Assembly (NCBI GenBank): GCA_016929245.1 | Contig: JAFGJE010000187.1 | Location: 1-33,076, forward strand | Reading direction: 5' to 3' | DNA length: 33,076 bases | Source of the DNA: Phycisphaerae bacterium | GTDB lineage: Bacteria; Planctomycetota; Phycisphaerae; SM23-33 | In this document: positions 1 through 33,076 of the stretch, piece after piece | How positions within the stretch are numbered: position 1 is the first letter of the stretch | Layout of the letters: the number at the start of each line of letters is the position of its first letter | The notes under the pieces: generated by a model | What the model was told of the DNA's origin: nothing | Databases searched by the model: none | The model's input: the letters and a program-made list of their open reading frames with translations, nothing else | Translations under genes and position numbers: made by a program

Positions 1-2276
1 CGCGTCGCGCGGTGGAATTCGTAGCGGTCGAAAGCTTCGTGGACCGCCTGTACGAGCTGGTGCAGTTCCATCCGCATCCACAGGTCGACGGAATGGGCCG
101 ACGGCGGGGCGGCGTCGGTTTCGGGATTGTAATCGTCGATGGAACCGAGGCAGAACCGCAGTGTGTTGCGGATTTTGCGGTAGCTTTCCTCGGCCTGGGC
201 GATCAGGTTCTCACTGCATCGCACGTCGTCCTGGTAATTCTGACTCGCCACCCACAGGCGCAGGATGTCCGCGCCGCGCTTGGTGAGTTGCTCCTTCGGC
301 TCGATGGCGTTACCGAGCGACTTGCTCATCTTATGCCCGTCTTCCGTCACGACGAATCCGTGCGTCAATACCGACCGGAAGGGCGGCACGCCCGCGGCGC
401 CCAGGCAGGGAAGCAGCGAAAGCTGGAACCAGCCTCGATGCTGGTCCGAACCTTCCAGGTACAAATCGACCGGCGGTTCTTCCACCAGCCCGCGAGAGAC
501 GGCGACGGCGAACCAACTGCTGCCGGACTCGAACCAGACGTCGAAGATATCGAAACCCTTCGTGAGGGTCGCCACGTCGAAGTCGCCGGGGTTTTCCAGG
601 TCCGCGTCTTCGGCGGGGTTGTAGTCGGCCAGCAGTTCCGCCGGTGAAAGGTCGAACCAAACGTCCGAGCCTTTCTCGCCGACGACCTTCGCCACCGCCC
701 GCACGCTGGCAGCCGTGCAGAGCGGCTGGTTTTTCTCGTTGTAAAACGCGGGAATCGGCAGTCCCCAGGACCGCTGGCGCGAGAGGCACCAGTCGGGACG
801 AGACTCCAGCATCCCCAGGATGCGGTTACGTCCCCAGCCGGGGATGAAATTCACTCCGCCGTCGTCCGCGTTCTTGCCGCAGAAATCCTTCGCCATGTCG
901 CGCAGGGAAACACCCGTCGTCGCCAGCGGCGTGTCGACGCCCACGAACCATTGTTCCGTCGCGCGAAAGATCGTGGGCGTTTTGCTCCGCCAGTCGTGCG
1001 GGTAGGAGTGCGTGATCGTCTCGCTCGCCAGCAGCGTTTTGGAGGCTGTCAGGTGCTCGATCACCTTTCCGTTGGCGTCCCACACGCTCAGTCCGCGCAG
1101 CCACTGCGGTACGGTGTCGTCGAACGTACCGTCCGCCCGCACGGGACAGTAGATGTCCAGGCCGTTCGCCAGTCCCGTGAAATAGTCGTCCGTGCCGTGT
1201 CCCGGCGCGGTGTGCACCAGGCCCGTGCCGTCGTCCAGCGTGACGTATTCCGCGCCGACCACGCCGCACCGGAGCTCCGGATCGAGCGGATGCTGATACC
1301 AGAGATTCGCGTCGAGGATCGCCTGACCTTTGATTTCCGCTTTCTGCTCGATGTTGGAAAGATAACCGGGCTGGGCCTTCTCGATCGCGTCGAGGACGAC
1401 CTGCTTGCGTTCGGCTGCCACGATGAACCGCTGCTTTCCGTCGGGCGTGTCGGCCTGGAGGGACACGTAGTCCATCCGCGGATGGACCGCCACCGCGCGG
1501 TTGGCGGGGAGGGTCCACGGGGTGGTCGTCCAGACCAGCAGCGACAGTTTCGCGCCCTCTTCCCGCGCCTTTTTATATCCTTCGCAATCACCCGCGACGA
1601 CGTTGAAGGCGACGTACACGCTCGGATCCTTCCGGTCGTGGTATTCCAGTTCCGCGTCGGCAAGGGCCGTGCGGTTTTCGATGGACCAGTGCACGGGTTT
1701 GAGCTGCTTGAACACCACGGCCTGTTCGACGAGTTTGGCGAACACTTCCAGGACGGCGGCCTCGTAGTGCGGGTGCATCGTGATGTACGGCTGCGTGAAG
1801 TCGCCCAGCACGCCCAGCCGCTGGAACTGCTCGGACTGGACAGAGACGAATTTCTCCGCGTATTGTTTGCAGAGTTCGCGGATTTTCGTCGCGGGCAGGG
1901 AGTGCATCTTCTCGCCGAGTTTCTCGACGATCTTCTGCTCGATGGGCTGGCCGTGACAATCCCAGCCGTGGATCATCGGCGCGACGTTGTACCCCGTCAT
2001 GTTCTTGATGCGCAGGACCATGTCCTTGAGGGTTTTGTTCAGGGCGTGGCCCATGTGGATATCGCCGTTGGCGTAGGGAGGTCCGTCGTGCAGGACGAAG
2101 GTTTTTTTGCGATCCTTCGCGGCGGCGAGGAGTTGACCGTTGAGGTTTTCCTCCGCCCAGCGGGCCTGGTAGGCGGGTTCCTTTTGCAGCAGACCGGCGC
2201 GCATGTCGAACGTGGTGTTGGGCAGGTTCAGCGTATCTTTGTAGGACTTCTTGTCGTTTTTGTTCTTGTCGGTCAT
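1..2276 (-). CDS. ileS: Isoleucyl-tRNA synthetase, C-terminal end truncated by window edge
   Basis: Minus-strand reading frame from ATG (CAT at 2274-2276), MTDKNKNDKKSYKDTLNLPNTTFDMRAGL..., with HGWDCHGQPIE, KPVHWSIENRTALADAELEY and HGFVVTEDGHKMSKSLGNAIE. Runs off the window start, so the ORF track shows only shadow ORFs here. Confidence 0.97.
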   Translation of the reverse strand, partial: MTDKNKNDKKSYKDTLNLPNTTFDMRAGLLQKEPAYQARWAEENLNGQLLAAAKDRKKTFVLHDGPPYANGDIHMGHALNKTLKDMVLRIKNMTGYNVAPMIHGWDCHGQPIEQKIVEKLGEKMHSLPATKIRELCKQYAEKFVSVQSEQFQRLGVLGDFTQPYITMHPHYEAAVLEVFAKLVEQAVVFKQLKPVHWSIENRTALADAELEYHDRKDPSVYVAFNVVAGDCEGYKKAREEGAKLSLLVWTTTPWTLPANRAVAVHPRMDYVSLQADTPDGKQRFIVAAERKQVVLDAIEKAQPGYLSNIEQKAEIKGQAILDANLWYQHPLDPELRCGVVGAEYVTLDDGTGLVHTAPGHGTDDYFTGLANGLDIYCPVRADGTFDDTVPQWLRGLSVWDANGKVIEHLTASKTLLASETITHSYPHDWRSKTPTIFRATEQWFVGVDTPLATTGVSLRDMAKDFCGKNADDGGVNFIPGWGRNRILGMLESRPDWCLSRQRSWGLPIPAFYNEKNQPLCTAASVRAVAKVVGEKGSDVWFDLSPAELLADYNPAEDADLENPGDFDVATLTKGFDIFDVWFESGSSWFAVAVSRGLVEEPPVDLYLEGSDQHRGWFQLSLLPCLGAAGVPPFRSVLTHGFVVTEDGHKMSKSLGNAIEPKEQLTKRGADILRLWVASQNYQDDVRCSENLIAQAEESYRKIRNTLRFCLGSIDDYNPETDAAPPSAHSVDLWMRMELHQLVQAVHEAFDRYEFHRAT

Positions 2277-2294
2277 GGAAATATCGCTCCGAAT

Positions 2295-2332
2295 AAAAAA
2301 GACCCTGAAACTCGTGAACAAGCCTCAGGGTC
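2295..2332 (-). terminator. Intrinsic terminator/attenuator in the ileS 5' leader
   Basis: Minus strand GACCCTGA-ggcttgttcacgagtt-TCAGGGTC followed by TTTTTT, ending about 19 nt before the ileS start codon. Confidence 0.8.
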
Positions 2333-2362
2333 GAGGAAAAAGCCTTTGGAACAATCGAACCC

Positions 2363-2470
2363 TTACGGCGTGCGCGGGGGGATGCAAATAATCACGGCGC
2401 AGCCGTCGCCCGCGACCCCGCCGACGGGGTTCGTCAACACCAGGTTGTTCGGGCTCGGCTGCATCTGCAT
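2363..2470 (-). CDS. Putative 35-aa leader peptide upstream of ileS (MQMQPSPNNLVLTNPVGGVAGDGCAVIICIPPRTP)
   Basis: Small ORF after a GGTGGAAGG ribosome-binding-like sequence. Contains Val-Ile-Ile-Cys-Ile near its end. Lies between a consensus promoter and an intrinsic terminator preceding ileS. Confidence 0.5.
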   Translation of the reverse strand: MQMQPSPNNLVLTNPVGGVAGDGCAVIICIPPRTP

Positions 2471-2508
2471 CCTTCCACCGCCCTTACCCAAAGGGCCGAC
2501 AAGACAAA

Positions 2509-2536
2509 ATTATATCGGATGACAAGAGTATGTCAA
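2509..2536 (-). promoter_or_regulatory. Sigma70-type promoter of the ileS leader: TTGACA (2531-2536) - 16 bp - TATAAT (2509-2514)
   Basis: Exact -35 and -10 consensus hexamers read on the minus strand. Confidence 0.8.
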
Positions 2537-2747
2537 TTCAGGAGTAACTGATTATTCTTCCGTACGGGATACGGGCAAGCCAATCTCCTCGCCGTAATCG
2601 TCCCTTCACCAACGGTGTCGTTGCTGGCCGGGGTCAGGTGGATTTCGTCGCATTGATTCCGCTAGATGGTCTCGGTAGGGGGTACCCGAACGGGGAGTTC
2701 CTGCCGCGACCGGAGAAACAAACTTCCCGGAGTGGAGGGTGAAATAA

Positions 2748-3542
2748 TTATGCGTAGAGAATGTCCAGGATATTTTCCGAACGCAGGCGGACGGTTTGAG
2801 AGTCCACGATCTCGGCCATCGGGTGGTTCACGTAGGCGTCCTTGGAATGGGAATGGAAGAATCGTTTTTCGAGGACGTATGGGCCGGGCCAGGTCAGCGG
2901 AGGAATCGGATTTCGTTTGTGATTCTCCACCGCCTTGATCGCGTCCTTCCGAATCAATTCGCGTGAGACTTCGGCGGAGAGGCTGATCGCGCACAAACGG
3001 CTGAGACCTTTCTTGACCGCCGTTGTCGTGATGTCGGGAATCAGGTCTCTTGCCTCGCGGCAGGCGGCTTCGTCTCCCGTCAGCCAGATCAGCGGCAGCC
3101 CCAGCGCGCCGTGATACAACGCGAACTGGACGATTTCGCCGATGGGGTTCCCGTTGAGGGTATAGGAGTCGACCGCGCGGGAGTCTTGGGTGTGATTCAG
3201 ATTTCCGTCTTCCACACCGGCCATCGCGTGTTGGCCCAGCATGATGCAAACATCGTGTTCACGGGCGACAGTGTCGTAGGCGTGTTGCGGCGCCGGCGGA
3301 CGGCCATGCAATAATTTCGCGCGCGGATGCAGATGCTCGAACGACACACCACCCGGGCCATGTCCGTCGATCACCAGGATATCCTCGACGCCGGCTTCGA
3401 GTAATCCGTCGACGGCGGCGTTGATTTCCCGCGTCAGGAGCACTTTGGCTTGCTCGTGGTATTTTCCGTTGCCGTAGGCCTGCGTCTCGAAATCCACGAC
3501 ACCGGCTACACCTTCCAGGTCAGTTCCAATCAAGACTTTCAT
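2748..3542 (-). CDS. M55 family D-aminopeptidase (DppA-like)
   Basis: 264 aa MKVLIGTDLEGVAGVVDFE...DGHGPGG...LGQHAMAGVEDGNLNHTQ: M55 family metal-binding motifs. Confidence 0.88.
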   Translation of the reverse strand: MKVLIGTDLEGVAGVVDFETQAYGNGKYHEQAKVLLTREINAAVDGLLEAGVEDILVIDGHGPGGVSFEHLHPRAKLLHGRPPAPQHAYDTVAREHDVCIMLGQHAMAGVEDGNLNHTQDSRAVDSYTLNGNPIGEIVQFALYHGALGLPLIWLTGDEAACREARDLIPDITTTAVKKGLSRLCAISLSAEVSRELIRKDAIKAVENHKRNPIPPLTWPGPYVLEKRFFHSHSKDAYVNHPMAEIVDSQTVRLRSENILDILYA

Positions 3543-3598
3543 GTTGATTTCCGTAATACATGGATACTATTTGTATTATATTATAAAAGGGAATTACA

Positions 3599-6229
3599 TC
3601 AAGGAATTAAATGTACATGTTTGCGGACCTGATTACCGGAAGCTAATTCTGTGACGGTAATCGTCCATTCACCAAGAATATCATTTAATGCTGGAATGAT
3701 TTCAATCGTCAAACAGCCGTCTTTTGCGCCGTAGAAACCGCTGAATTCGGCCGGTTGTCCTTCGGCGTTCGTTATATCCACTCGCAGGGGAATGACGGCT
3801 TTGACGGGTTGGTTATTCTCATCGACAACGCGAAGAGAAATCTTCACCGGCGTATTGCGCCGCATTTCATCAGGGGCGTCAATCGTAACGCCTTCGATTT
3901 TCGCGTCCGTAATCATCAACAGTCGTCCTTGACAGGGTCCAAGCTCGATAGGAATACGAAGCATACCGCCGATAGAATCCACGGGAATCGTTTCTCCATT
4001 TACCAAATCATACACATACCCTTTTTTGCGCCGGACGAATACTTTGGTTTTCGCGGGGACGCCGTATTCGCGAATCCTACCGTAACGGCCGAGATAATCC
4101 CCGGCGCGGAGATGGTTGTTTATGACGAAAATATAATCCGAGTCGCCATATTGCCGAACGCGCAGAAGAATTTCGGGATCCTTGCAATCCACATAACGGA
4201 GATAATGATGATTCAATTTCTTCCGTAATTTCAATGCGCCTTTGACTTCCCTAGCGATGGAATCCGCGGAGGAAGTCCTTCTATCGTCGCGGATCAGAAG
4301 ATCCGGCCGGATGGCGGGGGGCAGATGGGAATCTCCAACGATGATTCCGCCTCGTTTCTGGAAGGCGAGAACCTTTTTTACGACGGATTTCGGCAATACG
4401 TCGCAGTGCATCATCACAAGCATGCGATACTGGTCCAACCCCTGTTTCAGGACGGTTTCTTCATAAATGATGTCCGGCTGCACGTGGGCATGAAGGAGCA
4501 TTCGGTAAACCTTGTCGGACCAGCCTCGGTATCCCCAGCCGTAGGTTCCCCGGCCGGCGAACATTTCCGAGGAAAAGCTTTCCAGGAACGCCACGTCTGC
4601 GGGGCGATCGGGAACCTGGAGCAGCGTAGGTCCGAGCGGCGCGACGACGTTCCGGAGCAGCCGGGTCATTTCGGGAAGAAGCTCGGGGGAATGATATCCT
4701 TCCCCCTCGGTGTCCGGTATGAGGTTCGCGATACCGTACCAGCCGACTCCCTGCACGGGATATGAAATGGTATTCCAGAACGCCCCGCGCATCTGGTCTG
4801 CCGTCATCGGATAATATGCCGCATGGGGATCCAGGTCTGTCTGGGTATATTTCTCAAGTTCTTTTGGGTCCGCCGGCATCACGAACACGCGCGGCAGGAA
4901 AACACTGATAATGGGAAGGACTTCCTGGGGGGGCGCAGTACCATGGGCCATGGCCAGAAGTTCATTGGTGGGCATGTCGTAATTGATCGGGCCGGGGAAA
5001 GCATAAGACCATTGTCCCAGGTGCGTGATGTCGCCTCCGCTTCCATATACGCTTGGCACCCGGACGGCCGGCGCGTGAAAGGACCACGCGGGACGCTTCA
5101 TTTCCGCTTCCATACCCCGCCGCACCCGCGTGTTCAGTGAATTCCACCCGTCGCCGGTTTTCCAGAACCAGCGATAATACACATAGAGAGGATCGTCCTC
5201 ACGAATGACACGGTCGGCGGGAAAATCCCTGAGATTCTTATAATGCAGGCCGCGAGAGTTTTTCGGACCGCTGACCTGCGGGGGAATCTTCAGGGCGGTG
5301 TCTTTTTGGAAGGCGTCGCGGGAATACTTGTCAAACGACGGCGCCGTGGTTCGGCCTCTCTCCTCGGAGTGCACAAACGCGCCAATGAAGGCGGGGAAAT
5401 CCCCATAGGCTCGTCCCAGCGACGCGCCGTATCGATTCGCGTACGCCTGCAAGTCGGGATGCAGAACATTCTGGCGAATGCGATCCTTGTACTGTTTTCC
5501 GCGGTTGTCCACCCGGTAGTATTTCCGGATTTTCTGCCAGCTTGCGATTCGGCCCGGCGGTTCGCAGCGTGCATACACGTCCAATCCGCGTGCTAACGCC
5601 TCGTTCAGGAGCATGAACATTCGACCCATCGAATCGTCATCCATCGGGCGTTCCAACGGGCCATCCGCTTCCCACGTGGATTGAGTATCGGCCATATTTC
5701 TACCCGATGTGCCCGGCGTGAAGGTGTTCAGTCCCACCTCCTGAAGCGTGTCGAGGGGCATGTCGCCCCAGAGCATGAACGTTTGCATACGCAACGGCGA
5801 AGGGCGGGGGACGATGCGAATCCTGAACGTTTTCCGGGACGGGAGTTCTTCCGTGCCGGGAAAGCTCGTGCGGGCGTCGAGGGAATATTCACCGGGACGC
5901 AATCGGGCGTTAATCGGACATTTCACTCGATGTGACGTATTTGGCTGAAGCGAAGGGATCTCAAAACTATTCTTATGTCCGTCAAAAGTCGTCTCAAGTC
6001 GCCCCGGCGGCAGGACGGAATTACTGGAATTGCGTATGGTAAGTTCCACGACGGGATTGTCTTCCATACGCCGGAAGACGGTTCGGCGGGAGGCTTCGAT
6101 TGTAATACCGCCTTGCTCATTCCCTTTTGTTGCGGTGGTCGTGGGTGACGCGGCATTCAACGACGCCACGACAAACAATGCCAAGCAAATGCTTATGAGA
6201 AATTGTTTCCATGTGAAAAGAATAATCAT
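3599..6229 (-). CDS. Large secreted protein, possibly glycoside-hydrolase-like
   Basis: 876 aa with N-terminal signal-like segment. MLVMMHCDVLPKSVVKKVLAFQKRGGIIVGDSH resembles beta-galactosidase trimerisation/ThuA-like regions. Family uncertain. Confidence 0.7.
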   Translation of the reverse strand: MIILFTWKQFLISICLALFVVASLNAASPTTTATKGNEQGGITIEASRRTVFRRMEDNPVVELTIRNSSNSVLPPGRLETTFDGHKNSFEIPSLQPNTSHRVKCPINARLRPGEYSLDARTSFPGTEELPSRKTFRIRIVPRPSPLRMQTFMLWGDMPLDTLQEVGLNTFTPGTSGRNMADTQSTWEADGPLERPMDDDSMGRMFMLLNEALARGLDVYARCEPPGRIASWQKIRKYYRVDNRGKQYKDRIRQNVLHPDLQAYANRYGASLGRAYGDFPAFIGAFVHSEERGRTTAPSFDKYSRDAFQKDTALKIPPQVSGPKNSRGLHYKNLRDFPADRVIREDDPLYVYYRWFWKTGDGWNSLNTRVRRGMEAEMKRPAWSFHAPAVRVPSVYGSGGDITHLGQWSYAFPGPINYDMPTNELLAMAHGTAPPQEVLPIISVFLPRVFVMPADPKELEKYTQTDLDPHAAYYPMTADQMRGAFWNTISYPVQGVGWYGIANLIPDTEGEGYHSPELLPEMTRLLRNVVAPLGPTLLQVPDRPADVAFLESFSSEMFAGRGTYGWGYRGWSDKVYRMLLHAHVQPDIIYEETVLKQGLDQYRMLVMMHCDVLPKSVVKKVLAFQKRGGIIVGDSHLPPAIRPDLLIRDDRRTSSADSIAREVKGALKLRKKLNHHYLRYVDCKDPEILLRVRQYGDSDYIFVINNHLRAGDYLGRYGRIREYGVPAKTKVFVRRKKGYVYDLVNGETIPVDSIGGMLRIPIELGPCQGRLLMITDAKIEGVTIDAPDEMRRNTPVKISLRVVDENNQPVKAVIPLRVDITNAEGQPAEFSGFYGAKDGCLTIEIIPALNDILGEWTITVTELASGNQVRKHVHLIP

Positions 6230-6253
6230 ATTGATCCTGTATAAAGAATAATC

Positions 6254-7249
6254 TCAGGGAGTTGCCCCGTCGACACCGAGTCCCGCCCGGCGTCCATGTA
6301 CGAACGATTCGCTGCCCGTCGGCCCGTTGCAGACTTTCCATTCCCTGCTTCGTTCCACACCATCGCCGTACCCGCAGATTTCCGTCGTATTTTCAACCGT
6401 GCCGTACAATCTCTGAAGAAGTTCACGGGCCGGCACGACGTCGCCGTAGCGATATCCTAGCCGGCGCAGCGTGTCCAAATCCTTCCTGTCGTCCCGCAGT
6501 CCCATGCTCTGTTTTCCAATGCAAAGGTTCGAGGACGGATGATACGCGCCGCACGGCGGGCATACCATGCACGGGCCCTGGACGAGTTCGACCGGGATGT
6601 CCGGGTTTTGTTGCATCTTCCGTATGCACTCGCAGAGGTTGTCTTCTTCAATGGGCGCGAGCTCCTTGCCCGCACGACCACCGTGGAAGCAGGTCAGGCA
6701 AAGCAGATGATGAGGCCGGATTTGAAGACGCTCCGCTTGATCGCAGGCGTTGACGGATTCTATTTTTGCCTTTTTCTTCTCCCGCGATGACCGGGCGGGA
6801 ATGATCGAACTGACGCCCATTTCCAGGCCGCGCCGGTAATTCCCGCTGTCGGCGAACCGGCATCGAGGCCAGCCCGGCGCCTCGGACTGCGGATACTCGC
6901 AAATGCCCGTGTTGTTTTGGATCGCGTCGAATATCGCCTGGAACCAATCGACGGCCGGCAGCGTATTGCCCGGTACGGCGGCGATGCGTTGAAGGATCGT
7001 CAGGTCGCGGAGGTCGTTATACATCTCGCCTTCGGGCGTGTCGTATTCGCGCCCGGGATTCTGGTAACGAAAGACCGTGTCCGTATTGCACCGCAGCGTC
7101 AGCGGGACGATCGGATCGGCTTGCACGGCTGCCTGGATGGCATCGAGGCGCGACTCGTGGTAATAAGCCGTCGCGTCCCGACGTCCCCGTCGGCAGATCA
7201 GGCAAAGCAACTGATACGGGCGGATGTCTATCGAACGATACTCTTTCAT
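6254..7249 (-). CDS. Tandem DUF1284-like cysteine-rich protein
   Basis: The IDIRPYQLLCLICRRG and LQIRPHHLLCLTCFHGG modules recur in one ORF. Start placed at MKEYRSIDIRPYQ because AAAGGAG precedes it; the track ORF extends to 7429. Confidence 0.75.
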   Translation of the reverse strand: MKEYRSIDIRPYQLLCLICRRGRRDATAYYHESRLDAIQAAVQADPIVPLTLRCNTDTVFRYQNPGREYDTPEGEMYNDLRDLTILQRIAAVPGNTLPAVDWFQAIFDAIQNNTGICEYPQSEAPGWPRCRFADSGNYRRGLEMGVSSIIPARSSREKKKAKIESVNACDQAERLQIRPHHLLCLTCFHGGRAGKELAPIEEDNLCECIRKMQQNPDIPVELVQGPCMVCPPCGAYHPSSNLCIGKQSMGLRDDRKDLDTLRRLGYRYGDVVPARELLQRLYGTVENTTEICGYGDGVERSREWKVCNGPTGSESFVHGRRAGLGVDGATP

Positions 7250-7512
7250 GGTAACAGACTCCTTTGCCGCGGATTCAGAGGGAACAATATATTCTACAAC
7301 AGCGGTTTTGGGGAGTGTAACGAGAAAACGAAGAAACGATCCTGGTTGGTTTAGAATAACCTTGTTTGCGTACCATGTTATGTTCCCGGACGTATTCCCT
7401 GCACGAAGGAACGTCTCGGGTATCAACACGCGGCGGGAACCTGAGAATGGTTCCCGCCACGTGCGATTAACGCATATTGTTCTTTTTACAGGAAGCCTAT
7501 ATCACGAAATCA

Positions 7513-8394
7513 TTATTTTCGCCGTCGCAGAAGCGCGCCGCCAAACCCAGTCGTCAATAGAATCAGTGTCGCCGGTTCGGGAGTGACGGATACGGAATCC
7601 AGGGAATAGGTTCCTGTCTTCGAGCTTGGGTCTCCATCCAACAGCCGTATCCCCCAGGTCAGATAATCGGCGACCGGTTCTTCTCCGGTGGGTTTGTAAT
7701 TGAAATCCAATATGCCTGAGGTGTAGCTGAGGTCTTTCGTGAGATTTTCAACCGACGCGACATAAGTCTGGGTGTCGTAATCCACCGTGAACGTGAACTC
7801 GTACACGTCGTTCAAATATAACACGATATCGGATTCATCCAAATTGGCGCCGTTAAGGAATCGGAAATTCGGTGCGGAAAGTCTCGTGGTGGAAAAACCC
7901 CATGCCGAAGTGGCGGTGGTTCCATCCAGGTCGTAACCGTTTGCCGTGGCATTGGCGGAAAAGTAAACCCCTCCCAATACGTCATACATATCGCTCTTGC
8001 TTAAATAATCCAGCCGGTACAGAAAACTGGTCGTGAGGGTTGAACCTCCCGACCGGGCCGTGTCCATGTCGAATTGTCGCGTGACCAGTGCAGCCGTCCG
8101 GGATGAATCACGATGGTTTTCAAACGTGGTGTTCAGGTAATTCCCGGCGCCGGTTTGCAAAGGTGTGGCGTCCGTGACCTGAAACGTCTGGGAACTTCCG
8201 GTGGCGCTTTGGAAATACGAATTCCAGGCGCCCTGCCATCCGTCACCGGCCATTCCGGTCCATCCGTCCACCTGGGTTGTGGTTTCGCCGGCGTCGAAAT
8301 TCGCTTCGATCGGCGCGGCCCGCGTCATCGACGCACCCAGGCAGACGACCGCCGGCAGTAGAATCCATAGACTGACATTCGTTGTTTTTCTCAT
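7513..8394 (-). CDS. PEP-CTERM sorting domain protein
   Basis: Signal peptide MRKTTNVSLWILLPAVVCLGASMTRAAP and C-terminal VTPEPATLILLTTGFGGALLRRRK. GAAAGGAG precedes the chosen ATG at 8394. Confidence 0.9.
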   Translation of the reverse strand: MRKTTNVSLWILLPAVVCLGASMTRAAPIEANFDAGETTTQVDGWTGMAGDGWQGAWNSYFQSATGSSQTFQVTDATPLQTGAGNYLNTTFENHRDSSRTAALVTRQFDMDTARSGGSTLTTSFLYRLDYLSKSDMYDVLGGVYFSANATANGYDLDGTTATSAWGFSTTRLSAPNFRFLNGANLDESDIVLYLNDVYEFTFTVDYDTQTYVASVENLTKDLSYTSGILDFNYKPTGEEPVADYLTWGIRLLDGDPSSKTGTYSLDSVSVTPEPATLILLTTGFGGALLRRRK

Positions 8395-8625
8395 CTTACT
8401 TCTCCTTTCAAAATGGTGATTTTTTCCGTATCCGTCTCCAATCCAACGATTGGATTTCCTGTATTTTGTGGCTTGGACATCTTGTCCAAGCGTCACAGGG
8501 TCATCTTGACCCTGTTGTGTATTTTTTTGTTTTCACGGACAAGATGCCCGTGAGACCCTTAGGCCGGCTCTGCTTTGCGTAGCGCTTCGCAGAGCAAAGA
8601 GGCCCAAGCCACTTTTCTGACAACG

Positions 8626-9345
8626 CTAATCCTTGAATCCTCCGCGCCAGAACGGATCATTATTATCTTTATCCAGAATTTCGTCGTACGACACCGGCTG
8701 GGTGTGTCCGTCCATGAAGACGAAATTCAAGGATTCGCCCGGATGGACGTACCACTCCGGCGTCGCCGTTTGGAAATCCGTTCGATATACATAGGTGTGG
8801 AAATAATAGGCGTTCCAGGACGCCTGCCAGGTGGCATTGGGGCAATCGGCGATGAAGAACATTTCGCTGATGTGCGGAATTTCCGTGGTAAAAAAAGGCC
8901 TTCGCCAATCGACCTCTTCCTTGATTTCGCCGGTACTGGAATCAATTGTCGTATGCCAGGCATACACGTTCGGCGCTCGATTTCTCGGTAGATCTCCATA
9001 CGTCGGAAAGCTCTCATCCATCACTTCGCAATTCCACACTTCCTCCGGAGGTATGGATAAATACGGTGTCAATGTGCCGCCGGGCATGCTGCTTTCGGAA
9101 TAATACATGTACCGGTTGGGAAGCGAGTCTCCATGGTCCTGCGCGAAGAGGTTCAGCGCCAGGCCGAAATCCCGCAATTCACTGAGGCAGACGACGGACT
9201 TGGCCGTTCCCCTCGCCTTTTGCAGGGACGGCAGGAGGATCGACACCAGAAGGGAGATGACGGCGATGACGACCAAAAGCTCAATCAGGGTGAACCCCGT
9301 CGGGTTTCGGTATTGGAAAGAACCGGTTTTACTGCTTCGTATCAT
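8626..9345 (-). CDS. Prepilin-type N-terminal cleavage/methylation domain protein (pseudopilin-like, H-X9-DG type)
   Basis: [29 protein letters not shown] at the N-terminus; [19 protein letters not shown] near the C-terminus. Confidence 0.9.
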
Positions 9346-10493
9346 CCTTGGGTTCCCTTGTCGGTTCTGGGCGGAATCACGGAATCCCGCACGATCAATT
9401 CCGCCTCCAACGGGATAGTTGCCGTCGCGTGCTCATGGTTCGAGATTTCCTTCAATAATAACCGGGCCGCGGTTTCCCCGATTTTCTGCAACGGCTGGCG
9501 AACCACGGTGATCGGGGGATGATTTATCTGGGCCGCGCTCGTATCGTCGTAGGAGACAACCGACAGATCGTCGGGAATGCGTTTCCGGGAGGCGCGTAGG
9601 ACTTTTAATACATTGGGGAGAATCGAACCGTGCGCGACAACCAGCGCGGTGAGGTTTTTTTGTTTTTCGAGCAATTCCCGCGTCGCCGCTTCGACGTGTT
9701 CCTCACCACCGACGCAGGAAACCACCCACTGAGGATCCGATTCGACACCGGCCGAGGTCAGTTCGTCCTGATACGCCTTTAATCGCGAGGTATACACCCA
9801 ACTGTTGCTGTAATTGGTGATATAGGCGATGTTCCTGTGCCCCAGCGCGGTCAGATATCGAATCGCCCGGGTCATTCCTTCATAATGATTGACGTATACG
9901 CATCTCGACTCTTCGTGATGCATAGGCCGACCGGCAATGACCAGGGGGGCGTTTTTGGAATGCAAACCGTCGGCAATCGGTTCGACAACTTGGTCGGAAA
10001 GGGGGATATAGATCACTCCTTTGGTATCGGAAGTGCAACGACTCAGATACACATCGAGCGGCGAAAGCGTCGGTCCCAGCGACGACCATTCCAGTTGAAT
10101 CTCCGTCCGGGAAAACGCATGTTCGATCCCCATGATGATTGAGGCAAGGTGTTGATCCTGTATGAAAGCCGAACCGAATGTCCGTGCCCCCAGAATCACG
10201 AGGATTGTACCGGATATTTCATTCGGCTGATTCTGATCGGAAACGAAATGCCCCAATCCCGGTTTGCTGATGATACGCCCCTCTTTGACAAGTTCCAAAA
10301 TCGCCCGGCGGAGTACGGTGCGAGACATCTTTAATATCTCACAAAGATCCTTTTCAAATCCCAGCGGATTTCCCGGCTGCAGGTTATGAGTAGAAATGTA
10401 ATGCAGGAGTTGTTTCTGGGCGTCTGGATATTTCGGCGGACGCCCGCGACGTGGAATTTTGGGAGCAGACAGGCGTAACGTATTTGACGGCAT
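9342..10493 (-). CDS. Transcriptional regulator with GntR-type HTH and LacI-type ligand-binding domain
   Basis: N-terminal [40 protein letters not shown]-terminal periplasmic-binding-like segment with [27 protein letters not shown]. Confidence 0.9.
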
Positions 10494-10738
10494 GGATACC
10501 TGTACCTTTCCGGCTACGAATCCTCTTTTATTTACAACACATAATATAAACTATTTTTATTATTTGTCCAATAATATTTTTATATAATATGCGCGGTGAT
10601 TTTTCAAAAAAAGTGATTGAGAAAATGGGCCAAAAAAAGAGGGGATGACACGAAATTATAATTGCTGCAATATATTATAATAAAATGAGTTACAAGATTT
10701 TATCCTCGGATGTGTTTCAGAGAATTGACAATGTGATT

Positions 10739-11023
10739 TTATTCTTCCCGGTTGGGCGTCCACCGACCGTGATGGTAGGGTCGGGAGGATTCCTCATCCA
10801 TCCTGCTCGGTCCGGGAAGCTGTTCGTTTTGCCATTGTCGCTGCTGTTGTTCCTTCTTCTCTTTTCGCTCTTCTTCGAGTTTCTTCACTTCCTTGACGCC
10901 TTCCTTGATGAGAAACATGGTGCAGGAGACGTTGTGGAACAGTAACGGCAGCAGAAGGAGAAGGAACCAGGATTTCCTGACTCGCCGCCGGGTGGGCACG
11001 ATTTGTCGTTTTGTCATGTGCAT
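10739..11023 (-). CDS. Small putative lipoprotein with charged coiled-coil-like tail
   Basis: MHMTKRQIVPTRRRVRKSWFLLLLLPLLFHNVSCTMFLIKEGVKEVKKLEEERKEKKEQQQ: basic N-region, hydrophobic core and lipobox-like VSC. The longer track ORF to 11644 runs antisense to the galactosidase. Confidence 0.5.
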   Translation of the reverse strand: MHMTKRQIVPTRRRVRKSWFLLLLLPLLFHNVSCTMFLIKEGVKEVKKLEEERKEKKEQQQRQWQNEQLPGPSRMDEESSRPYHHGRWTPNREE

Positions 11024-11143
11024 GAAAGTATATCGGTTCGGTGGAAACGGAATACACGGGGAATTTGATCGACAGGATTCCCGCGAGGGATTATTGTACC
11101 CGGTTTCCATCAGGACTCGATTGAAAAAAAAGGAGACGTTCGC

Positions 11144-13033
11144 ATGTGGAGTTGGAAGGAAGAAACCGCAACGGTGCAGTCTTGCTGGGCGCTCCTGGGG
11201 GAGGGACATTGGATTGTCCGTTCGGGTGAAAGGCAAATCGACTCGCGGCAGGCGCAGTGGAGCGGGAACGTCGGCAAGGACGCCGCCAACGGCCTGGAGC
11301 TGGAAACCATCATTGCCGGCGACGCGATTCAATTGATTGTCACGAATTCCTCCACGGACGATTTTCCCGTGGATGAGATCCGGCTGGTGTTCGACGCTTC
11401 GACTCTGCTTGTGGAGGATTACCTGGAATACGTGCATTCCAAGTGGCTGTATGAAGCCCAGTCCACCGTGAAGCGCATCGGGCAAAAGACGGATTTCGTG
11501 GAAGCCAACCCCGAAAGCTCCATGGTGTATCTGTTGAAATCCCACAAGCAAGGCTCGTCGTATCTGTTCGCCGTTCTTCCCCCGCAGGAAGAGGATTATA
11601 TGTATTTCCAGGCGTTGCTCCTGGAACCGATCGGGGCGGGGCAATTCGGCCTGGAAATCCGAAGCGAGCAGGGGAAAGTTTTACCCGCCGGGTGCAGTAC
11701 TCGTTGCTCGAAGATTATCATCGCCGAGGATTCCGATCCCTTCGCGATGCTCGAATCGCTGGGGGATCGCTACGCCGCGTTGCGAAACCGGCCGTTACAG
11801 CCTAAAGCCGTCGGCTGGAATTCCTGGGACGAGATCAAGCTGACCGTCACCGCCGACGCGATGCGCGAAAACCAGGTCATCGCGAAAAACGAACTCGGTC
11901 AAAAGGTTCAATATTTCGTGATCGACGACGGCTGGCAGAATTCGTGGGGCGACTGGCGGTTCTCGCCCGATTTTCTCATGACGGCCGACGAATTCTGCCG
12001 CGAAGTAAAGCAGGCGGGGGGGATTCCCGGAATTTGGCTGGCGCCGCTGTACGCGGATAAGCCCATGATGGACTCGCACCCCGATTGGTTCGCCCGCATG
12101 CCGGATGGTTCCCTCATCGAGAGTGAAAATTCCCGCTTCACGCTGGGCTGCCTGGATATCACCGTCCCGGAGGTGCGGGAGCATCTGTTCAACATCTATC
12201 GCGGCCTGAAGGAGGCGGGATTCAATTATTTCAAGGTCGATTTCACCCAGATGGTGCAACGATGCACGGGCTTCCACGATAAAACCGTCGGGCGCGGGAG
12301 TATCATCCGCAAAACGTTCGAGATCATCCGCGAAGCGGTGGGGGACGACAGTTACATTCTCGCCTGCGCCCCGCCGTACGAGTCCGTCTTCGGGATTGTG
12401 GACGCGGCCCGCATCACCGCCGATATTCAATTGAAATGGTCGGTGGTGCAGTTCAATATCGGATCGGCCGCCTGCCGGTGGTGGATGGACCGGAAACTCT
12501 GGAACAACGATCCCGATTTCGTCATCGTTCGCGCGTCGGACTATTGCACCAATCCGGACGACGCCCCCCCAAAAAAACCGTTTGTGCGAGGAGATTACAA
12601 CTCCGGCCCGAAATTCAACGCCCGCGAAGCGCGTAGCTGGGCGCTGGCGGCGGTGATGATGGGCGAAGTGGTTTTGGGAGACGATCTGCGAAAGCTAAAC
12701 TCCGACGGGTTGGCGCTGCTGCGTCGCGTGCTGGAACTGGCTCCGCTGCGCCGCACCGCCGTCCCGACGGACCTGTTCACCTGCGGCCATAATTCTTTAC
12801 CCGCCGTGTGGTTCGCCGACGAGGACGACCGAAAAATCCTCGCGGTATTCAATTGGGAAGAAGAACCCATCGAGCGAAAGATTTCACTCCGGGACTATGG
12901 CATTGATCCGGACGACGCGATTTGCTCCTGGTTTGACGAGTCGATCCTTTCGCCGTCCCCGGAGGGCGTTCTGGAACTGACAATCCAGCCGCACGATTCG
13001 ATATGTCTCGTCGCGACGCGAAGCGCGGAGTAG
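11144..13033 (+). CDS. Alpha-galactosidase-like glycoside hydrolase (GH36/clan GH-D)
   Basis: GWNSWDEIKLTVTADAM, YFVIDDGWQNSWGDW, GIPGIWLAPLYADKPMMDSHPDWFARMPDGS, FNYFKVDFTQM. AAAGGAG precedes the ATG. Confidence 0.92.
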   Translation: MWSWKEETATVQSCWALLGEGHWIVRSGERQIDSRQAQWSGNVGKDAANGLELETIIAGDAIQLIVTNSSTDDFPVDEIRLVFDASTLLVEDYLEYVHSKWLYEAQSTVKRIGQKTDFVEANPESSMVYLLKSHKQGSSYLFAVLPPQEEDYMYFQALLLEPIGAGQFGLEIRSEQGKVLPAGCSTRCSKIIIAEDSDPFAMLESLGDRYAALRNRPLQPKAVGWNSWDEIKLTVTADAMRENQVIAKNELGQKVQYFVIDDGWQNSWGDWRFSPDFLMTADEFCREVKQAGGIPGIWLAPLYADKPMMDSHPDWFARMPDGSLIESENSRFTLGCLDITVPEVREHLFNIYRGLKEAGFNYFKVDFTQMVQRCTGFHDKTVGRGSIIRKTFEIIREAVGDDSYILACAPPYESVFGIVDAARITADIQLKWSVVQFNIGSAACRWWMDRKLWNNDPDFVIVRASDYCTNPDDAPPKKPFVRGDYNSGPKFNAREARSWALAAVMMGEVVLGDDLRKLNSDGLALLRRVLELAPLRRTAVPTDLFTCGHNSLPAVWFADEDDRKILAVFNWEEEPIERKISLRDYGIDPDDAICSWFDESILSPSPEGVLELTIQPHDSICLVATRSAE

Positions 13034-13034
13034 A

Positions 13035-14162
13035 TCATTTCGCCGGTGGGAAGAGGAATCGTCCTTCGCGGTCGATGTATCCGAGTTTGTCGTCGACCCA
13101 GACCGCCGCGAATCCCCGGCGGAAATCGTCGGCGCGGTCGAATTTCGGGGGGATGACCGTCTCGCCTTCCGCGTCGATATATCCCCACTTCACGCCGCCG
13201 TCGCCGGTGTCGGGGAACGTCAGCACCGCCGCGAGTCCTTCGTGGAAGTCGTTCGCCTGGTCGAATTCCGCCCCGATGACCATCGTTCCTGCGCGGTCGA
13301 TGTATCCCCACAGGCCGGTGTAGCTTAATCGCACCGCCGCGCGGTTTTCCGAAAATTCACGCCCGGCCTGGTATTCCTTCGAGCGAATGACGGTTTGTCC
13401 CCGCGTGTCGATATACCCGCAGATGGCGGGTGGATTTTCGGCGTCGCGTTGGGACGTCGGTTCCGACAATTGCACCCACGCCAATCCCTCGGAAAACGCG
13501 CCGGCCGCCTGGAATTGCGGTTCAATGACGCTCTTGCCGGATTTGTCGATGTATCCCCATTGTCCACCGCTGACGCGCCGACCGATTCGTTTGCCCTGGG
13601 TCATCACCGCGGCCAGTCCCTCGGAAAATCGCCCGGCGAAGGTGTATTGCGGCGCGATGACAACCTGTCCCGCCGCGTCGAGGAATCCGAATTGATCCTG
13701 ATCGCGGAAGGCCGCCAGGTTTTCGTGGAATCGCAGGGGGGTTGCGTATGTCATCGGAAGGACGGTTTGCCCCGCGGTGTCGATCAGGCCCCATTTCCCG
13801 TTGAGCATCACGCTTAAACGCCCCGCCGAAAATCCGTCCCGGTCGACGGCCTCGAACTGCGGCGAAATGACCATGCGCCCCGTTGCATCGATCACGCCCC
13901 ACAAGCCTTTGCTTTGGACCGCCGCGAAATCTTCGGAGAATCGCTCCGCCCGTTGATATTGCGGGCGGATGGCGACGTTCGCGTCGGCGTCGATGTATCC
14001 CCACAAACCGTCCTGCACGATCGGCAGGGGGGTGTCAGCCGTTGGCGCGGCGGGTTCCTCCGGGGACGCCTGCGAGGAGGGCGGAGGCGATTTGGTGTCC
14101 TTCTCGCATCCCGGAGATACGAGACTGAATACTATCGCGATCAGGAGAAACGTACGAAACAT
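13035..14162 (-). CDS. WG-repeat lipoprotein
   Basis: Many repeats of the form LWGYIDADANVAIRPQYQRAERFSEDFAAVQSKG. Lipobox-like SLVSPGCEKD. Start trimmed to MFRTFLL (AAGGAG upstream); the longer track ORF runs into an intergenic repeat. Confidence 0.9.
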   Translation of the reverse strand: MFRTFLLIAIVFSLVSPGCEKDTKSPPPSSQASPEEPAAPTADTPLPIVQDGLWGYIDADANVAIRPQYQRAERFSEDFAAVQSKGLWGVIDATGRMVISPQFEAVDRDGFSAGRLSVMLNGKWGLIDTAGQTVLPMTYATPLRFHENLAAFRDQDQFGFLDAAGQVVIAPQYTFAGRFSEGLAAVMTQGKRIGRRVSGGQWGYIDKSGKSVIEPQFQAAGAFSEGLAWVQLSEPTSQRDAENPPAICGYIDTRGQTVIRSKEYQAGREFSENRAAVRLSYTGLWGYIDRAGTMVIGAEFDQANDFHEGLAAVLTFPDTGDGGVKWGYIDAEGETVIPPKFDRADDFRRGFAAVWVDDKLGYIDREGRFLFPPAK

Positions 14163-14181
14163 GAATCTTCTCCTTATCCTT

Positions 14182-14280
14182 GTCATCCTGAGCGGAGCGC
14201 AGCGAAGTCGAAGGACCTCACGCATAGCTACCCGTAAGGTCCTTCGACTTCGCTCGAAGACTCGCTCCGCTCAGGATGAC
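14182..14280. repeat. Palindromic intergenic repeat, GTCATCCTGAGCGGAGCG family
   Basis: gtcatcctgagcggagcg ... cgctccgctcaggatgac, with AAGTCGAAGGACCT / AGGTCCTTCGACTT inside. Confidence 0.9.
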
Positions 14281-14300
14281 AGTCATTGAATAAAATATTT

Positions 14301-14984
14301 TTATTGTCCGAACGGTTTCAGCGCCGCGTCCGAACCGATCAGCATCAGCACGTCGCCTTCCTGGATGGTCGTCTCGGCCGTCGGTACGGAAATGACCACT
14401 TCCTGGTGCCGTTTTCTACCGTCCGCGTCGGTGTCCTCGGCCTTGCGGCGCACGGCGATCACCTGCACGTGATGGTTCTTCCGCATGTCGATTTCGCCGA
14501 GGGTTTTCCCGACAAACGTCTTCGGCGGGGCGGTCTGGATCAGGCTGAATCCCTCCGCCAGCTCGATATGCTCGATGATCCGCGGCGCGACCAGGCGGGT
14601 GCGCCAGCGGTCGGCCGACTCGCTTTCGGGATTCACGATGTCGTCGGCGCCGATGCGCGTGAGAATCTGCCCGCGAATCGCGGTCGTCGCGCGGGTGATC
14701 ACGCGCGACACGCCCATCTGCTTCAGCAGCACGGTCGTCAGGACGGCGGCCTCGAAGTTCGTCCCGATTCCGACGATCGCGGTGTCCACCTCGTCGATGC
14801 CCTGGTTGCGGAGCGTTTCCTCGTCGGTCGCGTCCATGCAGACGGCCCGGGCGACGTCGTCGCGCATCGTCTCGATCAGGTCCGCCCGACGATCCACGGC
14901 GATGACATCCGCCCCGGCGTCGGTCAGCAGTTTCGCCAGCCGGCTGCCGAAGCGTCCCATTCCAATCACGGCAAAACGTTCCAT
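14301..14984 (-). CDS. Potassium uptake regulatory subunit TrkA/KtrA family
   Basis: MERFAVIGMGRFGSRLAKLLTDAGADVIAVDRR (RCK-N Rossmann motif) and a C-terminal TrkA-C-like region. Adjacent to the TrkH-like gene. Confidence 0.92.
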   Translation of the reverse strand: MERFAVIGMGRFGSRLAKLLTDAGADVIAVDRRADLIETMRDDVARAVCMDATDEETLRNQGIDEVDTAIVGIGTNFEAAVLTTVLLKQMGVSRVITRATTAIRGQILTRIGADDIVNPESESADRWRTRLVAPRIIEHIELAEGFSLIQTAPPKTFVGKTLGEIDMRKNHHVQVIAVRRKAEDTDADGRKRHQEVVISVPTAETTIQEGDVLMLIGSDAALKPFGQ

Positions 14985-15000
14985 GGTATTAATCCTTCCA

Positions 15001-16917
15001 TCAACCGATCACCACGTGCTCTTCGGGGTAGGAATACGTCGCGCGTTTCGCGCCGGCCGCCAACGCCGTCAGCAGCGTCAACGGGCCGATCCTGCCGAGG
15101 AACATGCCCGCCATGACCACGTATTTCTCGAAGAATCCCAGGCGGTTCGTCACGCCCGTGCTCAACCCCACCGTTCCGCAGGCGCTGCAGGACTCGAACA
15201 GCAGGTCGATCATGTTCTCCCGCGGAAGGGCGACGCTCAGCAGCAGCGTCACGAGCATCAGCAGGCTCAGGTACAGCATCACCAGCGTGATCGCCCGGCG
15301 CAGCAGCACGTCGCCGACGGTGCGGTGGAACACCTCCACCCGCTGCCGCCGCCTCAGGATACTCCATGCGACCATCACCATCAACGCCAGCGTGACGGTT
15401 TTCATCCCCCCGGCGGTGCTGGCGGGACTGCCTCCGATGGTCATCAGCACGCACATCCAGAGCTTGTTCGCGTTGGACAGGCGATTCATGTCGATCGTGT
15501 TGAACCCCGCCGTCCGCGCGGTGATCGACTGAAACACCACCGCCGCGGTCTTCTCGCCCACCCCGAATGTTTCCCAGTCGTTCGGCGTGTTTTCCGCCCG
15601 GCCATATATGATCGACGGCGCCGGTTCCTCCACGGCGACCGCCAGCACCCACAGCCCGGCCGCCCCCAGGACGATCAGCACCGCCGAAGTGCTCAGCACG
15701 ATCTTCGAGTGCAGCGAAAGTCTCGCGGGTCGGCCGACTTCGTGCGCCGCGATCCCGCGCACCCGCCGCCAGACCTGCACGACGACGCGACGGAGATAAC
15801 GCATCACATCCTGCAACACGGGGAATCCCAGCCCGCCCAGGACGATCAGCGGCGCGAACACGCCCAGAACCTGCCAGTGCTCCCGCAGCGGCTGGGACCA
15901 GCCGTCGTGAACCCCGGCCATCAGATTCTCCGGGTACAGGGCGAATCCGGCGTTGCAGAACGCCGAAACGCCGTGAAACACCGCGTGCCAGACGGCCGCC
16001 GAGAACGACAGGGGCTGCCCCCAGGCGTCCCGCACGCCGGGCGAAAGAAACATCTCCAGCATCAGCATCGCACCCAGCGCCTCGGCGAGCAGCGTGAAGA
16101 GTAACACGAACCGCACGATCCGTCCCAGTTCGCCGACGCGGTCCGTCGAGAGCAGTTCCGTGACGGTCTCGCTGCCCCGAAGCGACAGCGCCTTGCCCGC
16201 GAGGATCGCCAGCACCGTGCCGAAAATCATGATCCCCAGTCCGCCGAGTTGGATCAACGCGAAGATCACCGCCTGGCCGAACCGCGTGAAATGCGTGCCC
16301 GTGTCCACGACGACCAGTCCCGTCACGCACGTGGCGCTGACGGCCGTGAACAGGGCGTCGGGATAATACCAACGGGCCTGGAATTCCTCCGGAACCGCCG
16401 CGGGGAGCATCAACAACCACGATCCGATCACGCACAACGCGGCGAAACTGCCGATCAGCAGCCACGCCGGCGGCAAACCGCTGCCGGCCAGCGCCAGGTT
16501 CGCCCCGACCGCCCGCAGAACCAGCACCGCCAGCATGTACACTTGCGTGATGATCAAAAACAACGCGCCGGCCGACATGACGTTTCGGTGATTCTGATAG
16601 GCGATGACCATCGCCGCGAGGAACAGCACCATCAGGGCGTAGTCCAGCCAGTTGTTCCGGAAATAACGCCGCCGATTCCACGCCAGCAGCAGACGAAGGA
16701 GTCGGTCGAGAAGGAAGAAAATGACGATCGCTCCCTGGGCGGCGGCGATCCCGTCGAAGGACACCGGAAGCGATTCTTCCGAAAATCCCCCGTACAGGAG
16801 CACGAGGGTTCCGACGGCGGTCAATCCCGCCAGCGCCAGCAGCACGTTCAATACCAGAACCACGCCTTCCCGGCGGTAGTCGGAACGACTCGATCTGTAC
16901 CAAACACGTCGCGCCAC
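15001..16917 (-). CDS. TrkH/KtrB-type potassium transporter membrane subunit
   Basis: Multiple TM helices; DALFTAVSATCVTGLVVVDTGTHFTRFGQAVIF, GFNTIDMNRLSNANKLWMCVLMTIGGSPASTAGGMKTVT, SACGTVGLSTGVTNRL. GTG start proposed at 16917; the upstream extension to 17079 is repeat sequence. Confidence 0.92.
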   Translation of the reverse strand: MARRVWYRSSRSDYRREGVVLVLNVLLALAGLTAVGTLVLLYGGFSEESLPVSFDGIAAAQGAIVIFFLLDRLLRLLLAWNRRRYFRNNWLDYALMVLFLAAMVIAYQNHRNVMSAGALFLIITQVYMLAVLVLRAVGANLALAGSGLPPAWLLIGSFAALCVIGSWLLMLPAAVPEEFQARWYYPDALFTAVSATCVTGLVVVDTGTHFTRFGQAVIFALIQLGGLGIMIFGTVLAILAGKALSLRGSETVTELLSTDRVGELGRIVRFVLLFTLLAEALGAMLMLEMFLSPGVRDAWGQPLSFSAAVWHAVFHGVSAFCNAGFALYPENLMAGVHDGWSQPLREHWQVLGVFAPLIVLGGLGFPVLQDVMRYLRRVVVQVWRRVRGIAAHEVGRPARLSLHSKIVLSTSAVLIVLGAAGLWVLAVAVEEPAPSIIYGRAENTPNDWETFGVGEKTAAVVFQSITARTAGFNTIDMNRLSNANKLWMCVLMTIGGSPASTAGGMKTVTLALMVMVAWSILRRRQRVEVFHRTVGDVLLRRAITLVMLYLSLLMLVTLLLSVALPRENMIDLLFESCSACGTVGLSTGVTNRLGFFEKYVVMAGMFLGRIGPLTLLTALAAGAKRATYSYPEEHVVIG

Positions 16918-16927
16918 GGAAATTCCT

Positions 16928-16964
16928 GTGGCACCTTCAAGCGAGTCTTCTCGCTTGTGGGTGC
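16928..16964. repeat. GTGGCACC-TTC-[variable stem]-GT-GGGTGC hairpin repeat, copy 1
   Basis: gtggcaccttcAAGCGAGtcttCTCGCTTgtgggtgc; same frame at 26864 and 30077 with different inner stems. Confidence 0.85.
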
Positions 16965-16983
16965 ATTCTTTTTCAAAAATCAT

Positions 16984-17068
16984 GGGTGCCGTGGTTCGCG
17001 AAGCGCTGCGAAGCAACCACGTATATCCGGCGTGGTTGCTTCGCTGCGCTTCGCGAACCACGGCACCC
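16984..17068. repeat. Long inverted repeat with 38-nt arms between hisI and trkH
   Basis: GGGTGCCGTGGTTCGCGAAGCGCTGCGAAGCAACCACG / CGTGGTTGCTTCGCTGCGCTTCGCGAACCACGGCACCC, 37/38 complementary. A single arm recurs at 31352. Confidence 0.92.
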
Positions 17069-17078
17069 GTTTTTATCA

Positions 17079-17474
17079 TTACTTCTTATACACGTCGTCG
17101 GGATTGAACAGTTTTTCGGCCACGATATCCCATCCGCCGTCGTCGTTGAGTTTGCGATAAAAGCAGGAGAAGTATCCCTCGTGGCAGGCGGCGCCGTTCT
17201 GCTTCACTTCGACAATGAGCGTGTCCTTATCGCAATCGGTGTAGATCGCCTTAACCTCCTGCGTATGGCCCGACGATTCGCCCTTCATCCAGTATTTCTG
17301 ACGGCTGCGCGACCAGAAATGCGTCTTTTGGGTCTTGACGGTGTCCTTGAGGGATTCGGCGTTCATGTACGCCACCATCAGCACCTGTTTGGTTTCACAA
17401 TCCACGCAGACAGCCGGGATCAGCCCGTCGGCGGAGAATTTCAGTCCGGCAATCGTTTCGTCCAGTTGATTCAT
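17079..17474 (-). CDS. hisI: Phosphoribosyl-AMP cyclohydrolase
   Basis: 131 aa; [72 protein letters not shown]. Confidence 0.97.
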
Positions 17475-17567
17475 GGTTTCATCTCTCCGATCTGTTTCTG
17501 GATGCTAAAGCGCACTATGCTACCGAACCGACACATGTCATTCAATGAATTATGTGTCCGGTAAATG

Positions 17568-17719
17568 CAACGTATTGTCATCCTGAGCGGAGCGAGTCTT
17601 CGAGCGAACTCGAAGGAACTCACGGGTAGCTACGCGTAAGGTCCTTCGACGCAGCTTGCCCCCAAGGGGCTGCGCTCCGCTCAGGCCCTTGGGGCTGCTT
17701 AGGAGATGACAATACGTTG
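17568..17719. repeat. Second, rearranged copy of the GTCATCCTGAGCGG repeat with a nested palindrome
   Basis: Perfect 15-bp outer arms CAACGTATTGTCATC / GATGACAATACGTTG; nested AGCTTGCCCCCAAGGGGCTGCG ... CCCTTGGGGCTGCTTAGG segment. Confidence 0.88.
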
Positions 17720-17800
17720 ATTGTTTCAGAAAACCAAGCGAATAGAGAATACAGGAATAGAGAATGACCCCAGGGCGTGTTTCAGGTCTGTGAGGGAGAC

Positions 17801-18241
17801 TTACTCGTCGGTGTCGGGGGCGAAATATCCGGTTCGGGGATTGTAATGCCATCCCGCCTGCCCGCCGCCGGGGGCGTCGGTCCCGATCTGGACGCGATCC
17901 GCGACGCGAAGGTCGGCCTGGGGATTCAGGGGAATCACCTGGAGATAGGGACCATGCGGATACTCCTTCGGATCGCCGCCGACGGGCATGACCTGTCCGG
18001 CGGTGTTGGTGCGGAGGGTCATCTGGGAGAGGAAATTCTCCCCGCTAGGCCATTGCCCGTCGTGATGCTTCCGGTACATGTATAGTTTGGCGCGGACGTT
18101 ATCCAGTTCCGACCGCAGCGCCGTTTCGCGAAAATCGCCCGAGGCTTCGGTCCACTCCGGAACGACGATCACGGAGAGAATCCCCACAATGGCGATCAGA
18201 ATCAGCAATTCGAGGAACGATATGCCCAATCGGCTTCGCAT
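17801..18241 (-). CDS. GspG-like pseudopilin
   Basis: GISFLELLILIAIVGILSVIVVPEWTEASGDFRETALRSELDNVRAKLYMYRKHHDGQWP...WHYNPRTGYFAPDTDE. Confidence 0.85.
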   Translation of the reverse strand: MRSRLGISFLELLILIAIVGILSVIVVPEWTEASGDFRETALRSELDNVRAKLYMYRKHHDGQWPSGENFLSQMTLRTNTAGQVMPVGGDPKEYPHGPYLQVIPLNPQADLRVADRVQIGTDAPGGGQAGWHYNPRTGYFAPDTDE

Positions 18242-18817
18242 GGTACCGGCTCCTGGTATTTCCTATCGGCGTTTTTTTTAGTCTGATGTTAATCCAGCCG
18301 ACCGAAACTCCCCCTACAGATGTATCGGAAACGGGAGACAAACCATGCCGAACGATTTGAAAATTCATAGGAAAAAGAAAAGCGGAATTCCTCCTTCCGG
18401 GGAGGGGGATGTCATAACCCGCTAAAAAAACGTGGATTGTGAAAAAAATTCCGATTCCTGACTTGACTTTTTCCTTCTTTCCGACAACCATGAAAAAAGA
18501 ACAAGGTTGGTTATGCCGATATGAAAGGCGCATGACCGACGAAGCCGCAGGGATGCGGCGGGTGATCCGTGACGGTGCGGCGTAGAGTGGTTCTCGGGGC
18601 GCCGAAGGCTTTCACGACGTCCTTCGACCCGGTCAGGTCGATGGCGGCGCGACGCTTCAAACACCGAGCCGTTGTGTTTGAGGCCGTCCCCACAAACCGG
18701 ATGTTCTTACACACCGGTGTTACGGATCGGTTGGAGTCCAGAGTAACGGGGCGTTGAAAGACGCCGTGGAACATCCGAAGAAGACCTCCATCGTTCAAGG
18801 CTGTGGAAAGGAGTGCC

Positions 18818-19873
18818 ATGTTCACCACAAAGCTGACACGAATCGTTTTCCCCTTCCTCGCGGTTGTTTTCGCCTGCGCGTTGCTGGGCGGGTGCAAGGA
18901 CAAGGGAAAGGACATCACCATCCGCTACGACCGTCCTCCGCAATACGAAATTTCCCAGAAGGTGCGGAAGGTCGCGATCGTCCAGTTCGGCGCCAAAAGC
19001 GGCACCGAGGAACGATGGGGGGAAGTCGCCTCCGACTGCCTCGCCGGCGTCATGGATGAATACGACAAGAAGTATCATCGGTACAAGCTGATCGACCGTA
19101 AACGCGTCCGGGCCATCATGGAGGAACGCGATTTCCAGATGTCGGTCGTCGATACCGACCAGGCGGTCGAGTTCGGAAAGATCGCCCAGGTGGACGCCAT
19201 GATCTACGGAACGGTCTACGTCGATCAGAGCGAGAAGGATGAAATCATCCATATCCCCGTTCCCTACGCCGGAACGATGCGAAAAACCGTCACCCACCGC
19301 ATGAGCACCGCCGCGGTGACGTTCGCCATGGTCGATGTTCAGACCACCAAGACCATCTGCAGCGTGACGGTCACCCGGAAATACGACTCCAAGAACTCCC
19401 CCAAGGAGGAGAAGGAAAAATACAAGGAATTCAAAAATAATCTCTCGGCCATCACGCAGCACCTGATCGACGAGTGCGTGCGGGAATTCGTCGGGAAAAT
19501 CAGCCCGCACGAGGTGGTCGTGAGCCTGCAACTCGAGGCCGGTAAGTCGAAACTTGTCAAGAACGGGAACAATTTCGCCGATGAAGGCGAATACAAGGAC
19601 GCGATTGAAGTCTACCAATCGGCCCTTCGGGAAACGCCCGACGACGACGGCGCGATGTTCAATATCGGTGTTTGCTATGAAGCGATGGGACAGTTGACCC
19701 AGGCGGAGCAATGGTACAACAAGGCCATCCGCCTGAATCCCGATTCGGAATACATCCGCGCCCGGAAGCGCGTCCGCGTGGAAGCCGAGGGCGAAGATGA
19801 AACCGACGAGCAGTCCGTCGAGGAAAATCGTCGCAAAGCGCGCGAAGCGAGACGGAAGGAAAACGGTGAATAA
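18818..19873 (+). CDS. CsgG/FlgO-like lipoprotein with C-terminal TPR
   Basis: Lipobox LLGGC; KVAIVQFGAKSGTEERWGE...LIDRKRVRAIMEERDFQ...GKIAQVDAMIYGTVY; TPR-like IEVYQSALRETPDDDGAMFNIGVCYEAMGQLTQAEQWYNKAIRLNP. GGAAAGGAG precedes ATG at 18818. Confidence 0.82.
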   Translation: MFTTKLTRIVFPFLAVVFACALLGGCKDKGKDITIRYDRPPQYEISQKVRKVAIVQFGAKSGTEERWGEVASDCLAGVMDEYDKKYHRYKLIDRKRVRAIMEERDFQMSVVDTDQAVEFGKIAQVDAMIYGTVYVDQSEKDEIIHIPVPYAGTMRKTVTHRMSTAAVTFAMVDVQTTKTICSVTVTRKYDSKNSPKEEKEKYKEFKNNLSAITQHLIDECVREFVGKISPHEVVVSLQLEAGKSKLVKNGNNFADEGEYKDAIEVYQSALRETPDDDGAMFNIGVCYEAMGQLTQAEQWYNKAIRLNPDSEYIRARKRVRVEAEGEDETDEQSVEENRRKAREARRKENGE

Positions 19874-20003
19874 GCGGGAGCGCGGCTTTGTGGGCCGGGC
19901 GACGGCGGAATCCCTCCGCACCGCATAAAACGGTTTTAGACTACGGGAGTGTATGTCCACTTGAGGCGAGGAACTGCCTCTTCGCCGGGAAAGGAGCAAC
20001 ACA

Positions 20004-21332
20004 ATGGGAAGAAAAGTACACACGATTCTGGCGATCCTGGCGGTGGCGATCCTTGCCTCCACCGTGTTCGCCCAGACGGGGGCCGACCTTCAGGAACAGG
20101 CCCGGAAAAAAGCGATGGCTATCGGCGCCGCCCGCGCCGACGCGATCCGGAAGCTGACGGCCCGGATCAACGGTCTGCGGATCACCGCCGACATGACGGT
20201 ACATGATTTCGTGACGGAAAGCGATTCGATCCGCACGTCGATGGACTCCTGGCTGCGCGGCATGAAGGAAGTCGGACAGCCCCGTTTCGACGGCGAGGAG
20301 GCGATCGTCGAGATGCAGGTGACGCTCAAGACCGTCATCCGCAAACTCAAGCAGTTCTATTCCGCCCATTACAAGGGCGACAAGGTCAAGATCAACAGCT
20401 TCGAGAAGATGACGGAATTGAATAAATACGACATCATCACCGAAGAAGGACACGGCGTGGTGCCCGAGGACCTGAAGGAAGAACCGCTGCTCGCCAAGGG
20501 CAGCAGCAGCGGGGCGATTCCGCCGATCTGGCAGAAGTACTGCACCGCGCGAGGGCGACTGATGGCCGTCGAGGCCGCCCGCGCCGACGCGCTGCGCAAA
20601 CTCGCCCAGCGAATCAGCGGCGTGCGCGTGACCGCGGAGACCACCGTGCAGGATTACGTCACGCAAAGCGACGACATCAACCTTCGCATGGACACCTTCG
20701 TTCGCGGGGCGAAGGAACTGGGCATCCGCTATCACCGCGACGAACTGATCGTCGAGGTGGAGATGCAGATTGTCCTCAAGACCGTCCTGACGAAGTTCAA
20801 AAGCTGGGCCGACGCCCACTACAAGGGCGACAAGGTGAAAATGACGGCCCTGGAGGAAAAAATCGAGAAGGTCCGTCATGACAAGATCGTCGAAACCGGC
20901 ATGGGCGTTCCGCCCCAGAAATACCTCAAGGACTACCAGCCGGAAGAGTTGGTCGTGGTGGAGAGGGTTCGGGAAACCGTGGCGCAAACCCCCGCCTGGG
21001 TGAGTGAAACGATCCGCGCCACCGGGGAAGCGGCCGTCGACACCGAGGCCGAGAACAAGGTCCAGGGTGAACTGATGGCCAAGCGGGCCGCCGAAATGGA
21101 CGCCCGCCGGAAACTCGCGGAGCAGGTTCAGGGACTCATGCTCACCGGCGACACGTCGGTCAAGAACTTCATGCTCAAGAACGACCAGGTTCGTTCCCGC
21201 ATGGAGGCCTACCAGCTCGGCGCGAAACTCGTCGACGCCGAGGTGAAGGACGGAAAAGCGACCGCCGAAGTGGAACTGGACCTCAAGCCCATCTGGCAGA
21301 TGTGGATTGTGTTTATCAAGCAACAACGGTAA
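20004..21332 (+). CDS. Secreted protein with three LPP20/FlgP-like tandem repeats
   Basis: AARADAIRKLTARINGLRITADMTVHDFVTESDSIRTSMDSWLRG / AARADALRKLAQRISGVRVTAETTVQDYVTQSDDINLRMDTFVRG / AAEMDARRKLAEQVQGLMLTGDTSVKNFMLKNDQVRSRMEAYQLG, after a signal peptide. Confidence 0.85.
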   Translation: MGRKVHTILAILAVAILASTVFAQTGADLQEQARKKAMAIGAARADAIRKLTARINGLRITADMTVHDFVTESDSIRTSMDSWLRGMKEVGQPRFDGEEAIVEMQVTLKTVIRKLKQFYSAHYKGDKVKINSFEKMTELNKYDIITEEGHGVVPEDLKEEPLLAKGSSSGAIPPIWQKYCTARGRLMAVEAARADALRKLAQRISGVRVTAETTVQDYVTQSDDINLRMDTFVRGAKELGIRYHRDELIVEVEMQIVLKTVLTKFKSWADAHYKGDKVKMTALEEKIEKVRHDKIVETGMGVPPQKYLKDYQPEELVVVERVRETVAQTPAWVSETIRATGEAAVDTEAENKVQGELMAKRAAEMDARRKLAEQVQGLMLTGDTSVKNFMLKNDQVRSRMEAYQLGAKLVDAEVKDGKATAEVELDLKPIWQMWIVFIKQQR

Positions 21333-21393
21333 ATCGTGGTATGTTTCAGCGGGGCGAGTGGCTCCGCCGGAGAACACGAACACAGATAGGAGA

Positions 21394-21558
21394 ATGATTA
21401 TGAAGAAGGTATTGAGCTTTCTGATGGTATGTGTCTTCGCGGTGGTCTTCACCGGCGTTCTGATGGGTTGTGAAGCCAATGGCGCGGACGACGGCATGAA
21501 AACGCAGAAACCGTCCGAAGTGCAACAGGAAGATAAGGACGTCGAAACCGCCGACTAA
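21394..21558 (+). CDS. Mini-lipoprotein A (54 aa)
   Basis: MIMKKVLSFLMVCVFAVVFTGVLMGCEANGADDGMKTQKPSEVQQEDKDVETAD; AGGAGA upstream; near-identical N-terminus to the next ORF. Confidence 0.8.
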   Translation: MIMKKVLSFLMVCVFAVVFTGVLMGCEANGADDGMKTQKPSEVQQEDKDVETAD

Positions 21559-21684
21559 GCTCTTGCCAAAGATCAAATCGTATGCGCGACGGAGTTCGCC
21601 GACGTGGGCTCCGTCGCGGCATTCGATGGAGTGCAAACCGGAAACGTGGAATCCGTCTCGCGGATGAGAAACAGGAGAACGAAC

Positions 21685-21828
21685 ATGAAAAAAGTATTGA
21701 GCTTTCTGATGGTATGCGTCTTCGCGGTGGTTTTCACCGGCGTTCTGACCGGCTGCGAGGATGACGTGAAGGTCCAGAGGCAGAGCGAAGTCACCAAGGA
21801 AGAACAGGAAGTCGAAGTCGCCGACTAA
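21685..21828 (+). CDS. Mini-lipoprotein B (47 aa), tandem paralogue of A
   Basis: MKKVLSFLMVCVFAVVFTGVLTGCEDDVKVQRQSEVTKEEQEVEVAD; AGGAGA upstream. Confidence 0.8.
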   Translation: MKKVLSFLMVCVFAVVFTGVLTGCEDDVKVQRQSEVTKEEQEVEVAD

Positions 21829-22043
21829 GCTCTTATCGATACCGAATCCTCCATTCGAGGACGCGGCGGAGTTTACCGCGGTGACCTCCGTCGCGTCCGA
21901 CAATGGGACGGAAACGAAATACGTGGAGAATCCCCCCGGCGGGCGGTGTGTCTTCGCGCGAACGCCGCGGGAGGAGTGTTTTTTATTCGCGGGTTATTTG
22001 CAGGAAAATCGTTTCGTGGCTGATTTATTCCGGGAGAGTTCCA

Positions 22044-23156
22044 ATGACAAATACGTTGATCCGAATATGCGGGTTCGTCCTGGTTCTGACGCTTCTGACG
22101 ACCCCGACCTGGGCGCAGAAGACCATTACCGTGACCGTCACGGGCATGGGACTGTCTGAAGACGAGGCGATCAAGAACGGGAAAAAGAAAGCCTCCGAGG
22201 AAGTCTTCGTGAAGGTCTACTCGCAAAGCGAAACGAAGGATTTCGAGCTGGTCAAGAGCACCATCCTGACGCGCTCGGCGGGGTTTATCCAGAGTTACAA
22301 GGTCATCGGCAAGAAAATCACCGCCGACGACGTGTTTGAAATCAAGATGGACGTGGTCATCCTGAAGGATCCCCTGGACGACCTGTGGGGCGTGGTGACC
22401 AATCTGCTGAAGGATATGGGCCGGCCGAAGATCATGGTCTTTCTGCGCGAGAAGATCGACGGAAAATGGCAGGACTCCTCGACCGTCGAAACGCAGGTGG
22501 TTCGCTCGCTGAAGGAAGCGGGGTTCATCCTGGTCGATCAGACGCAGATCAAGGCGATTGAAAAGAAGGACCTGGACGCCGCCGTCGCGGCCGACGACCC
22601 GTCCAAGGTGCAGTTCATCGCCCAGCAATACGGCGCCCCGATTTTCATCTCCGGCGTGGTGATCGCCGAGGGAAGCAAGAAAGTGATCTACGGGATGGAG
22701 AAGTATTACTACGAGGGCGACGCGAACGTCAAGATTTACCGTTCCGACACGGGCGAGATCATGCAGGCCTTGCCGGGCAAGAGCACGCCCGGCGTGCAGC
22801 GGACGGCCCGGGCGGCCGCCAAGCAGGCGCTGACCAGCCAGGGCAAATACGCCGCCCCGATCCTCACGCAGGACGTGCTGCGCTTCTGGATGGACGCCCT
22901 GGGCGGACGCGGGGAAGTGCAGTTGAAGGTCAGCGGAATCGAGTTCGGTCAGGTGATGGAAGTCGAGGAGGCGCTGAAGAAAATCGAGGGCGTCAGCGAC
23001 GTGTCGAGCGACTTCGGCAGCGACAACGCCGTTTTCTCCATCGAGTGCGACACGACGGCGAAGAAACTGGTTCGCCAAATCTACGCCGTGATGAAAGACA
23101 AACTGAAAATCAAAAACGTCTCGCAAAACGTCATCCAGGCGGAGTACCAGAAATAA
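22044..23156 (+). CDS. Secreted FlgT-like protein
   Basis: Signal MTNTLIRICGFVLVLTLLTTPTWA; TITVTVTGMGLSEDEAIKNGKKKASEEVFVKV...SAGFIQSYKVIGKKITADDVFEIKMDVVI resembles the FlgT N-domain, followed by a CsgG-like Rossmann region. Confidence 0.75.
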   Translation: MTNTLIRICGFVLVLTLLTTPTWAQKTITVTVTGMGLSEDEAIKNGKKKASEEVFVKVYSQSETKDFELVKSTILTRSAGFIQSYKVIGKKITADDVFEIKMDVVILKDPLDDLWGVVTNLLKDMGRPKIMVFLREKIDGKWQDSSTVETQVVRSLKEAGFILVDQTQIKAIEKKDLDAAVAADDPSKVQFIAQQYGAPIFISGVVIAEGSKKVIYGMEKYYYEGDANVKIYRSDTGEIMQALPGKSTPGVQRTARAAAKQALTSQGKYAAPILTQDVLRFWMDALGGRGEVQLKVSGIEFGQVMEVEEALKKIEGVSDVSSDFGSDNAVFSIECDTTAKKLVRQIYAVMKDKLKIKNVSQNVIQAEYQK

Positions 23157-23179
23157 TCATGAATTTTGAGTTATGAATA

Positions 23180-23212
23180 TCGCGTGGCGGAGTCCCTGAG
23201 GGACTCCGCCAC
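23180..23212 (+). terminator. Perfect 14-bp hairpin after the envelope cluster, probable terminator or palindromic repeat
   Basis: CGTGGCGGAGTCCC-TGA-GGGACTCCGCCACG followed by TCTTTAT. Confidence 0.6.
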
Positions 23213-23229
23213 GTCTTTATAGGTGAATC

Positions 23230-23673
23230 ATGGACTACGAAATCGGCAACATCGGCCGTGTGATCGTCGCGCGGGGATTTGAAGGCGAGGACGTCTACGC
23301 GGAAATCGAATCGCTCGCGGCGAAGGAAAACATCTCCGGCGCCGCCGTGTTGCTGGTGGGGGGGCTTCGTAAAGGCAAGGTGGTCGTCGGCCCGGTCAAT
23401 CCCACCGGTCCTATCGAGCCGAATTTCCGGGAATTCGACGACGCGCGGGAGATCGTGGGCGTCGGGACGATCTTCCGCGACGAGACCGGGCCGAAGATGC
23501 ACCTGCACGCCGGCATCGGACGCGGGGAGGAATCCATCGTCGGATGCCCCCGCGGCGGGGCGACCGTATTCTGCGTCCTGGAAGTGATCCTCCTGGAAAT
23601 CGAAGGCGTCAACGCCCAACGGCTTGTCGATCCGGAAACCACGTTCAAACTTCTTTCCCTGGTGAAACGGTAA
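23230..23673 (+). CDS. PPC/DUF296 domain protein
   Basis: 147 aa; VIVARGFEGEDVYAEIESLAAKENISGAAVLLVGGLRKGKVVVGP...GPKMHLHAGIGRGEESIVGCPRGGATVFCVLEVILLEIEG. Confidence 0.88.
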   Translation: MDYEIGNIGRVIVARGFEGEDVYAEIESLAAKENISGAAVLLVGGLRKGKVVVGPVNPTGPIEPNFREFDDAREIVGVGTIFRDETGPKMHLHAGIGRGEESIVGCPRGGATVFCVLEVILLEIEGVNAQRLVDPETTFKLLSLVKR

Positions 23674-23690
23674 TTCATGACACGGGTTCC

Positions 23691-25214
23691 ATGAAGTCAC
23701 GCGCGATTGGTATTCTTGTTGCGGTGGTATTGCTCCTGGGCGCTTCGGGAGTCTTTCTCCTTTGGCGACGTCCCGGCGCGTCGGATTCCCCGGCCGCGCC
23801 CCCGTCAGGTCGATCCGTGCGGGAGGCGGCCTACGAGCAACTGGATGCGATTCGACGCGTCAAACGTCGGCAATTGGGGGAGTACCTGGACCGTATCCGG
23901 AAAACCGCCGTCGAACTTCGTGACGATCCGGTTCTGCGGAAATGTTTTTTCCTGGAACAGGACTTTTACACGCTCCGGCAGGGGGCTTCCGCCCCGTCCG
24001 ACGCCGTCGCGGCGATGCGGCAGCTTCGGGACCATATCCTGGTGCATTGTCTTCAGAAGTATCGGATGTTTTATAATATTCTGTTCGTCGATCCGCGGGG
24101 GGACGTTTTTTCCACGGTGATGCGGGCGGATTATCGCGGACAGAATTTACGGAACGGCGCGTTGGGGGAAACTTCCCTCGGCCGGCGCCTGCGGGACATG
24201 CCCGCACGGGCGTTTCTGGACTACGAATTTTCCACGGTCTCCCGAAGACCCTCGGCGTTCTTCGTCGAACCGGTGCACCGGGACGGCGTCCTGGCCGGCT
24301 GGTTCGTATTGCAGTGTTCGATCAATAATATCAACGACATCTTCGTCCGGGATGAAAACCTGGGCCGCACCGGAGAGGTGTTCCTGGTCAACCGGGATTG
24401 TCAGATGCTCACCGACTCCCGCTTCCAGGCGGATTCCAGCATTCTGAACCTGCACCTGTCGCCGGAGAACATCCAAAGCAAGTTCGCCGAGGGGCAGGGA
24501 CACAAAATCGTCACCGACTATCGCGGGTTTCGCGCGATGACCTCCTTCGAGGTGTGTTCCGTGATGGGCAGCGAGTGGCTGCTGGTGGCGAAAATCGACG
24601 AAGCCGAAGTCCTCACCAACGAATACGCCCGATGTCGCGAGGAATTCCGTCCCCGCTTGCTGGCGGCGCTGCGGGAACAGAACGTCCGGTATTCCTCTCC
24701 CGCCGAACCGCCCTCGGGCGCGCTGCTTGTGGATATGGACGAGTTCCGCAAGGCCCGCGCCTCCGAATCGCTGGTGACCTACGGGGTGGGAACCTGCACG
24801 GCGATTCTGATTCACCTGCCAGGCCGGTTCGCCTACCTGGCGCACGCCGGCAGCTACGATTCCCTCTACGGCGGGGGGAACCAGGACCTGCTGCGCAACA
24901 TGATCAAACGAATCTGCACGTATGAAATTCCCCCGTCCCGGATCCGTCGATTGCGGGTGGTTCTCGTCGCGCCGCACATGGATACGATCGCCCGGGCCGT
25001 GGATACTCTCGTGGAGGAGGGAATTTTTCTCACGCAGATTCGCTTCATGCGAAATCCCGACGCGAGCACAGCCGACGTCCGGCACGACGTGAACACCGGA
25101 ACCACCCTCGTGAAGTGGATGTCCAGGCAGCCGGGAAGTCCCACCACGTGGCAACGCGACACGGACGTTCCTCGCGTGGGCGATCTGATGCGAGAGACGC
25201 TCGCGCGGGAGTGA
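23691..25214 (+). CDS. Membrane-anchored Cache-like sensor with C-terminal CheD-like domain
   Basis: One N-terminal TM; Cache-like FYNILFVDPRGDVFSTVMRADYRGQNLRN...GRTGEVFLVNRDCQMLTDSRF; C-terminal LVTYGVGTCTAILIHLPGRFAYLAHAG...VRHDVNTGTTLVKWM. Confidence 0.8.
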   Translation: MKSRAIGILVAVVLLLGASGVFLLWRRPGASDSPAAPPSGRSVREAAYEQLDAIRRVKRRQLGEYLDRIRKTAVELRDDPVLRKCFFLEQDFYTLRQGASAPSDAVAAMRQLRDHILVHCLQKYRMFYNILFVDPRGDVFSTVMRADYRGQNLRNGALGETSLGRRLRDMPARAFLDYEFSTVSRRPSAFFVEPVHRDGVLAGWFVLQCSINNINDIFVRDENLGRTGEVFLVNRDCQMLTDSRFQADSSILNLHLSPENIQSKFAEGQGHKIVTDYRGFRAMTSFEVCSVMGSEWLLVAKIDEAEVLTNEYARCREEFRPRLLAALREQNVRYSSPAEPPSGALLVDMDEFRKARASESLVTYGVGTCTAILIHLPGRFAYLAHAGSYDSLYGGGNQDLLRNMIKRICTYEIPPSRIRRLRVVLVAPHMDTIARAVDTLVEEGIFLTQIRFMRNPDASTADVRHDVNTGTTLVKWMSRQPGSPTTWQRDTDVPRVGDLMRETLARE

Positions 25215-25287
25215 CTTACGCCTGCTTGTCCAGCGAAGCGATCTACCTCAGCCGCTCGCGGATCGGCATGGTTCCGCCGTCGTGGTT

Positions 25288-26778
25288 CTACAGATTCCGC
25301 AATCGCACCTGGGCTTTGACGGCCCAGGTGGTATCGGGATATTTTCGGATGATTTTGTCCAGGTATTTCTTGGCCAGGTCGGGTTTGCCCTGTTCGAGCA
25401 GGGCGTCGGCCATGTTCAGCCAACCCTTACAATCGTGGGCGGCCTGCTGGTCGCGGATCTTCCGTTGCAAATGGTCGTCCGAACGAAGACGATCCAGACG
25501 TTTTTTCACGTCGGCGGCGTCGTCGGATTTGGGATACCGCTGAAGATACGATTCGTACAGGCGGATCGCCTCGGAGAACCGGCCTTGGTTTTCGGCGGCG
25601 TCGGCTTTGGCTTTCAGTTGCCGGGCCTGTTCGTTTTTGCGCTGTCGCGCGAGGGTCTTCTGAATCTCCGGGTCGGATTGGAGTTTCTTCAGCCTCTCCG
25701 TCGCCTCCTCGCCGAAGTGCGAACCCTTGAATTCCTCGGCCAGCTCTTCCAGCAGGTTCTGCGCGAGGGGATACTCCTTCTTTTCCAGCACCGCCGCGGC
25801 GCGGTCGAGTTGGGCCCGCGCCTTGGCGGACAGGCGCGTCGCGGCGATGTCCGCCTGCTGGCAGACCACCTCGTTGGGATCCACGTGCGCGAGGGTTTCG
25901 TACAAATCCAGCGCCAGACCGAGTCGTTTCGTCTTGTCATACACCTTCGCCCTGGCGAGGCGATCGGAGGCGTCGCGCAGCGGGCCGTTGGCGATCAGCC
26001 ATTCCCGGAGTTTCGATCCGGGGAACAGTTCGACGTGCCCGGTCTTCGGCCAGATTTCCAGCGTGACCGCGGAATTCATGTCCTTGAAATGGTCCGCGGC
26101 GGTCTCGACGTATTTGCGGTGCGGGTCGCGGTCGCCGCAGGCGAGGAACACCGGCAGCTTGTAGAGCGATTTGCGACGCTTGGGTGCTTCGGGTTTGCTC
26201 ATCCCCCCGCCCAGCATCACTCCGCCGGCCCACTGGGCTTCGGGCATGTGGTTGAGCATACCGGCGGCGTAGAACGCGCCCTTGGAATATCCCCCGACAA
26301 AGAGCAACTCGAGATTCATCCGCACCTGGCGATGCACGCCGCGCAGGACGCGCTTGAGAATCTCGACGTCCTTGGTCTTCATGTAATCGTATCCCTCCCG
26401 CCCGGACTGTTGGTATCCCACACCGACGAGGACGAAATGCTCGCCCTCCAGGACCGTCCGGAACGGTTCCGTGGTCGGTTTGTCGTTCATGCTGTGATAA
26501 CAGAATATCACCGGCCAGCGGCGGTTGGGGGTGTAGTCCTTCGGGAGATAGACCATGTAATATCCGTGCTCGCCGAGGTCCTTCAGGGGAACGCGCGTTT
26601 CCTTCCCCGGCGCCAGCGCCGGCAGGGGAGATTCATCCGCGGAGTTGGCTTCCCGCAGCAGAAGGTCGATTTCATCCAGCTCCGCGAAACAGGGCGACGC
26701 GAGAAAACTCCAAACGCCCCCGGCTGTCAGGATAAGGATACAGGCAATCGGTGAATAACGTTTCATGGGTGCAAACAC
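25288..26778 (-). CDS. Secreted alpha/beta-hydrolase (esterase/depolymerase-like) with TPR-type C-terminus
   Basis: Signal peptide; YMVYLPKDYTPNRRWPVIFCYHSMND, LLFVGGYSKGAFYAAGML (GxSxG-type nucleophile elbow), LPVFLACGDRDPHRKYVE, then TPR-like helices. Confidence 0.85.
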   Translation of the reverse strand: MFAPMKRYSPIACILILTAGGVWSFLASPCFAELDEIDLLLREANSADESPLPALAPGKETRVPLKDLGEHGYYMVYLPKDYTPNRRWPVIFCYHSMNDKPTTEPFRTVLEGEHFVLVGVGYQQSGREGYDYMKTKDVEILKRVLRGVHRQVRMNLELLFVGGYSKGAFYAAGMLNHMPEAQWAGGVMLGGGMSKPEAPKRRKSLYKLPVFLACGDRDPHRKYVETAADHFKDMNSAVTLEIWPKTGHVELFPGSKLREWLIANGPLRDASDRLARAKVYDKTKRLGLALDLYETLAHVDPNEVVCQQADIAATRLSAKARAQLDRAAAVLEKKEYPLAQNLLEELAEEFKGSHFGEEATERLKKLQSDPEIQKTLARQRKNEQARQLKAKADAAENQGRFSEAIRLYESYLQRYPKSDDAADVKKRLDRLRSDDHLQRKIRDQQAAHDCKGWLNMADALLEQGKPDLAKKYLDKIIRKYPDTTWAVKAQVRLRNL

Positions 26779-26863
26779 CTCCCATACGAGTCTATCGTTG
26801 ATACCACGCTACAGTAGTATACCGTTTTACCGGGTGTTTTGCGAAGTAAAGTGACGCCTTCCA

Positions 26864-26916
26864 GTGGCACCTTCAAGAAACGGGAGTTGTCGTGTACTCC
26901 CGTTTCTTGTGGGTGC
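26864..26916. repeat. GTGGCACC-TTC-[variable stem]-GT-GGGTGC hairpin repeat, copy 2
   Basis: gtggcaccttcAAGAAACGGGAGTtgtcgtgtACTCCCGTTTCTTgtgggtgc. Confidence 0.88.
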
Positions 26917-26951
26917 GGATGGTAAGAGGAAGGGGATGTTTTTGAACACAA

Positions 26952-27222
26952 ACCGGATGTATTCCATGTCCCGAAGGGACAAAAGCGTTTAGCCGGGGCG
27001 TGAGCGGAGCGAACCCCCGGTTATAGGTTTTTTGTTTCAGAGTCCCTTCGGGACGACAGCGAACCGGGGATATCCTTCCATTTGGCAAAATCCCAACATC
27101 GCTGGCGTCCCGTTGGGACTTGGAATTTCGAGAACCATTTTCCGGGGGTTCGCTGCGCTCACGCCCCGGCTAAACGCTGCCAGCCCTGTCGGGCTTCCAT
27201 ACCGAACCGGATGTTTTGGATT
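26952..27222. repeat. Composite intergenic repeat with 37-nt inverted arms
   Basis: Arms 26984-27020 and 27142-27178 are complementary at 36/37 positions; internal GTCCCGAAGGGAC and GTCCCTTCGGGAC palindromes; outer AACCGGATG on both sides. Confidence 0.9.
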
Positions 27223-27302
27223 TTCAAAATGTGGGAATAGGTGATGACTCGCGCCCGGGACTACTATCAAAAAACAATAGTACAAAAATATTCCCTTCCC
27301 CC

Positions 27303-27340
27303 TTGTCTTACCTTGTCTGCCTAGGTATAATACATAGGCA
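27303..27340 (+). promoter_or_regulatory. padR promoter with overlapping dyad operator candidate
   Basis: TTGTCT - 17 bp - TATAAT (27326-27331). TGCCTAGGTATAATACATAGGCA (27318-27340) is a near-perfect dyad covering the -10. Confidence 0.65.
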
Positions 27341-27401
27341 GTCGATGTATGGGTCGCCTGGAAAATAACACTTTTATCCATGATTCGGGAAAGGACGGTG
27401 G

Positions 27402-27743
27402 ATGATGGATTTTTCGCAGGATCTGGTGCGGGGGAGCGTTCTTCCGATCATTTTGTCGTTGTTGCGGGAAGAGTCGATGTACGGCTACCAGATGGTCAAG
27501 AAGGTCAACGCGCGGACGAACGGGCTGTTGGAATGGAAGGAAGGGACGTTGTATCCCGCGTTGCATCGCCTGGAGGGGGCGGGGTTGATCGCCAGCCGCT
27601 GGGATTCCGCCGGCGGAAAGGACGGCGGCCGGCAGCGGAAATATTATTCCATCACGCCCAGGGGTCGGCGTGAACTGGAGAAACGATCGGAGGAATGGAA
27701 GTTGTTCAGCCAGGCTGTCAACGCCTGCCTGTGGGGGGCGTGA
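27402..27743 (+). CDS. PadR family transcriptional regulator
   Basis: LVRGSVLPIILSLLREESMYGYQMVKKVNAR...EGTLYPALHRLEGAGLIASRWDS...RQRKYYSITPRGRREL. Confidence 0.95.
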   Translation: MMDFSQDLVRGSVLPIILSLLREESMYGYQMVKKVNARTNGLLEWKEGTLYPALHRLEGAGLIASRWDSAGGKDGGRQRKYYSITPRGRRELEKRSEEWKLFSQAVNACLWGA

Positions 27744-27746
27744 GCG

Positions 27747-30047
27747 ATGGCCGACAACGAACCCATTCACAATAAACTCATAGCACGCCTGACGGACCGA
27801 TTGGCGGGCGATCCGGAACTGCAAGCCGACGTCGCCCACGAACTGCAAACACACCTCGAAGACGCGGAGGAAGAATTCCGCGAAGCGGGCCTGGACGATG
27901 AAAAAGCGCAGCAGGAGGCCGTCAAGGCGATGGGCGACCCGGAAGAAATCTCCCAACAGCTCTTCCAGGCCAACCGCACCCGAATGCGTTTCCGGGCCGT
28001 GATCCGCTGGACCGCAAGCCTGGCACTCCTGCCGGCGGCGATGGTGGTGGTGGCGGTGTTGTTTTATTTTATGACGGGCGGTGGAATTTTTGATGATATC
28101 GATAGACTTACCACGTCGATTCAATCAGGGCAACTCGGGGAGAATGCAGGCCCATTTCATTGGTCGCGGCAACTCTCGGAAGAGGATATATTCGTCCTTC
28201 AGGGAGACATCAAGGCAGGAAATTCCATCGAGCGGGAGAAGTCCATTTCCAACCGCTGGCCTGACGATCCGGTGTATTACGGAAATTACTTCGTTGCCGC
28301 CGTTAGCAGATATTACGGAAAAGACGGCCAACTTCGGGCATCATTTCTCAAAAAGAGTATGGAGATGGCGGATCACGGCGAAAAGGTTGATCCCGACAAT
28401 GCGTTTTATAATTTCATAAAAGCCGGTTGGCTGATCGAAGCATCCTGCATGTTGGAAGACGATCCTTCACGACAAATTGAATCGATTGATTCGGATGAGA
28501 AAAGAAAATCAATATCCTTCTACAAAATTACAATTACGGATCCCGTTGGATTTCAGCAAGGCATCAAGGAGTTGCGTCGCGGCCTGCTGAAATCGTTTTA
28601 CTCTTCAAGATCCCTGGACATGCTAGAGCTTCGCCTGTCCCTGCTTCCACCACCGCAGTCAATGGCGGACATTATCAGTCGAGTCATTATGGAAGTTAGT
28701 GCACTTCTTCCCCCTATGACCAGTTTTCGCGCACTTGGAAAAATCCTCGGAGCGTATGCGGTGGACTTGGCGGAAGCCGGCGATATCACGGCTGTGGAAC
28801 TTGCACGATCTGTAGAAAAAATGGCGAACCTGATCGGTTCTGAAAGTAGAACGTTTATTGAAATACTGGTTGCATTAGCATGTCGTATGAATGCTTTGGC
28901 GAGTTTGGAACTGGTGGGAAAGGAATTGCATAATCCGACCTTGAGCAAAAACGCATTTCAGGAGCGACGACAGCAGGGGAAATTCTGGCGGGATTTAAGG
29001 GATAATTCTGGTATGGACAGGCAGGAGCTTCGGAAGGAACTACGGCACGCGGGAATGTTCTGGAGTGTTCTGATGCCCGGCGGTGTAGCCGGTTATCGCG
29101 CGGAGTATGAACCTCTTCGGACGGTGGAGTGTTTTGTGGTTCTGGAAATTGCTTTGTTGATCCTTCTGGTGGGGATGGTGCTTCTATCATGTTCATTTGG
29201 TCTGCCGATATTGATCTGGTTGATCTCCTGCCGTCGAAGCGAGAGCAGGCCGATCCTGCTGTTTGTCGGCTGGCGGAGAATCGGGCGGATTGTCCTGATC
29301 TCCATCGTTTTGCCGCTGGTGGTTTACGGCCTGTACGTCAGCTGGCAGATATTCCGTCCCGACGCGTACGGTCTGAACCACGCAATGGGTCGTTGGATGG
29401 TGGAATTGGCCATTTTTCTGTGTGCCGTATTTTTCCTGCTGCTGTCAACGAGCTACCGGGCGATCCATCAGCGATGTGAGGAAATCGGCGTTCCCGTCCC
29501 TCCGACAATCACACGACGAAAACGGATTGGTTTTCTGATCGCCGCCGGACTGGTTCTGCTGGTTTGCGGAACCTATATCATTGGTTGGTGGGCAGGACCT
29601 TTTCAACTGGATGATCCTAAAGGAGAATATTGGATTCCTCCACTGGCTTTCCTAACCGCATTAATAGGGCGGGACTCCAATCATTCAAAATTTCTCATGG
29701 ATTTCTTTCTGGTTCTTGTGATGTTGTGTTTCTTCATAATCTGGTTATTGAGTGAAGGGGTCGAATTGTTCCGTCGCGGGCGAAAAGCATTTCGTCGAAC
29801 CTTCATTCGCAGTTCCATGCCGATCCTGTGTTCCGCGGTCATCGTCGTGGGCCTGGCCGTCGGGAGCGTGTTGTCTCTTGGGGAACGTTGCGCCGCGAAG
29901 CGTGTGACGGGAAACGCGGCTTTTGGGATACTGTCAGAAACCGAGCGTGGTGGAATTCGCCTTCTGCGGGAGAAATTCCTCCAATGGCGGCGGGAAGATG
30001 GAACGCAGGCAGCCGGGAGCGGGGAGCAGGCGGCCGGACAGCGATAA
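27747..30047 (+). CDS. Multi-pass membrane protein with HAAS/permease-prefix-like N-terminus
   Basis: Starts 4 nt after padR. N-terminal LTDRLAGDPELQADVAHELQTHLEDAEEEFREAGLDDEKAQQEAVKAMGDPEEISQQL, then several TM helices. Confidence 0.85.
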   Translation: MADNEPIHNKLIARLTDRLAGDPELQADVAHELQTHLEDAEEEFREAGLDDEKAQQEAVKAMGDPEEISQQLFQANRTRMRFRAVIRWTASLALLPAAMVVVAVLFYFMTGGGIFDDIDRLTTSIQSGQLGENAGPFHWSRQLSEEDIFVLQGDIKAGNSIEREKSISNRWPDDPVYYGNYFVAAVSRYYGKDGQLRASFLKKSMEMADHGEKVDPDNAFYNFIKAGWLIEASCMLEDDPSRQIESIDSDEKRKSISFYKITITDPVGFQQGIKELRRGLLKSFYSSRSLDMLELRLSLLPPPQSMADIISRVIMEVSALLPPMTSFRALGKILGAYAVDLAEAGDITAVELARSVEKMANLIGSESRTFIEILVALACRMNALASLELVGKELHNPTLSKNAFQERRQQGKFWRDLRDNSGMDRQELRKELRHAGMFWSVLMPGGVAGYRAEYEPLRTVECFVVLEIALLILLVGMVLLSCSFGLPILIWLISCRRSESRPILLFVGWRRIGRIVLISIVLPLVVYGLYVSWQIFRPDAYGLNHAMGRWMVELAIFLCAVFFLLLSTSYRAIHQRCEEIGVPVPPTITRRKRIGFLIAAGLVLLVCGTYIIGWWAGPFQLDDPKGEYWIPPLAFLTALIGRDSNHSKFLMDFFLVLVMLCFFIIWLLSEGVELFRRGRKAFRRTFIRSSMPILCSAVIVVGLAVGSVLSLGERCAAKRVTGNAAFGILSETERGGIRLLREKFLQWRREDGTQAAGSGEQAAGQR

Positions 30048-30076
30048 TTCGGATATAAGGTTGGGGACTCGGTAAC

Positions 30077-30115
30077 GTGGCACCTTCAAGCGTCGCTTCG
30101 ACGCTTGTGGGTGCC
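30077..30115. repeat. GTGGCACC-TTC-[variable stem]-GT-GGGTGC hairpin repeat, copy 3
   Basis: gtggcaccttcAAGCGTCGcttCGACGCTTgtgggtgcc. Confidence 0.88.
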
Positions 30116-30176
30116 GTTGTTTGACGGCGGCAGGGAGCAGGCAGCGGGGAAAAGATAATAAAACAAACAAAAAACA

Positions 30177-30234
30177 ACAACGCCGAGCAGCAAGCTGGAA
30201 TGGTCATCGGCTTGCCGTTCGGCGCTGTTGCATT
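30177..30234. repeat. CAACGCCGAGC...GGCGCTGTTG hairpin repeat, copy 1
   Basis: caacgccgagcagcaagctggaatggtcatcggcttgccgttcggcgctgttg; related to 32177-32231. Confidence 0.75.
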
Positions 30235-30243
30235 TTCCCGTAT

Positions 30244-30335
30244 CTCTGCGCGGTGGGAATCCTTTCCCACCGCGTTTCTTTCATCAACCTGGATAAAACA
30301 AAGACGCGGCGGGAAAGGATTCCCGCCGCGCAGAG
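30244..30335. repeat. Inverted pair of hairpins (31-nt arms)
   Basis: CTCTGCGCGGTGGGAATCCTTTCCCACCGCG (30244-30274) and CGCGGCGGGAAAGGATTCCCGCCGCGCAGAG (30305-30335); each arm also folds on itself. Confidence 0.88.
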
Positions 30336-30357
30336 GTTTAGTAAGGTTTGTAGTTTT

Positions 30358-31293
30358 TTAGGCTTTTCGTAACGTAATCAGCGGCAGTTCCGGCCGGCAG
30401 TTGAAGCGGATGGGGATTTGGACCATCCCTAACCCGCGCGAGATGAAGACCGGGCATTGCGGGCCTTGCACCCAGCCTTCGGCGTATTTGCGGTACTGAA
30501 TCGGAAGGATCAACGGGCCGATCAGCGGCAGCCGCACCTGCCCGCCGTGCGTATGCCCGCAGAGCATCAGGTCGATCCGCACGCCGGGCGGCGTCACCTC
30601 CGCGTAATCCGGGTTGTGACACAAGACGATCCGCGGCACGTCGTCCGGCACGCCCTTCAACGCCGCCTTCGCGTCGGGCCGGGGATCGCGCGACCACACG
30701 TCGTTGACGCCCGCGAGGCACAAAACATCCCCACCGCGACGCAGCAGAACGTGGCGATTCGTCAGCAGCCCAATCCCCGCCGACTCCAGCGAAGCCACGA
30801 CCCCCGGCGCGTTGGTCCAGTAATCATGATTGCCCAGGACGGCGAACTTTTCCTTCGCGTGCAGGTCGCGGAATACCTCCACCAGCGCCGAGGTGATCGC
30901 GTCGGCACGGCTGACGTAGTCGCCGGTCAAGGCGACGATGTCGGGCTTCAGATCGTTGGTCATCTCCACGATCCGCCGGGCGTCGTCGAAATCGGACCAT
31001 CGTCCGACGTGGACGTCGGTGATCTGCGCGATCGTCGCGCCGTCCCAGGCGGCGCCCAGGTTCGGAAGGGAAAAGTCGTGTCGCGTGACCACAAAGCCGT
31101 GCGGCTCGATCGCCAGCGCGTCGACGGCGCCGGCCGTCACCGCCGCTCCGCCGGCCAGCGCGGAATATTTGATAAACTTCCGGCGCGTGAGTTTTTTCCC
31201 CTTCGGCGGGGGGGATTCCTTTTCCGGTTCGTCCTGCAGGGGGGGCATTTCGCTCGGAAGGAATGCGTCAGGTTGCGAGTGGGAGTTCGTCAT
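30358..31293 (-). CDS. Metallophosphoesterase (YaeI/YkuE-like) with Tat signal
   Basis: KLTRRKFIKYSALAGGAAVTAGAVDALA; AQITDVHVGRW, ALTGDYVSR, AVLGNHDYW, LCHNPDY, LMLCGHTHGGQVRLPLIG. Confidence 0.95.
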   Translation of the reverse strand: MTNSHSQPDAFLPSEMPPLQDEPEKESPPPKGKKLTRRKFIKYSALAGGAAVTAGAVDALAIEPHGFVVTRHDFSLPNLGAAWDGATIAQITDVHVGRWSDFDDARRIVEMTNDLKPDIVALTGDYVSRADAITSALVEVFRDLHAKEKFAVLGNHDYWTNAPGVVASLESAGIGLLTNRHVLLRRGGDVLCLAGVNDVWSRDPRPDAKAALKGVPDDVPRIVLCHNPDYAEVTPPGVRIDLMLCGHTHGGQVRLPLIGPLILPIQYRKYAEGWVQGPQCPVFISRGLGMVQIPIRFNCRPELPLITLRKA

Positions 31294-31351
31294 GCCTTGA
31301 ATAGTATATCGGAATCAATCCCCACACGTCATAGGGAAAACAGATGAAACT

Positions 31352-31389
31352 GGGTGCCGTGGTTCGCGCAGCGCAGCGAAGCAACCACG
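31352..31389. repeat. Single arm of the 16984-17068 inverted repeat
   Basis: gggtgccgtggttcgcgcagcgcagcgaagcaaccacg. Confidence 0.85.
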
Positions 31390-31433
31390 TTATTCCCGTT
31401 CCTCGCCGGATTTCCACCACCCGAAATGCGCGC

Positions 31434-31481
31434 AAAAAAATGGGCGACAATGCAGCTTGCTCAAGGCCGCGATTATCGCCC
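31434..31481 (-). terminator. Intrinsic terminator at the 3' end of the candidate ncRNA
   Basis: Minus strand GGGCGATAA...TTGTCGCCC, then ATTTTTTT; the internal GU pairs are compatible only with minus-strand RNA. Confidence 0.75.
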
Positions 31482-32160
31482 TTCGCCTTGGTAGAGGTCC
31501 CACTCCATAATGGTTTATCCCGACACGAAAATCCGGAGGAGGAGAGAACCGGATTTTACTCATGGGCGCTCATCTCCATGAGCTTTCGTTGCCTGGTAAA
31601 CGCAACCTCTACCCTCAGGAATCTCGGATCCAAACAATCCCGGGAGGAGAGATGGGATTGTATTCCTCGATGGGCGCTCATCTCCATCGTTGGCAGGACC
31701 GTTGTCGAGATTCCATTGAGAGGTTTCTCAAATTCCTTTTTTTCAAAAGTTCTGAGCCTCTCTCGCCAAGACGGTTTCGTTATCTGGTAGGGTAGGGAGG
31801 TAACAGGAAACCGTCTATATCCACTCCTCAACGTCAAAGCTCCTCGACATTAAGTCATCCTGTAAGTAGATACACTATTCACTTGTCAGCTCGCAGCCGA
31901 ACATCGTATGGGGGCTTTGAGCCATTCTCACTCCGCTTTACCTATATGCAATGCTCGTGCCAGCAGGGTTTTCCTCGAGACGATTTTTCCCGCGAAATTC
32001 TATCGCATTGCAAATGAGACAATTACAACCGCGAGGCGTTCACGGGATGTATTTACCATTCGAATGCGAATCCTGTTGCTTGACGCAGTTTGCTTCACGA
32101 AGCGTTTTCGCTCCTGTCGCGTGTGTCGCGTTTTGCGACGTGGAAAACTACAGGAGCGAT
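31434..32160 (-). ncRNA. Candidate large structured non-coding RNA; 5' end uncertain, best supported part 31434-31816
   Basis: Two tandem domains closed by perfect 9-bp helices (GGAATCTCG/CGAGATTCC and GGTAGAGGT/ACCTCTACC). Each contains a hairpin with a conserved 10-nt loop and a hairpin with a conserved C-rich 12-nt loop on differing stems. Further helices upstream, and a U-tract terminator at 31434-31481. Confidence 0.6.
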
Positions 32161-32176
32161 TCCGCCGGATGTTCCA

Positions 32177-32231
32177 GCAACGCGGAACGGCAAACCCGTA
32201 CAATATCCGGCTTGCCGCTCAGCGCTGTTGG
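32177..32231. repeat. CAACGC...GCGCTGTTG hairpin repeat, copy 2
   Basis: caacgcggaacggcaaacccgtacaatatccggcttgccgctcagcgctgttg; same frame as 30177-30234. Confidence 0.7.
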
Positions 32232-32286
32232 AAAATGAGGAAATCCACAATTCCGGAATGAATCGGCGGATCGCGTATTTCAGAAT

Positions 32287-32724
32287 CTACACCGCCGCCC
32301 CGGTCGCCATGACCGTGTTCGCCTGTTTGGCCCCGGTGAACAGGGCAAACCAGTCTTCCGTGCTCATGGGAGGCAGGAAGACCATGGCTCCCTGGGATCG
32401 TGCCGCCGTCTCCACGGCCTGGTTACCGTGATGCGAGATTACCGCCTGCAGCGAACCTCGCCAGCGGCGTCGCGCCCAGCTCAGCAGGCGCGTCAGACCT
32501 TCGGCGCCGCCCGTGTGGGACAGCACCAGCAAGTCCATCCATCCGGCTGGAGGATTGGCCAGAAAGTGTAGAGGCTGACTGTACGTGATTACACGTGGTC
32601 TATCGAGTGTCAGGAGTGCCTGATACAGGCAATCGGTACCCCATCCGTCCATACCCACGAGGGCAATAGACACTCGACCGGCCGTCGGCTTGCACGACAA
32701 GCCTCGCAGGCTCCTCGGTCGCAT
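32287..32724 (-). CDS. Small hypothetical protein, possibly receiver-like alpha/beta fold
   Basis: VSIALVGMDGWGTDCLYQALLTLDRPRVITYSQPLHFLANPPAGWMDLLVLSHTGG...; GGAG about 9 nt before ATG. Family uncertain. Confidence 0.6.
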   Translation of the reverse strand: MRPRSLRGLSCKPTAGRVSIALVGMDGWGTDCLYQALLTLDRPRVITYSQPLHFLANPPAGWMDLLVLSHTGGAEGLTRLLSWARRRWRGSLQAVISHHGNQAVETAARSQGAMVFLPPMSTEDWFALFTGAKQANTVMATGAAV

Positions 32725-33076
32725 TGCTTGTTACTCCAACTACAGCGTTATCCGTTCCCAGGATAAAAATTGGACACTAAATTTCGCGATTCCCTCGTCA
32801 GTACCAAAAAGAATGCAATCCTTGTGCCAGCCGTGCATGACTCGGACGTATATCCATACAACCCTTCTATTTATCATTGATTATGTAAATTTTTTCATCC
32901 ACCCCATATAGGGTGATTACCTTCTTTCTGACCGGGAGTGTAGCGACTTGCGTCATCCGCCTACACACAATACAACACCCTCACAACATGATGTGTGTGA
33001 GAATTTTTTCTGGCGCTCGGTTATTCTTTTGTTTACAGTGACTTGCAGTAGTTGTTGGTTACTCTTTTTAGGAGCA

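What the first reader, a model, noticed from the sequence alone, without database searches (positions are those of the whole stretch)
23691..25214. Cache sensor fused to a CheD-like deamidase domain, apparently exported
The C-terminal region T-Y-G-V-G-T-C-T-A-I ... L-A-H matches the arrangement of the CheD catalytic Thr, Cys and His (Thr six residues before Cys; His 16 residues after, near the CheD spacing). The end DVNTGTTLVKW resembles the CheD IETGKLLV segment. CheD is normally a cytoplasmic chemoreceptor deamidase. Here there is one N-terminal TM, a Cache-like domain and no obvious second TM, so the CheD-like domain would sit in the periplasm. That is an unexpected architecture and location.
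Basis: partly seen in the sequence, partly recalled or inferred. Interest (0 to 1): 0.7.

Follow-up and report, generated by a model that had tools for sequence, protein, structure and literature searches.

The report
Exported sensor with CheD-like deamidase domain
This gene encodes a protein predicted to sit outside the cell membrane that joins a small-molecule sensor to a domain shaped like CheD, an enzyme that normally tunes chemotaxis receptors from inside the cell; half of its relatives lie right beside a chemotaxis receptor gene, which points to receptor tuning from the outside.

Summary
Window 23691-25214 encodes a 507-aa protein: one N-terminal hydrophobic segment, a dCache domain, then a C-terminal domain with no Pfam match. 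An AlphaFold2 model of that domain (pLDDT 93.3) matches Thermotoga maritima CheD best in the PDB (Foldseek E 1.3e-7; Z 15.9, 2.2 A over 132 residues), ahead of NTAN1, YfiH and CNF1. I found 14 loci in 12 genomes (Planctomycetota, Gemmatimonadales, Desulfobacterota, Omnitrophota), all with the same layout. All keep the catalytic Cys and His; 13 of 14 have Thr and one Ser in third place. No second transmembrane segment separates the two domains, so the CheD-like domain is predicted to be extracytoplasmic. Seven of 14 loci lie directly beside a methyl-accepting chemoreceptor gene on the same strand (26-341 nt), in three tree branches and both gene orders. The window gene is not among these. I propose an exported, ligand-sensing CheD-fold amidohydrolase acting on, or docking with, chemoreceptor ectodomains. 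Fold and location are well supported by computation, catalysis is likely, the substrate is inferred. Other CheD signatures are missing, so it is CheD-like rather than CheD.

The parts
23691..25214 (+). Whole gene, 507 aa plus stop: exported dCache + CheD-like protein
   Evidence: Translation; full-length relatives in 11 other genomes
23706..23762 (+). N-terminal hydrophobic segment, residues 6-24 (signal peptide or anchor)
   Evidence: Kyte-Doolittle 2.79, the only segment at or above 1.3 in this protein
23817..24599 (+). dCache sensor domain, residues 43 to about 303
   Evidence: Pfam dCache_1 over 43-255; model matches chemoreceptor and kinase dCache domains
24600..24725 (+). Helix and linker, residues 304-345, where a chemoreceptor would have its second TM; not hydrophobic
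   Evidence: Secondary structure of the model; hydropathy
24726..25211 (+). CheD-like domain, residues 346-507
   Evidence: Model pLDDT 93.3; Foldseek and VIA-align best match CheD 2f9z_C
24777..24779 (+). Thr363 codon, equivalent of CheD Thr21
   Evidence: Thr in 13 of 14, Ser in 1
24795..24797 (+). Cys369 codon, equivalent of CheD Cys27 (nucleophile)
   Evidence: 14 of 14
24843..24845 (+). His385 codon, equivalent of CheD His44
   Evidence: 14 of 14, always 16 residues after Cys

Best explanation
An exported, membrane-anchored or periplasmic two-domain enzyme. The dCache domain binds a small molecule outside the cytoplasm, and this controls a CheD-fold Cys/His/Thr amidohydrolase domain attached behind it. 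The enzyme deamidates side-chain amides (most likely Gln) on, or at least docks to, the extracytoplasmic part of chemoreceptors, tuning them from outside as CheD does from inside. Supported by computation here: architecture, CheD-like fold, conserved triad, no second TM between the domains, chemoreceptor gene adjacency in half of the relatives. Inferred: ligand gating, catalysis, the chemoreceptor as substrate, and that the window protein, with no receptor gene beside it, acts the same way on a receptor encoded elsewhere.
For: CheD is the best PDB match of the modelled domain (Foldseek E 1.3e-7; Z 15.9, 2.2 A over 132 residues, next best NTAN1 10.8). Triad kept in 14 of 14 for Cys and His, Thr 13 and Ser 1. 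Profile-profile alignment to canonical CheD puts the catalytic Thr and Cys in register (E 0.0041). One N-terminal hydrophobic segment is the strongest in 11 of 11 proteins examined. Seven of 14 loci are directly next to an MCP gene, same strand: L018, L019, L020, L083, L084, L085, L058 seen in L086; these fall in three branches with both gene orders. L084 also has CheW and CheB. Canonical CheD is present in 9 of 9 fusion genomes tested against 166 of 394 in the class (p 0.013 for the five class members).
Against: No MCP in the window, nor in the DNA held around the other Planctomycetota-class loci (G019, G321, G234, G294). Profile-profile probability is only 8% and the His is four columns out of register there. 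Pfam CheD does not match the domain. Canonical CheD motifs other than the triad are missing. No receptor Gln is conserved only in fusion-linked receptors. Catalysis, export and ligand binding are untested.
Confidence: 0.5

Rival explanations
1. A periplasmic partner that works by docking: the ligand-loaded dCache protein binds the receptor ectodomain through its CheD-like domain, and chemical activity is minor or absent.
For: B. subtilis CheD binds receptors and raises kinase activation, and a CheD mutant with normal deamidation but weak binding is as defective as the null (PMC3513319, abstract and passages). An HBM receptor, CtpL, is reported to recognise the loaded periplasmic protein PstS (PMC5126104, passages). 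Gene adjacency to MCPs fits docking as well as catalysis.
Against: Strict retention of Cys and His in 14 of 14, with the Thr changed only to Ser, the residue that NTAN1 uses, suggests chemistry is kept.
Confidence: 0.25
2. An exported CheD-fold amidohydrolase whose substrate is not a chemoreceptor: another envelope protein, a peptide, or a small amide.
For: Seven of 14 loci, the window's included, are not next to an MCP (L021 has one about 5.4 kb away). The fold class is used on varied substrates: CheD, NTAN1, CNF1, BLF1, YfiH (PMC7022378 passages).
Against: MCP adjacency recurs in three separate branches, and CheD is the nearest structure by a wide margin.
Confidence: 0.17
3. The C-terminal domain is in the cytoplasm (missed TM or wrong topology) and acts as an ordinary CheD fused to a sensor.
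For: CheD acts in the cytoplasm. Weak extra hydrophobic stretches (Kyte-Doolittle 1.31-1.59) appear in 5 of 11 proteins examined: L017, L018, L019, L020, L025.
Against: The window protein has none of these. The weak stretches fall in dCache or CheD-like sequence and none lies in the linker between the domains. The N-terminal segment is the strongest in all 11. L017, L020 and L021 have signal-peptide-like N-termini (read by eye).
Confidence: 0.08

Closest known systems
CheD chemoreceptor glutamine deamidase (T. maritima, PDB 2f9z chain C; Pfam PF03975)
   Same: Best fold match; Thr-x5-Cys spacing identical; His 16 after Cys here, 17 in CheD (Cys27/His44/Thr21, PMC7022378); gene often beside chemotaxis genes in relatives.
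   Different: Predicted to be extracytoplasmic; fused behind a dCache sensor; no Pfam CheD match; lacks other residues invariant in 14 canonical CheDs.
NTAN1, YfiH, CNF1 and BLF1 (CNF1/YfiH-like cysteine hydrolases)
   Same: Same fold class with Cys and His; NTAN1 uses Ser where L058 has Ser.
   Different: Lower structural scores (Z about 7.4-10.8); different partners and places of action.
dCache chemoreceptor and sensor-kinase ligand-binding domains
   Same: N-terminal half belongs here.
   Different: No second TM and no cytoplasmic signalling domain; a CheD-like domain instead.
CtpL with periplasmic PstS (P. aeruginosa)
   Same: A periplasmic protein paired with an HBM-type receptor (PMC5126104, passages).
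   Different: PstS is a binding protein without an enzyme domain (recalled).

Membership tests
CheD (PF03975) | CheD fold | tested here: met
   AlphaFold2 model, best PDB match 2f9z_C; a prediction, not a solved structure
CheD (PF03975) | Thr/Cys/His triad at CheD spacing | tested here: met
   T-x5-C and H at +16 in 14 of 14, one with Ser for Thr; CheD spacing 6 and 17; atoms not superposed
CheD (PF03975) | Match to the Pfam model | tested here: not met
   No CheD match for 7 of 7 domains; the genome-wide PF03975 search lists places elsewhere only, in 9 of 9 genomes
CheD (PF03975) | Other residues invariant in canonical CheD (Gly-Ser before Cys, Pro after the His, Gly and Arg of the GG...R segment) | tested here: not met
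   Alignment of 14 canonical CheDs against 11 relatives
CheD (PF03975) | Cytoplasmic location | tested here: not met
   Hydropathy and domain order predict the outside; no experiment
CheD (PF03975) | Deamidates chemoreceptor glutamines | not testable with these tools
   Needs an enzyme assay
dCache sensor domains | Pfam dCache_1 match and dCache fold | tested here: met
   (43.8 bits, cut-off 45); L026 53.0 bits, over the cut-off; fold matches
CNF1/YfiH-like cysteine hydrolases (fold class) | Shared sandwich fold with Cys and His | tested here: met
   Z 15.9 CheD, 10.8 NTAN1, about 10 YlmD/YfiH, about 8 CNF1/BLF1
XopAK family (NCBIfam NF041406) | Match above the curated cut-off (150 bits) | tested here: not met
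   Best 18.8 bits, E 0.00087; weak hits in 4 of 8 relatives, none in the window protein

The most novel reading that the evidence does not exclude
An outside counterpart of CheD: a ligand-gated enzyme that covalently edits the sensing part of chemoreceptors from the periplasm, giving chemotaxis a second, extracytoplasmic tuning or adaptation layer, often encoded next to its receptor.
Probability: 0.4. Interest if true: 0.88.

Novelty: new variant of a known kind. Interest (0 to 1): 0.72.

Why it matters
The known covalent modifications of chemoreceptors (methylation, demethylation, deamidation) take place in the cytoplasm (recalled). A family that keeps the CheD triad, is predicted to lie outside the membrane and is encoded beside receptors in more than one phylum would show that sensing domains themselves can be enzymatically edited in response to a ligand. 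It also offers specific enzyme-receptor pairs that can be tested directly.

Tried and rejected
Sequence-only routes gave no family for the C-terminal domain: Pfam on the domain alone, phmmer and profile search of the PDB, single-sequence hhalign. Plasmid records gave matches over the dCache part in the 20 rows listed of 73. Viral contigs gave no relative.

Conserved Gln/Asn in receptor ectodomains: 7 fusion-linked receptors (6 adjacent, plus L021) were set against 6 others; nearly all conserved positions occur in both groups, so no candidate site is named. Ectodomain length is suggestive but not specific: 405-531 aa in those 7 and 287-288 in G000 and G397, but also 407-529 in G434, G424 and G030, where no fusion was found.

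Co-occurrence of the long HBM-type receptor with the fusion: in the window's class 2 of 394 genomes have it at E 1e-60 and 1 of these has the fusion (p 0.025). In the class of G399, 3 of 85 have a full-length match and 2 of these have the fusion, but that profile was built from receptors next to fusions, so this count is biased. The Fisher tests combine calls that sampled the class separately (24, 61, 79) and are rough.

The chance rate of MCP adjacency was not computed, because MCP counts per genome were not measured.

Rows set aside before counts: weak partial matches in G577 and in G022 and G102. L002, L016, L022, L031 and L056 are one locus counted once; likewise L048 and L019, L057 and L018, L050 and L020, L051 and L021, L054 and L017, L058 and L086.

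Paper searches for a prior report showed none in their listings; I read only listings there, plus passages of PMC9239204. Only an open-licence library was searched. XopAK with deamidase gave no paper.

Full report
The thing itself. Window 23691-25214 (+) encodes a 507-aa protein. Residues 6-24 form its only strongly hydrophobic segment. Residues 43-255 match dCache_1 (E 2.9e-11, 43.8 bits, just under the curated 45). Residues from about 346 on match no Pfam family, alone or across seven relatives. It is the only place in its genome that the protein matches.

Relatives. A profile of the C-terminal domain found six named loci: Planctomycetota GSL.Bin20, a Gemmatimonadales bacterium, a Deltaproteobacterium with two copies, a Desulfobacteraceae bacterium and an Omnitrophota bacterium. 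Further copies came from the window's class (5 of 397 genomes including the window's and GSL.Bin20's), a second Gemmatimonadales copy and the phylum of the Desulfobacteraceae genome (6 of 395 genomes, one of them a weak fragment, two already known). That makes 14 distinct loci in 12 genomes. All 14 align over their full length, Cache region included; none is a stand-alone CheD-like domain. The family is rare: 2 of 85 genomes in the class of G399.

Fold. The domain alone was modelled with seven sequences, mean pLDDT 93.3 and pTM 0.88. Foldseek's best PDB match is T. maritima CheD, E 1.3e-7, with CNF1, YfiH and NTAN1 next at 2e-4 to 7e-4. The second aligner gives CheD Z 15.9, rmsd 2.2 A over 132 residues, then NTAN1 at 10.8. 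The full-length model (pLDDT 81.3) matches dCache domains of chemoreceptors and kinases. By sequence the link is weak: profile-profile E 0.0041, probability 8%, with the catalytic Thr and Cys in register and the His four columns out.

Active site. CheD's triad is Cys27/His44/Thr21 and NTAN1's is Cys75/His92/Ser69; NTAN1 Cys and His mutants are dead and the Ser mutant about 5-fold slower (PMC7022378, passages read). Here the residues are Thr363, Cys369 and His385. Cys and His are kept in 14 of 14 and Thr in 13 of 14, with Ser in the Gemmatimonadales paralog L058. Other residues invariant in the family include D390, Y393, Q449 and W476. Canonical CheD invariants outside the triad are mostly absent. 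I had no coordinates with which to superpose the triads atom by atom.

Location. In 11 of 11 proteins checked the strongest hydrophobic segment is N-terminal. Five of these (L017, L018, L019, L020, L025) show weaker stretches (1.31-1.59) inside Cache or CheD-like sequence; none lies in the linker between the domains (linkers listed). The N-termini of L017, L020 and L021 look like cleavable signal peptides (read by eye; no signal-peptide program was at hand). Both domains are therefore predicted to be outside the cytoplasm.

Neighbours. In the window the gene follows a PCC-domain gene by 17 nt and faces a TPR gene; a search for an MCP hairpin signature in the 33 kb found none. In relatives the picture differs. 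L018, L019 and L020 have an MCP directly upstream (gaps 111, 149 and 341 nt). L083, L084 and L085, found later by domain profile alone, have an MCP directly downstream (31, 26 and 87 nt), and L084 also has CheW and CheB. The L058 copy lies 96 nt downstream of a Cache-type MCP. Together this is 7 of 14 loci, in three branches of the tree. L021 has an MCP about 5.4 kb away on the same strand. The other six loci have no MCP signature in the DNA held, though L017 and L025 lie near contig ends. Canonical CheD is present in 9 of 9 fusion genomes tested (the three genomes new were not tested), against 166 of 394 in the class.

How it most likely works. The dCache part binds a ligand outside; the CheD-like part, held next to it, hydrolyses an amide. 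Gene pairing and fold both point to chemoreceptor ectodomains as the target. Shown by computation: domain order, fold, triad, topology, gene pairing. Inferred: ligand, gating, catalysis, substrate. A docking-only role is a serious rival: B. subtilis CheD seems to act mainly by binding (PMC3513319, abstract and passages), and an HBM receptor can sense a periplasmic protein (PMC5126104, passages).

Known or new. Paper searches listed no report of a Cache-CheD fusion or a periplasmic CheD. I rate it a new variant of a known kind: by fold and triad it probably works like CheD, but it fails the Pfam model and other CheD signatures, so it should not be filed as CheD.

Noticed in passing
window 23230-23673 (+): PCC/DUF296-domain gene (E 2.2e-16) ending 17 nt before the finding's gene; not seen beside the relatives looked at.
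   Followed up: partly
window 18803-23156 (+): Run of three same-strand genes for apparently secreted proteins: CsgG/TPR, LPP20 repeats, and one with no clear family.
   Followed up: no
L018, L019, L020, L021, L073-L078, L083-L085: HBM/4HB-type MCP ectodomains come in steps of about 120 aa (about 287, 407 and 530 aa), as if modules were added.
   Followed up: partly
L019:7285-10014: A second MCP, with Cache domains, lies about 0.9 kb beyond the fusion gene, so that copy has MCP genes on both sides.
   Followed up: partly
L031:14681-17235: In GSL.Bin20 the fusion gene overlaps the end of a MinD-type ATPase gene with 4Fe-4S domains, in a cluster with a Nitro_FeMo-Co domain gene.
   Followed up: no
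L087:11408-13709: In G294 a canonical CheD gene sits directly before a HisKA_2 kinase gene, about 10 kb upstream of the fusion gene.
   Followed up: no
L018:7116-8588, residues 302-357, and relatives: Repeated weak matches to the XopAK family across the Thr/Cys loop in 4 of 8 relatives (best E 0.00087), possibly the same fold class.
   Followed up: partly
L083:3100-4452 and L085:2-1300: A near-identical glycosyltransferase-like gene lies close to the MCP in both genomes, one or two genes away, so the neighbourhood is partly shared.
   Followed up: no

Follow-up and report, generated by a model that had tools for sequence, protein, structure and literature searches.

The window (i.e. the whole stretch of 33,076 nucleotides that was analysed) raises the question of whether an interval of 383 bases near one of its ends encodes a large structured RNA and, if so, what such an RNA does. 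An earlier note, made from the sequence alone, had proposed two homologous modules on the minus strand, and all of the helices and loops that it named were found there. These comprise the closing helices of module 1 (31714-31706 with 31626-31618) and module 2 (31613-31605 with 31498-31490), both AGATGAGCGC loops, both CTCCTCC loops and a third hairpin (31816-31769). Five perfect hairpins (at least 6 bp, loops of 8-13 nt) occur in the 383 bases as compared to a mean of 0.56 after shuffling (P = 0.003), and two identical loops were obtained in none of 2000 shuffles. Single-sequence folding gave an energy that was only mildly unusual (z = -1.9), so proof was taken to be comparative, i.e. from homologues and covariation.

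Extent and architecture of the RNA

DNA and covariance model searches for homologues supported an RNA unit of ~415 nt (31430-31845, minus strand) that runs from a 5' GAGGAGC through a GCGC beyond a T-run. This unit is slightly longer than the interval first noticed, starting at the conserved GAGGAGC (31845) and ending with a terminator-like hairpin (31481-31442). The order of parts along the RNA is GAGGAGC(C), variable hairpin, module 1, module 2, AAGGCGAAGGGCGA, 3' hairpin, T-run and GCGC. Within the 5' element (31839-31845), AGGAGC was present in 14/22 upstream regions versus 0.8 in shuffles. This element is complementary to the CUCCUC of the hairpin II loops; both partners are nearly invariant, and the pairing is only possible. 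The variable hairpin (31769-31816) is a predicted fold, with counterparts in homologues that vary in both sequence and length.

Module 1 (31618-31714) is a three-way junction closed by GGAATCTCG/CGAGATTCC, a helix that was 90.6% paired in the alignment of this module. Hairpin I (31668-31689) carries the UGAGC loop AGAUGAGCGC, supported by this alignment and by motif counts, and hairpin II (31634-31661) carries the C-rich loop AUCUCUCCUCCC, supported by the same alignment. Module 2 (31490-31613) is likewise a three-way junction, closed by GGTAGAGGT/ACCTCTACC and supported by covariance model R1, which was built from alignment A1 (module 2 and the 3' hairpin from 23 copies), and by pair counts. 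The hairpin I loop of this module (31559-31582) is again AGAUGAGCGC, with UGAGC invariant in 23/23 aligned homologues, and the hairpin II loop (31528-31557) is UUCUCUCCUCCU. The proposed homology of the modules was borne out, as R1 also matched module 1 of the same copy (31552-31720, E = 2e-7).

The most conserved stretch, AAGGCGAAGGGCGA (31476-31489), is nearly invariant and forms, according to the alignment, a single-stranded linker and the 5' arm of the 3' hairpin. This hairpin (GGGCGA...UCGCCC, 31442-31481) has a covarying inner stem and presents a third UGAGC loop, UUGAGCAAG. A pseudoknot that would pair AAGG with CCUU of this 3' loop was considered and rejected, being not conserved among the homologues. 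The T-run TTTTTTT (31440-31434) is followed by a conserved GCGC (31433-31430), and the combination T6-GCGC is nearly private to the RNA, with 21 of 23 sites (21 loci) located at an RNA 3' end. GCGC follows the T-run in nearly all copies; its conservation is unexplained, since it would be absent from the RNA if transcription stops in the T-run.

Covariation and loop conservation

Both-side changes were observed in 34/46 pairs of module 2 and the 3' hairpin, with a covariation score of 0.376 as compared to 0.08-0.15 for slid versions of the structure and with no equal in 500 shuffles. For module 1, which was aligned separately (A4), compensatory changes were present in 21/26 pairs and the score was 0.405 versus 0.08-0.145 for slid versions. 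The alignments lean towards the given structures, a bias that the slid controls only partly address. Reading frames on the RNA were rejected, as opposite-strand frames clash with the covariation.

The earlier note had inferred loops that are conserved on stems that change with pairing kept. This pattern was recovered among the homologues, where both modules covary and loop identity exceeds stem identity: the hairpin I loop had 94% identity (100% for its UGAGC) and the hairpin II CUCCUCC 96%, the latter on unrelated stems, versus 72% and 63% for the stems. UGAGC was the most enriched 5-mer (111 versus 13.6 expected), with a mean of 3.1 per copy over 36 copies versus 0.4 expected. It occupies the hairpin I loops of modules 1 and 2 as well as the 3' loop, and many copies have another in a 5' GAUGAGCC. 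CCUCC occurred 82 times versus 13 expected. Such repetition of UGAGC and CCUCC is what a scaffold with multiple binding sites would be expected to show. On the evidence of aligned homologues, an independently folded RNA of ~415 nt with a fold under selection has been demonstrated.

Distribution and novelty of the RNA

The DNA search produced matches in 29/60 relatives and two further copies in the genome of the window. With R1, the RNA was detected in 31/38 genomes of the order to which the window belongs (Planctomycetota, Phycisphaerae). No other genome with a match was found by R1 among 398 of the class, nor any other with a true match among 395 of the phylum, the one exception being a weak match (G571, another class of the phylum) that lies inside an asparaginase-type gene and was judged false. 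These large-set searches used stricter filters and may have overlooked weak distant relatives. When 85,462 species genomes were scanned with a sequence pattern and the results checked with R1, strong matches occurred only in metagenome-assembled genomes labelled Planctomycetota, Planctomycetales, Phycisphaerae or Phycisphaerales (e.g. SM23_33, 4484_123, UBA12270 and fen_1343). Other matches to this 46-base pattern, such as those in Streptomyces and Bradyrhizobium, had little similarity beyond the selecting pattern and low R1 scores, and were attributed to chance. Searches of phage, plasmid and viral collections gave no match to the RNA; viral contigs with an 18-base match had no covariance model support. 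The RNA is vertically kept in one order of Phycisphaerae.

No Rfam 15 family reached its curated gathering cut-off at the RNA in either the window or the homologue loci, and a weak match to mir-9465 was ascribed to chance. No description of this RNA in planctomycetes was found among the papers searched. Among the outcomes that would have undermined the earlier proposal of an undescribed class were an Rfam match and loss of the helices and loops in homologues; the Rfam scan was without a match, and the 9-bp closing helices and the loops were kept. That this is a new structured RNA family is scarcely open to doubt; its existence is near certain, and what remains inferred is the mechanism. Separately, a match to Acido-Lenti-1 RNA (RF01687) just over its gathering score was observed ~1.8 kb downstream of one RNA copy, on the other strand (L048:9672-9717, minus strand).

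Association with a pseudoreceiver gene

A gene for a ~145-aa protein (family A3; 32287-32724, minus strand, in the window) lies directly upstream of the RNA on the same strand in 26/26 RNA-bearing genomes with enough flank. This association is new with respect to the earlier note, from which it could not be seen. A Pfam and NCBIfam scan of the protein gave no family above cut-off, and no ANTAR domain was detected with Pfam (five proteins scanned, none above cut-off). An AF2 model made for this protein family (pLDDT 85) has a receiver fold, with receivers as the best PDB matches (E = 4e-6, TM 0.64/0.79), and a profile search agreed (NtrC1 receiver, E = 8e-4). Among 26 sequences, the position of the phospho-acceptor Asp, where strand 3 ends (column assigned from the predicted fold), is occupied by A/G/S/T/V/I, and the Lys at the end of strand 5 is mostly R. 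The protein was therefore classed as a pseudoreceiver.

Co-occurrence was examined in 38 genomes of the order, 29 of which have both RNA and protein, two the RNA only, two the protein only and five neither (Fisher P = 8e-4, ignoring relatedness). The pseudoreceiver was not found elsewhere in the class, outside the order. In the two protein-only genomes (L140 in G004 and L141 in G026, the pseudoreceiver match in G026 being weak), a gene whose product has, from its sequence, a PEP-CTERM-like C-terminus stands in the place of the RNA.

Further upstream, 11 RNA loci contain a sigma54 activator with GAFTGA and a Fis-type HTH and without a receiver (domains checked in two), usually accompanied by a divergent HAMP-HisKA kinase (two kinases checked). 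The contig of the window ends too early to show this region, and no activator is near the RNA in L041, L042, L053, L056, L144 and L145. The RNA is the last element of a regulatory cassette that often consists of histidine kinase, sigma54 activator, pseudoreceiver and then RNA.

Solitary extra copies are located away from the cassette (L038, L039 and L127). The own-genome copies L039 (G000:C57:23669-23832) and L038 (G000:C6:6612-6782) are without a pseudoreceiver, and one of them is downstream of fliM/fliN- and motB-like genes. Which genes follow the RNA, and in which orientation, varies from locus to locus. Some of these neighbours recur (dapA-like in L043, L047 and L056; rplU-like, in opposite orientation, in L049, L051, L052 and L054), which suggests an ancestral locus. 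In the window, a metallophosphoesterase gene (YaeI-like, TAT signal; 30358-31293, minus strand) is downstream of the RNA on the same strand, and the RNA copies of L042 also have a gene of this type after them. Elsewhere in the window, a gene at 13035-14225 (minus strand) encodes a protein of ~396 aa with repeated WGxIDxxG-like units.

Tandem arrays and predicted transcription

Many RNA loci are single-copy. Six close tandem arrays (L050, L052, L053, L056, L144 and L145), representing at least four independent lineages, have a T-run in the last copy only, and widely spaced copies (L040, L041 and L042) have one each. In the simplest reading, made without RNA data, the T-run would be a terminator and the close arrays appear to be single transcripts. 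As the 3' hairpin is kept in array-internal copies without a T-run, even where it is not terminating, it is also a structural domain. Transcription of the RNA from the minus strand of the window, stopping at its own 3' hairpin and T-run, is strongly suggested by these predicted signals in the absence of expression data.

TTGACA boxes resembling a -35 element were present 16-48 nt before the 5' element in 7/22 upstream regions versus 0.4 expected, which suggests a putative ordinary promoter for the RNA in some loci. A consensus scan for sigma54 promoters before the RNA gave best sites that were no better than those of shuffles; control of the RNA by the adjoining activator has therefore not been shown.

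Proposed function and alternative explanations

The RNA is probably one arm of a regulatory system that has not been studied before. Copies that stand alone, away from the cassette, and the varied downstream genes lead to the inference of action in trans, and a trans-acting regulator tied to the pseudoreceiver is, on balance, the favoured role. In the proposed mechanism, the C-rich loop of each hairpin II (CUCCUCC, an anti-Shine-Dalgarno sequence) would contact the ribosome-binding sites of mRNAs, while the repeated UGAGC loops would dock a protein partner. The adjoining pseudoreceiver is the first candidate for this partner, and its docking would couple the RNA to the two-component/sigma54 signal. 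Anti-Shine-Dalgarno loops combined with UGAGC docking must be regarded as a tentative mechanism, less likely than not. As a whole, a trans-acting multi-loop regulator in a signalling cassette is the best explanation, with inferred mechanism and a probability of roughly 0.45. It draws on the covariation with fixed loops, the repeated motifs, the linkage and co-occurrence with the pseudoreceiver, the upstream sigma54 activators, the single T-run of the close arrays and the signs of action in trans. Against it stand the lack of expression data, the absence of an identified target mRNA and a pseudoreceiver-RNA interaction that is only inferred. Receiver folds are not, as a rule, RNA-binding. The CUCCUCC loops could, moreover, pair with the 5' GAGGAG of the RNA itself instead of with messages. 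The failure to find a sigma54 promoter, and the six loci without an activator near the RNA, also count against it.

Part of this explanation has a parallel in the cuckoo/CIN1 RNAs. In Rhodobacter ccaF1-CcsR1-4, a small protein gene is followed by several homologous RNAs in one precursor with one 3' terminator (PMC10253847), and the alpha-r14/NfeR1 RNAs present an ultraconserved anti-Shine-Dalgarno loop, CCUCCUCCC, on very different stems (PMC10746234). The family described here likewise has a small protein gene and conserved C-rich loops on different stems; tandem copies in a single transcript with one terminator are supported by sequence alone in six arrays, while many loci have one copy only. 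It differs in being a ~400-nt multi-junction RNA with UGAGC loops from Planctomycetota rather than Alphaproteobacteria; its loops have only the shorter, related CUCCUCC and not CCUCCUCCC, and the protein encoded upstream is a receiver-fold one without a match to DUF1127.

A different reading, unlikely but still to be taken seriously, is a protein sponge in which the repeated UGAGC loops would mainly titrate one RNA-binding protein, as in CsrB/RsmZ or CrcZ, and the C-rich loops would be merely structural, pairing with the 5' GAGGAG. The enrichment and invariance of UGAGC would fit this reading, as would the interchangeable context of this loop between hairpin I and the 3' hairpin and the multiplication of sites by the arrays. 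Like the CsrB/RsmZ sponges, this RNA has multiple hairpins and one loop motif that recurs among them. The motif, however, is UGAGC and not GGA, no known protein has such a site, and the GGA of hairpin I is not kept (4/21 have A instead of G41, with a compensating change), so that CsrA/RsmA can be ruled out as the target. The kinase-activator-RNA order and the extra copies elsewhere also resemble CbrA-CbrB-CrcZ of Pseudomonadaceae, where histidine kinase, sigma54 activator and regulatory RNA are syntenic and the paralogous CrcY and CrcX are located elsewhere (PMC8871633). Unlike CrcZ, the receiver here is a separate phospho-dead protein, the repeated motif is different and no sigma54 promoter was seen before the RNA. 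Hfq was absent from 21 genomes (positive controls were found), so the criterion of Hfq/Crc sequestration is also unmet.

Rather less plausible is a cis element at the 3' end of the pseudoreceiver mRNA that would stabilise, or feed back on, its message, with the extra copies as by-products. The RNA is directly downstream of this gene on the same strand in all primary loci, and in L023 the reading frame runs into the 5' part of the RNA. This reading is weakened by the gene-less solitary copies in the genome of the window and in L127, by the TTGACA boxes before the 5' element in several loci and by the existence of arrays with 2-3 copies in tandem.

It is improbable that the RNA assembles without protein, as ROOL, GOLLD and OLE do, through kissing loops between copies that would produce a homo-oligomer. 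In favour of this reading, the fold is ornate, with several junctions and with invariant loops on stems that change, and the palindromes GCGC and GAGCUC occur in some hairpin I loops; ROOL, GOLLD and OLE are likewise large ornate bacterial RNAs with invariant loops. Some members, however, lack these palindromes (UGAGCACC, UGAGCGACC), the RNA is smaller than GOLLD and there was no match to the sequences or Rfam models of these families. ROOL and GOLLD are associated with phages and with tRNA islands (PMC12286853), whereas this RNA is linked to a signalling protein, had no match in phages or plasmids and comes from a window that holds no tRNA. A cis-acting riboswitch or leader can practically be discounted: a terminator at the end and a phosphoesterase gene next on the same strand in the window would allow it, but no one conserved downstream gene was present in the loci read, genes and orientation vary, tandem arrays exist and the terminator follows the last copy whatever the next gene.

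As defining features of each of the cuckoo/CcsR and CrcZ families fail, the RNA belongs to neither and may, at best, work like them. Returning to the trans-acting regulator, a bolder version is that the RNA is joined with the phospho-dead receiver in a single signalling ribonucleoprotein, in which the pseudoreceiver would bind the UGAGC loops and relay the histidine kinase/sigma54 signal while the C-rich loops would switch translation of target mRNAs; this version is speculative and, on present evidence, unlikely.

It is rare to find a structured RNA this large that covaries strongly and is missing from databases. RNA regulation in planctomycetes is little known, and Hfq was absent from the 21 genomes scanned here. 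The fixed link to a receiver-fold protein without a phosphorylation site provides a partner that can be tested directly, and may be an instance of a signalling protein that works via RNA rather than DNA or protein output. If the ribonucleoprotein version were true, the output module of this two-component system would be an RNA.
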